Positions 1 through 64,000 of a DNA stretch of 64,000 nucleotides are shown one piece after another. This DNA comes from Corallium rubrum (Eukaryota; Cnidaria; Anthozoa; Scleralcyonacea; Coralliidae). The notes under the pieces were generated by a model. That model had not been told where the DNA came from. It did no database searches and saw nothing but the letters and a program-made list of their open reading frames with translations. The position numbers and the translations under genes were made by a program. The DNA is taken from assembly GCA_964035015.1 (NCBI GenBank), contig OZ035997.1, positions 23,063,834-23,127,833 on the forward strand, written 5' to 3'. Position 1 is the first letter of the stretch, and every line of letters starts with the position of its first letter.

Positions 1-154
1 TTATGCAATAAATTGAACATGATTGAAGGAATGATCAACAGGACACGAGTCCCATGTGAAGACCAACCCAACAAAAAAAATTACATAATAAACGTTAAGT
101 AAACACACGATAAAAAAAAACAACAAAAAACTAATACACAAATTACATAAAGAT

Positions 155-1350
155 TTAAGAGCAACAACTTGGATTGAAAGAACGACACCTAGAACAGAAA
201 CTTTTCCAGGTGCGCAGTCTATTAACATCGAAATTGGAGTCTAACTTAGAAGAGTAGTGAATATAAAGTTTATGTTTAAAAATGGAAACAGAAGTACTAT
301 CGCGAACTATCGGAGAGAGATTGTTCCAGACAAAGACAATTCTGTTGAAAAAAGAATTTCTAAAAAGAGAAGTCTTACAAGGATTGACTTGAAGCAATTT
401 ATTTTGACTTGAACGAGTGCGAGACGAGCGGATAGAAGAAAAAGTAACAAAACGGGAGATATCTAGATCGTAGAGACCTTGTTTACACTTAAAGAAGAAG
501 AGAAGATCCTTAATTTCAAGCCAATATGATATAGGTAATAAGTTAAGCTTTTTGAGACGGTCAGTGTAAGACGATTCATAATCTTGGAGTATGAATTTCG
601 TGGCTCGTCTCTGAACACCCTCAAGAAGTGAAAGGTCACGTGACTTGTCCTGAGGAGCCCAGATTTCACTACCGTAAGACAAGTGAGAACGGACGAGCGC
701 TAAATAGAGTAGACGACGGCAACGGACATTTGACATTTGAGTACAGTTCCTGCGGAGAAACCCAAGCATACGATTAGCTTTAGCAACACATTTAGAAATA
801 TGGGGGGACCACTTAAGGTCATTGCTGATGGCCACACCCAAGTCGGTTTGATTTGTTACACTTTTAACTAATTCGTTGTTGAGGTGATAGGAATGACTAG
901 ATTGAGTACGTTTTCGGGATATCCTTAGTAAGAGAGTTTTAGACACATTAAATTTCATTTGCCAGGACTGTGACCAGTTGCTCATAGCATCAAGATCAAG
1001 CTGGAGGAGATCTCTATCTGCTGGTGACTCAATTGAGCGGAAGCACTTGCTGTCGTCAGCAAAAAGAGCAACAGTACTGTTGCTGGTTACCTCCGGAAGG
1101 TCATTAACATAGAGAATAAAAAGAAGAGGACCTATCACACTACCTTGCGGCACACCAGACTTAACACTAACGAACGACGAAGAAACTCCTTCAACAACAA
1201 CACGCTGTTTCCAATCATGAAGATAATTGGCAAACCATTTAAAAAGAGGACCGGAAATTCCGTAAGTTTTCAGCATGGATAGGAGTTTACTATGAGAGAC
1301 AGAGTCGAAAGCTTTAGCAAAATCAAGATAGATTAGGTCAATTTCTTTAC
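155..1350 (-). pseudogene. LINE reverse transcriptase, catalytic and C-terminal part
   Basis: Continuation of the preceding piece in another frame. It reads LIYLDFAKAFDSV (motif A, first catalytic Asp), SGVPQGSVIGPLLF (motif B) and LFADDSK (motif C, FADD), then thumb and C-terminal sequence ending with the stop at 155. Motifs are intact; the loss of function comes from the frame break at about 1345 and 5' truncation. The sequence from 1 to 154 is 3' UTR with an A-rich stretch. Confidence 0.88.
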
Positions 1351-2213
1351 GGCAGCATCAAGGGCACTACCAATGTCGTGAAATATATTAAGAAGTTGAG
1401 TAACACATGACCTATTACAGCGAAAACCATGCTGGAGATCATATAAAGAGTTCTTAATGAAAAAAGAAACTTGACTGAAAATCAAACGTTCAAGAACTTT
1501 AGAGACTTGGGATAGTAAAGAAATTGGTCTGTAATTAGTAACTTCATGAACGTCACTTTTCTTAGGGACTGGAACTACATTAGCATGTTTCCATTCTGAG
1601 GGAACTACACCCTGCTGGATAGATAACTCGAAGAGAGCAGCCAGGGAGGGAGCGATAACTTCAGAGCATCGTTTTAAGAGATAAGCAGGTATTCCATCTG
1701 GGCCAGTAGCTTTAGAATGTGACAAATTAGATAATAGAGACTGTACTAAGGATTCAGAAACAATTATTGAGTCAAGAGAATTGAGAGTAGACTTTGAAGG
1801 AGAAGATAAAGAAGAACCTGAGTCAGGATTAAAGACTGACGCAAAAAAGTTGTTAAAAGCATCAGCCTTTTCTTTTGAAGAAGAGAGTTTAAGACCTCCT
1901 AATTTCATCACATCAGGTAATGAGGATTTTGACGATTTAGACTTAAAAAATCTCCAGAAAGGTTTAGAATTAACGTATACGGATTCAGATAGACTAGACA
2001 AATATTCTCTTTTTCTAGCGTTAATCCAACACTTCACATGCTGTCGGGTTTTGCGGAACTTTTCCCATAGTTGAGGCGAGTTCTTAGCCTTTGCTTTTCT
2101 TCTGAGGGACTCTTTCATTTTTATGGCATGAAGTAGGTCCTTTGAAATATAAGGAGGTGTATAGGGACGCTTTATTAAATACTCCCCAGTGAAATATATA
2201 CCATGTCTCGGAC
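1333..2213 (-). pseudogene. LINE reverse transcriptase, N-terminal part
   Basis: Open from about 2213 with no start codon of its own; the first Met is at 2118. It shows the connecting region and early RT motifs: ATGPDGIPAYLLK (motif 1), NYRPISLLSQVSKVLERL (motif 2) and LQHGFR (motif 3). It ends in a frameshift stop just before the LDFAKAFD motif, which continues in the next frame. The enzyme would copy the element RNA at the nicked target. The endonuclease that normally precedes it is missing. Confidence 0.85.
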
Positions 2214-2841
2214 TGTTGTCCGGAGGTATAACTGTGGGAAAACATGTGTATCAACACAAAACAAAATTATCTGAACAGAAACCGGAAACCAAACGAAACC
2301 AAAACCAAAACCAAAACCAAAACCAAAACTAAAACTAAAACCAGAACTTTAATTTATGGGTTAAAAGATGATTGGCCGTCCCCTGTCACCTGCACATAAC
2401 GAAATTTACATACGGCTGAGTCGCCTGCGGTTAACCCCCGTGGCAACTACCCGTATGAGATCTGTTGTGTTTTATTATATCAAATCCAACAAAAGCGTTC
2501 GGAAAGGGGGAAAATCTCCCGTACTTCCCAAAACCCATTTTCCCGTCTGCTTATACTTTGAAAAGTGAGAAAACAGTCCACCCTTTCAAACATCCTTTCC
2601 CGATGAATTCCAGCATTTTTTTTTTTGGTTAAGGTCTCTTTTCCTCCCGTTTGCTTATACTTCAAAAAATTTAAAAAAACAGCTTACCGTTTCAAACAAC
2701 CCTCCTCGCCGAATTCTAACATTTTGGCACTGTTTTTGGAAAAAAAATAAAAAAATGCGCCGGTAGCCTCATATTCTATACTACTAGCGAGGCTTATAAT
2801 TGTATATGTAGAAAAGAAAAACATTTAATAAAGTTTCCATG
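2214..2841. repeat. Simple and diverged direct repeats
   Basis: No gene seen. 2287-2345 is an (AAAACC)n-like microsatellite. Between about 2518 and 2735 two diverged direct copies of a ~110-bp unit occur, each starting CCCGTNTGCTTATACTT and ending near GAATTC. The tail 2780-2841 resembles a SINE/LINE 3' end running into the trinucleotide repeat. Confidence 0.5.

Positions 2842-2917
<76 letters not shown>
2842..2917. repeat. (ATT)n microsatellite
   Basis: Perfect trinucleotide repeat of about 25 units directly after an AATAAAGTTTCC tail. This suggests it grew from the 3' end of a retroelement. Confidence 0.95.
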
Positions 2918-2918
<1 letters not shown>

Positions 2919-3219
2919 ATTTCGGCAATGACACCCCTGAGTTTGGCCCCAAATCTCTCTCATTCATTCACTGGAAATTTCACGTCTGACTACATACGCA
3001 AGCGGACCTCATAGTTACAAACACCAATGTGTTTCGAGATCTAATGACATTATAATCATCTTGGTATAACGTACGTGTACATTTATTTTAGGTTGCATTT
3101 CTAAATAACATGCAGTAGCCTAGATTTCAAAAAACCGTGTCCATTTTTAACATGAACGTTTACTCTCGAGAATATCTCGTGCACTTAAGTTGGATAGAAC
3201 TTGCCTCCAATCCCTGTGC

Positions 3220-3290
3220 GGCTCGATAGCTCAACAGGTAGAGCGGCGGACCGGAATCCCGAAGGTGCGAGTTCAAATCCCGCTCGAGTC
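3220..3290 (+). repeat. tRNA-derived SINE head or tRNA pseudogene
   Basis: Has a 7-bp acceptor stem (GGCTCGA with TCGAGTC), a paired D arm (GCTC/GAGC), an A box (TAGCTCAACAGG) and a B-box-like GAGTTCAAATCCC. The anticodon stem does not pair (GCGGA against CCCGA), the T stem has a mismatch and position 33 is not T. It is therefore better read as a SINE head or dead tRNA than as a working tRNA gene. Confidence 0.65.
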
Positions 3291-3933
3291 AGCCGAAATT
3301 TTTCGGTTGACTTTAGCAGTGTAAGACATCATGAAAAAATTTTCTCATGTTTCTGAGGATGATTCTGTAATAGTTTACTCTCTAATTATCAATCATTTTG
3401 ATTTTAATTTTTTAAAAAGTGTATTTATTTTGTTCAATTATTACAGTATTTTATGTTTCTTATCAAGTATTAAGTATTAATTATAGCTAAATACAGGGCT
3501 CTCACAACTTATTTGCATAGTCCTGTCCTCATCGGGGGAGGGGATTAGAACAAAGAGAGACACAAAGAACTTTTGAAAAGATTGTATAATATATACTATT
3601 AATACTGACCCCTCCCCCCACAGTGATGGTCTTTTTTTAAGGAAATTTCCTTAAAAAGTGAGAACACTGGCTAAATAGCCGTCGTTTATTTAAAGCTTCT
3701 TCTTTTGTACTTGGCAAATTGTTTTTCTTCAGACAGTCTGTCTGGTTATACTATGATATTCTAAATAATGACAAAATAAACAATATTGTTAGCTGGTTAC
3801 CTTTCGCATAAGAAGAGACGGACAAGACGAGATAAAATTGGGTGGAGTGGGATGCAATGAGGTACGGGTGATAATAGATGATAAGATGGAATAAGACAAG
3901 CGATATCAGTAGATAGGACCGACAATTACAGTA
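3291..3933. other. No gene seen
   Basis: AT-rich sequence with homopolymer runs and stop codons in all frames. No recognised repeat. Confidence 0.5.
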
Positions 3934-4156
3934 ATTTGCAACTCACGTTTCACCCAAATCTTCTGAAGTTCAAAGTTCGTTTTGAATTACGCATTTAATT
4001 GGCTGCTAGTAACCAAGCAACCAATCAAATGCGTAGTTCATGACGAACTACGAACTTTCCGAAGATTGGAGAAGGAACTTCCGAAGATTGGAGAACGAAC
4101 TTCCGAAGACTGGAGAAGGAACTTCCGAAGATTTGGGTGAAAATTGAGTTGCAAAT
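3934..4156. mobile_element. Short TIR element (MITE)
   Basis: Ends are inverted repeats (ATTTGCAACTC ... GAGTTGCAAAT) extending into CACCCAAATCTTC. An inner arm around GAACTACGCATTTGATTGG also pairs. The right half carries a three-fold ~21-bp tandem repeat with core AACTTCCGAAGA. It is non-coding. Confidence 0.6.
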
Positions 4157-4462
4157 GACACATGTAGGTCTAAATTATTCTATATTGTAGAACAAAGATT
4201 AGGCAGTTTTTCGCCAATTATTAAAGTCCTCTATTTTTTAATACGCTGAGTTCAGATATCCACGATGCCTCATCTATTTCCTTGTTTCAGACAAAACTTA
4301 AAATGTATGTACGTGTGTTCTCGTATATTCCTTGATCTGTTCCAACCTTACTTTCTAATAGTTTTACTGCTATTTAGTTGACTTGTATTTTTATTACTGT
4401 AATTTCAAGTTGGCAAAATAATAAATGAAATAATAAATGAAACAAAAATACAAATACAAATA

Positions 4463-5635
4463 TCATAGAACCTGATCAATAAGATTTGTTGCGTCAGTTG
4501 CTTCATCTCCACTTGATATTTCAGTCAGATTTGTTGCGTCTGTCGCTTGATCTCCACTTGATATTTCAGTCGGATTTGTTGCGTCGGTTGCTTCATCTCC
4601 ACTTGATAGTTCAATATTTGTTGCACTTGGATCAAATATAACTCGTTCAGTCGGATTTGTTGCGTCGGTTGCTTCATCTCCACTTGATATTTCAGTTGGA
4701 TTTGTTGCGTCAGTTGCTTCATTTCCACTTGATAGTTCAGTCGGATTTGTTGCGTCGGTTGCTTCATCTCCACTTGATAGTTCAGTCGGGTTTGTTGCGT
4801 CGGTTGCTTCATCTCCACTTGATATTTCAATAGGATTTGTTGCGTCGGTTGCTTCATCTCCACTTGATAGTTCAATATTTGTTGGACTTGGATCAAATAT
4901 AACTCGTTCAGTCGGATTTGTTGCGTCGGTTGCTTCATCTCCACTTGATATTTCAATAGGATTTGTTGCGTCGGTTGCTTCATTTCCACTTGACATTTCA
5001 GTCGGATTTGTTGCGTCGGTTGCTTCATCTCCACTTGATAGTTCAATATTTGTTGGACGTGGATCAAATATAACTCGTTCAGTCGGATTTGTTGCGTCGG
5101 TTGCTTCATCTCCACTTGATAGTTCAATATTTGTTGGACGTGGATCAAATATAACTCGTTCAGTCGGATTTGTTGCGTCGGTTGCTTCATCTCCACTTGA
5201 TAGTTCAATATTTGTTGGACGTGGATCAAATATAACTCGTTCAGTCGGATTTGTTGCGTCGGTTGCTTCATCTCCACTTGATATTTCAGTCGGATTTGTT
5301 GCGTCGGTTGCTTCATCTCCACTTGATAGTTCAATATTTGTTGGACTTGGATCAAATATAACTCGTTCAGTCGGATTTGTTGCGTCGGTTGCTTCATCTC
5401 CACTTGATATTTCTATAGGATTTGTTGGACTTGAACCAAATATAACTCGTTCAGTCGGATTTGTTGCGTCGGTTGCTTCATCTCCACTTGATATTTCAGA
5501 ATCAACAAATGTTGGATCAGCTATTGCTTGTATATCTCCACTCGATATTTCAATAGGACTTGTTGATTCGATTGGTTTATCTCCACTGGATATTTCAGTC
5601 GAGTCAGTTGTCGGGACATCTGCAGTAGTGTGTTC
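4463..5635 (-). CDS. Acidic tandem-repeat protein, last exon
   Basis: Open for 390 codons from a good acceptor (TTATATACAG before 5635) to a TGA at 4463. It is almost entirely tandem repeats of about 15 residues, ISSGDEATDATNPTE, alternating with a longer unit that inserts RVIFDPSPTNIEL. The upstream end (EHTTADVPTTDSTE) is a more diverged version. Composition is Ser/Thr/Asp/Glu-rich with no Cys, no membrane span and no known domain. I do not recognise it; a low-complexity secreted or intrinsically disordered protein is possible. Upstream exons would lie above 5640 and were not found. Repeat units are nearly identical at the DNA level, pointing to recent expansion. Frame and acceptor fit well, but the coding status is inferred from maintained frame only. 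Confidence 0.6.
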   Translation of the reverse strand, partial: EHTTADVPTTDSTEISSGDKPIESTSPIEISSGDIQAIADPTFVDSEISSGDEATDATNPTERVIFGSSPTNPIEISSGDEATDATNPTERVIFDPSPTNIELSSGDEATDATNPTEISSGDEATDATNPTERVIFDPRPTNIELSSGDEATDATNPTERVIFDPRPTNIELSSGDEATDATNPTERVIFDPRPTNIELSSGDEATDATNPTEMSSGNEATDATNPIEISSGDEATDATNPTERVIFDPSPTNIELSSGDEATDATNPIEISSGDEATDATNPTELSSGDEATDATNPTELSSGNEATDATNPTEISSGDEATDATNPTERVIFDPSATNIELSSGDEATDATNPTEISSGDQATDATNLTEISSGDEATDATNLIDQVL

Positions 5636-6266
5636 CTGTATATAAGACGAGATGAGATATATCAGTTGCGATCATATATTATGCATGCACGAAATGTTAT
5701 AGTAGAATAAGTTTATTGAACTAAGTGTGATGTTAATTTTAATTTCGCTTTAATCCCCCAACCATTTCTCGTGAAAAACATATTTTACATGTTATGCATG
5801 TTGTTATGTATTTTCCACTCTATGACCTCTATTTCGTGTTTGATTAATTGTTGGCATAAGAACTGAAGAATTCGTGACAGCATTGAATGTTGACGTCACA
5901 CCTAGAGATTTATATGCAGATATATTTCAAGATTTTGAAGATATTTTATTGATCCTGCACTATCTACAAAAATAATATTTAATACATTTGTTATTATTTT
6001 ATCAAAGGAAGAACTAAAATGTTGAATAAATGAATCGAGTATCCGTGTGCAGTGACCAAAGGAGCAAAGCTATAGAGTTGGTCACTGCCTATATTATTAA
6101 ACCTCATATCTACATGCAGATAACATAGTCTGCCCTTTCTGCTCGCCCAACAGATTTAGACTGGTCATTGGTATTGTGTCATTTTGTATTGACAGCCATT
6201 GTTCTAATAAGAGCACAATGACCAGTTCAAGCATGTCAGCCAAAAATGAACAGGGCGGTACGTATA
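5636..6266. other. No gene seen
   Basis: Possible intron upstream of the repeat-protein exon. No recognisable exon, RNA or repeat. Confidence 0.4.
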
Positions 6267-7455
6267 CGCCGGGCATGACTTATGTCAAAAACGCTCACGT
6301 TCATTCAACTTCTCAGGTTTTATTTCAGTCAGTCTCAACTCTTGCCCCATAACAGACACTCATTATCCTACAAACCCTATGTTTTTTGTTTTTCGATTTT
6401 TTGTATTTTTCGCGGGAAAATGACGTCACATGTTTGGCTCGAAAATTTTGTTTTAATAGTTTTGCATGTTTGATGACTGCTTCGAAACAGCATGCTATGT
6501 GGACTCTAAAACCAAAAAGAAAATTGATATATCTTCATTCAATAAAATGTTATAGCGTTTTGAAATTTGAATTTTCGCCATTTTGTTTCTAAAAATAGCT
6601 CAAAATTAAATGTCTAAAAATTCAAATTTCAAAACGCTATAACTTTCGATTGGATAACGATATTTCAATTTTTTTTTCGGTTTTAGAGTTTACACAACAT
6701 GCTGTTTTCGAAGCAGTCATAAAACATGCAAAAATATTAAAATAAAATTTTCGCGCCAAACATGTTACCAACCTCGTCCCCAGGGCATTTTGCCTCCACG
6801 TTGGGAGGTCGGCGAAAATGGCCCTGGCATCGGCTGGTCGATTCTATAATCGGATTGGCCGGTTTAAAAACTTGATTAATTCAGATACAGTGTAATTTAT
6901 TCATCAAAATATGAATTGCAATAAATCCACTCTGCGAACTTCATCCAAACAATTGTAACGATAGCTTTGGTTAAAGTCAAGAACAACATTAGATATATGT
7001 TTCTTCCCGACATTTAAATGTATCCTGGATAATCGTGGGGAGTATCATGATGAATAATGCTAGCCAGTTGCATTTATGATAAAGGTTCACATGAGTGATT
7101 CGGCAGAGCGTTAAATATTTCTTATTTATTATTCATGTATACGTATTATACAAAAACGAAACACAAAGACCGCATAAATTTTCTTGCTAAGACACCCCAA
7201 CATTCTGGGTGTCACGTGACCAGCCGATGCCAGGGCCATTTTCGCCGACCTCCCAACGTGCAGACAAAATGCCCTGGGGACGAGGTTGACATGTTACGGC
7301 ATTTTCCCGCGAAAAATACAAAAAATCGAAAAACAAAAAACATAGGATTTGTAGGATTATGGGTGACTGTTACGGTGCAAGAGTTGAGACTGACTGAAAT
7401 AAAACCTGAGAAGTTGAATGAACGTGAGCGTTTTTGACATAAGTTATGCCCGGCG
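6267..7455. mobile_element. Palindromic TIR element interrupted by another MITE
   Basis: Left arm (CGCCGGGCATGACTTATGTC at 6267) and right arm (ending at 7455) are inverted copies over about 160 bp. The arms include a shared CATAGGRTTTGTAGGAT-like stretch and TTTTCGCGGGAAAATG. The middle (about 6530-6730) is itself a hairpin built on AAATTTCAAAACGCTATAA. A 520-bp element has landed inside the right arm at 6769. Confidence 0.7.
6769..7288 (+). mobile_element. 520-bp MITE, copy 1, 9-bp target duplication
   Basis: Terminal inverted repeats begin CAACCTCGTCCCCAGGGCAT and continue for about 60 bp. The 9-bp sequence ACATGTTAC sits directly outside both ends (6760-6768 and 7289-7297). A 9-bp duplication is typical of MULE-type insertions, so I place it there by inference. 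No ORF. The same element recurs at 8275-8744 and 51567-52086. Confidence 0.85.
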
Positions 7456-8274
7456 CAATTAGCAGAACCACAAAACACGAATTTCAAAAAATGAAACTCT
7501 TTACAAAATGTTAAAATTTGTTGTTCCACATTGCAAAAATTTACTGTGCATTTTTAACTCTCGTCTTGTTATTTATGAACAATTTCTTTGTTGTAATTAG
7601 AACATATACATTCTAAATCTTGTATAATAAAACAATTAAGGTAATTCTACTAAATATATATTAGATCCGTTGTTCAATCCGTTGAAAACGGCCTTGTCGT
7701 TTATATTACTACGCATTACCAAAACTTTCGACGCTTCTTGCTCCGCTGCAGTTCATATAAGACCATAGACCCGTCAAAATCTATGCAATTATGCATTGTC
7801 ATATAGTTTGCTAGAGCACGCACAGGCTTAACGCCTGAGCAGGCTGTCTATAACCCTATATAGACTGGGCTTTTTTTGGTCTTCTGGGGTTGGGTGGGGG
7901 GAGAGGGGTGTATGCTATCGAAGTGAACCTTGGCACGCTAATAGAACATTCAAAAATATTTTAATTTTTATTGGTTTCACCCCAATCTGGACGTGGTACA
8001 ACAATTTCAAATACAGTCAAATAATACACAAGAAAAACTCTCAAATCAATTTTTTATTATTATTACTGTTGTTAGAGCCAGTAGAAAGAAGATAAAACTA
8101 TAAAACTTAAAAATTTAGGAAGAATTTGGTTTATTTTTTTGGTTTATGGCCGTTGAGGTAGTGGTTGTGATAAGAAGGTAAATGTTATATTCATTAATCA
8201 AGCTTTATTGTTCTATTTTCTAGCTTTAGACATTATTTGAAGTATCCTATAAGCATCCGCAACTCGTAAATATT
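7456..8274. other. No gene seen
   Basis: AT-rich, with G-runs near 7890. Nothing recognised. Confidence 0.4.
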
Positions 8275-8744
8275 AATTTTGCCTCCACGTTGGGAGTCGG
8301 CGAAAATGGCCCTGGCATCGGCTGGTCGATTCTATAATCGGATTGGCCGGTTTAAAAACTTGATTAATTCAGATACAGTGTAATTTATTCATCAAAATAT
8401 GAATTGCAATAAATCCACTCTGCGAAGTTCATTCAAGAACAATATTAGATATATGTTTCTTCCCAACATTTAAATGTATCCTGGATAATCGTGGGGAGTA
8501 TCATGATGAATAATGCTAGCCAGTTGCATTTATGATAAAGGTTCACATGAGTGATTCGGCAGAGCGTTAAATATTTCTTATTTCTTATTCATGTATACGT
8601 ATTATACAAAAACAAAACACAAAGACCGCATAAATTTTCTTGCCAAAACACCCCAAAATTCTGGGTGTCACGTGACCAGCCGACGCCAGGGCCATTTTCG
8701 CCGACCTCCCAACGTGGAGGCAAAATGCCCTGGGGACGAGGTTG
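8275..8744 (+). mobile_element. 520-bp MITE, copy 2, left end truncated
   Basis: Same sequence as 6769-7288 but lacking the outermost ~20 bp on the left and about 30 bp internally (the TTTGGTTAAAGT region). The right end CGAGGTTG is intact at 8744. No target duplication can be tested because the left tip is gone. Confidence 0.8.
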
Positions 8745-8947
8745 GTGCGGATAGCGCATTCTGTATAGTTGTAAATAGTGGACCATTATGTGTATTGTCA
8801 TGGATTTATGTACGGGGTTTGCCTAGTTGGGACCTCGTGTCCGTTCACTAGCCCCTTATCAAACTCATCTTTTACTGTTTGTAATGTATTGTGATCTGTT
8901 GTTATTATTGTAGTACTGTATTACTTAGTGAGTTTGATTAAAGCTTC

Positions 8948-9078
<131 letters not shown>

Positions 9079-9179
9079 TTTGACATTCGAGCTGTCAGTT
9101 TGAACGATGGAAACAAGTATTTTTAATCCATATCACGAAGTCCTCTGAAGCGACAAAGTTTTGGATTAAAATACTACGA

Positions 9180-9700
9180 TTTTTCAGGGTTATATTCCAT
9201 ACGATTCTTTCAAATTCACATATCTTGTACATAATTTAACGTTCTATCTAACTGTACAAGTTTCGTTAATGGCACAAACCTACAGACGATTCAGGGATAC
9301 TTTAAAATTATTGCGTTCGGCCGTACGCCAAAGCGTAGCATATATAATAATGCAATTTGATATTTACGCTCATCTCAGTTCAAATAGATTTTCTCCGTTG
9401 ATATTCTATACGATTTGTTCTAATTCACATATGTTGTACAGAATTTAACGCTCTATCTAACCGTACATGTTTCCCAAATGGCACAAACCTACAGACGATT
9501 CAGGGATATACCTAAAAATATGACCGCGTTTGACTACGCCAAGTAAATAGCGTAATCGTGCAATTTGATATTTGCGCTCATGTCAGTTAATAGCCTTTTC
9601 TCCGTTGCCATTCTATACCATTTTTTCTAATTCACATATGTTGCACAGAATCTAACGCTCTATCTAACTGTATGTACACATGTAGCCACAGACACGGCCG
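9180..9700 (-). repeat. Satellite fragment of the hairpin-ended element
   Basis: About 2.5 copies of a ~205-bp monomer in reverse orientation relative to 41373-42242 and 47116-48960. Marker strings are GGCACAAACCTACAGACGAT and AACGCTCTATCTAAC. The element's hairpin terminus is not seen here, so this is a fragment. Confidence 0.75.
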
Positions 9701-10984
9701 GAAATGGGCACTGCTAACAAACATCCAAATAAACTCTCAAAATCTCGATTCCGTTGACTATAGTACATAACTCGGCAAAGAGGTCTGGACACGAGACACA
9801 GCAACCCAAATACTAAAGTTAGTCAAATACTAAAAAACACCCAAAAAACAAACTAAATTAAAGCAGAATTCCGAATTTTTGCCATAAACGTCATGAAACA
9901 CTTGGTTGCTATGGCAACGCTAATCAGTGTAAAAAAAAATTACAAACAGAATTAAGTGCTCCGCAACACTAGTTAAGAAAAGTCACAAAATTTCGTGCAT
10001 TTATTTCAAATACTCGAGAAGTTACAAAGCTTTAAATTCGCCACGGGCAAGCAAGTAAACGTTATTCCGAATAACGTGTACATAATTAAATTTTGGTTAA
10101 TGAAACACTTCTTTTTGTTAATATAGTGAAGAAATCAGTTGGAAAAGAGTTCTCAGCTAATGCTAACACCTTGGAAAAACACCCGCCTCTTCACACTCGC
10201 CCCCTCGCGGGCTACAGGAACAGTGAGGCATCTGGGGGCCCGTGGGATTGATTACTTCGGGGCCCCTTTCCGATTTAGTGACCGCATTTCTAGGGGGGTT
10301 TGGGGGCATGCTCCCCCAGAAAATGTTTGAATCTATGGTCTCTGAAATGGCATTTCCTGCACTTTGAGCAAAATCTAATCACTCACACTCCGATTTAAAA
10401 TCTGTTAAAGTGGGCAAAATCTGTTATAAATGCATCCATCCATTCCGCATAGCCTGCGCGCAGACATTTTACCAATCTCCGCGGATTGGATAAAAAGTCA
10501 GTGCACACTGCACATGCTAATAAGGACACTTCTTGCCAAACTTTTTTTGGGGTAAATACCCCCTACCCCCGGTCGCGCCGTCCCTTGCATATGGGCGTCA
10601 AAGCATCCCCCCATCCCACAAGAGAAGATTTTCTGTAAGACTCAAGACTGTCAGACATAGTGGCGGACCCTGAAGGTGCGACAAACCAGTAGAAGGGTCG
10701 GGGAAATGCTCCCCCAGGAAATTTTTGATTTTCGAATGCTCTGAAACGCTATTTCCTGCATTTTGAGGGCAGTTATAACCATCAGAAAGGGGGGTTCTAT
10801 TGAACCTACGAATCTCGTCACAAAATGCTCGGGGCCCCTAATCCTTTTGCTCGGGGCCCGTGGGGTTTACCCGCCCTTCCCAATAGGTAGTTGTGTCACT
10901 GCACAGGAAAGAAGGTTGAATTTCGTTTGTATGATTATTTAGCAGTTCATCGTTGTGCAAGATTGTACACAGTATCAAAACTAC
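9701..10984. other. Repeat-like non-coding sequence
   Basis: No gene. Near 10300 and 10700 related stretches read GGGGGCATGCTCCCCCAG followed by a CATTTCCTGCA box; a similar stretch lies at 27740-27790. They are pieces of a dispersed repeat. The string AGCCTGCGCGCAGAC near 10452 matches one end of the small MITE at 44745. Confidence 0.4.
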
Positions 10985-11710
10985 TACTAAATAGATCATT
11001 TTTATATCTACTGCATATGCGCGAGTAGATACATTGCTGTCGTGCGTGTAATGTAATGTAATGTAATGTAATGTAATGTAATGTAATGTAATGTAATGTA
11101 AGGTAAGGTAAGGTAAGGTAAGGTAAGGTAAGGTAAGGTAAGGTAAGGTAAGGTAATGTAATGTAATGTAATGTAATGTAATGTAATGTAATGTAATGTA
11201 ATGTAAGGTAAGGTAACGTAAGGTAAGTTAACAAAAGAATGCCTTCGGAGCCAATCAAAACATATAATAAAACGATTGACTCACGACAGACCACTGAAGC
11301 CAAAATAACTACTGTACACCAAGTATTTCATAAGTCATTGTTGACAGCATGGTCGCATGTTCAACAAGAGGCAGTTTTTACAAATTTAGTAAGTATTTGA
11401 AGTATGAATCGTAGTCAACTCTTAATTGTGATCTACTAGACGTTGTTGGAATAATGATAAAAGTTTTTAAAAGCAAATTAATCCAGTCGTTGCGTGGACA
11501 ATTTCATATTCAGACGAGGCAATTTGTATGGCCAACATGTCTGGTCGAGCTTCGTAAACTGACAAGACTGTGCGTTGCCGAATAGAAATGGATGACCTTC
11601 TTCTAAGAAAACAAAGTTAGCTTCATGGACAAGCGACAATGCCCAAAACCTGTGGCAGTCCACGAGCTAAATATGCTATTAAATAACATATTGTCGATGT
11701 AGATGACAAA
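10985..11710. repeat. Dispersed repeat family, member 1
   Basis: Sequence 11222-11700 recurs in reverse orientation at about 14040-14370. Part of it (11515-11710, marker ATGGCCAACATGT) recurs in the same orientation at 63785-64000. A stem-loop with arms around ATCTACTGC/GAGTAGAT lies at about 11010-11032. It is interrupted by a pentanucleotide microsatellite. Confidence 0.6.
11049..11229. repeat. Pentanucleotide microsatellite (GTAAT)n / (GTAAG)n
   Basis: Blocks of TAATG units flank a block of TAAGG units. This structure is consistent with a point variant that then amplified. Confidence 0.95.
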
Positions 11711-12127
11711 TAGTCAATTGTCAGTATAAACTGGCAAGTCTATATACAGTATATTAATGGAGTAAAATTGTATACTGCAGCTGTCAATGTCATGCAAAAT
11801 CTGTGTTATGAATGTGCAAACATTTATTGTACCTTTTTGTGTAATTTGATGACATAATTTGCTGGACATCTTTTTCATTCACTATTAAATTTTACAGCAG
11901 TAATACTAGAGATGCTTGTTATCTCAAGCGATTTTCTACTAGATTGCATTATTGTTTGACAAATTGTTGTAACGAAAATATTTAAATACTGTATTAAATT
12001 AGTCAATTAAGTCAAATTTTGTGAGTTGTTATATAGTTATGTTAATTTGATTGACCTACTTAAAGCTTTACTACCATACTTTATGACTACAGGTTTTAGT
12101 ACCATGATAGCTTTAATAGTCAAGCTA

Positions 12128-12690
12128 TTAGCGCACTGCCTCTCACCACTGAGGACCGGAGTAAAGCCTAATTGGATTGAGTTAAGCCCCGGTCAAACGA
12201 GGATGAGAGTCGATGAGAGTTACAACTCTCGCTCGCGTTTGACCACCAACTCTGATCGACTCTCATGCACTCTTATCAACTTTGAGCTGGTTCAAATTTT
12301 AATGAGAGTTTTTGCTCGTTTGACCGGTCATGAGAGTTGGCATATGAGAGTTGATGAGAGTTTAGCGGCTAGAAAAGACTGTATTCGTGACTTTTCGTGA
12401 CAAGAAAAGGCAAGAATGCAAAATATATCTGTCTATTTATTTGTCCAGTACGAGATTCTAAAAATACGAACTTTGTTTACCTCGAAATTCGTTCCTGGTC
12501 TCCCTGCTACGCGCGGTAAATCCTACAACTCTCGTCAACTCTCATCCTCGTTTGACCGGGGCATGAGAGTTGAGAAAACTCTCAGACAAACTCTCGCTTG
12601 CCAACTCTCATCAACTCTCATCCTCGTTTGACCAGGGCTTTAGTATTTGAATGGGTGACCATGCACCTGCCAGATATGAGAAGAGTTGTT
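12128..12690 (+). repeat. 5S-rRNA-derived SINE split by a MITE
   Basis: The left piece begins TTAGCGCACTGCCTCTCACC and the right piece has TTGAATGGGTGACC, the internal control region of 5S rRNA genes. The same order is seen in the copy on the minus strand at 34214-34438. The two halves are separated by the TIR element 12186-12638. The 5S origin is inferred from the conserved GGATGGGTGACC-type box. Confidence 0.65.
12186..12638. mobile_element. TIR element (MITE) inside a SINE
   Basis: Ends GCCCCGGTCAAACGAGGATG and the inverted counterpart ending TTTGACCAGGGC form imperfect TIRs that extend over tens of bases. The core contains many GAGAGTTGATGAGAG-like strings on both strands. No ORF is credible. 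Confidence 0.75.
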
Positions 12691-12754
12691 AGTGCTTAGC
12701 CTTCTGCGCCTTTCTGGCGTCACTCTGAGAGTCTGAGTTGAATGAGTTCTTTAT

Positions 12755-13822
12755 TAAAGTTAAAACACAGCATGGCCTGCGAGCATAGACAATTTTGTCA
12801 AAAATCTTCTTCAGCTCTAGATCTGAATACAAGGTTACAACTAAACAATTCCATCAATTTAAAAGCCTCGATTTAAAATAATGGTAATTTTTGAACCAGA
12901 TCTGGGCCACTTCTAGTTTTTCTTGGGCCAGCGAAACGATATGAGCTTCATTTTGATATATAGCAAAGCCATTAAAAAATATATAACAGAAGCCATCGAA
13001 ATTTTCCCCCCAAAGCCGTCCCAACGAATTTAATAATAAAGACTAAAGTGTTCTATTTTTGGAGCGTTGTGCATGTAATTGACAGTTTTGGCGCCTCGCT
13101 ACCAGATCTGGGCCATTTCTAATTTTTCTTGGGTCAGCGAGATGATAGAATGAGCTTCATTCTCATATATAGGAAAGCAGGTGAAAGTTAGCATAAGCCC
13201 TCGAAATTTCCCCCCCCCCCCCCCCCAAAGAGTCATGTCGGCTCATACAAGTGAATTTGGCTCGCTATGCAATTGGCAGTTTTGGCGTCGTGCTTTAAAA
13301 GCTAATATCTCTTGAATCAGATCTGGGCCACTTCTAATTTTTCTTGGGCCAGCAAGAAGATAGAATGAGTTTCATTTTGATATATAGGAAAGCCGGTTAA
13401 AATTAACAGAAGCTATCGAAATTTCAAATTTTCAACCCAAGGACCAAGTCGGCAGCTACAGTTAATAAAGATTTCTATTTCCGGCGCGCTGTAATTGACA
13501 GTTTTGGCGCCTCGCTTTAAAAGCGAATAACTCTTGAACCAGATCTGGGCCACTTCTAATTTTTCTTGGGCCAGCGAGATGATCGAATGAGCTTCATTTT
13601 GATATATAAGAAAGCTGGTGAAAATTAACAGGCGCCCTCGAAAAGACTGTGTCCCCTACTAGTGAATTGGGCCTGTATCTACTGCGTTCAATCATGCCTA
13701 TAGCTACTATGGTAAAAATAATGCTGTAATTACTGTATGTACTTGTAGTGACCTTGTATTCAGAGCTGAGCAAGATTTTTGTCAAGTTTGTCAATGCTAG
13801 CCATGCTGTGTTTTTACCTTAA
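12755..13822. mobile_element. TIR element with central ~215-bp minisatellite
   Basis: Inverted ends (about 85 bp, marker AACACAGCATGGC) flank four tandem units of ~210-220 bp. Each unit carries CAGATCTGGGCCACTTCTAA and GAGCTTCATTTTGATATATA. The units differ by small indels and homopolymer changes. Non-coding. Confidence 0.7.
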
Positions 13823-13999
13823 TTAATTTGATGACCTAACCCGAACAAAAACCCTAACCCTAATCAGTAACTGTGTTTACCGCTTATATTATACGCTTAC
13901 CGACCTACTAACGTGTTTATTGCCTAGCTTTATACGCTAACCTGACACAGTGATGTGATTCGGGTACGGTAAAGTGTAAACTACCCGACTGCTGAATAC

Positions 14000-14418
14000 A
14001 TGTCAACATGTTGGTCATTAGGTCATATAAATTGCCTCGTCTGAATATGAAATTGTCCAAAGACTATTTTAAAGAGGCTTTCAAAAACGCATCATCATTC
14101 CAACAACGTCTATAATACATCACATTTAAAAATTGACAACGATTCATACTTAAAATACTTACTAAGCTTGTAAAAACTTCTATTCTTGAAATAAATATCT
14201 CGCTCCCTGAATATCTCACTCTCGAGCCTTCAATAACTCCATGCTGCCATAGCATTGACTTACATGAAGTACTTCATTTATAATTTTGGCTTTGGGGTTT
14301 GTCGTGAGTCAATCGTTGAATTCTATGTTTTGATTGGCTCCGAAGGCATTCTATTGTTACATTAACTTAACTTAACAGCGCGACAACAATATATCTACTG
14401 CTTCGCAGTAGATACAAA
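14000..14418 (+). mobile_element. Hairpin-ended element, family 2
   Basis: Reverse-orientation relative of 10985-11710. It ends in CAATATATCTACTGC, a TTC loop, GCAGTAGAT, then ACAAAAA. This terminus has the same layout as the hairpin end of the elements at 41373 and 47116 (CAATATATCTGCGC, GTT, GCGCAGAT, ACAAAA). The layout recalls Helentron/HINE elements, which end in a short 3' stem-loop; that is an inference. Confidence 0.55.
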
Positions 14419-15111
14419 AACTATTAAGTAACAAAAGGATAGTTGACGCAAGAACGACATTAGCCACCGTAAAAATACTAAACCGATTGTCCTTATAGCA
14501 GCGGATTTTCGCATCCTTGACAATCAGTTGCACCGCAATCAGTCTCAGGTAGTTAGAAGTCCGAGGATGTGGCGAGAGTGGCCGAAAAAGTTACCGAACG
14601 TGCTACGAATTCGCTGAAAAAATTGGAGAACACTTCTTCTAAATTCAGCCACGGTCAGCGGAGCGATCTGCTAAATTCAGCCACGGTCAGCGGACTATTA
14701 AGGGGTGCAAACCAATCAGAGAGCCAGAATAGAGTGGCTGAATTTGGCGGGAGCCACGGTGAGTCACCCTTGCCATATCTTGTTACAATTTTATTGCGAA
14801 ATAATGCAACCAAATCTAGTCGGCTCCGGTAGTCGGTAGTGACTAGTGCACGTCAGTCTGTCTTGACCGAGTTCTTCAGAGTGATATTAAAGAATAGCTG
14901 CGTGTATAGAGGGACAATGATTGTGCCTGTGACAGATAGTCGAAATACTAGAAATTACTTAAGCCGTCGGGGATTAAACAACATATAAGTAACATTCCTT
15001 AAACCAACACATATTTTATTTAAAAATAATAAACTCTTTTATACTTATATCTACGTTAAATTCTAACATTTTCCATTTCTATTGTCCTTACTGTGTTTTC
15101 TTATATCACAG
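14419..15111 (+). other. Possible 5' exon and intron of the next gene
   Basis: A strong donor (CCACG before GTGAGT at 14759) follows a GC-richer stretch 14560-14758. That stretch contains a ~28-bp direct repeat (AAATTCAGCCACGGTCAGCG, twice). The frame leading into the next exon has a stop just upstream and no Met, so this would be a non-coding 5' exon, or is unrelated. Confidence 0.3.
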
Positions 15112-15504
15112 CACTTGACAGGCACCGCTGAAGAAACGACAGCAAAGATTGCGAAGAGAATCATCAACTACGATGGTCCACTTGTCGTGACCAATTTGTT
15201 GAGAGAGCCATTCAGCTCGGGAACAAGAGCTTCCCCAACAGACGTGCAAGAAAGTATGGTTACACTTGAAAGCCAACGTCTTGGTTATGTGGTAAAAAAT
15301 GGCGCAACCATTGCCTTCGTGAAAGAAACTCCAGATGAAGTAGATCAAAGTAGTCTAGCTAGACTTGGCTTGTCCATGGATGCATATCGCAAGTCTTTCT
15401 TTAAGATCAACATGGATGTATCAAACAGGATTCGCGAACGGTTAATAGCAACAAACGAACTCGCTTCCCGTATATTGAATAGCGCCAATGATGGAGAAGA
15501 ATGA
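15112..15504 (+). CDS. Unrecognised protein, internal/last exon
   Basis: Acceptor TTATATCACAG then 130 open codons starting HLTGTAEETTAKIAKR and ending NSANDGEE with TGA. Charged and Leu-rich, no membrane span. The central stretch LREPFSSGTRASPTDVQESM followed by a strand-rich segment looks like a small folded (possibly winged-helix-like) domain. I cannot name it. The start lies in an upstream exon that is not certain; the first in-frame Met is at about 15256. A short ORF follows immediately in another frame (15539-15682) and may be a frameshifted continuation. Confidence 0.5.
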   Translation, partial: HLTGTAEETTAKIAKRIINYDGPLVVTNLLREPFSSGTRASPTDVQESMVTLESQRLGYVVKNGATIAFVKETPDEVDQSSLARLGLSMDAYRKSFFKINMDVSNRIRERLIATNELASRILNSANDGEE

Positions 15505-15538
15505 ACAATTGAATAGAACGAGCTGGTAGACATCGTAA

Positions 15539-15682
15539 ATGAACTGCCAAACATTAATTCTGAGCAAAAAAGAAAATAAAGTGATAAAGCAAATGCTCAA
15601 AAAAACATCCCAGGAAGCAGAACTATTTCGGCAGATGTATTTGCAACAGGTTGAAGAGAATATAGGCACTGATAATTTTTAG
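15539..15682 (+). CDS. Small ORF, 47 aa, charged helix
   Basis: Begins MNCQTLILSKKENK and ends EENIGTDNF with TAG. The pattern KQMLKKTSQEAELFRQMYLQ is a strongly amphipathic helix. It could be a frameshifted C-terminal tail of the preceding exon or chance. AATAAA-like signals follow. Confidence 0.3.
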   Translation: MNCQTLILSKKENKVIKQMLKKTSQEAELFRQMYLQQVEENIGTDNF

Positions 15683-16024
15683 TTAATTATACTTATATAC
15701 GTCATTATAGGTCTTGAAACTGATCATAGGTGAATTGAGAACAAAATATATTAGGCCTATAATTGTTGATATTCTAATTTTACTTTTTTGTTTGATTATC
15801 CTGATTGACACGACAAGTTAAGTCTCAAACTAGTAACGCTTATATATTGATTATTGTGGAAAATAAAAATGTTATTTTAAACAGTGTTCTTGTATTCAGT
15901 TACGTTCAATAATTGCTGCCTCCCCTCAGGGAGGCAGCACACTATTCTTGACGTTGCCTCGTATCCAGGCCTTTGTCCGAGCTATGTAAAGCCGACCAGA
16001 TCTCGATTTGTTAAATTTTGCGGA
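15683..16024. other. 3' flank with a perfect hairpin
   Basis: AT-rich. A perfect 10-bp-stem hairpin, GCTGCCTCCC / GGGAGGCAGC with CTCA loop, lies at 15915-15938. No gene. Confidence 0.5.
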
Positions 16025-16279
16025 TGTTTGTTTGTTTGTTTGTTTGTTTGTTTGTTTGTTTGTTTGTTTGTTTGTTTGTTTGTTTGTTTGTTTGTTTGTT
16101 TGTTTGTTTGTTTGTTTGTTTGTTTGTTTGTTTGTTTGTTTGTTTGTTTGTTTGTTTGTTTGTTTGTTTGTTTGTTTGTTTGTTTGTTTGTTTGTTTGTT
16201 TGTTTGTTTGTTTGTTTGTTTGTTTGTTTGTTTGTTTGTTTGTTTGTTTGTTTGTTTGTTTGTTTGTTTGTTTGTTTGT
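16025..16279. repeat. (TTTG)n microsatellite
   Basis: About 64 perfect tetranucleotide units. Open frames through it are an artefact of the repeat. Confidence 0.98.
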
Positions 16280-16424
16280 CGGCATTACGTCATCCATATA
16301 TGAGCTGATGTGACTCAGTGCGCATGTTCCGCTACCACGCTGCCTTCGATACTCCGGTGGTTGTTCTGGTTCAGCTTGTCGAAGTTCTTCCTCCACAGAA
16401 AATTCACGGTAAGAACAATACATC

Positions 16425-16748
16425 ATGTCTTTACTTTCTCGTGGAAGTATTCATCAAGGCCATGAAGGTTTCAGTGGCCAGTCTCGAGGAAAGCAGTGCT
16501 CTTTCATGAGTTTATCAGCGCTGTTAAAAGCACAAACTATTCCAGTTATCGAGTGGAACTCGACAACCATCGACAGTGTCTTAGTACAAGGAGACAACAT
16601 GTACTTGAATGCTTTTAACAATGATCTTGTTCCTCTTGAGGGATTTCTGTCGCTGAACAACTTACCAACTGTTGTTTGTTGCCGTTGGTTAGAAGACAAG
16701 TCAAAGAACTCGTCCATTGAGACATGTCGATCAGTGATCGCCCGTTGA
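16425..16748 (+). pseudogene. Cysteine-protease-like fragment (herpes C76 / Helitron-protease-like)
   Basis: 107 aa. It contains IHQGHEGF then SRGKQCSFMSLSALL, followed by IDSVLVQGDNMY and a LNNLP segment. The RG.QC...N/S...L box resembles the catalytic-Cys box of peptidase C76-like deubiquitinases, a fold also found in proteins carried by some animal transposons. The expected downstream His/Asp half is missing: the ORF stops at 16748. Assignment is from motif memory, so moderate to low confidence. A donor-like CACGGTAAG at 16408 suggests an upstream exon. Confidence 0.4.
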
Positions 16749-18477
16749 GGCAAAAAAATGTTGCCAAATATATTCAGATAAGTGATAGTTATTTGTAATT
16801 TAAGTCTGTAGTATTTGAATGTAATTAAAAGAATTGAAAAAAATGTGTACATGCTGCAGTATGTCTGTTACAATGTATATAATCATCCCCAGGATTTATT
16901 TTGGAAATTTTATCAAAAATTAGGCTACCCATGTCCCATGCCTTCTGAGGCAGCACTTCACTTGCGATAGTAATCCCCGAGCCGGGCGACGGGCCGAAGG
17001 CCCGGAGCCCGGTGAGGGTGCTAATCTCGACACGCGTGGAGTCCATTTTACACGCGTGTAGAAAAAGCGAGGGAGACGAAATCTGTGAAATAGTTTATTT
17101 ATTTGTTTGTATATATATATGTTTGGTACGGTGTCACGCGGTAAGAATAGTTGGACACTGGTGACTAGCGACGAAGAAACCTATAAATCTGTCAGTATTT
17201 CGGCTTTATGGAGCCTGTTCTACTTAAATAAAACATTGGTTGTGGTCACTCATTGGTCAAATAATTTTAAAGTTATAAACGGTAGGATTCTTGTTGTCTT
17301 AAAACCTAAACAATATACAGCTTCACGTTTTCGTGCTTTCCCTTTGCTCGTCCAAACCATAAGTCAGCTTAACTAAAGCTAACTTAAAACACTTCCTTTA
17401 TAAGCTTATGTTTATGTTATTCATTGACTTTGCATGGGCTTTGGCGATTTTTTTTGCTGTATTTCCAAATTTTCGACTGAAACGTGGGCTGTTTAATACT
17501 TCTTTCTGGGACCGATTCTACTGAATTGTTTTTATCTCAGACTCTATTATAAATGTAATTTTGAGCTGTTAACTTTTAATTCTGCCTTTACAAAACATGA
17601 ATACATAGCCACATAGGGAAGCCATAAGCCATTTAAGTGCTTGCTAAAAATAATCCCTTTTGAATCCTCCTATAAAAACAATATATTTTTACAACCAGAT
17701 ATAAATTTTGCTTTGATATGTTCAACTTTCATTAAATCAGTTAGTCATTCTATAATTATCTCGAGGATTATCATTTGCTTTAAAATCTGTTTGTTTTTAT
17801 ATTGGTTGTATATCAGGAGTGCTTATTTTAAATCAGGGTGGGTGGGTGGGGGGTGTTTCAAAAAACCATTTAATAAAAGCGGGCGAGGGGTTGTTGCATT
17901 CATGTATTTCTAGTTCCTAGTTAATTATACCTTGGACTTTGGTTATTTTAGCGCAAACCGACACACCTTTTTGAGTATCTGATAAGAAGCTTAGACAAAG
18001 AAAGCCAATTAGCATAAAACTTTTAACATGAAAGGAAACAAGAAATTATAATCTGACTTCCGAGCCCATGAATCCTTCATAGTTCAAATTTCTAACTCAT
18101 CTTGTATGCCGCAATAGGTATGAGCTTACTTTATGTGCACCCATTGTCTTTTGTTAGATTCTGAAGTGCATGTAGGGCTAACCAGTCTTCTTCTAAAATA
18201 TTTTGACAGTTTTATATTTGTTCCTATCGCAATTTTTCATAAAAATCCTCATCGCTGGCCAACTCGAAATTAGCCATTAATAGGAACTGAACTATTATTG
18301 ATCACTTAATAATTAGCTAATATAAAATAACAGCCAAGTAGTTTTATACTGTGAGATAAAAGGGCCGTTTGTGTATGAGAGATAACACACAAACAAACTT
18401 ATCTTTCGAACAACTTCACATCCCCAACGTAACATGCGTCTTATATGTGCGTCTTATATATATAGCCACAGTCACGG
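16749..18477. other. No gene seen
   Basis: Includes a GC-rich self-complementary patch at 16978-17012 (GGGCCGAAGGCCC). The rest is AT-rich with no exon-like conservation visible. Confidence 0.4.
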
Positions 18478-18775
18478 GAATGAAAGGATATAATTTTACA
18501 CTGGCGTTCTAGCGCTAAGGATCGCGTTATTTCTGTAGATAGTTTCTCGCTTTGAGATATTGAAGACTTTTCCTGGCGCTCTGGTAGCCAGTGGATAATT
18601 TTTAATACACTGGCAAACTGGCGCCCTGGCTAAGGGTCGCGTTATTTCTCTAGTTTCCGCTACGAGATATTGAACACTTTTCCTGGCGCTCTGGCACCCA
18701 GTGGATAATTTTACACTGGCGCTCTGGCGCTTTGCTAATGCTCTGGAAAACTGGCGCTATAAGGGTGTATTCTCT
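18478..18775. repeat. Tandem repeat, ~125-bp unit
   Basis: Two to two and a half units sharing GGGTCGCGTTATTTCT, GAGATATTGAA, ACTTTTCCTGGCGCTCTGG and CAGTGGATAATTTT, with nested ACTGGCGCTCTGG sub-repeats. Confidence 0.75.
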
Positions 18776-19429
18776 GTAGTTCTTGAGAGAGTCTTGAAAC
18801 TGTTCAAAAATATATTTGATAATAACGAGATAAGTTAATTTGTCATCCTGAACAATGAAGCATGTAATATATAATGTGTCATGTTGATAATTGTGATGAT
18901 CAATAATAGATCATTTATGACGCACTCTGTGCTCTGCTACACAGGGCAACAACCAGTTCCCACCGAGTTGAAAAATAGCAAATAGAAACAGCAAATTCCG
19001 TAGCGAGTTATATAGCAATGTCAAAGACAAACTGCAACAGAAATCTCACATTTGTAGCGACCCGAAAAGATTACAACATAAATAACGAGTTGAAGTACAT
19101 TGCGAGTTGAAAATATAGCAAATACATGTTCGACAAAATTTGTAGCGATCTGAACTGTTTCGAACTCAAACCGGCCAAATTCGTACCGGTTAGAAATTAC
19201 AGGCTGCGAGTACAAACGGACAAATTGTGGCATGTCAAAGACGGCACAATTCATATTGGAGTTGAATTATTACGAACAAGAGTGAAATTCATAATCAATT
19301 TGAAAATATTACAAATTTAAACAGGGCCAAATGGCAAAATCAGTAGCGAGTCCAATATAAAGCGTCCCCCAAAACAGTCCCATAATTCCACGCGAGCTGC
19401 TAATTCGTCCCAGTCCCTGCAGTTTCTGA
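18776..19429. other. No gene seen
   Basis: Contains loosely repeated AAATTNGTAGCGA / GAGTTGAAAATATAGC strings. No coding evidence. Confidence 0.4.
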
Positions 19430-19525
19430 AGTGGCTAATAAGCACCCCCTGTTTTCGAAAATTGTCATCCGCCTGTAGATTCTTTTTTAGATGAAACAGC
19501 CTGTTGCAGACTTTTGAGGTAAGCG

Positions 19526-19614
<89 letters not shown>
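19430..19614 (+). repeat. Penelope pseudo-LTR module with (AT)n
   Basis: Carries AGCACCCCCTGTTTTCG, GATTCTTTTTTAGATGAAAC and CTTTTGAGGTAAGCGAAAAT followed by a long AT run. The same module occurs at 54189-54420 (minus), 56245-56393 and, as a palindrome, 60909-61203. In those places it is attached to Penelope ORFs. Confidence 0.7.
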
Positions 19615-19617
<3 letters not shown>

Positions 19618-19939
19618 CGGAGACTGAGCCAAATGAGTGATGAGTTAATGATTGCAGTAAGAATAAATTAGGTTATATTTAGGTTGGGTTAGAATGTAAT
19701 TAAATAGTGACGATTGATTGTGAACACGTCTTGCGTAAACACGAGTTAGCCAATAAGAGGACAGCAAACGGAGTGTGGTATGCGACTTGAGAGAGTAAAA
19801 TATTGTGATCGTGACTGTGGTTGAGACTTGAGATGTGACGCGACGTGTTTATGTGACTGTGTAAATAAAATCCTTTTGAATAGAACTGTGAGAAGTGACT
19901 TGTTGGAAAGATCTGTATTGGGAGGCGATACTATTTCCT

Positions 19940-19999
<60 letters not shown>

Positions 20000-20022
20000 C
20001 CAATTCTTCTGGACGATGACAA
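19615..20022. other. Non-coding, with (AT)n at 19943-19997
   Basis: No gene recognised. The AT tract directly precedes the duplicated block. Confidence 0.5.
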
Positions 20023-20337
20023 TGACAGCATTGTTTTGAATATAGATGCCACACTCGCTAATGTACCTGTTATACCGCTGATAAAATTAGCCGAATGCGG
20101 GCTCAAGGGGCCTCACAGTATGGCATTTAGTGCTTACCGATTATCTTGGCGATCTCGAGAGTCGAGACTGAGGGAAGAACGATACGATTATTATTTTCTC
20201 TTGCGGATTTTTTTACCTTAGTCGTATGACTTATTTGACTAACGCTAAATCCGCCGCTGATTAATCTTGGACCAGACAGATAGAATAATAAGCTTTAATT
20301 TGGTGTATCGTGTGTGCCGATCGGTTGATTATTGCTG

Positions 20338-20396
20338 AATCCGAGGCTGAATCCGAGGCTGAATCCGAGGCTGAATCCGAGGCCGAATCTGAGGCT
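20338..20396. repeat. 12-bp minisatellite (CCGAGGCTGAAT)
   Basis: Four to five units in copy A and three diverged ones in copy B, in the 3' flank of the IGFBP-like gene. Confidence 0.9.
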
Positions 20397-20411
20397 ACCT
20401 TCACACTGATA

Positions 20412-20758
20412 TTATTTATTACGTACCATCTCGGTGATCGTTGTTCCCTTCCGCACGCATTTGCCACGTACGTGATACATTTCTCTCCTAGCTCCTTGAT
20501 CGCAAAACAGTCCGACGTCGCAATGACCATCGAAGTCCCAAAGACCACCGCACCATTCACCTTCGACTTTAGCGCAGGTCTTACAACAAAAGCAAACATC
20601 ATCTGTAATACCACCCTGACACGATTTCTTCAAGGCCTCAACAGCTTGGCAATGAGTACTCTCACCAAATTCATTGCGTCTGCAATAGCAGCTCAAAGCG
20701 TCTGTAGATACAAGTGACTAGCCACGAGTACTATAACGAGGAATAGAACGGTATTCAT
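20412..20758 (-). pseudogene. IGFBP-domain secreted protein, frameshifted copy
   Basis: Nearly identical to the intact gene at 23361-23705, but two extra bases in the signal peptide (GTGGCTAGTCAC against GTGGCTTCAC) shift the frame after VLVA. The cysteine-rich domain is still open downstream from about 20696, with no Met. It is dead as annotated unless an alternative start is used. Confidence 0.8.
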
Positions 20759-20877
20759 CGTTGTCTTGTTTTAACGGTGATCTGGATTTTCTTCAGGTTT
20801 TCTTGTATATAGTTATAATACACAGAACCAAGTGTTAAGTTATTCTGATCTCGTCACCACAGACTGAGGTAACTGAG

Positions 20878-20890
20878 AGCATTATATACT
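20878..20890 (-). promoter_or_regulatory. TATA box of copy A
   Basis: GTATATAATGC on the minus strand, about 125 bp upstream of the start codon, conserved with copy B. Confidence 0.45.
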
Positions 20891-21044
20891 TACTTCGAAT
20901 ATGATCTTTGTTTATACGTAATTGTAACGACGTGATGACTGAATTTCTGACCTTTCCTGCGAGCAAGCGGAGTTTGAGAAAGCACCACCTTTGTATAGCG
21001 ATGCCCTGAAGTCAAGTGGTTTCACTCAGCCATTGTCCTACTGT

Positions 21045-21765
21045 TCACCAAGCCGAAGCAAAGCAACAGGAAAAGTAGGCCTAGAAATATTTTATGGTTC
21101 AATCCACCATTTAGCAGAACCGTAAGAACTAACGTAGAACATCAGTTTTTAAGTCTGATCGATAAACATTTCCCAGCTGATAACCCATTGCACAAAACAT
21201 TTAACCGAGGGACGGTCAAGGTTAGTTATAGTTGTATGGCGAATATGAAACGCACAATAAACAGGCATAATTCAAAAGTCCTAAGAAACACGGAAGCGCC
21301 TGAGAACGAAGAAACATGTAACTACTGGGTGAAACCAAACTGCCCACTTGACGGCGCGTGCTTGACAAGAAACCTTGTTTACCAAGGCCATAGTATCACT
21401 ACAGTCCCCAGAAAACCAAGGGACAAAAACGTATATATATCGGCATGACAGAAGGAGAATTCAAGACAAGATTTCGCAACCACAAGCAGTCATTTAATAA
21501 CAAAAAATATGCATCAAGCACAGCGTTGTCTAAATATATATGGGAATTAAAGGAAGCAGAAACGAAGTACACAATCAAATGGTCAATTTTAAAACGGGCG
21601 AATGCGTGCAGAAGTGGAGGGAAACAATGCAACCTTTGTCTGGCGGAGAAACTTTGCATTTTAAAAGCAGGAAAACATATTTTAAACAAAAGGACTGAAC
21701 TTTTATCTAAGTGTAGGCACGAAAACAAATTTTATGTAATTAATCTTAAACCCCTGTAAATCTTA
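21045..21765 (+). pseudogene. Penelope-like element, GIY-YIG end of ORF
   Basis: Two frames joined near 21445 give the C-terminal third of a Penelope-like polyprotein. It reads RNILWFNPPFSRTV, HKTFNRGTVKVSYSC, a Cys cluster (CNYWVKPNCPLDGACL), then VYIGMTEGEFKTRFRNH (the GIY-YIG nuclease core), SKYIWELK, QCNLCLAEK and a final NKRTELLSKCRHENKF. The RT part is missing. Same family as 54465-55785. Confidence 0.85.
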
Positions 21766-21774
21766 ACCCGTTTT

Positions 21775-21814
21775 TAGTCTGATGATCGCTTCGAGCGTGA
21801 AACTCGAGTTACCG
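21775..21814 (+). ncRNA. Hammerhead-ribozyme-like motif
   Basis: CTGATGA, a stem-loop TCGCTTCGAGCGT, GAAAC, a mini stem III and GTT. It sits 15-20 bp after the Penelope stop codon. Stem I is only 2 bp as drawn, so activity is doubtful. Penelope-like elements are known to carry minimal type I hammerheads. Confidence 0.5.
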
Positions 21815-21947
21815 CCTTTTTTAACATGTACATAGTTTTTACCTATCCAATGTTTTAAATTAAATGCTTTATCATTGCTCTACTTTGTATTGAGCACTCT
21901 ACAAGCTACTGGTGGCAAACATTTCGTTATAAATTGTATATATATAT

Positions 21948-22336
21948 TTAGCATATACCTCGCAGGTGAATAGTGCTTTTCACGCAATCTGATTGGTTCC
22001 TCTAGCTCGGGATATACCTGCGGGCAAAAGAAAATGGCGGACAGTTTTACTTTATGTTTACCGAAGCAGGATATTTTGTTGATAAACAAGGCTGATGTAG
22101 TAGAATAATGAGAAAAGTCAACAAAATTAAGTAGAAGAGTGTCCACAGGTATGTTTCTTTACAATTTTCTAGCCATTAATGTCTTCAAAAGTTGTAAAAA
22201 CTGTTTTGTCGACAAATATCGAGTACGCGAAGTGCCATTAGTGCCCAAGTTGCTAGCGGCCGTGCCTTGTATAAAAATACCGAAAAATATAAGAATGTTA
22301 AACTTGTTATTTCATTTATGAGGTATATGCTAAAAC
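21948..22336. mobile_element. TIR element (MITE)
   Basis: Inverted ends TTTAGCATATACCTC / GAGGTATATGCTAAA, about 390 bp, no ORF. Confidence 0.65.
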
Positions 22337-22438
22337 AATTATTCACCTCAGTGTCGGTGAATAGTGTGGATATTCACCTCGCCGAAGCGGCTCGGTGAAT
22401 ATCCAGCACTATTCACCTCCACTTCGGTGAATAATTGT

Positions 22439-22441
<3 letters not shown>
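22337..22441. repeat. Self-complementary repeat (TTCACCTC...)
   Basis: CAATTATTCACC at the left pairs with GGTGAATAATTG at the right, with inner pairs around GGTGAATATCC. A related hairpin repeat lies at 24758-24870 (CAATTAGTCAC / GTGACTAATTG). Confidence 0.65.
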
Positions 22442-22511
<70 letters not shown>

Positions 22512-22514
22512 GTG

Positions 22515-22549
<35 letters not shown>
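22442..22549. repeat. (AT)n(GT)n compound microsatellite
   Basis: AT run followed by GT run with a few interruptions. Confidence 0.95.
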
Positions 22550-22552
<3 letters not shown>

Positions 22553-22553
<1 letters not shown>

Positions 22554-22907
22554 TCAAACGACATGATCACAATCCCTTCCGGCAATGCAGACGACCATGG
22601 CCACGCATTTAACTGGACTCAAACGAAAGTTCTAGGCCAAGCCTCAACAAGACATGCCCGCGAGTTCAAAGAAGCATGGTACAGCACAGAAAAACACACA
22701 TTTAACAAACACGTTGAAATACCTACTATCTACCATCAACTAAAACACACTCAACATTCGATCTCCTATAAAGTAATAACCAATCAGAACCAACCACTAG
22801 GAACACCAACCAATCAAAAATCTACCAAAAACAACAAACCAATCAGACGCTCGGATCGCATATCACAACAAAATTCAAATAATATAAACGAAGAACCCAA
22901 ACTCTAA
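22553..22907 (+). pseudogene. Penelope-like element, C-terminal fragment
   Basis: Reads SGNADDHGHAFNWTQTKVLG, REFKEAWYSTEKHTFNKHV then a basic tail ending NEEPKL. This is like the end of Penelope GIY-YIG proteins, with the His-containing HGHAFNW and FKEAWYS boxes. The N-terminal part of the nuclease and the RT are absent: the microsatellite marks the break. Confidence 0.65.
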
Positions 22908-22913
22908 CCACCT

Positions 22914-22957
22914 TATTTCTGACGAAGACTCGAAGGACCGAGTTGAAAGCTCAAACT
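22914..22957 (+). ncRNA. Hammerhead-ribozyme-like motif
   Basis: TTT-CTGACGA, stem II ACTCG/CGAGT, GAAA, mini stem III, CTC, then AAA, which pairs with the TTT (stem I). It lies 10 bp after the Penelope stop. Confidence 0.5.
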
Positions 22958-23360
22958 TTAAGAAACTAATTAAATCCAGAGAACACAATGAACAATGACA
23001 GCATTGTTTTGAATAATTAGCCGAATGCGGACTCAAGGGCCTCACAGCATGGCATTTAGTGTTTACCGGATTATCTTGGCGATCTCGAGAGTCGAGACTG
23101 AGGGAAGAACGATACGATCATTATTTTTTCTTGCGGATTTTTTTACCTTAGTCGTATGACTTATTTCACTAACGCTAAATCCGCCCCTGATTAATCTTGG
23201 GCCAGACAGATAGAATAATAAGCTTTAATTTGGTGTATCGTGTGTGCCGATCGGTTGATTATTGAGGGAATTATTTAAGGTGAAATATTTGCTTTGCGAA
23301 TCCGAGGCTTAATCCGAGGCTGAATCCGAGGCCGAATCTGAGGCTACCTTCACACTGATA

Positions 23361-23705
23361 TTATTTATTACGTACCATCTCGGTGATCGTTGTTCCCTTC
23401 CGCACGCATTTGCCACGTACGTGATACATTTCTCTCCTAGCTCCTTGATCGCAAAACAGTCCGACGTCGCAATGACCATCGAAGTCCCAAAGACCACCGC
23501 ACCATTCACCTTCGACTTTAGCGCAAGTCTTACAACAAAAGCAAACATCATCTGTAATACCACCCTGACACGATTTCTTCAAGGCCTCAACAGCTTGGCA
23601 ATGAGTACTCTCACCAAATTCATTGCGTCTGCAATAGCAGCTCAAAGCGTCTGTAGATACAAGTGAAGCCACGAGTACTATAACGAGGAATAGAACGGTA
23701 TTCAT
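23361..23705 (-). CDS. Secreted single IGFBP-domain protein
   Basis: 114 aa, one exon. MNTVLFLVIVLVASLVSTDA is a clear signal peptide. The mature part is Cys-rich and follows the N-terminal IGFBP fold: CYCRR, C.AVEALKKSC, a VCFCCKTCAKVEGEWCGG core (the family's GCGCC..CA...GE.CGG box), DGHCDVGLFC and a final GKCV. No thyroglobulin or Kazal domain follows, so it resembles the single-IGFBP-domain proteins of invertebrates. These are secreted and often immune- or growth-linked; here the role is inference. The start is fixed by the signal peptide. A TATA box lies about 130 bp upstream. A second, frameshifted copy is at 20412-20758. Confidence 0.85.
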   Translation of the reverse strand: MNTVLFLVIVLVASLVSTDALSCYCRRNEFGESTHCQAVEALKKSCQGGITDDVCFCCKTCAKVEGEWCGGLWDFDGHCDVGLFCDQGARREMYHVRGKCVRKGTTITEMVRNK

Positions 23706-23832
23706 CGTCGTCTTGTTTTAACGGTGATCTGGATTTTCTTCAGGTTTTCTTGTATATAGTTATAATACACAGAACCAAGTGTTAAGTTATTCTGATCTCG
23801 TCACCACAGACTGAGGTACTGAGAGTATGAGA

Positions 23833-23845
23833 GCATTATATACTT
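23833..23845 (-). promoter_or_regulatory. TATA box of copy B
   Basis: GTATATAATGC on the minus strand about 130 bp upstream of the start codon. A CTCAGTA-like initiator follows some 25-30 bp downstream. Confidence 0.45.
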
Positions 23846-23905
23846 ACTTCGAATATGATCTTTGTTTATACGTAATTTTAACGACGTGATGACTGAATTG
23901 TTCAA

Positions 23906-25699
23906 CACTTTAATCTTTATCTCCATGCCATACCCATCCAAGGCTACCCGCGTCATTTTGGTTCAAGGTCATCACCACGCCCTATTGTTGTTGACATTAT
24001 TCATGCACGCTGCGAACTTTACTGTTTCCCGTTTTAGCTGTGGCGACTGTAAATAACAATCATAAAACATGCGTTGATGGTTTATTTATACCTCACATAC
24101 ACGACAGTGACTCGTATCCACCATCCAGTGCACACCTGCACGCTTCATATCAGTTCTGACTTCTGATAACTGATTGCTTAGTTGATAGTTGAACTCCCAT
24201 CATCCTGGTTGCTGTCAACACATTGACATGATGCTTTGGGGTGGCTACAGCCTCCGCTGCGCTTAACCACGCACGTCATACATTGCTAGAAACCGGATTC
24301 AAACCGCCCGCAACATGAGTCGCCGAACCGCTGCGCTCTCCGTTGTTGTAACCTTAGTTATTTCATAACTCTATTAAATCAAAAAATGTGGCGCATGGTG
24401 TAGACTGATAAACCTTATAAACACGAAAGGTTCCCAGCAGTGAATAAAATTGTCTAGCCGCGTTAGCCAGAGTACTGGGGCTAAAGAGTAGTTTGGACAG
24501 AAAATAGTTCAACCTAGATTAACAAGAGTCAGCCGACAATTTAGAGAAAAATTATATAAAACAACATCTCGAAAAACCCAAGATATTGGTCAAAAACAAG
24601 ACAAAAAGATGAAAAACAATTTCAATTTTTCAAGATGTTTATCTTCGGATTGTGTTTTACATTATTTTTCTAGATTAACATCTTATCTTAAATAAACAAT
24701 GAATGAACTATATGTACTTTGGTAATTTCATTGGCTATCGCAGGACTTACTAATTACTATTTAACAATTAGTCACAGAAGTCGAGGTGACTATCGGTGAA
24801 TTATTTACCGAGCCGAGAGGGGCGAGGTAAATACACTAATAGTCACCGAGACTGAGGTGACTAATTGTTTTAGTATAATTTCAGAGGTTGATAACAAACC
24901 AATAACGTTGAAACAAAAACTTTTAAACAACTGCTTTCATTTTAACAGTGGTGATTCTGTTCATTCACAGACGATGTTAGCAAGCCACAGTCTTTGTCAG
25001 TAAATAATTTCAAAAAAAGAGTAAACAATTAACATCCGACTTTGAACTTGTACATACATTCAAATATATGCTAAAAATACTTTTATTCTGGTGTTCATGA
25101 CGAAGTTTTCGAAAACATCGCTACGACCAAAACCTAAGCAAAACATACAAAAAATACGAAGAATTATAGAAAATATACTTGATATGTAAAAATATCAACA
25201 AATAGACCCTTCCAAGGTTTTCGACGCCATGACGCAAGGGGCGCAAAACCATTGGGGCGAGCGCGCGGCCATACCTATTTATCCTTGTTAAAATCATGGC
25301 GAAACTCGCGAAGCAAGAAGTATATCGCTTCGGTTTTTGTCGAATTCGTCTTTAATCGTCGTTTTTAAATACCACTGGAAATAGAGTCTGACTGGGCCCG
25401 GCATGTATTTTGATAATAAGAATGGATTTCGTAACAAACAACGCTGAGTGCGAAATAGGACTGATATGGACCGGTTCCCCGTCAGAACCCTCTGTGTTAC
25501 CTCATATAGCCATATTATACCGCTATTGGCCAAAAGGAATATCGCTAAAAAAATTTTCTCAATCCAATCTTAAGCTTTGTTTTTTTTTAGAGTTTCAGTT
25601 GAGGTTAGAATAATTTAGTCATCCGATTCGTTTTCATTTATTTTGAGTCATTTGGTTTGGCTTCCTGCTGTTACCTCGCCCAACATCTACGCATTCATC
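23906..25699. other. No gene; SINE and hairpin repeat
   Basis: Apart from the tRNA-derived SINE at 24250-24345 and a hairpin repeat at 24758-24870 nothing is recognised. Short open frames near 25300-25600 show no conserved features. Confidence 0.4.
24250..24345 (-). repeat. tRNA-derived SINE fragment
   Basis: On the minus strand GAGAGCGCAGCGGTTCGGCGA (A-box side) and GGTTTGAATCC (B box) are spaced as in a tRNA promoter, but the cloverleaf does not close. Confidence 0.5.
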
Positions 25700-26633
25700 A
25701 CGACTTCCACTGAGATAAACGCATTACCGCCTCAATCAACAAAATATCAACCGATAACAACACCAACATCGACACTAATTTCATGCAGGAAATACTAACT
25801 TTCGTACTTCACAACAATTATTTTGAATTTGATGGTAAATACTACCTTCAAACACACGGCACAGCCATGGGTTCTCCGATGGCACCATCATATGCCATTA
25901 TCTATTCATGGGAGCACTAGAACAACAAATAATGCAAGATGCCCCGGGTGGACTTACTCCACTTGAGTGGATTAGGTTTATTGACGACATCTTTGCAATC
26001 TGGACCCATGGACTTGAAAAACTAAAGGAGTTCCTTAATTACTTGAATAATTTTCACCCTACAATTAAATTTGAATATGAGTATTCACAACAATCGGTTA
26101 ACTTTCTTGACACCACTATCTACAATAATGAATCTAATAAATTAGAATCTGATCTCTACATCAAACCCACAGACCGAACACTCTTACTGCATCACAATTC
26201 ATTCCATCCTAATTCCTGCAAAACAAGTCAAGCTCTCCGATACAGACGACTCATAACTAACAACAACACACTGCACCAACGTCTCGATAACCTACGTATG
26301 ATATTAATTAGCAGAGGCTACGCAAATGACACCATCAACACCGCATTTCAAAGGATATCACACCACACACAACACGACCTCCTATTTAAAGATGAATCTC
26401 CTAACAACCCAAATGAATCTACCGACCCCACTAATAATACACCAAATTTAACATTTTCGATACCGTACAACATCAACACCACTCATATTGGACTAATCCT
26501 CCGAAAACATTGGCACCTAATCGAAAATGACCCACAACTCAAACTTCTATGGCCCAATACACCACTAATATCATACAAACGAAACCGTAACCTCAAAGAC
26601 CAACTGGTACATTCTCGACTGTCACGATGACTT
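25700..26633 (+). pseudogene. Penelope-like reverse transcriptase fragment
   Basis: Frame 1 gives FVLHNNYFEFDGKYYLQTHG and TAMGSPMAPSYA (RT motif B). After a frameshift near 25900 the ORF continues LFMGALEQQI, WIRFIDDIFAIW (motif C, FIDD) and VNFLDTTIYNN, ending at 26630. The 5' RT motifs and the GIY-YIG domain are not seen. Confidence 0.85.
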
Positions 26634-27059
26634 TACAATCACTTTACAAAACAACACTCAACCGTTGGCAAAACCACAAAAGAATGTTTATCCCATCAAA
26701 ACTCAAGGACCAGATTTACTAAAGTTGAAATTAAAGGACAGATCCATGCACGTGCTGGGACAAGAAAACTAGACAAAGAAGAAATAAAATTTTTTTTTGA
26801 ATACTGGAAATCAAATCCAACAACAAATACACGACCAACGATCCAGAAACGTCAACTTTTTTCCTTATTCAACCGGGAACACTATGAAAACTAAACCAAT
26901 GAACTTATCCAGTTATACTCCACCTCTCTAATCGGATAGGAAATCCACTTACAAACTAAAAGGAATTTGCGTCTTATAATTATATTTATTTTTATCACAA
27001 TAATCATACCAAGGTCAAAGCCTTAACAACTCATAACAAAATATAGATATTTTCGAACT
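26634..27059. other. No gene seen
   Basis: Continues AT-rich with Penelope-like base composition, but with no readable nuclease domain. Confidence 0.4.
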
Positions 27060-27662
27060 TTCAATTTAGACAACTGAGTAGTGATATGTCAGAATCCATC
27101 AAGTTATACTAATACAGAATAAAACAAAATCCGAAAATCGTCATCTTGTGACTTGATATTCAAGTTAAAAACAATATAAGACAAAATGAGAGGTAATATT
27201 TCGACTCTATTTCAAAGTCATCATCAAACCAATAGTTTACAAGCTTACTGAGTCCTATATATATACAATAATCACAAGGATGATGTCACCGCTTAGTGAC
27301 TGGAAATGGCACCAAGTCGACAAAACAGGTTGGACTGACATGTCAGCTGAATTGTTTCAAGTAAATGTAGATAAAAAATAAAAGTTGACAGTGGTGAAAG
27401 GATATATACATATTAAGGTTCTAAAAATAAAGCTAAGGAAATAGAGATAGTTCTTTGCTGGCCTTTAGGCCATTGTTCAGTTCAGGCTTTCTAAATTTGA
27501 TTAGAAGGGCTTCTAAAATAAGTAATTGATTTGTATTACCAAATTTACAGGAGTGAATTATTTTAAAGTTATTAAATATTTGGTTCGATATACTAGGTCC
27601 AAGAAGAGGGAAATCGGAGGTGTTATTAAGGTTGTCATAAAGAATGTTGAGGTTGGCAAGGT
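27060..27662 (-). mobile_element. 3' end of a Penelope-like element
   Basis: Reverse-orientation copy of 42930-43450. The frame 27433-27660 reads ANLNILYDNL, GPSISNQIFNNFKIIHSCKF and NNGLKASKELSLFP, the C-terminus of that GIY-YIG ORF, followed by the same 3' tail. It starts at the point (CACCTTGCCAACC) where a different repeat adjoins. Confidence 0.85.
27190..27232 (-). ncRNA. Hammerhead-like motif, degenerate
   Basis: Copy of the motif at 43359-43402: TTGATGA in place of CTGATGA, stem II GACT/AGTC, GAAATATT. The core C-to-T change should weaken cleavage. Confidence 0.4.
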
Positions 27663-27800
27663 GCAGGGGCGGATCCAGACGAAAATCTGACGGTTGCAAA
27701 TATGGGACGGCACCAAATTAAGGGGGGCCGGTGGCACGCCCCCCGGAAAATTTTTGAAATTTGACACATGTTAATGCCATTTCCTGCATTCTGAGCGGAT
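27663..27800. repeat. GGGGCGGATCC repeat
   Basis: Starts CAGGGGCGGATCCAGA and ends near CATTTCCTGCATTCTGAGC. The same tip joins the other half of the Penelope sequence at 40890-40905, so one repeat interrupted an ancestral Penelope at the same point. Confidence 0.55.
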
Positions 27801-28397
27801 GTTTTAAACAAATTCTGCAGCATGCGGGGATCAAATAATAAACCAACAAGACGCAAATATGATATTACACGTGTAAAAGTGTCTTATAACATTGAAGTGA
27901 GGTTTCCATATTATATATTGTCTGCACGATAGCAACGATCATATAATTCACATTGAACTGCGATTGTAGAACTATAATTGTAATGATCGCCAATTTTCTA
28001 TCTCGACGATTGCTCTCATTGTGATAGTTGTTTACAAATTGCCGTGATCGCTTAGTTTAGTTTATTTTAGATCAAGCAAGTAAGGCAGTATGCATAGCAA
28101 TTCTACAGGAAACAAGTTCTATTAAACTGTTTGCAAAACTTAACGTAACGATATAAATAGATTGTGATTTATCAATTTACCTTCTTCCATCACTGTACTT
28201 ATTGTACTTATCCCATCCTACTGCCGGGTAATCTTCTATTCCAGTGAAGTGATCATGAGTGAACAAGGAAAACATTTTCAGTATCAACTGCAGAGTAGAA
28301 TTAAAGTTTAATATATTGTTTACCAAGACAGCACAGGCTTCTTACATCTATATCTCGATCACCGCCGCTGTGCTAGCAATATCGCTGTCTCCTGCGT
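27801..28397. other. No gene seen
   Basis: Nothing recognised before the foldback element. Confidence 0.4.
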
Positions 28398-28879
28398 TAG
28401 TCAAGAAGGGTGAGGTTATTCTGCACTCAGTTGATGTAGTGACGTCATTCCGACGATTCGTCGGAAAGCTTCGGTACGCAAAATCAGAAATAGACAAGTC
28501 AAGATGGCGGCGATTAAGGAGTGGAGTTATTTCATTGAAAGGAGTATTTATAGGGCTACAGGAGTCATTTGGACGTTTCCGTTGAGGTAATTACCATTAT
28601 TTTGACTTGTTTTAATGTGGTTTCAAATTTTATTGCGGTGTAATAACTGTTTTAAAGTAGAATAAACAGCCAGAGTTGTGCACAGCACAAGTACAACTGT
28701 ACAAGTACTTGCTTTGTGCCTTCAAACCTTCAAACTTTATCAGATTTGGGAAAAAATTGAAAGGTTTACTGAGTACTTGTCTAGTTCAAAAAGCAACCTG
28801 ATATTTGTAAAGACTTGTGCTATTAAATTATATGTGTACTGTCATTTCCTCTATGTAGCCCCCCCCCCCCCCCCTTGAG

Positions 28880-29460
28880 GGCTTACAATACAATACAATA
28901 TTTAATTGACCACTCCCCATAGGGAGAGTTACTAAATAATACAACGTAATAAAAAATTACTACCTAAAGTATTTACAATGTTAAAAATTAGATACAAGAA
29001 ACATAATTAGAATACTGCAAGATATAATATGCCTTATGGTAAAGCTATCTAGTAGGTCATATATTACCAGGGTTAAGTCACGTTGGCCTGAAAAACAGAG
29101 AAAAATCTTCTCGACATTTTCTCTGTTTTTCGGGCCAACGTGACTTAACCCTGGTAATATTTGGATTTCAACCGTGGCCGACGCTGTCCTAGAAGCTTTT
29201 ACCTAGTAGGTCATAATTACATTTAATTTACATTTAAATTCCTGAATTGTCTCGCTTAATTTTAGTTCTGGATGTAATTTGTTCCATAATTTTACAGCGT
29301 GATAATTAAAGGTTCTCTGACCTGTTGCACTTTTAAGAAGTGGAATGTTTAATTGATTAGCATTTCTAGTTGACCTTCCACTTATACTACCTCTAGTTAA
29401 AAATTGAGAACTTAAATAAATAGGCACCATTCCAGTCATGCATTTAAAAATAAGGGTAGC
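28880..29460 (-). mobile_element. LINE 3' fragment inside the foldback
   Basis: Frame 29203-29439 reads MTGMVPIYLSSQFLTRG, LNIPLLKSATGQRTFNYHAV and LWNKLHPELK, the usual C-terminus of CR1/Jockey-like RT ORFs. The tail toward 28880 is a (CAATA)n run in genome orientation. A small hairpin element sits in its 3' UTR. Confidence 0.7.
29061..29160. repeat. Near-perfect hairpin, ~42-bp stem
   Basis: ATTACCAGGGTTAAGTCACG pairs with its inverted copy at the right end, 11-bp loop. It is either a tiny palindromic MITE or a structured RNA. The near-perfect pairing implies a young insertion. Confidence 0.85.
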
Positions 29461-31537
29461 GTCATTTATTTAAGGGGCTTATTTATTTTCCTTATAAAAG
29501 GGAGCTGAACAGAGCCTGGGGCTGCTGGGGGATATTTGGTTAAACTTAGCCATGTATTTTGCTGATTTATGATGACAAATCAGGGGCTGTGGAGCATTTC
29601 AGAGTGGAAGGGGCAGTCAAGTTGCAAAGATTGGGGGGGGGGGATGCAGTTGTGTATGTTGCACAAAGTCTAAAGTTCTAAACACTGTGTGCTATTTGAT
29701 TATGAATCAGTTTTTTGCAGCGAAGTATGTATTTCAAACCTTTTAGATCCACATTTTCTATTTGATTAATGTCAGCTGAATAATATTATAAAGAACCAAT
29801 CTATACCCAGTATAAACAAATTAATATCAGGAAAGTGACCCCCTCACTCTGTCACTCTGCAGTCCCTTTGAATGTAGTAAATCTCAGTGGTGGCAGAAGA
29901 TGCTTTATATATTGGAGGTGTGTGTGTGGTGGTGGTGGTGGTGGCGATGAAAATTTTTGTTCTCCTCGATGAATCCAGTATGCAAAGGGAGGAACACACA
30001 GTGAGATATCTCTCATCCTGGTAAGAAAAATAGGGCTAAAAATTGACTAAAATTTTTGAAGGGGTCACAATGCACTCCCATGCCTTATTATTTGATGAAT
30101 TACCCCCCCCCCCCCAATACATAAAACATCTGCCACCACTGAGGTCTAATAAAATTAAAAGGCCACAGAGTGAGGGGGGGGGGGGGGGGGAACTTTCCTG
30201 ATATTAATTTGTTTATACTGGGTATAGAGTGGTTCTAATTATTCAGTTGACATTAATCAATCTATTGGATCTAAAAAGTTTGAAATACATACTTTGCTGC
30301 AAAAAACTGATTCATAACCAAATAGCACACATTGTTTAGAACTTTCTACCAATGTACACAACTGCATCCCCCCTCCCTGCAATCTTTTCCATTTGACTTC
30401 CCCTTCCACTCTGAAATGCTACACATCCCCTGATTCATCATTATAAATCGGCAAAATACAGGGCTAAATTTAACCAAATATCTCCCAGCAGCCCCAGCCT
30501 CTGTTTAGCTTCCTTTTATAGGGAAAATAAAGAAGCCCCCAGGGGGTGGGTTGGGGTGGGGGGCTACATATAGGAAATTACAGTAGTCTGAGTACATGTA
30601 TAATTTCATAGCACATGTCTTTACAAATATCAGGTTGCTTTTTGAACTAAACAAGTACTCAGTAAACCTTTCAATTTTTTCCAAATCTGATAAAGTTTGA
30701 AGGTTTGAAGGCACAAAGCAACTTGTGCAGTTGTGCTGTGCACAACTCTGGCTGTTTATTCTACTTTAAAACAGTTATTACATCGCAATAAAATTTGAAA
30801 CGACATTAAAACAAGTCAAAATAATGGTAATTACCTCAACGGAAAAGTCCAAATGACTCCTGTTGCCCATAAATACTCCTTTGAAATAACTCCACTCCTT
30901 AATCGGAATAATCGCCGCCATCTTGACTTGTCTATTTCCGATTTTACGTACCGAAGCTTTCCGACGAATCGTCGGAATGACGTCACTACATCAACTGAGT
31001 GCAGAATAACCTCACCCTAGTCAAGAAGCAACCCTACAACCTCGTACCCAGGGTTTTTCACTCTAGCGAGAGAAAGACCCTGGTAGGAGCTGCTGACGAT
31101 TTGCTGACGTTGCACCGAGCAAAAAATTTAATACGGGAGGGGAGGTTCTTTGTGTGCAATTGTTATTTTGGTGAGTTCTGTCGTCTACGCCGGCTAATCC
31201 AGTTATTTATAATAAGACTGAAATGTTTCTATCTCATTTCAAACGCTTACTGGTCAATAATTACTTGTTTAAAAATGGAGACATCAATTGAAGATTACTC
31301 ATATTGGAGATTTCATGCCTAAAACATTGTCTTGGCTAGCTGAAAATTCTATCTTCGATTTATCGCTTTGGAATTTTAAAGCAGGTTAGTTTTCGCACTT
31401 TATTTTTTACAATAGCAGTGGCAGGTCGATCAAACAGTTCGAAGTCTGGCCGCTTCATTTGGTAGCAAGTATAGAGCATTGTTTTCAATTTAAAACCAGT
31501 ATAACGCCAATGGTATTGTATTAAAAACTTAAGTTAT

Positions 31538-32079
31538 CTATGGTGGCCCATTGTTCTCATAGTAAATTAGTGAATAGAAATTTATAGAAAACAAGAAAAA
31601 CATAAAATAAAATAAAATAAATAAAAATAAAATAATATGTATGGCAAAATAAATAAATATAAAAAAATAAATTTAAAAAAATTAAAATGAAAAAAATAAA
31701 ATAAATAAAAATAAAATTTAAATAAAAAAATTAAATAAAAAACAAATTAAAAAACAAATCAAAATGAAAAAAATAAATAAAAATAAATTAAATAAAAAAA
31801 TAAATAAATAAAAAATAAATAAATAATAAAAAATAAATAATAAAAAAATAAATTTAAATTAAAAAATAAAAACCAACATGCGATTTCCATTTCAAAATGA
31901 AAATGAAATTCAACTTTCAAATTGTGAAAAAGCCCAACGTTCTCATTTGATTTAGAAAAAAACAACTTATACACGACTTTCGTTTCAAAAATCAAAATCA
32001 AATGTTGTTAAAAAGCCCATCGTTCTCATAGACCATGATGCACCTCGGCCAGTAGCTTAGTGACCGCGAGTCTTCATAT
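31538..32079 (+). repeat. Left ~545-bp TIR
   Basis: Outer 60 bp unique, then ~320 bp of A-rich (AAATAAA)n-type sequence, then ~180 bp ending GACCGCGAGTCTTCATAT, six bases before the integrase ATG. It probably contains the promoter for that gene. Confidence 0.9.
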
Positions 32080-32084
32080 TCAAA

Positions 32085-32414
32085 ATGGCGGAAAGAATTG
32101 TGAATGTTGAATGGCAAAATGACGATGGACTTCGAGATGATCTCAGGAACTATGTTCTCCAAAATTTTAAGAGAAAAGAGATTCTAGATTTCATGACAAG
32201 GGACTATTGCCAATACGCTTGGAGCCTAGGCACTTTAAGTAGAAGATTGAAATATTTTGAAATAAAGTATGTTGACTATGATGTGAGTGTGGAGGAAGTA
32301 GAGGAAGCTGTGCGCGAAGCTCAAGATGGTCCAGGTCAGCTCTTAGGCTACCGTTCGTTGCATAAGAAAGTTCGTGAAGGTCATGGTCTTCCAGTGCCCA
32401 GGGGGCTTGTATCA
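32085..32414 (+). pseudogene. Integrase gene, exon 1 (N-terminal region)
   Basis: ATG six bases inside the TIR edge. Reads MAERIVNVEW, then a helical HTH-like region (LRNYVLQNFKRKEILDFMTR, YCQYAWSLGTLSRRLKYFEI) and GPGQLLGYRSLHKKVREGHG ending VPRGLV, where similarity to the remembered family stops. The start is well supported. This region would bind the TIR ends. The next coding segment, expected to hold the first catalytic Asp, is absent: 32415-34486 holds SINEs and satellites instead. The real donor is unclear. Confidence 0.75.
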
Positions 32415-32767
32415 CCCGATTCGCACACTTGTCCACGGCTGCCAGCCGTCAAAAATCTCGCCGATTGCTCGGCTACCAGCCGGGATGTACGGTAGTATAC
32501 GGTAATCTAAAAATTGTCCCTCTGGGTCCCTCATGTTGCGCCCAGGCTTCAACGCAACCTACAAAATGCGCAATATATAATTTAGCGCAGAGGAGCGGCA
32601 GTTTTACGCAGCAGAAAAGCCTAGAAATGGCAAGAATTACACGAAAACATTGCCTTAGTAAGCTCAGGACCTTAGAAAATTATTAAATAACAAGAAAAAA
32701 GCCGAAAGAAAACCAAAACGAACTAAATAAAAACATATGAACGAGCGCAGCACAAAACGAAAAACTA

Positions 32768-32842
32768 AGCCGAGGAGGAATCGAACCCAGCCACTTCAAC
32801 ACTTCACAGACTGTGCTATCCACTAGACCATCACGCCTTCAC
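32768..32842 (-). repeat. tRNA-derived SINE head
   Basis: Minus strand has A box TGGTCTAGTGG and B box GGTTCGATTCC at tRNA spacing. Acceptor and D stems do not pair well, so not a working tRNA. Confidence 0.6.
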
Positions 32843-32965
32843 AATGTAATAAGGCAAACTTGAGGTTTTATAGCGGCGGATTAGCTAAAGTAACTTAAAA
32901 CCTGATGGTGTAATCTTTATTTCTATATGATTCTAGCAATAAGTAGTATACTAATTAGTGAATAA

Positions 32966-33648
32966 ATACATAAAATACATAAAATAAATAAAATAAATAA
33001 AATAAAATAAATAAAATAAATAAAATAAATAAAATAAATAAAATAAATAAAATAAATAAAATAAATAAAATAAATAAAATAAATAAAATAAATAAAATAA
33101 ATAAAATAAATAAAATAAATAAAATAAAATAAATAAAATAAATAAAATAAATAAAATAAATAAAATAAATAAAATAAATAAAATAAATAAAATAAATAAA
33201 ATAAATAAAATAAATAAAATAAAATAAATAAAATAAATAAAATAAATAAAATAAAATAAATAAAATAAATAAAATAAATAAAATAAATAAAATAAATAAA
33301 ATAAATAAAATAAATAAAATAAATAAAATAAATAAAATAAATAAAATAAATAAAATAAATAAAATAAAATAAATAAAATAAATAAAATAAATAAAATAAA
33401 TAAAATAAATAAAATAAATAAAATAAATAAAATAAATAAAATAAATAAAATAAATAAAATAAATAAAATAAAATAAATAAAATAAATAAAATAAATAAAA
33501 TAAATAAAATAAATAAAATAAATAAAATAAATAAAATAAATAAAATAAATAAAATAAATAAAATAAATAAGATAAATAAGATAAATAAGATAAATAAAAT
33601 AAATAAAATAGATAAAATAATTAAAATAAATAAATAAATACATACATA
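32966..33648. repeat. (ATAAA)n / (AATAAAATAA)n microsatellite
   Basis: About 680 bp of AATAAAATAA-type units with periodic single-unit shifts. Similar in composition to the A-rich part of the TIRs, from which it may have grown. Open frames here are artefacts. Confidence 0.95.
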
Positions 33649-33650
33649 CC

Positions 33651-33967
33651 TACCGCAGTACATTACGGCTACCAGCCGATCATACTGTAGTATATTGCAG
33701 TACACCACGGCTACCAGCCGATCACACTGTAGTATACTGTAGTACATTACGGCTACCAGCCGGTCACACTGTAGTATACTACTGCAGTACGTTACGGCTA
33801 CCAGCCGATCATACTGTAGTATACTGCAGTACGTTACGGCTACCAGCCGATCATACTGTAGTATACTGCATTATATTACGGCTACCAGCCGATCACACTG
33901 TAGTATACTGCAGTACGTTACGGCTACCAGCCGATCACACTGTAGTATACTGCATTACATTACGGCT
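33651..33967. repeat. ~42-bp minisatellite
   Basis: Seven or so units built on TTACGGCTACCAGCCGATCA and CACTGTAGTATACTGCAGTA. Related strings appear once near 32490, suggesting local origin. Confidence 0.9.
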
Positions 33968-34213
33968 ACTTGAAAATAAAAGAGATTTCTTTTTTTTGTG
34001 TATTCATGAAGCCGGTATTTTTAGAACGTTTTTGTTGGTATACGGAACAAAGTTTTAACATATATTTTTGTTTTAAGTTTAGCTTTTAATTTTCTCACAT
34101 TGGCTGAATTGCAAAGGACGCAGATCAACGTGGCCGTGTCGAGGCATATCAAGGCGCTCGAAGCAGCCGCCAACGACAGTTCAGACCACGGATCACAGCT
34201 GAGATGTTAGGTG

Positions 34214-34438
34214 TTGATTTTTTATGGAGGGAGGAAAACCGGAGAACCCGGCGAAAAACCCTCGAAGCACAGGAGAGATCAACTACAAACTCTACTCACA
34301 TGAGTCCAAGCCGGACAACGGGGTCATTCCCAAACGGTCACCCATCCAAGTACTAACCCCGTCTAACCGGGCTTAACTATTGGTGAGAGGCAGCGCGCTA
34401 ACAGCACACACCACCCGTGCTCCCCAAGAGCAACTGAT
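34214..34438 (-). repeat. 5S-rRNA-derived SINE
   Basis: Minus strand begins GGGGAGCACGGGTGG, continues TTAGCGCGCTGCCTCTCACC and holds GTTAGTACTTGGATGGGTGA (34336-34359), the 5S internal promoter. A related head is at 12128. Confidence 0.75.
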
Positions 34439-34486
34439 TCATTTAACAATTGTTTTCTTCTGTTAAGCATTAAGTCAACATTTAAG

Positions 34487-34607
34487 ACTGGATAAGGGAT
34501 CAGAAATGGGATCAATAGCAACCATTCATGGATTCCTTAGAACATTTCACCCAGAAATTGGAAATCCAGAAGATGGAGTAAAATTTGGTCCATCAACAAG
34601 CAATAAG
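34487..34607 (+). pseudogene. Integrase gene, exon with second catalytic Asp
   Basis: Acceptor ACATTTAAG, donor AATAAG before GTAAAG. Reads LDKGSEMGSIATIHGFLRTF, then GNPEDGVKFG and PSTSNK. The D of LDKGSE fits the second acidic residue of the DDE triad; PSTSN is the usual segment before the third. Confidence 0.8.
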
Positions 34608-34725
34608 GTAAAGCATATTTAAAAATACTGTACATGTAGCTAAAATAATATTATAATTCTAGGAAACATGTATGCATTTACAATAATGTATAACATTACA
34701 ATTACCATTCATTTTAATGCTCTCA

Positions 34726-34835
34726 ATTGAGAGATGGTGGCGTGATTTGCATCACAGATTTGAAAAGTATTTCAAAAGGCAATTGAATATGCTGTTAGAA
34801 CAAGGCTTCTATGATCAACATGATCAAACTGACAG
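34726..34835 (+). pseudogene. Integrase gene, exon with third catalytic Glu
   Basis: Reads IERWWRDLHHRFEKYFKRQL, LLEQGFYDQHDQTD with donor ACAG before GTACAG. E of IERWW is the third catalytic residue, about 39 residues after the Asp of LDKGSE. The base pair before ATTGAG is CA, not AG, so the expected acceptor is lost. Using the next AG would drop the catalytic Glu. This is a likely inactivating change. Confidence 0.75.
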
Positions 34836-35127
34836 GTACAGTTGCAACACTTTCTCAAATAGTTCCACAGGAAATCAACTACAACACAACTTTGAGAATT
34901 CATATTGATTACTGATGCTTGTAATTATCAGCATGCAATTCCTTCAGATGTTTAAATGCAATACTGTAGCCAAAACATGTGTCAACATGACAGCTTCCAT
35001 TATCTCTCACTGGCATTACTACCAGTATAAATAATTAACAATTAAATCACTAACTGGTATACTACTCTGTTGCACTACCCTGTATGTACATTTGTAAACA
35101 CTAAAAAATATTTTTCTCTTTAATAAG

Positions 35128-35297
35128 GGACTTGTTGGCATTCATATATATTCCAATTATTCAAAAGGAAATAGATGTTTTCTATAAATGTACATGGAAC
35201 ACCCACAGGATAAGACAGCAAAAGGATGCACAAATGCCAAAGGGAATTCCTGATCATGTTTTTAATTTTCCTGAAAACTATGGTCATGAACAATGTG
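35128..35297 (+). pseudogene. Integrase gene, exon after the catalytic core
   Basis: Acceptor TTTAATAAG; phase matches the previous exon. Reads DLLAFIYIPIIQKEIDVFYK, WNTHRIRQQKD, MPKGIPDHVFNFPENYG, ending at donor TGTG before GTAAGC. WNTHR...P.G.P is the target-capsule-like segment seen after rve domains of this family. Confidence 0.8.
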
Positions 35298-35682
35298 GTA
35301 AGCCAAGGACAAATACAGTGTTAAAGCATATTTTTTACACCTACTGTATGCAGTTAACAATTATGGTAAAGTAAATAATCTTGCTAATTGAAATTTGAAA
35401 GTATGTAATGTGCACATCTTGCTGTTATGGATCTATGTAATTGGCCAAGTAATTGTAATGGAATGGAATAATTCAATAGATTCAAAGCTTTTTTAACATT
35501 TTCATACAATTTAAGGATTGTTCAAATGTCTAAAGACTTAAAATTCATGTGTAAAGGTTCTGTAAATACTTTTAAGGATTTAAATGGCCTATACAAACCA
35601 GGTCTGTGGTTGACATTTTGATAATATCAAAGCTTCAGCAACATGGACTAGCAAATAATGACCTTATATTGGTACATTACAG

Positions 35683-35882
35683 GTCTGCCTATTACAGATG
35701 AAGCACTTGATGAAGTTAGAGAACTATCAGGAGTAATGGATGTAGGAGAAGACTTTCTTGACGCTGATGTTCGTAGGGAGTGTGAACAAATTATCCCAGA
35801 AATTGATCAAGTTAAACCAGCTGATGCAGCAGATACATATTTGTTTCTGAAACATCATTATGGACAATCAGAGCATATATGA
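35683..35882 (+). pseudogene. Integrase gene, last exon
   Basis: Acceptor GTACATTACAG; phase matches. Reads LPITDEALDEVRELSGV, FLDADVRRECEQIIPEID, ADAADTYLFLKHHYG and stops at 35882. Open and well kept, so the exon chain 34487-35882 is readable apart from the acceptor before 34726. Confidence 0.8.
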
Positions 35883-35993
35883 CTACCATAACTGTATTGT
35901 GGATAATACCAACTATTCTATTTAACTTCATAAAAACCCTTGCAATATAAATATTTGAAGATACAAACTTGACACACTGTAATACATGTATAT

Positions 35994-36144
35994 CTAGGGA
36001 TGAGCCGGATACCAGTTTCCAGCAAAATAGACATCCATTATCAGAGAAAATTTTCTGGATAGTTATTGAACTTCTTTCCCCTTACTTGTCTCTGCTGGAC
36101 TATTATCTGGTATGCCAGTAAATCAGTATCCGGCACATCCCTAG
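35994..36144. mobile_element. 151-bp TIR element in the integrase 3' flank
   Basis: Ends CTAGGGATGAGCCGGATAC and inverted GTATCCGGCACATCCCTAG. Confidence 0.7.
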
Positions 36145-36158
36145 ATGTATCTGTACAG

Positions 36159-36164
36159 AATAAA
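36159..36164 (+). terminator. Poly(A) signal of the integrase gene
   Basis: AATAAA about 280 bp after the stop and 200 bp before the end of the convergent kinase gene. Confidence 0.4.
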
Positions 36165-36363
36165 TCATTTTATACTGTATGATATGTATATACGTTTTTA
36201 AATCCTTATGTACAAAGGTACAAAACTATGTGTTCGTCCCACTTTGAATAACGTAAATGCCAAAATCTAGTATACAGTATTTTGTGTCATATAAAGTACA
36301 CAGTTTCCACATAAAACATTCAGTTCACTCTTGAATACGAAATGTACTGTTAAGTAAAGTTTC

Positions 36364-37302
36364 TCACTTCTTTAATTCCAACATCTCGCAATACTTGTTG
36401 CAAACATGATTGTTCATAAATGTATCAATAGCCACATGTGCCAGGTTCCCACAGCAGAAATATATTTCAGCTTCTTCATCTTCTGCATCATAGAGGTCTT
36501 TGGTGGCAATTTCTGGGTCATACAAGTGATATCTGGAACCCTGGATATCAACTAGGAGCATCTTGTTATCTGTGGCAATATAGCTGAAGTGAACAAGAGC
36601 TTGGGCCTTGTCCTGGATGGTTTTGATTTCAATTTCACAATCGGGGCCAAGATCAACACAGTTTCCATTATTGTTAATATACTTAACAAATTTACCTTCA
36701 ACAAATTCTTCTATTGTTGCAGGTCGACCATCAAGCTGGGTATAGTAGATGTTATTGTATGCGAAACACCTTCCAAATTCTTCTGGGACCTTTGAAGAAA
36801 ATTTCCTTGCAATGACTTGTGCAACAGAATTCATCTGTACTTGCTTTCTTGTGCGGTTTTCAACACTTGTCTTCAGTGTATCACTGATGATCCTCAATGC
36901 ATCTAGGTTGTATTTTTTTACAACCCATTTTTTCTTACTGGAGCCTTTTTCAACAGCTAAAAAGGCATCTCTAAAGCCACCAGAAGAGAACTCCTCATCA
37001 TCGACCATTGCTGTGATATTCATTCCTGGCTCCCACTGCCGAGTTTCCATGTTGAACTTCTCTACTTCAAGTGATATCAGTTTTCTTGCTTTTGGCCTAA
37101 CCAAACGACCAGCTCTGAGCAATTCCTCCACAGATATCGAAGCTGGGTATGTAATCTCCACACTCGGCTTGACAGACTGAACTGGGGCTGATAGATTGTG
37201 CTTCCTAATTCTTTGTGGGTGTTTAGTATTTAACTCGTCGTCGTCATCATCACCATCATCATCTTCGTGGTCTTGCAACAATGCAAATCGCACAAGGTAT
37301 AC
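36364..37302 (-). CDS. Alpha-kinase, exon 2 (catalytic domain)
   Basis: Acceptor TTTGCTAG before 37302, phase 0, stop at 36364; with exon 1 it gives 425 aa. After an acidic stretch (HEDDDGDDDDDE) the atypical alpha-kinase domain (MHCK/EF2K/TRPM7 family) follows: FSSGGFRDAF loop, WVVKKY (ATP-binding Lys), FVEGKFVKYINNNG, LVHFSYIATDN (zinc His), LLVDIQG and LYDPEIAT (catalytic Asp/Gln/Asp region), and FMNNHVCNKYC (H.C...C zinc site). All signature residues are present, so an active Ser/Thr kinase is predicted. The substrate is unknown. It lies inside the long-TIR element, convergent with the integrase gene. Confidence 0.92.
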   Translation of the reverse strand, partial: VYLVRFALLQDHEDDDGDDDDDELNTKHPQRIRKHNLSAPVQSVKPSVEITYPASISVEELLRAGRLVRPKARKLISLEVEKFNMETRQWEPGMNITAMVDDEEFSSGGFRDAFLAVEKGSSKKKWVVKKYNLDALRIISDTLKTSVENRTRKQVQMNSVAQVIARKFSSKVPEEFGRCFAYNNIYYTQLDGRPATIEEFVEGKFVKYINNNGNCVDLGPDCEIEIKTIQDKAQALVHFSYIATDNKMLLVDIQGSRYHLYDPEIATKDLYDAEDEEAEIYFCCGNLAHVAIDTFMNNHVCNKYCEMLELKK

Positions 37303-38398
37303 CTAGCAAATACGAAAAGGCCTGTTATTACTGTGCACAAATGCATGCACAAGGCAGTCAGTCTAAAACAGGAGGGGGGGGGGGGGGGGGGGGGTAAATA
37401 AGAACACAACAATGCTAGTGTATAAGGTGTCTTGGCAATGTGAAATCCAGAAAATATTACCCCTGCAAAAAATACCCCAGTGTGCATGGAGACTTTTCTT
37501 ATAAAACCACAGCAAAAGGTTGTAACTGTAAGGCTTGACATTGACTGGCACATAATGGTACACATTTGCTAAATGTAGCTTAGTCCTTTGTTGTCCTTTT
37601 GTTTAATAAATCAAACAACAACTATTTTGCTTAATATATCCACATGGAAAACAGGGGGTGGACATTAAGTGGAATGGCCCATCATCAATGTTCTCTGAAA
37701 GTGGGTGGGGGGGACTAGGGAAAGTCTATACTGTTAAAGTAATGGTCTGGGTAATAATTTATTACATGACAAGTTTCAGCAAAATTGACAAGTCTTAGGG
37801 GCTGTTTATATGAGGCGAGCTAGCCCGGTTACCGAGTTAGCCGGGTAAGCGAGATGATTTGTGGCTCGCGTTTATATGGGAAAAATTCATCCCATTTACC
37901 GAGATGATTTCAGTGCCAAACAATAGACGGCGTCGGTACCCCTTTGAAAATTCATCTCGGTAAGCGGGCCAGCCCGGCTGTGAGTGTTTTATATGAGAAT
38001 TTTTCAGCCCGCTTACCGAGATCTCGCCTCTCTCAAGCAAGATCTCGCTAACCGGGCTGGCCCGCTTGTCCATATAAACGCACCGGAATTCCTAACAACA
38101 ACATAACTACGCGATGAGATCTCGCTTACCGAGCTAGCCCGGTAACTGGGCTAGCTCGCGGCGCTCGCCTACCATATAAACAGCCCCTAACTTGTTAAAC
38201 AAGTCTAAATGAAATGTTAAGAAATCATGTTTGAAAACAGATTTTATACCAGCAACATTTTCGTATAAAAGCAGGCTGGTGAAATTCATTTTCACGATAG
38301 ACATATTAGTCGACGAGGGAGAAATAGGACAATATGTTCCATGTCTGTGAACTGTATATTTGTTTAGAATAAATCAATAAATTATTGTGTTTGCTTAC
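37303..38398. other. Intron of the alpha-kinase gene
   Basis: GTAAGC...TTTGCTAG, 1096 bp. Holds a G-run (37373-37395) and the TIR element at 37798-38187. No other coding sequence. Confidence 0.85.
37798..38187. mobile_element. MITE in the kinase intron
   Basis: Inverted ends GGGGCTGTTTATATG / CATATAAACAGCCCC with many CCGGGCTAGC/GCTAGCCCGG palindromes inside. 390 bp, non-coding. Confidence 0.85.
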
Positions 38399-38737
38399 CT
38401 TGTCTTTTCGATATGGTATCTGATTGATATTCGTACACGAGGGGCCTTTATTTGATACCAGAACATCGCACGTTGCGTACGGCAGATTAAAATGTGATGC
38501 ACATGCTTTTTTAAGATTTAGCAGTGTGAGTTCTTTATATTCAAATGAGACGAACTCACGTGGTTGAATTGGCTTGTACGTCTGTTTGTTGTCTGGCTCG
38601 GATGAGAGCCTTTGGACGATTATTTCAGACGGCGCATTAGGCGTTTTACCGCTTGCTTTCTGTCCATCTTTTGTGGTTCGCTTCGCTGACATTTTTTGAG
38701 CCAGGTTATCCCAAACTGCTTTTCCTTTAGGTGGCAT
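38399..38737 (-). CDS. Alpha-kinase, exon 1 (N-terminal region)
   Basis: ATG at 38737, 48 bp inside the right TIR edge; donor GACAAG before GTAAGC at 38398, phase 0. 113 aa: basic start MPPKGKAVWDNLAQKMSAKR, a disordered linker, then FVSFEYKELTLLNLKKACA and PSCTNINQIPYRKDK, continuing across the splice as VYLVRF. The segment FEYKELTLLNLKKA looks like a ubiquitin-like or PB1-like strand-helix unit; I recall similar N-termini in other invertebrate alpha-kinases. Confidence 0.85.
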
Positions 38738-38784
38738 TATTTTGAATGTTTGAATGAAGATTAAGAATTAAGTAAAGAAACACG

Positions 38785-39335
38785 ATATGAAGACTCGCGG
38801 TCACTAAGCTACTGGCCGAGGTGCATCATGGTCTATGAGAACGATGGGCTTTTTAACAACATTTGATTTTGATTTTTGAAACGAAAGTCGTGTATAAGTT
38901 GTTTTTTTCTAAATCAAATGAGAACGTTGGGCTTTTTCACAATTTGAAAGTTGAATTTCATTTTCATTTTGAAATGGAAATCGCATGTTGGTTTTTATTT
39001 TTTAATTTAAATTTATTTTTTTATTTTTTTATTATTTATTTTTTATTATTTATTTATTTTTTATTTATTTATTTTTTTATTTAATTTATTTTTATTTATT
39101 TTTTTCATTTTGATTTGTTTTTTAATTTGTTTTTTATTTAATTTTTTTTATTTAAATTTTATTTTTATTTATTTTATTTTTTTCATTTTAATTTTTTTAA
39201 ATTTATTTTTTTATATTTATTTATTTTGCCATACATATTATTTTATTTTTATTTATTTTATTTTATTTTATGTTTTTCTTGTTTTCTATAAATTTCTATT
39301 CACTAATTTACTATGAGAACAATGGGCCACCATAG
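38785..39335 (-). repeat. Right ~550-bp TIR
   Basis: Inverted, nearly identical copy of 31538-32079, differing by small length changes in the A/T runs. It ends next to the kinase start and probably supplies its promoter. Confidence 0.9.
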
Positions 39336-39817
39336 TTATCTGTCATTTTTTGAGTTCACTCCATGCAATGTTCGGCCTAATCTTATTACTTATATATGAC
39401 TTTTCAGTCAGCAATAGCGATTATTCATCGTTAAGTATAAAATTGCGATTTTTAACAGTGTCCCACGTTATTTTGTCACTGATTGTAGTTTATAATGAAG
39501 TTAAGTTTTGTCGAAGAAGTATATGCAGAAGAGTTTTTCAGTTCTGTTTTAAGCGTTTGTACGTGTCATTTCAATAACATTTCTTACAAAATTCTAAGCC
39601 TCAAATGCCAAGATATAATTACACAGCAAAACCAACTGCTGTTTTGTATAATTTTAGTGATATCTGCGATTCAAGAAGGGGAGAGGGAAATTTGGAGTCG
39701 GAAACACGAATTAACTAATAAACAGATAGTTTATATTGTGCCGAGTTTCAGGAGCTTTTCATTTTCAGTGATGAGTTTCTGTCGGTTATTGTCGGGGAAG
39801 GATAAAGGGTTTTACTG

Positions 39818-40177
39818 TCAAAATCGGTCGCAAAAATATATGAAAACGAAACATATGAAAGAACAACAGCCCATTTTTTTACGTACGTTTTTGTCATGTT
39901 GGTTTTCGGTTGAAGTAAATGAAGGTCCTATTTCTGTCTTTTTTAACTGCCGTTGAGGAGTGGAAGTACTGCATCTTTTTACTCGAGTAAAAGTGGCTTG
40001 GCTTTCAGAAATAACACATTTGAAGGTCTCGAAACTGTAAAGTCGCCTTTCACAAACTCTGCAGACCAAACGTGGAAGTGAGACGACATTGGGAATTGAA
40101 GCACAGGATATATCTTCCGCGGCCGATAAGATCTTGTTCTTTATTTTAAATAATTTTTTTTGAGTGTTGCACATCAC
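39818..40177 (-). CDS. Weak ORF in the outer element
   Basis: 119 aa with LVCRVCERRLYSFETFKCVI and a basic RVKRCSTSTPQRQ stretch. The C..C pair could be the second half of a ZAD/THAP-like zinc finger of a transposase, but only one pair is visible. It could be chance. Confidence 0.25.
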   Translation of the reverse strand: MMCNTQKKLFKIKNKILSAAEDISCASIPNVVSLPRLVCRVCERRLYSFETFKCVISESQATFTRVKRCSTSTPQRQLKKTEIGPSFTSTENQHDKNVRKKMGCCSFICFVFIYFCDRF

Positions 40178-40514
40178 AAACAGAACGACACAGGCGACAG
40201 CAATTGGTTTTTATATTTTGAATTGCGTAGATTTTTCTTGGACTTTCTGGTACAGCTTTACTTAATGACATTGCTCAAGACTGATATTATGTTTTTACAT
40301 TCAATGGGAAATATCGCGAGTGACAAATAAAAGTAGAAAATCATGACGCTGAGGCTAGCCGACTCCGAACACAATATTACTTTGCCTCCCCTCTCAGAAA
40401 AAAAGAATTGTTACCACCCAGAATCTGGGTGGTGGCGTCAGCAGCTCCAACCAGGGTCTTTCCTCCAGCCGGCGCAGAGAAAGAACCTGGGTACGAGGTT
40501 GGCAACCCTATTGG

Positions 40515-40892
40515 CTTGCAACCGTCAGTTTGAATTCACGGTTGCAGATGTGCTGGCCGGTCAGTGGGCGCGCCGAACGATCCTTGTAACTACTTCAAGT
40601 AACTCACAATGTAAGGGATTAGATTTGATAAGTCGACCTAAAACGACATCACCGTAAGACTTTCAAGATGAGAGATCTAAGGAGACGCCAGGTAATTATT
40701 TCGCGTGTGTATTCATCTGTTTCTTTGCAGCTGCGGTTATAAACCAGGATAAATCAAGACTGATGAATCAATGATGAATTAAGACCGATGAATTGAATTA
40801 ATATTTCTTAAGAAGTCAGATCTTTGATCAAAATCTGCCGTTTCAGTCAAAATCTGACTGTTGCTCAAGCAACCCTTGCAACTGTCTGAATC
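40515..40892. other. No gene seen
   Basis: Flank between the outer element and the Penelope pieces. It contains imperfect AATCTGAC/GTCAGATT inverted strings near 40810-40862. Confidence 0.4.
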
Positions 40893-40995
40893 CGCCCCTG
40901 AGGTGTTGAGCAAGAGGACAGTCAATTAGGTGCTGTGCTACAGCGCTAGTGTTGATGTTAGAGTGTTCAGAAAGGCGAGTTTGAAGGCAGCGCTC
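40893..40995 (-). pseudogene. Penelope GIY-YIG fragment, inverted
   Basis: Minus frame reads ERCLQTRLSEHSNINTSAVA and DCPLAQHL, identical to the GIY-YIG segment of the neighbouring element (about 42840-42945). It joins that element head-to-head at 40996. Confidence 0.8.
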
Positions 40996-40997
40996 AG

Positions 40998-41372
40998 TGT
41001 CTCTTTTTACCAACGTTCCTTTAAAGAAAACAGTCGACATTATTTTAAATCGTATTTTCGTTGATAACCAAGTTCAAACCACTCTTACTAAGCGCACCTT
41101 AAAAAAACTGATTTTAGATTCTTGTACCAAAACCACTTTTTCTTTTAATAATCAATTATATGAACAAGTAGATGGTGTTTCTATGGGTTCGTCGTTAGGT
41201 CCGGTTCTTGCAAATATAATACTTACTGAATTTGAAAATATTATTGTTTCGGAATTAATCCGATCAGGCATAATAAAATTTTACCGACGCTATGTTGACG
41301 ACACTTTGGCACTTATCAAGCCAAGTGATATTCCTTTTGTGCTATCTAAATTTAACAGCTTTGATAACAAAA
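40998..41372 (+). pseudogene. Penelope RT, first part
   Basis: Reads LFTNVPLKKTVDIILNRIF, FSFNNQLYEQVDGVSMGSSL (motif B region) and FYRRYVDDTLALI (YVDD, motif C). Cut after SFDNK by the insertion; the frame resumes at 42243 with NLKFTVDTF. Confidence 0.88.
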
Positions 41373-42242
41373 GGTCCGCTATGCGTACATGTATCTGCGC
41401 AAACCCACCACTGCGGGAATCATGTCAAGATCTTGTGTGATCTTGGAAAATCTTGTAAGACCTTAAGAAAAATCTTATAAGATTTTAGCGATATCTTATA
41501 AGATAATTAAAGAGAAAGTACACGTTCTCTGACCTTAATAATTTTTTATCATGACTCATCATGACTCACAAAAACTGTGGTAGATCACACTCACAAGTTT
41601 ACTATAAGTCACGTTAAAAATACTTAACCAGTTTATCAGCAATATCCCCTGTCTCCGAAATGTTTTTGTGCAAAACTTTGTCGGAAATATAGAATTTAAC
41701 GGCTAACTGCTGGAAGATATATCCAAATGGCCAATAATACGGCTACTGCGGATCTAAATACCCCTGAATCGTCTGTAGGTTTGTGCCATGTATGTAGGTG
41801 CGGAGAAAAGGCTATTTGAACTGACATGAGCGCAAATATCAAATTCGAACGCGGTACGATTAGATAGAGCGTTAAATTCTGTACAACATATGTGAATTAG
41901 AACAAATCGTATAGAATAGCAACGGAGAAAAATCTATTTGAACTGAGATGAGCGCAAATATCAAATTGAATTATTATGCTATCACTTGGCGTACGGTCAG
42001 ACGCAATCATTTTAAAGTATCCTGAATCATACTACTCCAATCATACAGCATTGCAATTGACTTTCTTCGAAAATAATGTTGTTCTTCGTCTCGCTCCTTA
42101 GTTCATACAACACGGCGAGGAAATATAAACAGTCACACTACTGCACATATTACAGGTCAGCGGTTACACCAAAAAGTTAACCCACGCCGGAACACACACA
42201 CACACACAACACGATAGCAATATATCTGCGCGTTGCGCAGAT
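41373..42242 (+). mobile_element. Hairpin-ended satellite element, short copy
   Basis: Left end GGTCCGCTATGCGTACATGT, one to one and a half satellite monomers (TGTAGGTTTGTGCCAT once), and a right-end stem-loop ATCTGCGC-GTT-GCGCAGAT (42224-42242). It is flanked by ACAAAA on both sides. Same element at 47116-48960. Confidence 0.85.
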
Positions 42243-43160
42243 ACAAAAACCTAAAATTCACGGTGGATACCTTTCCCGATGATGATGTCCATTTCCTAGA
42301 TTTAAAAATTTCCGACGATGGCATTGATGTTTATCGAAAAAACACTCATACCGGACAATACACACATTTTTCCAGTTTCGAACCTTTCTCCCGCAAAACT
42401 ACTTGGATTAATTCTTTGTTTTACCGTGCTTTTAAAATCTGTAGTAGTTCTTTGTTACTCAACCGTCAAATCGACTCCCTTAAATATTTTATGTCTTGGA
42501 ATGGTTTTCCGGCCAAAATTAGAAATTTCCTTATCTCTAAACTCAAAGCTAAGCATTTCGCCAATTCAACCACCACTACCAAAACGTTTGACGACGCTTC
42601 TCCCAAAATTTGGTTAAGACTACCTTATCTTGGTAGACAAGGTGAATTTCTTGTACGTAACCTAATTAAAAAACTTCGGCGCAACCTAAAAGTTGATGTC
42701 AATTTCGCTGTAATTTACCAAACCAAAAAACTGCCTTCTTCACTTCAAATAAAGATAAAATACCGGACCTTTCTAAAAACAATGTAATTTACGAGATTTC
42801 TTGTCCCGGTTGCAACCACAAATACATTGGAAAAACTGAACGCTGCCTTCAAACTCGCCTTTCTGAACACTCTAACATCAACACTAGCGCCGTAGCACAG
42901 CACCTAATTGACTGTCCTCTTGCTCAACACCTTGCCAACCTCAACATTCTTTATGAAAACCTTAATAACACCTCTGATTTCCCTCTTCTTGGACCTAGTA
43001 TATCGAACCAAATATTTAATAACTTTAAAATAATTCACTCCTGTAAATTTGGTAATACAAATCAATTACTTATTTTAGAAGCTCTTCTAATCAAATTTAG
43101 AAAGCCTGAACTGAACAATGGCCTAAAGGCCAGCAAAGAACTATCTCTATTTCCTTAGCT
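42243..43160 (+). pseudogene. Penelope RT end and GIY-YIG nuclease
   Basis: Reads NLKFTVDTFPDDDVHFLDLK and RKTTWINSLFYRAFKIC; then, after a one-base frame change near 42750, NVIYEISCPGCNHKYIGKTE (GIY-YIG core), RCLQTRLSEH, and ends NNGLKASKELSLFP at 43158. The nuclease would nick target DNA to prime reverse transcription. Confidence 0.85.
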
Positions 43161-43358
43161 TTATTTTTAGAACCTTAATATGTATATATCCTTTCACCAC
43201 TGTCAACTTTTATTTTTTATCTACATTTACTTGAAACAATTCAGCTGACATGTCAGTCCAACCTGTTTTGTCGACTTGGTGACATTTCCAGTCACTAAGC
43301 GGTGACATCATCCTTGTGATTATTGTATATATATAGGACTCAGTAAGCTTGTAAACTA

Positions 43359-43402
43359 TTGGTTTGATGATGACTTTGAAATAGAGTCGAAATATTACCT
43401 CT
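43359..43402 (+). ncRNA. Hammerhead-like motif, degenerate
   Basis: TGG-T stem I strand, TTGATGA (core C changed to T), stem II GACT/AGTC, GAAATATT, ACC. Placed about 200 bp after the GIY-YIG stop. Confidence 0.45.
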
Positions 43403-43575
43403 CATTTTGTCTTATCTTGTTTTTAACTTGAATATCAAGTCACAAGATGACGATTTTCGGATTATGTTTTATTCTTTATTTTTTAAAATTGTCGGCTGGT
43501 TATGGTTTATACTAATACAACAACAGTTATATGCGTTTATTAACCGCGCACTATGCGCCTTGACTTCTCCAAATG

Positions 43576-43626
<51 letters not shown>

Positions 43627-44281
43627 TAGTTTCTACCTATTGTTTTTCCTTTTTATATACCTCTAATCCATAGTCGGACATTATATTATTCTATTATACT
43701 AATATATTATATATATTTCGAATCGGCAGTCTCTTTATGGTGTTAATTACTTGCACCATGCCCTTATATGTGAATTGGTGTTTTGCAACACAATTTACCT
43801 ACACACTGAAACATATATTCACACACATTAATCACACTATACCTTATACCAACAACCATATACATTCACACACGTCATCCCTAACACTATCTCCTCTAAT
43901 TTATTTGATTGACATATCATAATCACGTGACACATACCATATCACCAACACTCACATCTCTACATAAATCAAACGTCATCCATACGCCAGACAATACTGA
44001 GCTGAGAACCTCGCAAGAGAGAACTGTGTTCAACTATGGCACAAATTAGAATTGGAATGTCCAGGAAGAACCACACCTTCGGTAGGCCTTCTTTACTTTT
44101 TATTACCTTACATTATCGTTATGTAACATACCTTAACTACAAACTAACATATCCATCTCCTTCTCTCTTTACCCCCCTTTTTACACTCTTCCACTCCTTC
44201 TCATTTCAACCCCATTTACACTCTTCCACGTTTCCCATACTTTCACGATACAAACCACAGAACTCCTTTTCCCCTAAAAAT

Positions 44282-44321
44282 CCCTCCTGAAGAAGACTGT
44301 AAGGTCGAAACGCGTCGAGGG
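44282..44321 (+). ncRNA. Hammerhead ribozyme, best-paired example
   Basis: CCCTC - CTGAAGA - stem II (GAC/GTC) - GAAAC - mini stem III - GTC - GAGGG. The outer CCCTC and GAGGG pair perfectly as stem I (5 bp), the catalytic core CTGANGA...GAAA is intact and the cleavage triplet is GTC. This fits the minimal type I hammerheads described in Penelope-like elements. Confidence 0.65.
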
Positions 44322-44744
44322 TTGCCGGCTTTACAGAAAAATACCTTCCTTGCACATTCCTATCCATTCACCCTAATACTCTTCACGCTCCCCTCATCTC
44401 ACTCCTTTTCATACTCTATACTCTTCCTCATACCCCTCATACCCCTCATACCCCTCATACCCCTACAAATATTCAAATTCGCCCATTTTCATCTTCATTT
44501 TATATATACGTTAAATACACATCTCCTTAGTTAGTTCATTTCAGTTATCCTCCAATGCGATGGTTCTGCTTAAGCTTCTAGCCTGTATTGTTTGATAATG
44601 TGTATTACACACAATGTTTAACACCAAGTGTGGGTCCAATTACCTATCTATCAATGAAAATAAACACTTGGAGAATTTCCGTTTTAGATTCGCGACAATG
44701 ACAACCCGAGAAATATGAAACTGGTTATGGAACCATAGACCCAA

Positions 44745-44821
44745 TAGCCTGCGTGCAGACTCCACCTGAATTTAATAATTAAATATAACGTCAAGTGTAA
44801 TATGAGTCTGCACGCAGGCTA
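44745..44821. mobile_element. 77-bp MITE with 9-bp target duplication
   Basis: TIRs TAGCCTGCGTGCAGACTC, inverted at the right. TAGACCCAA is duplicated at 44736-44744 and 44822-44830. Extremely small for a TIR element. Confidence 0.8.
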
Positions 44822-45509
44822 TAGACCCAACGGGTAAAATTGCAAGGTGAGCAGAATTTGCCCAAATTAGGCTGTCGTCGCATGGCATCAAATTATGTCA
44901 TCGCGCGCGGCGTTAGGCATGGGTCATCATTCGAATTCTCGCTATTGAGAAAATCAAACTCGATCAGTCTCATTCCCGTGACAACTTTGTCAATGCGCGT
45001 AGTAGTAGGCGATACAAAAATGGTCTTCTGCTGTCCTGTTTTGCGCTACGGCACTGACAGACTCACTCAGCAGCACGAGAGACTGAGGGATAACACAATA
45101 CCGAGAACATTGCATTCTGATAGTGGACTGAATCGGCTGATATTCTTAGCCAAACAATAGCAATGAAAGGTGTTGTGAGAGCTTTTTGCTACGACACGTC
45201 ATGTTGAGGCAAGTGTATACTGTGGTCTGGTTTCAGCGTGATCGAAGGCTGAATGTGGTGCAGGATTATCCTGAATTGTCAATCTAAAGTGTCAAGAATT
45301 CACCTGAAGCCTAGGAGACTTGTCTGTCCCACATGCAGGATGTTAAACTAAAAAGCATATCACAAAAAAACCCAGTAGGGGTGCTGTAGTCAGGGTCTGA
45401 GAGGTGGAACTTTCTCCCGACAGACCATTGAACTAAAATCAGGCAGTAAATTAGCTGAGTTCTGTCCATTGGTAGAGTCAGCTACTTGTACCTCAAGCAG
45501 TCTAAATCG

Positions 45510-45760
45510 CAGCGCTTGTGCCTGTATAATGCGATGAAGTTAGAAAATCAGGAGTTGATAGATGCAATTGACCCGTCTCTAGAACTGGACGAAAAAGCTC
45601 AATTGCGAGAGGTACTGCTTGAATTTTCAGATGTCTTTGATGACACATTAGGCCACACCACACTAAACTCGCATAAAATCGACACAGGTACCAGTCCACC
45701 CATCAGACTGCGACCTCGAAGATTACCTTACGCTTATCGTGATGAAGCCGAGCGACAGGT
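45510..45760 (+). pseudogene. Gypsy (LTR) polyprotein fragment upstream of RT
   Basis: Reads LREVLLEFSDVFDDTLGHTT, NSHKIDTGTSPPIRLRPRRL and PYAYRDEAERQV, the linker and N-terminal start of Gypsy RT. It is cut after the Val by a 4-kb insertion and resumes at 49723. Confidence 0.88.
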
Positions 45761-45902
45761 AGATAGATAGATAGATAGAAACTTTATTTAAAGAGGGTGA
45801 CACTTAATAGTACAAAGTACTAACAAACTTGTGGCCCTCAAAAGAAAATAACAAAAAGTACAAGAATGTATCTAATGTATCAATATTGGTGCAAGTTTAG
45901 AC

Positions 45903-47115
45903 ACTAACCCCCCAAAATTTTGGTCCTATGTCCGTGCAAGTAAATCTGAAAGTACTGGTATCCCTCCCTTAAAATTTGCCGACAAATTATGTGTTTCTGA
46001 TAAAGCAAAAGCTGATGCCTTAAACTCTCAATTTCATTCTGTATTTACCCAAGAAAATCCTATAATACCAAGTAAAGGTCAATCTCCGTACACTTCCATC
46101 TCAGACTTGATTATTAACTCGCAAGGTGTGGCCAAACAACGCTCTCAGCTTAATCCTAGTAAGGCCTGTGGCCCTGACGAAATTCCAGCTAGAATCCTCA
46201 AAGAACTCGCACCTTCCATTTCGCCCTGGCTTTGCTTCATTTTTCAGCAATCTTATAACACTGGCATATTTCCACCTGACTGGTCCAAGGCTCTTGTCTC
46301 CGCTGTATTTAAGAAGGATGTGAAATCAAATCCAGCCAACTATCGTCCAATCTGCCTGACATGTTTGTGTTGCAAAGTAATGGAACATATCATTCTCAGC
46401 CATGTTGCCAAGCATTTAGCATTTCACAACATCCTCATTGATCAACAACATGGCTTTCGAAAGTTGTTCTCCTGCGAGACCCAGCTAATTACCGCCATCA
46501 ATGATTGGGCTAAAAGTATTAACCAAAGAAAGCAAACTGATGTTATACTACTAGACTTTAGTAAAGCGTTTGATACTGTCCCCCACCGCCGCCTGATGTC
46601 CAAGCTTGATTATTACGTACGGTATTAGAGGACCATCAGCTGATTGGATCAAGGCTTTTCTATCGAACCGTTCCCAAGTTGTCTCTGTTAATGGTTCCCA
46701 CTCTGATCCAAAACCAGTGATTTCCGGAGGTACTCCGGAACCAGGTACCAAGGAACAATCCTAGCACCTGTCTTATTTTTACTTTATATAAATGACATTT
46801 CTGATAGCATTAAATCTCAAATTCGTTTATTCGCTGACGACAGTATTATATACAAAGAGATTAATAATTTCCAGGATCACCTCATTTTACAAGAGGACCT
46901 TGATAACTTAACTAAATGGGCCAACGAATGGCAACTCAATTTTAATTTCTCCAAATGCTACCATTTAGGCATTGCAAACAAACGTACACCTCAGTCTTTC
47001 AATTATGTTATGAATAATCAAACCATTAATAGAGTAGCCGCATTCAAATACCTAGGTATTACTATAAGCCATAATTTAAGTTGGAATCAGCATTGTGACA
47101 ATATATGTAACAAAA
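45903..47115 (+). pseudogene. LINE reverse transcriptase, main part
   Basis: Open in pieces: FWSYVRASKSES, ACGPDEIPARILKE (motif 1), NYRPICLTCLCCKVMEHII (2), QQHGFRK (3), VILLDFSKAFDTVPH (A); frame breaks near 46615 and 46740; then LAPVLFLLYINDIS and IRLFADDSIIY (C). The coding runs into the inserted element at HCDNICNK. Confidence 0.88.
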
Positions 47116-48960
47116 GGTCCGCTATGCGTACATGTATCTGCGCAAACCCACCACTGTGAGAATCTTGTCAAGATCTTGTGTGATCTTGGAAAATCTTGTA
47201 AGATCTTAAGAAAAATCTTAAGATTTTTACACGTAGATCTTATAAGATTTTAGCGAGATCTTATAAGATAATTAAAGCGAAAGTACACGTTCTCTGACCT
47301 TAATAATTTTTTATCATTACTCACATCAAATCCAACCTTGGTTATTGAAAGTGGACTCACAAGTTTACTATAAGTCACGTTAAAAATACTTAACCAGTTT
47401 ATCAGCAATATCCCCTGTCTCCGAAATGTTTTTGTGCAAAACTTTGTCGGAAATATAGAATTTAACGGCTAACTGCTGGAAGATATATCCCAATGGCCAA
47501 TAATACGGCTACCGCGGGTCTAAATACCCCTGAATCATCTGTAGGTTTGTGCCATGTAGGCCTAGGTACGGAGAAAAGGCTATTGGAACTGACATGAGCG
47601 CCAATATCAAATTGCATTATTTACGCTATTTACTTAGCCTACGGTCAAACGCGGTCATATTTAAAGTAAATCAATCGTCTGTAGGTTTGTGCCATTTGGG
47701 AAACTTGTACCGTTAGATAGAGCGTTAAATTCTGTACAACATATGTGAATTAGAGAACATGGTATAGAATAAAAACGGAGAAAAGGCTATTTGAACTGAC
47801 ATGAGCGCAAATATCAAATTGCATTATTACGCTATTTACTTGGCGTACGGTCAAACGCGGTCATATTTAAAGTAAATCAATCGTCTGTAGGTTTGTGCCA
47901 TTTGGGAAACTTGCACGGTTAGATAGAGCGTTAAATTCTGTACAACGTATGTGAATTAGAACAAATCGTATAGAATAGAAACGGAGAAAAATATATCAGT
48001 TGAACTGAGATGAGCGCAAGTATCAAATTGCATTATACGGCTATTTACTTGGCGTACGGTCGAACGCGGTCATATTTAAAGTAAATCAATCGTCTGTAGG
48101 TTTGTGCTATTTGGGAAACTTGTACGGTTAGATAGAGCGTTAAATTCTGTACAACATATGTGAATTAGAGAACATGGTATAAAATAACAACGGAGAAAAG
48201 GCTATTTGAACTGACATGAGCGTAAATATGAAATTGCATTATTACGCTATTTACTTGGCGTACGGTCAAACGCGGTCATATTTAAAGTAAATCAATCGCA
48301 TGTAGGTTTGCGCTATTTGGGAAACTTATACTGTTAGATAGAGCGTTAAATGCTGTACAACATATGTGAATTAGAGAACATGGTATTGAATAACAACGGA
48401 GAAAAGGCTATTTGAACTGACATGAGCGCAAATATCAAATTGCATTATTACGCTATTTACTTGGCGTACGGTCAAACGTGGTCATAATTTACTTGGCGTA
48501 CGGTCGAACGTGGTCATATTTAAAGTAAATCAATCGTCTGTAGGTTTGTGCCATTTGGGAAACTTGTACGATTAGATAGAGCGTTAAATTCTGTACAACA
48601 TATGTGAATTAGAACAAATCGTATAAAATAGCAACGGAGAAAAATCTATTTAAACTGAGATGAGCGCAAATATCAAATTGCATTATTATGCTATCACTTG
48701 GCGTACGGTCAGACGCAATCATTTTAAAGTATCCCTGAATCATACTATCCCAATCATACAGCATTGCAATTGACTTTCTTCGAAAATAATGTTCTTCGTC
48801 TCGCTCCTTAGTTCATAAAACATGGCGAGGAAATATAAACAGTCACACTACTGCACACATTACAGGTCAGCGGTTACACCAAAAAGTTAACACACAAACA
48901 AACATGTACAAACAAACCAACACACAACACGATAGCAATATATCTGCGCGTTGCGCAGAT
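47116..48960 (+). mobile_element. Hairpin-ended satellite element, long copy
   Basis: Same left end and right hairpin (ATCTGCGC-GTT-GCGCAGAT) as 41373-42242, but with about six ~200-bp monomers (marker CTGTAGGTTTGTGCCATTTG) instead of about one. Flanked by ACAAAA on both sides. No ORF: it must be moved by a helper. A HINE/Helentron-like nature is inferred. Confidence 0.85.
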
Positions 48961-48965
48961 ACAAA

Positions 48966-49451
48966 AAGGCAAATAGTACTCTTGGCCTACTTAGGAGAAT
49001 CCTTAGTGATTGTAGCTTGAAAGTTAAGTCAAGGGCTTATACTAGTCTTGTGCGTCCCCAACTAGAATATGCCTGCTCTGTATGGAATCCTTACACTAAA
49101 AGGAATATTAATAACATCGAGATGATACAGCGCAGGGCTGCTAGACTTACTCATAGCGACTACTCTAGAGCTAGCCATATCTCTCCTATGATTGATCATT
49201 TAGGCTGGGACTCACTTGAGCAACGTAGAGTACTGTATCAAGCCACCATGTTTTATAAGATCCAGCAAGGTCTTGTAGGTATTAGTTTCCCTAAGGAGGT
49301 GTGCCTTTTAAGTAGAGTTTCCAGGTTGCCTAACACCTCTCCTTTTCGTCAGATCCAATGCAGTAATAACATATATAAGTATTCATTTTATCCTAGAACA
49401 ATAGTTACGTGGAATCAGATTCCATATAGTAATCTCTCGTACTGTATCTAG
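48966..49451 (+). pseudogene. LINE RT ORF, C-terminal part
   Basis: Resumes as KANSTLGLLRRILSDCSLKV, SLVRPQLEYACSVWNPYTK, IEMIQRRAARL and ends NLSYCI. This is the typical thumb/C-terminal region of CR1/Jockey LINEs. Followed by 3' UTR to about 49716. Confidence 0.88.
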
Positions 49452-49722
49452 TATTCCAAGCTTCAAAACCTCCGCTATGCCTACAATTAAGTCCCCCTGT
49501 CATCCATCTATTGATTGATTTTGTATTTTAGTTTCTTATATATTACTTGTACATTTAATCATTTATTAGTTGTTGTTTTTTCCCTCCTTTTTCTTTGTTT
49601 TGATATATATCATATGTACTATATTATAATATATAATTTTAGTTATGCACCTGTAAACTTCCTAGTATAGTGTAATAACACTGATTTAGGAGTATTTCAT
49701 TAAAGCATAACTATATACAGGT

Positions 49723-49870
49723 GAAAGGAATGCTAGATAAAAAGGTAATCCAGCCTAGCAATAGCCCCTGGGCTTCCCCCATTGTTTTAGTCAAAAAGAA
49801 AGATGGCGAACTTCGTTTTTGTATCAATTATCGTAAGTTAAACGAGGTAACACGAAACGACGCGCACCCA
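49723..49870 (+). pseudogene. Gypsy reverse transcriptase, continuation
   Basis: Reads KGMLDKKVIQPSNSPWASPI, LVKKKDGELRFCINYRKLNE and VTRNDAHPY, RT motifs 1-2 of Gypsy. Then a palindromic element cuts it. Confidence 0.9.
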
Positions 49871-50203
49871 TACTGTAGCGTGCGCAATTTAATCAGTGAC
49901 GCAATGCAGCACGATCAAGCATGACTGCGCGCATTATAGAATGACGGACTTCCGAAGTTAGTTAATTATGAGGTATGACATGTACTATCGTAGCAGCGCT
50001 ACAACATGCTAGAACGACTAAACTACCGGTAGCATAGTCGTTCTAGCATGTTGTAGCGCTGCTACGATGCCCTTATAGATCTAGCACTAGTACATGTCAT
50101 ACCTCATACTTAACTAACTTCGGAAGTCCGTCATTCTATAATGCGCGCAGTCATGCTTGACCGTGCTGCATGCGTCACTGATTAAATTGCGCACGCTACA
50201 GTA
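49871..50203. mobile_element. 333-bp near-perfect palindromic MITE in the Gypsy RT
   Basis: TACTGTAGCGTGCGCAATTT and its inverted copy form arms of about 150 bp with small internal differences. Centre near 50033 (ACTACCGGTAG). The long stem should form a hairpin. Confidence 0.85.
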
Positions 50204-50429
50204 CCCCCTTCTTAGTAGAAGGCATTTGACCTCATGCCGTTAATTCATAAACTAAAACTAAATTGTCCTCAGTGCTTCCACTTCGAAGGAAATTTCCTTC
50301 CAAAAGGAAATTTTGGCATTTGGAAGGGGAAAGAAAGGAAATAAAATTTGGAAGGAAATTGGAAGGAAATTTGGTCATATGGAAGGAAAATGGAAGGAAA
50401 TTTTGAAATTCGAACTTTTTCAGTAATTA
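50204..50429. repeat. GGAAGGAAATTT-rich stretch
   Basis: Irregular GGAAGGAAATTT repeats at 50285-50403. Related strings recur at 53862-53905. No gene. Confidence 0.5.
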
Positions 50430-53305
50430 AGAGGCTATCTCCCTAAAAACCGACCAACGGTTTTTGAAGGCAAAAATGAATTTCCTTTGTTTTTCGCCCA
50501 TTATTTACCTTTACCTCACTTACTATTAAACTGCTATAAAAATTGCCACTTGATAATTTGTTCTTCATTTTTGACACATTTTTTATGCTTCGGCTGGAAC
50601 GGCTAAGATTCGGGCGGAAATGAGAGCTGATAATACCTCGAAATGATCTTGTTATTTCTCCACCAATTTAGATTTGAATTTTAAATTTTTTTCTTGCAGT
50701 GCAATATATAGACCTTGTGTTTCATCTGGGTTGAAGGATACAAGCTCTTTGTTTTATTTTGTATCAGATATGGTCTCTTTCTTTTGACTTACTTTTTAAA
50801 TTCGCTTGCGGCACCTGATTAGTCAAGTTTTATAAATTAAGATTTCTCTGAAGTGGCACCTAGCCTGGAAATGTCGTGTGTATTTCGTCGTAATATAATA
50901 CCGTAAGTTTAGTAATCTTTAAAAACAGTTGTCGGCAAACGTATTTTGTAAGCGCACGAACCGCTCAAAGTTAAGCTATTGTTTCACTTTGTTTACATTG
51001 TCAGAACCGCAAATGCCTTACGCTTTGCAGATAAGGCCGTTTTCGTTTCTCAATATTACATAAAAACAACTTCTTTTTATTTGAACTTATCCCTAGAAAG
51101 CGAACGGGGCTTAATTTATAGGTCTATTCGGTTTTTAGGGTAAAAATGATTAAATATTCTATAGCCGATTCTTCATATATACTCATATACAATAGGAGCA
51201 GACATGTCGCAGCCTCCTAAGTGACAATTAAATAATTATAATTCATGAGCTTTATCATTTTCTCTGTTTATTTCGGTGTACTGTTCATATTTTTATAGCA
51301 TGAAAAGGTGGCAGCATCTTATACTCTGGAAGAATCGATTAAACGTCTTAAGAATTTTTTAGATTTCACGAACAAATTAAATCGCTTTTAAGGCCTGGTT
51401 CATACGTCGCATTTAATTCAGACGAACTTAATTCATAGTTAAAGTTGACGTAAACTCGAATTTGTTTCATGCGACGAATTTAATTCAGTAACGAGCAAGG
51501 AAAATCCCGCTAGATCGCGCCAAAAACGTCCAATACGCATGCGAAGTAAACAAAAATCTGATCACTCAACCTCGTCCCCAGGGCATTTTGCCTCCACGTT
51601 AGGAGGTCGGCGAAAATGGCCCTGGCATCGGCTGGTCACGTGACACCCAGAATTTTGGGGTGTTTTGGCAAGAAAATTTATGCGGTCTTTGTGTTTCGTT
51701 TTTGTATAATACGTATACATGAATAATAAATAAGAAATATTTAACGCTCTGCCGAATCACTCGTGTGAACCTTTATCATAAATGCAACTGGCTAGCATTA
51801 TTCATCATGATACTCCCCACGATTATCCAGGATACATTTAAATGTCGGGAAGAAACATATATCTAATGTTGTTCTTGACTTTAACCAAAGCTATCGTTAC
51901 AATTCTTTGGATGAACTTCGCAGAGTGGATTTATTGCAATTCATATTTTGATGAATAAATTATACTGTATCTGAATTAATCAAGTTTTTAAACCGGCCAA
52001 TCCGATTATAGAATCGACCAGCCGATGCCAGGGCCATTTTCGCCGACCTCCCAACGTGGAGGCAAAATGCCCTGGGGACGAGGTTGCTGATCACTGGCTC
52101 AAAAAATATGTTATCATAATTTATGCATTTAATTCGATGCGACGATACAGCGACGTCTGAAACGAACACGCATTTCAGACGTTGTATCCTTCTCACTGTG
52201 ACGGATACAACGTCTCAGACGAATTTAACTCTTCGGTCGAATTTAATTCGTTTCATACGTCGCTGTATCGTCGCATTTAATTCAGACGAAATTTAACTCA
52301 ATCAATTAATTAATTAAATGCGACGATACAGCGACGTATGAAACGAATTAAATTCGACTGAAGAGTTAAATTCGTCTGAGACGTTGTATCCGTCACGGTG
52401 AGAAGGATACAACGTCTGAAATGCGTGTCCGTTTCAGACGTCGCTGTATCGTCGCATCGAATTAAATGCATAAATTATGATAACATATTTTTTGAGCCAG
52501 TGATCAGATTTTTGTTTACTTCGCATGCGTATTGGACGTTTTTGGCGCGATCTAGCGGGATTTTCCTTGCTCGTTACTGAATTAAATTCGTCGCATGAAA
52601 CAAATTCGAGTTTACGTCGACTTTAACTATGAATTAAATTCGTCTGAATTAAATGCGACGTATGAACCAGGCCTTAAAAGCGATTTAATTTGTTCGTGAA
52701 GTCTAAAAAATTCTTAAGACGTTTAATCGATTCTTCCAGAGTATAAGATGCTGCCACCTTTTCATGCTATAAAAATATGAACAGTACACCGAAATAAACA
52801 GAGAAAATGATAAACTTTCAGTTGCTCATGAATTATAATTATTTAATTGTCACTTAGGAGGCTGCGACATGTCTGCTCCTATTGTATATGAGTATATATG
52901 AAGAATCGGCTATAGAATATTTAATCATTTTTACCCTAAAAACCGAATAGACCTATAAATTAAGCCCCGTTCGCTTTCTAGGGATAAGTTCAAATAAAAA
53001 GAAGTTGTTTTTATGTAATATTGAGAAACGAAAACGGCCTTATCTGCAAAGCGTAAGGCATTTGCGGTTCTGACAATGTAAACAAAGTGAAACAATAGCT
53101 TAACTTTGAGCGGTTCGTGCGCTTAATCTTAGCCGTTCCAGCCGAAGCATAAAAAATGTGTCAAAAATGAAGAACAAATTATCAAGTGGCAATTTTTATA
53201 GCAGTTTAATAGTAAGTGAGGTAAAGGTAAATAATGGGCGAAAAACAAAGGAAATTCATTTTTGCCTTCAAAAACCGTTGGTCGGTTTTTAGGGAGATAG
53301 CCTCT
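50430..53305. mobile_element. Large palindromic (foldback) element
   Basis: Ends AGAGGCTATCTCCCTAAAAA and its inverted copy, flanked by TA on both sides (possible 2-bp duplication). The arms pair over about 1 kb each, meeting at about 52300-52320. Inner arms hold GACGATACAGCGACGT-type strings repeated in both directions. The right arm lacks ~325 bp present on the left (50606-50930). A 520-bp MITE is nested at 51567. No transposase. Confidence 0.85.
51567..52086 (-). mobile_element. 520-bp MITE, copy 3, 9-bp target duplication
   Basis: Same length and TIRs as 6769-7288 but in the opposite orientation. CTGATCACT is duplicated at 51558-51566 and 52087-52095. The matching place in the opposite arm of the host palindrome (near 52500) reads uninterrupted, an internal empty site. 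Confidence 0.9.
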
Positions 53306-54185
53306 TAAAAGTTGATGAAACTGCTTATTTTTTCTATATTAAAAACACGAGTAGTAATAAGATCCGATGTGTGGGTTAAATAGGGTTTTAAGCGGAAGAC
53401 TGCTACACAAATAGCGCAGGCTCAATGTTTGCAATTTCTATTTTCTAGCAATAAGATTGACTTGAGTCCAGAATCAAACCTCGTCAGAAGATGAGGTTGA
53501 TGATGGGGCTCCAGTTCCACCTCACTTGCAAGTGCAAACCGGTAATTTTAAAGCCGTGTATTGATAACGACGTTATGCTTCAAACCTTTATCTGACAATT
53601 ATTCTAGTTTCCAAAGGACTAAAGAGTTTGTAAAATTTTTGTAAACTTGAAGCTTATCTTTATTAGTTATATAGTTTGGGAATGTAATTGCGAATTGTTA
53701 GTTGAGTAGAATTTCACAATTAAAACCTGAAAATGGCCCCGGAAAGCGTCGGAAATGCTCGGACCACATTCGTATTTTCTCGTTGGAGCAACCGTCGAGA
53801 CTGGTGAAGTGTACGATCCAAATTTTAATCATTAGAAGAAGGATTTATGAGAGATTTTGGAGGGAAAACTGGAAGGAAATTTCAGATTTTGGGAAGGAAA
53901 TTTTGCTAAAAAAAAGGATAAAATATCTCCCTTACTTTGCAGTAACCTACGTTTAAAATTTCACTTATTCGTGAGAAGGAAGTCCCCCTTGATGACTGGA
54001 AAATCGTTCGATTTCTATAGGAAATCTTGTAATTTATCGCAAACCGAACTCGTTGTGAAAAGAATAGCTATCCGTTTTCCTTTGTTTTATCCGTAATAAC
54101 TAAGCTTTCGCTTTGGAATTTGAGACAGAAACTGGGCATTTGCATTCGTCATTTGGTACGAGCGTCTGAGCCTTTATGCCCCCCC

Positions 54186-54188
<3 letters not shown>
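53306..54188. other. No gene seen
   Basis: Contains a GGAAGGAAATTT patch (53862-53905) and a C-run before the AT tract. No exon is convincing. Confidence 0.4.
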
Positions 54189-54259
<71 letters not shown>

Positions 54260-55785
54260 GTGTGGGTTTTGGTCTACGAAACGCAAAGAGTGCTCGATAA
54301 CATATAGTTAGAGCAAATATAGATTTTCACTTACCTCAAAAGTCTGCTACAGGCTGTTTCATCTAAAAAAGAATCTTCAGGCAGATGACAATTTTCGAAA
54401 ACAGGGGGTGCTTATATCCTTCTTGTCGGAACGTGGGAGTGTGGGGGCGAAACAATACATGCATTCATGGCTTTGTTGCGCTGTTTGCGCGGAATTTGTT
54501 CCGATGACGACATTGACTGATAATTTCTGCTCTTTTGTTGAGTAAACAATTCTTGTTTTTATCTTTCAAAATATAAATTTTTTCTTCTAAACATAAATTA
54601 CATCGTTTTGAACCTCCCGTATACGAAATAGAATATTTTAAAATTTGCCAATTAATACTAAAATCCTTATTGTTTTCTTTCAATGCCCAAATATATTTCG
54701 AAAGTTCGGTGTCGTTTGCATGCTTTTTATGCTGAAAAGATTTAGTGTGGTTGGCCAATCGCTCTTTGAATGTGGTTGAAGTCATGCCAATGTAATTCTT
54801 GATCGTGTTTGTGTTGTTTACTGTGACTGTTGCTTTGTATACTATGTCCCTAGTCATGCATTGTTTTCTAAGTGGACAATTCGTGTTTTTCTTACAATTG
54901 CAACTGCTAGTGTCCTTATCCTGTGGCATGTTATTCCTAGATATGTGTGCATTGTGTTTAGTGATTATTGACTTAACATTGTTCATGCAGCTGTAACTTA
55001 CTTTGACTGTGTTTCTGTTAAAAATCTTATGGAGCTTGTGGTGTGGTGGGAAGTGCTTGTCAATTAGGTTTAGGAAATTACGTCCTATGTTTGTGCTTAC
55101 ACTCTTGCTAAAAGGTGGGTTGAACCAAGTGATGTTGCGTTGCCTATTCCTGCGTGGTTGCTGTGCTGTGTGTTGATCGAGTGTAGCTAAGATCATGATC
55201 AAAGTTGCTGTGCCTAAGTGCGTTCTGATATATGGGTGCAGATTCCTGAAAAACTTGTTCGTCTGATGAGAGAAGTGCAATGCGCTTGTTGATTGATGCA
55301 GGTAACTGTCTTGTGATGCTTGGTGGGTGGTTAGAGTGCTTATTTATGTAAAGCGGATCGTCATTGGGCTTCCTATAGGGCCTATAATTTCCATTGTTAA
55401 GGTCGAAAGTTACATCTAAAAAGTTTACTATGCGTAAATTTGATTCGGCGGTAATTTTTAGGTCAAACTGCTCGAAAATTTTGTGGAGTTCTTTCCTTGT
55501 TTTGTCTGCTAAACGTGCTGATTTACTTTTTATAATAGCTAAACCGTCATCTCTATATAGGCCAATGCTTTCTTTGCCAAACTTCTCTTAGGTGATTTAA
55601 AATGAAAAGGCCTACTAACTCACAAACTTCCGCGCCGTCGAAACAACCCATGGTAACGTCAAACAAACTATTGCTATCTTTTTTTATCCATGAAATTCCG
55701 GTATTGAAAAGGAGAGATTTTCTAGCGTGTTTTATTATTGAAATATTGTTTTCAGTTACAGTAGCCAAATTCGAGGCCCGAGGTC
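54189..55785 (-). mobile_element. Penelope-like element, minus-strand partner of an inverted pair
   Basis: From the AT-tract pseudo-LTR module (54189-54420) through the GIY-YIG ORF into RT sequence, ending head-to-head with a plus-strand copy at 55785. Confidence 0.85.
54465..55785 (-). pseudogene. Penelope RT/GIY-YIG polyprotein
   Basis: RT part in two frames: KDSNSLFDVTMGCFDGAEVC, then (frameshift near 55590) GLYRDDGLAIIKSKSARLAD (YRDD catalytic motif), NFLDVTFDLNNGNYRPYRK and HSNHPPSITRQLPASINK. The GIY-YIG part (54465-55280) reads RNITWFNPPFSKSVSTN, CNCKKNTNCPLRKQCM, YIGMTSTTFKERLANH, SKYIWALKENN, RCNLCLEEK, ending RANSATKP. The nuclease part is intact; the whole is broken by the frameshift and 5' loss. 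Confidence 0.88.
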
Positions 55786-56335
55786 CACTTAGAAAACAAT
55801 GCATGACTAGGGACATAGTATACAAAGCAACAGTCACAGTAAACAACACAAACACGATCAAGAATTACATTGGCATGACTTCAACCACATTCAAAGAGCG
55901 ATTGGCCAACCACACTAAATCTTTTCAGCATAAAAAGCATGCAAACGACACCGAACTTTCGAAATATATTTGGGCATTGAAAGAAAACAATAAGGATTTT
56001 AGTATTAATTGGCAAATTTTACTAAAACATTCTATTTCGTATACGGGAGGTTCAAAACGATGTAATTTATGTTTAGAAGAAAAATTTTATATTTTGAAAG
56101 ATAAAAACAAGAACTGTTTACTCAACAAAAGAGCAGAAATTATCAGTCAATGTCGTCATCGGAACAAATTCCGCGCAAACAGCGCAACAAAGCCATGAAT
56201 GCATGTATTGTTTCGCCCCCACACTCCCACGTTCCGACAAGAAGGATATAAGCACCCCCTGTTTTCGAAAATTGTCATCTGCCTGAAGATTCTTTTTTAG
56301 ATGAAACAGCCTGTAGCAGACTTTTGAGGTAAGCG

Positions 56336-56393
<58 letters not shown>
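55786..56393 (+). mobile_element. Penelope-like 3' copy, plus-strand partner
   Basis: From the RGP|LRKQCMTRDIVYKATV junction through the same GIY-YIG end (stop at 56198) to the AGCACCCCCTGTTTTCG module and AT tract. Nearly identical to the minus copy, so the locus is a ~600-bp-arm inverted repeat. Confidence 0.85.
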
Positions 56394-56398
<5 letters not shown>

Positions 56399-57009
56399 CA
56401 AGTCAACAAGCACTTATTGTGTAATTTCAAGGAAATACCACCAGACATTTAACACTTCCGCCGCAGACATGCATGCGTTAAGCACGCTGATGAAACACAG
56501 TGTAATGACGACCTGTATATATATTAGATAGTTTCAAATAAATTGTATATTAAGCTCTACATCTCTGTATCGAGCACTGTACACCTTTTTCTCTGACGAA
56601 GGGTCTTCGCTCGAAACGTTAAACTACTACGTTCTCTGTTTCGGCAGTATATCTAATCGCTTACTATATTTCGAATTTCGATACTTATAATATATATTCT
56701 TCTGGACGATGCCACACTTGCTACTATACCGGTTATATCGCTGACAAAATTAGTCGAATGCGGGCTCAAGGGGCCTCACGGTATGGCATTTAGTGCTTAC
56801 CTCTAAGAGGGGCTCGTTTTTGACTTTTTTTTTCAACGCTTGATTTAAAAAGCGGCTCTTGGCAGGTTCCTGTCGACCCCAAAGACTGAGAAAAGGCCGC
56901 TTTTGTTGCCCATAATGGTCTATAAATTTTTGCGTATGCTTCTGGTTTATCATCGGCGCCTTCGACATTCCAGCGAACCATGGAAATAGTTTTGTGAGGG
57001 TTAACATTC
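56394..57009. other. Penelope tail and duplication fragment
   Basis: A hammerhead-like motif lies at 56588, followed by CTACGTTCTCTGTTTCGGCAG, the tail also found at 61250-61310 and 63430. 56695-56800 copies the flank of the IGFBP duplication. No gene. Confidence 0.6.
56588..56626 (+). ncRNA. Hammerhead-ribozyme-like motif
   Basis: CTGACGA, stem II GGG/CTC, GAAAC, GTT. Nearly the same as at 63388 and (minus) 61303. Confidence 0.5.
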
Positions 57010-57255
57010 GAAATGTGTTTGCGTTATCTCAATGACGTGATTGTATATTCTCATGATATAGCGGAACATTGTACGCGTCTCCGTACCGTCTTATCCCGAT
57101 TTTAACAACACAATCTGCGTGCTAAATTATCGAAGTGTACATGTCGCGTTTTTAGGTCATTTAATTTCCGCTTCGAGTGTTCAAGCAAACCCAGACAAGG
57201 TTAAAGCGGTCATGAGTATCTCTGAACCTCAAACAGTAAAGGAGAGAAGAAGTTT
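57010..57255 (+). pseudogene. Gypsy reverse transcriptase fragment
   Basis: Reads CLRYLNDVIVYSHDIAEHCT (YLND in place of catalytic YLDD), then after frame changes VAFLGHLISASSVQANPDKV and SISEPQTVKERRSFL. Dead by both the D-to-N change and frameshifts. It joins the next ORF in frame by chance. Confidence 0.85.
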
Positions 57256-57562
57256 CTTATGTTATATAGGTGGTCAGCCTGATATAATAATTCCTCTGTT
57301 AGTAAAAAAGTATAATGGTCTGGCTATTGAGTTGAAGAATCCTACTGGTGGGGGTAAAGTCTCACCTAAGAAGAAAGAGTGGCATAAGTATCTATCAGAA
57401 GAAAGTGGATACCTAGTGATAGCAAGTGGAAGTTATAAAGAAGTAACAAGGGTGATTAGAAATTACTTGGAGGAGGTTAAGCTATCCTGTCAGAAATGTA
57501 AAAAGTATTACAAACACGCTAAATGTTTTGATAATCATAACCTCGTAAGCCACTCTAAGTAG
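57256..57562 (+). pseudogene. VRR-NUC nuclease fragment
   Basis: Reads GGQPDIIIPLLVKKYNGLAI, ELKNPTGGGKVSPKKKEWHK, ESGYLVIASGSYKEVTRVI, then a Cys tail SCQKCKKYYKHAKCF. The PD...ELK residues are the PD-(D/E)XK active site of VRR-NUC nucleases, and GK.SP.Q/K..W is the family signature. The N-terminus is missing, replaced by a Gypsy fragment. Such nucleases are frequent in large DNA viruses and phages. The convergent overlap of 28 bp with the next ORF is virus-like in compactness (inference). Confidence 0.75.
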
Positions 57563-58053
57563 TAGGGGCATTGACAATCAGCCCATCCCAACTCCTGATA
57601 GAGACCGAAGACGTTATTGTCGAAAACCTTTTTTTGTTTTCCCCTTCTAATGTCATTGACTGGACCTAATAATGGGATTCCCCTTCTACTGGCTAGTCTA
57701 ATTATGTAGTATCCATATTTACTAATATTTTTCTTTATAAGATTTCTATCAGCTAATAAGTTAACCACTTGTATAAAGTCATGTACTAATGGTTCTGTGG
57801 AATTATAATCAACAACGCCAAATAATTTTTTAGCAAACCACTTATTTCTTTTGTGTTGCGATATTTTTTTCCTATATGCTTCAGGGTCATACTCTGAGAC
57901 ATAGTAAGCAACTTCCCCAATATGACCACATTTCATACAAGTGTGTCCCCCTCTCCAGTCAAGAGCCATATATCCATCACACCAAGGGGGATCATGCATA
58001 TTATTATACAACTGCATTAAAAACTGTCCAAATAACGCTAAAAATGAGTACAA
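57535..58053 (-). CDS. Unrecognised ORF convergent with VRR-NUC
   Basis: 172 aa, open and well-structured: PPWCDGYMALDWRGGHTCMK continuing CGHIGEV (C..C zinc pair), AYRKKISQHKRNKWFAKKLF, a helical middle, KYGYYIIRLASRRG and a C-terminal ADCQCPYYLEW. Shares its 3' end with the VRR-NUC fragment. The C..C followed by a KRNKWF helix loosely recalls late transcription factor VLTF3-like proteins of DNA viruses, but I cannot support that. The first ~10 residues may be read-through. Confidence 0.5.
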   Translation of the reverse strand: MYSFLALFGQFLMQLYNNMHDPPWCDGYMALDWRGGHTCMKCGHIGEVAYYVSEYDPEAYRKKISQHKRNKWFAKKLFGVVDYNSTEPLVHDFIQVVNLLADRNLIKKNISKYGYYIIRLASRRGIPLLGPVNDIRRGKQKKVFDNNVFGLYQELGWADCQCPYYLEWLTRL

Positions 58054-58063
58054 ATATATATAT

Positions 58064-58207
58064 GTTATTTACCGGGTGGGAGGGCCGTACTGGAAAAATA
58101 TTTTCCCAAGGTCTCAAAAACTGCCCGAGGCCGCAGGCCGAGGGTCGTTTTTGAGACCGAGGGAAAATATTTTTCCAGTACGGCCCGACCTAAACGGTAA
58201 ATAACGT
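58064..58207. mobile_element. Hairpin MITE
   Basis: GTTATTTACCG and CGGTAAATAAC ends, inner CGTACTGGAAAAATATTTTC inverted at right; 144 bp. Confidence 0.8.
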
Positions 58208-58545
58208 ATTTATTTTTTTCGACATGATTGGAACTATTTAATGAGATAATTATGAGATGAATGGCTAACAAATTCGTGACGAAAAAATTAATATCTGCCA
58301 TAAATAAAAAAACAGTTGAAAATTCATTTATTCATTTTAACAAATTTATAGTACATTTTGAATATTTATCATAATTAGAATTAACATTTGCATGTATAAT
58401 AAATTAGCAACCAGCTCACGTGATTTAAAAAGTTCAACTGTCAATAAAACGTTTCAAAAACGGATCTGCCATGAGCATGCGAAAACACGAGTGCATTGGC
58501 GATAAAAAATAGTTCAAAAGAGGAGTAAAAGATTGTTCAAATGTT
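58208..58545. other. 3' flank of the Crypton ORF
   Basis: AT-rich, nothing recognised. Confidence 0.4.
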
Positions 58546-59994
58546 TTAATCGGAATCAGAGTCATCGCTTATCATGATTCTTCGCCTTTTGCTTGTTGTT
58601 GGCTGGCTGTTGCTACAATCTTTGTCGCTTTTTAAATATTGGATGTTGAAAGTACAACCTTCGAACTTGCCGATGGAAGCGCCAGAAAACAGCCCAGTAT
58701 CCTGTGAATGCACAGGTGCAGTGGCATTAAACTTCGTAGCATGATAGCTGATGGTAGAACTCGACGATTGTGATTCTATGTGATTTCTCACGGGAACGTC
58801 GTCGTTGTTTTGTTGATACGATGTAGATGACCTGCTCAACACATTTGACATTTTTCGCTGATGGACGCGAGAAGCCGTTTTATACGAATCGAGACTCTTC
58901 AGATTCCTATGACCGCTTAACTGGGCTACAAAGTTGGCTGGTATATCTGCATCCATCAACCGGGAAATGCAGGTTTTTCTCACGCTGTGGTTAGTGATGT
59001 TGCCTTCGATGTGTGCATTTTTTGCTGCTTTCGAGAGAAATTTGCTAATCTCGTTTTTTCCCAACGGAGCTCTCCGATACCATACGGGATTTTCAGGTCT
59101 TCTCTGGTGGTTAATTGCGAGAAAAAACGGGGCTTCTGGAACTATCATTTCATCGGGTCGATGTTTCGTGAATTCTTTGTAGACTCGGACGGGACAACGC
59201 TCGCCATTTGATGCCTCTGCAACCGGGCTAAATGCTCGTTGTTGACCATTTCCGTCGCGTGTTTTTGATCCTCGTTCCGACTGCCAAACTAAAAACTCGC
59301 CGCCGTTTGCTTCGTCTCCACACAATTTGACATCACCCCACTTCAGACGTCTACTTTCATCCCTGGCACGAAAACCAAAATGGAGGGAAAGAAGCCACCA
59401 TACGGTACGCTGAAGAGCTTCGGGATTGCCGTAACCAAACTCGCCAATACGAAAAAGTTCATCTTCTTCGTCTGCTGTTAACTCGCGAGCAGCTTGTGGT
59501 CGATTTCCCTTGGCGTTTTCCCGCACGACTTCTTTTCGCTTGGCGGACAAAACTTCTCTGGCTTTGTTGAATGCTTGATCTTTGTAAATGTTTATCAAGG
59601 AATTTTGGTCGTTCAGATAGCGCTGAAGACTTCTCACGAAACAGGTCAAAGTGTTTGGTTCATACGCTGTGCCATCTTTCTTTTTTGCTTGCATCAAAAA
59701 TCGACAAACGTATACGTTCAACTCTTCAGGAGGTATGTTTTCAATATTTCGTTGTTCGTTCTCAGATTCAAAGTATCTTCCCCAGCCATTCATGTCATAT
59801 CTTGTTTTTTTCACTGTGTTTTCAGGGCGCTTTGATAAAATAAAATCTTGAATATCGCTCGCAATTTCGTCGTTGTTGACATTTTCAATGTTTTTGTAAC
59901 TCGTTGAAGCTGAAATTGGCTCGTTTTCCAGAGAGTTTAAATCGTCTGGGTAGTAAAATTCGCTCTCACTATGATAGATATCATCGGAGAACAT
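58546..59994 (-). CDS. Crypton-type tyrosine recombinase
   Basis: 482 aa in one uninterrupted exon. The N-terminal SAM-like/core-binding region is residues ~45-160 (EIASDIQDFILSKRPENTVK, PPEELNVYVCRFLMQAKKKD). The catalytic part reads LHFGFRARDESRRLKWGDV (first Arg), NHSVRKTCISRLM (H..R), LSGHRNLKSLDSY (H and nucleophile Tyr). These complete the R-H-R-H-Y set of tyrosine recombinases, and the DUF3504-like layout (GASIGKFEGCTFNIQYL near the C-terminus) is that of Cryptons and their domesticated relatives (QRICH1/ZMYM type). Basic tail SKRRRIMI. All key residues are intact, so it is either a young Crypton or a co-opted gene. Confidence 0.88.
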   Translation of the reverse strand: MFSDDIYHSESEFYYPDDLNSLENEPISASTSYKNIENVNNDEIASDIQDFILSKRPENTVKKTRYDMNGWGRYFESENEQRNIENIPPEELNVYVCRFLMQAKKKDGTAYEPNTLTCFVRSLQRYLNDQNSLINIYKDQAFNKAREVLSAKRKEVVRENAKGNRPQAARELTADEEDELFRIGEFGYGNPEALQRTVWWLLSLHFGFRARDESRRLKWGDVKLCGDEANGGEFLVWQSERGSKTRDGNGQQRAFSPVAEASNGERCPVRVYKEFTKHRPDEMIVPEAPFFLAINHQRRPENPVWYRRAPLGKNEISKFLSKAAKNAHIEGNITNHSVRKTCISRLMDADIPANFVAQLSGHRNLKSLDSYKTASRVHQRKMSNVLSRSSTSYQQNNDDVPVRNHIESQSSSSTISYHATKFNATAPVHSQDTGLFSGASIGKFEGCTFNIQYLKSDKDCSNSQPTTSKRRRIMISDDSDSD

Positions 59995-60475
59995 TTTTTT
60001 TCACTAGTTTGAACAATTTACATTCTCATTAAATCAATTTTCAAAATTAAAGGCCACTTTGTAAAAACTTTGTAAACAAAAAAATAACTCTCCTGCCCGC
60101 GGGCTAAATATCGTAAAAAGCCGCCCGCTCGCGTGGCCAATCAAATTGCAGGAAATCACAAAATAACACTTCCGGACCGGAAATAAAAAAATAAACAGCG
60201 ATATTTGGATAGTTAGTTATTTGGATAGTAGAAAACCGGAAAAAAAGGGTTTGACAGATTTTGTCAGCCAATCAAATTTATCACTCGTGAACTACTTCAT
60301 GTATGCTTATTATTTTGTCTCGAAGACACGCTACTTCTCTGGCCTTTTTAGAGTTTTCTTTTTCCATAAAAATTTGTTGATCAGAGCAGTTGTATAATAA
60401 ATCTCTTATAAGATGTTTTGGTGTATAGTATCGCTGTATATTTTTACTCGTTGTTTGTATTTTGACTCGCCCTGC

Positions 60476-60510
<35 letters not shown>

Positions 60511-60906
60511 TACAACGATACTACACACCAAAACATCTAATAAGATATAACTATTACTGTAGGGAAATCTCTTTAAGTGGTAAGTACATATATTCTGTCC
60601 ACTATAAACCCACTGCCTAGACCTATCACGCCAACTGTTATTTCCTGGTATTTGGCCATTTCCTCAGAGGGAGTATAATAATCACTAAGAAGTGCTTCAC
60701 GTGAGAATGTCCCGCTTCCATCTGTGGCAGTGAAAGTCCGTAATCTATCCAACGCCTTATGTGTCTGTCCTCTAATAGATCATGGGCAACAATTAACCAA
60801 TGAAAACACGCATAGCAACCAGGGTATTGTATAATGACGAATAGATATCGAGTAGAGTAGCCAATCAGATTGCAGCATTTGCAATAGAATACTGGTAAGT
60901 TTCTAC

Positions 60907-60908
<2 letters not shown>
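59995..60908. other. 5' flank, palindromic repeat at 60405-60545
   Basis: TAAGATGTTTTGGTGTATAG and its inverted copy flank CGCCCTGCGGGCTCG. No gene recognised. Confidence 0.6.
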
Positions 60909-60943
<35 letters not shown>

Positions 60944-61132
60944 GTGTGGGTTTTGGTCTACGAAACGCAAAGAGTGCTCGATAACATATAGTTAGAGCAA
61001 ATATAGTTTTTTTCGCTTACCTCAAAAGTCTGCAACAGGCTGTTTCATCTAAAAAAGAATCTTCAGAAGATCTGCCTGAAGATTCTTTTTTAGATGAAAC
61101 AGCCTGTTCCAGACTTTTGAGGTAAGCGAAAA

Positions 61133-61203
<71 letters not shown>
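60909..61203. repeat. Penelope pseudo-LTR palindrome between two AT runs
   Basis: AT run, then CTCAAAAGTCTGCAACAGGC...AGAATCTTCAG and its inverted copy (61020-61135), then a second AT run. Head-to-head version of the module at 19430, 54189 and 56245. Confidence 0.85.
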
Positions 61204-61209
<6 letters not shown>

Positions 61210-61302
61210 TATAATAAAAGTAGCGTGCTGCGTAGGCAGTGTAGAAACAACAATCGAAATATAGTAAGGTTAGATATACTGCCGAAACAGAGAACGTAGG
61301 AG

Positions 61303-61340
61303 TCTAACGTTTCGAGCGAAGGCCCTTCGTCAGAGAGAAA
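61303..61340 (-). ncRNA. Hammerhead-ribozyme-like motif
   Basis: Minus strand: TCT-CTGACGA, stem II, GAAAC, GTT, AGA. Stem I TCT/AGA is 3 bp. Confidence 0.5.
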
Positions 61341-61600
61341 CGTAACGAGTGTAAACAAACGACGAGCTTATATACGAAAGGTAATCATGTGACCAAAAAT
61401 AAGTCAATCAGAGAAAAATGACAATAACAAACTGATAATGAGATGTGAAAAATTAGCCAATCAAATCAAAATAACAATAACAAATCGATAATGAGATGCG
61501 AAAGGCATTTTCTATTCATATCGTCGATGAGCAAGAAGGAGGGGGTGTGAAAAGGATGAGCGAGAGTAAAAATAGATAAATATGTAAAGTGAAAACGCTG

Positions 61601-62888
61601 TTAAATAAAAGAAAAACGTTCGTTGAGTCCGTGAGGATGAATGGTACCAATTTTGAAAATGAGACGCTTTTCCAGTCTTTTGCGGCTGACATTACCGCCA
61701 GAAATCGGTGAGATGGCACAAACTTGCATGTCTGAAATACAATGGTTGGCACTATTAAAATGTCGGGCAAGAGGCTTGTCAACATCATTGTTCCTCACAG
61801 AACGAAGATGTTCAGCAAACCTGTCAGATAAACGTCTGACAGTTTCACCGATGTAAAGCATGCAACATTTATTGCCAGAAATACAGTAAATGATGTTGGA
61901 AGAGATGCAAGTAAAATTATGCTGAATAACAAAATTAGATTTAGGTCCCAAAATACATGTAGCAGAGTTAAGAAGGGAACACGTGTAACAACGCGTACGG
62001 GAGCAAGAAAAAGTACCCGCTGGTGCCAATAGATTTTTTCTAAGGGCACTACGCACTAAACCATCACGAATATTTTTATTACCCCGAAAAGAGATTAAAT
62101 GGTTGTCGGTGAAAATAGCTGACGTTTCAGGATCATTCTTTAGGATACGGAAATTGTAGCTAATGATATCCTTAACTTTGTAGTTGAAAGGATGAAATGT
62201 GAGAACTAATGGTATTTTAGTATCAGAAACTCTTTCTGCAGGTTGTTTGAAAGTGTCAGGACGAGGAATACTAGATGCTTTGTAAATAGCAATGTCTAAC
62301 AGGTGGGTGGGATAGCCACGCTGGACAAAAAAGGATCTCATTTCCAAACATTTGGTTTCAAAGTCTTTGTCATCACTGCATGGGAGGCGAAGTCGCAGAA
62401 ATTGAGAGTAAGGAATGGATTGTTTGGTGTGTTTGGGATGAGAGGATGAAAATAAAAGGTAACTATGTGAATCGGTCGGCTTATAAGATACAGAAGTCAT
62501 GAGCGAATGATCACTAATCGATACCAAGATATCCAGGAACGACACACAGGTTTCACTGATTTCCCATGTGAATTTGAGTGCTGGGTGGAAATCATTAACA
62601 TAATTAATAAATCTCTCTAAATTCACACGTGAACACGATGCTGTTCCGAAACAATCATCTATGTATCTCTTAAAGAGATCAGGAAAGGGTCCAGTGTATC
62701 GTTCAAAGATTTGTTTTTCAACATAACCAACAAATAAGTTTGCGTAGCTAGGGCCCATTTTGGTACCCATTGCTACTCCACCAATCTGTTGGTAATGTTC
62801 ATCATCAAATGAAAAATTGTTGAGGGTGAGTACAAGTTCTGCCAAGCGAAGTAATGTAGTGGTGGATGGTTCCAAAATGGTGCGTTGA
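61601..62888 (-). CDS. Penelope RT and GIY-YIG protein, N-terminus missing
   Basis: Open for ~428 codons without a stop. NNFSFDDEHYQQIGGVAMGT and MGPSYANLFVGY (motif B), LFKRYIDDCFG (YIDD), CVSFLDILVS, KPTDSHSYL (thumb), then CSRTRCYTCSLL (Cys pairs), CCMLYIGETVRRLSDRFAEH (GIY-YIG) and a C-terminal KRLEKRLIFKIGTIHPHGLN. Upstream open codons to 63010 (MVPILKMRRFSSLL...) are antisense of the adjoining inverted copy and not part of the protein. RT motifs 1-3 are lost, so this copy is inactive although its frame is clean. Confidence 0.9.
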
Positions 62889-63470
62889 CATTTTAATAGT
62901 GCCAACCATTGTATTTCGGACATGCAAGTTTGTGCCATCTCACCCATTTCTGGCGGCAATGTTAGCCGCAAAAGACTAGAAAAGCGTCTCATTTTCAAAA
63001 TTGGTACCATTCATCCTCACGGACTCAACGAACGTTTTTCTTTTATTTAATACCTCTGAAGACATTGTTTCTGTTCAGCAAGGGTGGACATAAACGGCGT
63101 TTTCACTTTATGTATTTATCTATTTTTACTCTCGCTCATCCTTTTTACACCCCCTCCTTTTTACACCCCCTCCTTTTCACACCCCCTCCTTCTTGCTCAT
63201 CGACGGTATGAATAGCAAATGTCTTTCGCATCTCATTATCGATTTGTAATTGTTATTTTGATTTGATTGGCTAATTTTTCGCATCTCATTATCAATTTGT
63301 TATTGTCATTTTCATCTGATTGGCTTATTTTGGTCACATGATTACCTTTCGTATATAAGCTCATTGTTTGTTTACACACTTTACGTTTCTCTCTGACGAA
63401 GGGCCTTCGCTCGAAACGTTAGACTCCTACGTTCTCTGTTTGGGCAGTTATCTAACCTTAGTAGTATGCA
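62889..63470 (+). mobile_element. Inverted 3' fragment of the same Penelope element
   Basis: 62889-63050 is the reverse complement of about 61600-61770, encoding the last ~50 residues of the GIY-YIG ORF on plus. It is followed by the 3' tail with the hammerhead-like motif at 63388. A 10-15-bp unit (CACCCCCTCCTTTT) is tripled at about 63145-63190. Confidence 0.88.
63388..63427 (+). ncRNA. Hammerhead-ribozyme-like motif
   Basis: TCT-CTGACGA, stem II GGG/CTC, GAAAC, GTT, AGA; stem I 3 bp. Confidence 0.5.
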
Positions 63471-63999
63471 GAAGGGGGGTTCTGAGTCAGGTGGATCGGG
63501 TGGATCTTTTGATCCACCCATGACGTCATCATTTTAGTCTTATATTAATTTATGCGTTAATTAGCAGGCCCCTTTGGGACCCTCTTAACCCTAACTTTTA
63601 TCCAACCCCCTAAACCCTAATTCTCAAACCAACCCCCCGTGTAATACGTCATAACCGGTAGCTCTCCGACTGATTCCCGAAGTTACGTCATTATCAAAAG
63701 GCACTCGACTTGCATCCTCATGAGTATTAGTAATTACCTTTTCATTTATACACTTAACTCAAGCGCCAGTCAAACGCGGCAATTTACATGGCCAACATGT
63801 GTTCAGCAGTCTATAATCGAGCTCAATCGTAAACTAACAAGGTTGTGCATTAATTGCTGAACAGAAATGGCTAATCTTCTTCTAATAAAACAAAATTAGC
63901 TTTATGATCAAGCAACAATGTGCAAAACCTGTGGTAGTCCGCACGAGCGAAATATGCTATTATTAAATAGCATATAGTCGATGTATTAACTAAATGACA
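63471..63999. repeat. Non-coding; dispersed repeat at 63785 onward
   Basis: 63590-63630 has degenerate CCCTAA strings. From 63785 the sequence matches 11515-11710 (same dispersed family) and runs off the window. Confidence 0.55.
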
Positions 64000-64000
64000 A

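Follow-up and report, generated by a model that had tools for sequence, protein, structure and literature searches.

The locus described here raises the question of whether an alpha-kinase gene lying between the terminal inverted repeats (TIRs) of a transposon, opposite an integrase-type gene, is a standing part of that element, and what function it could serve there. It is unusual for a cut-and-paste transposon to have a protein kinase as its fixed second gene. The locus lies in a window of 64,000 nucleotides, which is the whole stretch of DNA that was analysed.

The element and its two genes

The features of the element are given below by position in the window, strand and, where it applies, the evidence used.

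31533..31538, no strand: left target-site duplication GTTATC, identical to 39335-39340
31539..32079, plus: left TIR, starting with TATGGTGGCCCATTGTTCTC (alignment of both ends)
31545..31562, minus: outer occurrence of the 18-bp motif CTATGAGAACGATGGGCC, a putative transposase site (motif search)
32085..32412, plus: integrase exon 1, shortened, residues 1-109 (nucleotide homology to the C12 copy)
32413..34425, no strand: unrelated repeats where the C12 copy has 617 bp coding for residues about 110-208 (C12 comparison)
34468..34607, plus: integrase exon 3, region of the second catalytic Asp, LRLDKGSE
34726..34835, plus: integrase exon 4, IERWWR, region of the catalytic Glu
35128..35297, plus: integrase exon 5
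35683..35882, plus: integrase exon 6, including the stop codon
36364..37302, minus: kinase exon 2, coding for 312 aa with the alpha-kinase domain, then the stop codon (PF02816, PDB 1ia9)
37303..38398, minus: kinase intron, position common to families 2 and 3 (GT..AG borders)
38399..38737, minus: kinase exon 1, 113 aa, the best-conserved part of the protein between families
38785..39334, minus: right TIR (alignment of both ends)
39335..39340, no strand: right target-site duplication GTTATC, identical to 31533-31538

The transposon occupied positions 31539-39334 (7,796 bp) and presented the termini TATGG..CCATA. An earlier note on this DNA had rightly recognized a transposon here, with bounds (31538..39335) that are now corrected. 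Its description of near-identical TIRs of ~545 bp agreed with the alignment of the outermost 541 bases of each end, in which 532 identities, 18 gap columns and no mismatches were found over 550 columns, but the TTAT that it had read as the target duplication is only the middle of the 6-bp GTTATC. Inner copies of the 18-bp motif were found in the left TIR at 31931-31948 (4 mismatches) and 32014-32031, and the right TIR mirrored the motif at 38833-38850, 38916-38933 and 39311-39328; at up to 4 mismatches, no site occurred in the 56,100 window bases outside the element. ARAGORN found no tRNA gene within the element.

The integrase-type gene enters from the left TIR and is convergent with the kinase gene, which is the placement and orientation given in the earlier note for an rve-type integrase; the gene is not intact, as that note had it. 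Nucleotide homology to the C12 copy ended at 32412 and restarted at 34426, and the 2,013 bp between them included, besides an (AAATAAAAT)n array and a minisatellite, a segment at 34310-34418 that resembles 5S. The window integrase was left without residues about 110-208 of 414, including D153, which was taken, by eye, as the first catalytic Asp, and the splice acceptor of exon 4 differed from that of the C12 copy at 4 bases. The integrase gene of the window copy is broken. The C12 integrase, joined from 6 exons, matched PF24764 (rva_4, E 2.7e-16), and the Pfam search, the one test applied to this point, found no HHCC zinc finger before its core. D153, D217 and E257, all read by eye, were kept together in 9 of the 11 anchored rows covering them; one of the two remaining rows was the C12 copy itself, with intron read-through at the E column.

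The alpha-kinase gene reads inward from the right TIR and consists of two exons (113 + 312 aa, 425 aa in all), open throughout, which bears out the complete and convergent kinase gene of the earlier note. Exon 2 matched PF02816 with E 1.1e-30 and a score of 107.5 bits, where the family cut-off is 21.3. Among the best-scoring 29 of 111 kinase loci, the D and Q of DxQ were kept in 29/29 and the complete set of zinc residues in 28/29, while the catalytic Lys was kept in all 28 best-scoring loci that covered its column. Lys and DxQ are the catalytic residues of the family, and His, His, Cys and Cys its zinc residues; with the catalytic residues retained the alpha-kinase looks active.

The top PDB match of the kinase was TRPM7 (1ia9, E 6.6e-11); eEF2 kinase (E 3.2e-06) and myosin heavy chain kinase A were also among the matches. 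Membership in this family, by the catalytic domain only, would agree with a kinase that prepares the cell for transposition, for example by curbing translation in the manner of eEF2 kinase or by altering the cell cycle. This reading is improbable, since TRPM7 outscored eEF2 kinase and the N-terminal region matched neither, the likeness being confined to the catalytic domain. AlphaFold models of the separate exons reached a mean pLDDT of 58.5 for exon 1 and of 32.3 for exon 2, the latter model being set aside. Of the 522 Foldseek matches to the exon 1 model with E <= 10, none reached E <= 0.001 and several were ubiquitin-like, and the single PDB match of exon 1 by phmmer was a ubiquitin-like domain with E 0.1 (0.66 with a three-family profile); a ubiquitin-like fold of the N-terminal region is at most a hint. 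A search for kinase relatives in viral or prokaryotic contigs gave 123 viral and 68 genome-contig pattern matches, none of which was confirmed.

Mobility and pairing in the same genome

More than 100 copies of the element, in many families, were present in the same genome. Ten two-gene elements were examined and nine were delimited; for the C25 element (L038) no right end was found. All nine had TATGG..CCATA termini, the pattern by which the ends were searched, and the adjoining duplications served as an independent check: the 6-bp duplication was perfect in eight, and in the ninth (C1, L032) it agreed at 4 of 6 bases. On C82, a two-gene element of 8,310 bp had inserted into a sister element, whose other copy supplied the empty site (231/247 identities across the joined flanks); the outer family-2 element on C82 had a worn left end and showed no duplication. 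The earlier note had proposed asking whether other TIR copies hold both genes, and among the 6 places with TIR-end matches 4 held both, the other 2 being lone ends with neither. By the refuting condition set in that note the outcome spoke for its proposal, and the two lone ends count against it. The four copies of families 1 to 3 that were read closely each had at least one broken gene, and some copies elsewhere had both frames open. The two genes travel together, enclosed by the TIRs and flanked by 6-bp duplications. That the kinase instead belongs to the host and keeps a fixed place, flanked by TIRs by accident, is hardly conceivable in the face of 111 kinase loci (among the matches listed), the convergent integrase at all 29 of those sampled and the perfect duplications. 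No evidence in favour of a host-locus kinase was found, and it is ruled out by the empty site and the other copies.

The second check proposed earlier, a search for this integrase beside alpha-kinases, was run genome-wide. Among the matches listed, 87 of the 111 kinase loci were convergent with an integrase of the same clade (79 by genome-wide integrase match and 8 by local sequence), and 77 of the 90 clade integrase loci had a convergent kinase within 10 kb, where chance would give 0.5% per locus. A convergent integrase was present in 29/29 distinct kinase loci with local sequence, which were the best-scoring of the 111 and not a random sample. Only 2 of the best 150 rva_4 loci, and 2 of 11 distant integrases among the matches listed, had a kinase at 10 kb or less, in no case a convergent one. 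For the integrase and kinase lists the best 101 of 1,128 and 127 of 162 candidates, respectively, were scored, and identical kinase scores on two contigs (e.g., C51/C79 and C1/C56) indicate that uncollapsed haplotypes may inflate the counts. A convergent kinase was missing from the 10 kb around 13 of the 90 clade integrase loci (10 with none, 3 on the same strand), and 22 of the 111 kinase loci had no integrase found (24 had no convergent partner), all among the matches listed, so that the element may be able to do without one or the other gene, or may have lost it.

The kinase is under strong purifying selection, with synonymous change saturated and the catalytic and zinc residues kept: pN was 0.125-0.147 at pS 0.75-1.02 in exon 1 and 0.34-0.37 at pS 0.79-0.87 in exon 2, beside 0.10-0.27 at pS 0.76-0.93 in the transposase blocks. 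Moreover, kinase and integrase distances were correlated (r 0.77; 26 loci, 321/325 pairs), a value reached by 0 of 2,000 permutations, which speaks for co-inheritance. A captured kinase that hitch-hikes with no benefit to the element would account for the many copies in which kinase or integrase is broken and for the integrase loci without a kinase. It is very improbable in view of the low non-synonymous change at saturated synonymous sites, the correlated distances, the conserved convergent order and the occurrence of the same gene pair in fungal IS3EU (PMC12730594, available parts). As had been supposed, the element has the kinase as its standing second gene, kept across many diverged families in the same genome, and because most relatives there carry it, it looks like a working part and not a stowaway.

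Possible function of the kinase

The earlier note had suggested that the kinase might regulate transposition or the host response. The reading preferred here, to which an even chance is given from the sequences, is that the kinase acts with its own transposase. It would phosphorylate the transposase or the transposase-TIR complex, at which its conserved N-terminal region would aim the reaction, and phosphorylation would switch or meter transposition. The 18-bp motif, found at both borders of each TIR around each gene start, is a putative transposase binding site, and could couple the expression of both genes.

The main rival is counter-defence, in which the kinase would act on host small-RNA, chromatin, repair or checkpoint factors, blunting silencing or easing post-excision repair. 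Such a function has been proposed for transposon-borne accessory enzymes, such as the TET genes of fungal IS3EU (PMC12730594, available parts), and would also agree with the retained active site and the purifying selection; it is held to be possible but doubtful. According to the same parts of that paper, TET genes have passed between 11 lineages of transposons, and a general counter-defence gene should likewise spread to other elements, whereas the kinase stays with one transposase clade in this genome. A job tied to one transposase is favoured for this reason, and with more than 100 copies, some with both frames open, phosphorylation control of the transposase or of the host is directly testable.

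A wider and more tentative proposal makes the alpha-kinase an integral working partner of the IS3EU transposase, retained in animals and fungi alike and dedicated to the control of a DDE transposase by phosphorylation, and that it seeds genomes with alpha-kinase genes counted as host expansions. In the available parts of PMC4469406 and PMC5295586, rusts are described as having a highly expanded alpha-kinase family, which is filed under protein modification. We infer a link between these expansions and the rust IS3EU that carry an alpha-kinase (PMC12730594); what is counted as expansion of the alpha-kinase family may consist of transposon genes.

Comparison with known systems

The element is best explained as a DNA transposon of the cut-and-paste kind, IS3EU/GingerRoot-like, in which the gene for a DDE (rva_4) transposase converges with that for an alpha-kinase. 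The earlier assignment to Ginger-like elements did not stand: Ginger1 and Ginger2, which also bring an integrase-like transposase into animals, are defined in the available text of PMC2836005 by TGTNR ends, 4-bp duplications (5-bp in TDD) and an H2C2 zinc finger, and membership was rejected on the TATGG ends and the 6-bp duplication. IS3EU/GingerRoot is preferred because of the TA..TA ends and 6-bp duplication, which, together with an integrase-like transposase, the element shares with the description in PMC10045372 (6-bp duplications being usual there); the available part of that paper does not mention a kinase. TRPM7, myosin heavy chain kinase A and eEF2 kinase resemble the window kinase in the catalytic domain (DxQ, His, His, Cys, Cys) and differ from it in the N-terminal region, the window kinase being transposon-borne.

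The closest system is the fungal IS3EU with TET/JBP of PMC12730594, whose available parts describe TAYGG..CCRTA ends in rust fungi, 6-bp duplications, and a transposase and an alpha-kinase opposite in orientation with a TET/JBP gene between them. End type, duplication and opposed genes are common to both, but a third gene was not seen in the window copy, and the hosts are fungi there and an animal here. Alpha-kinases are thus on record as transposon genes, contrary to the earlier note, to which none were known. In the literature searched, as far as its text was available, PMC12730594 alone places an alpha-kinase in a transposon, naming it in one discussion passage without analysis there (two occurrences by word search). 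The pairing of kinase and IS3EU is already published as a passing remark on fungi, and the present results establish the kinase as a standing gene of such an element in an animal.

Structure of the window element

The two-gene transposon in the window was delimited, and its parts were located, as follows.

31539-39334: complete element, 7,796 bp, starting with TATGGTGGCCCATTGTTCTC and closing with its reverse complement
31539-32079 and 38785-39334: arms of the terminal inverted repeat (TIR)
32413-34425: repeat composite of 2,013 bp in the broken integrase gene
38399-38737 and 36364-37302, minus strand: exons of the alpha-kinase gene, encoding 425 aa with no stop inside

The earlier note had claimed near-identical TIRs and a TTAT target duplication. 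The arms indeed align without a mismatch, 532 of the 550 columns being identical and the other 18 holding gaps, and the insertion is considered young, since they differ by gaps alone; the real duplication, however, is the 6-bp GTTATC found on either side of the element, of which TTAT is the interior. An 18-bp motif, CTATGAGAACGATGGGCC, is repeated at the inner and outer TIR borders. At up to 4 mismatches it has 6, 6, 7 and 3 sites in the four two-gene elements compared and none in the 56,100 window bases outside the element, and it is a putative transposase site.

Kinase exon 2 matched the Pfam Alpha_kinase domain (PF02816; E 1.1e-30) and, among solved structures, the kinase 1ia9 (E 6.6e-11). 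The kinase intron harbors a MITE-like palindromic insert (37798-38190; TTAGGGGCTGTTTATATG...), also present in the copy on contig C12 (fetched stretch L010), and both copies share a short inverted repeat in the gap that separates the two genes (35993-36146; CATCCCTAGAT...). Another insert in the C12 kinase intron (L010 2404-4415), which the window copy does not have, carries, judging from motifs, a zinc-finger and a hAT-like C-terminal reading frame.

The C12 copy encodes an open 414-aa integrase from six exons, whose residues 145-325 matched the integrase-type domain rva_4 (PF24764; E 2.7e-16). The integrase gene previously read in the window element is present on the plus strand, but only in pieces covering residues 1-109 and about 209-414; the missing piece is replaced by the unrelated composite, and the exon-4 acceptor differs from that of the C12 copy. 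Thus, the window copy has kept the kinase and lost the transposase; in the C12 copy the integrase is open and the kinase is split between two frames. The composite comprises a (AAATAAAAT)n array, a minisatellite of TACGGCTACCAGCCGATCA units and a 5S-like piece (34310-34418) scoring 29.7 bits in Rfam, below the gathering score of 38, perhaps SINE remnants.

Elsewhere in the window, a 484-aa frame (58549-60000, minus strand) resembles, by eye, a Crypton-like tyrosine recombinase, and others (54468-55587, 61604-63010 and further frames) resemble, also by eye, Penelope-like elements and non-LTR reverse transcriptases.

The two genes move as one unit

A 63-base TIR query gave 9 matches in 6 places. 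Both genes accompany the TIRs in four of these (window, C12, C24 and C82), while the C18 and C15 places are lone ends, at which no kinase or integrase match was found in 13.5 kb and 13.4 kb, respectively. The four copies are flanked by perfect 6-bp duplications (GTTATC in the window, CACGAG in C12, CACGTC in C24 and CCGCTG in the nested C82 element), not by the 4-bp duplications that had been anticipated. The nested C82 element measures 8,310 bp, with TIRs 96% identical and both genes convergent, and its joined flanks matched an unbroken, empty site in the C24 sister element (231/247 identities). Because this sister holds the empty site of a two-gene element, the two genes move as one unit. 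A two-gene element nested in this way (L014 5244 to L015 3553) has a transposon sitting in the terminal part of one of its own relatives.

Local reading covered the 30 best-scoring kinase matches with 1.5-kb flanks, corresponding to 29 distinct loci. The integrase was visible at once in 28 of the 30 and was found in longer sequence for the remaining two, and kinase and integrase are convergent in all 29 loci; an exact TATGGTGGC end was found 5′ of the kinase in 17 of the 30 matches. Five of six extended loci were delimited, four with duplications (GTCCAG, CTTGAC, GTCATG and GATGGG). The fifth, on C1, has ACACAC/GTACAC flanks and spans 3,921 bp; its kinase frame (425 aa) and integrase frame (403 aa) are both open, neither match containing an intron.

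Genome-wide pairing and conservation of the two genes

Genome-wide, the kinase query gave 128 matches (127 of 162 candidates scored), comprising 111 loci, and the integrase query 119 (101 of 1,128 scored), with 90 clade loci at ≥40% identity; these and the following counts refer to the matches listed, among which pairs of contigs that score identically may represent haplotypes. A kinase was found within 10 kb of 80 of the 90 integrase loci (77 convergent, 3 same strand), and 81 of the 111 kinase loci had an integrase at ≥40% identity (79 convergent, 2 same strand). Local sequence revealed a convergent integrase at 8 of the remaining 30 (C284, C265:298836, C49, C174, C18, C25:7374603, C8:22806946 and C52). 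Altogether, 87 of 111 kinase loci (79 + 8) are convergent with an integrase, the chance expectation being about 0.5% per locus, which upholds the proposal that the kinase is a standing second gene.

Among the loci listed, integrases at 30-34% identity had a kinase nearby in 2 of 11, both on the same strand, and the best 150 of 1,351 candidate rva_4 loci included 2 within 10 kb of a kinase, one divergent and one same strand. Since distant integrases are rarely near a kinase and none is convergent, the kinase belongs to one transposase clade and not to rva_4 at large. The rva_4 integrase loci themselves, at least 150 (1,351 candidates; genome entry G000) and mostly single frames of ~500 aa away from kinases, form a large related transposon group.

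Both genes are conserved between the diverged families of two-gene elements (the window copy, families 2 and 3). Values were pN 0.125-0.147 and pS 0.75-1.02 for kinase exon 1, pN 0.34-0.37 and pS 0.79-0.87 for exon 2, and pN 0.23-0.27 and 0.10-0.13 with pS 0.76-0.93 for the integrase blocks, and no pN/pS ratio is quoted because pS is saturated. Conservation of kinase exon 1 is similar to that of the transposase block with the putative first Asp. Two near-identical family-2 copies (pS 0.02, pN 0.015) have too few differences to tell. The kinase active site is likewise conserved, with the catalytic Lys kept in all 28 loci covering it, D and Q in 29/29, and the zinc residues in 28/29, the exception being L027 (His to Tyr). 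Kinase and integrase distances correlated with r 0.77 (26 loci, 321/325 pairs), a value that none of 2,000 permutations attained (highest 0.34).

Possible role of the kinase and comparison with fungal elements

The transposase would cut and paste the element, and the kinase would act on the transposase complex, to which its conserved N-terminal region would direct it; we give this target roughly even chances. A counter-defence role of the kinase is considered less likely and is the main rival. What argues for the transposase complex is that the kinase has kept to a single transposase clade, whereas in fungi TET (TET/JBP) genes moved among 11 transposon lineages, according to PMC12730594.

IS3EU elements are described, in section 3.3 of PMC10045372, as having TA..TA ends and duplications of usually 6 bp, and PMC12730594 gives TAYGG..CCRTA as the ends of rust IS3EU. 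According to the latter paper, the TET gene of all TET-bearing IS3EU families is flanked by a transposase gene and an alpha-kinase gene, those two being oppositely oriented. Fungal IS3EU and the window element are alike in ends, duplication length and opposite gene orientation, and the pairing of transposase and alpha-kinase was thus already known in fungi. Six matches to exons of integrin beta, a gene that fungi are not known to have, were found on one contig and point to an animal host. The present analysis adds the standing nature of the pairing, its number, the selection on it and the empty-site proof, in an animal genome.
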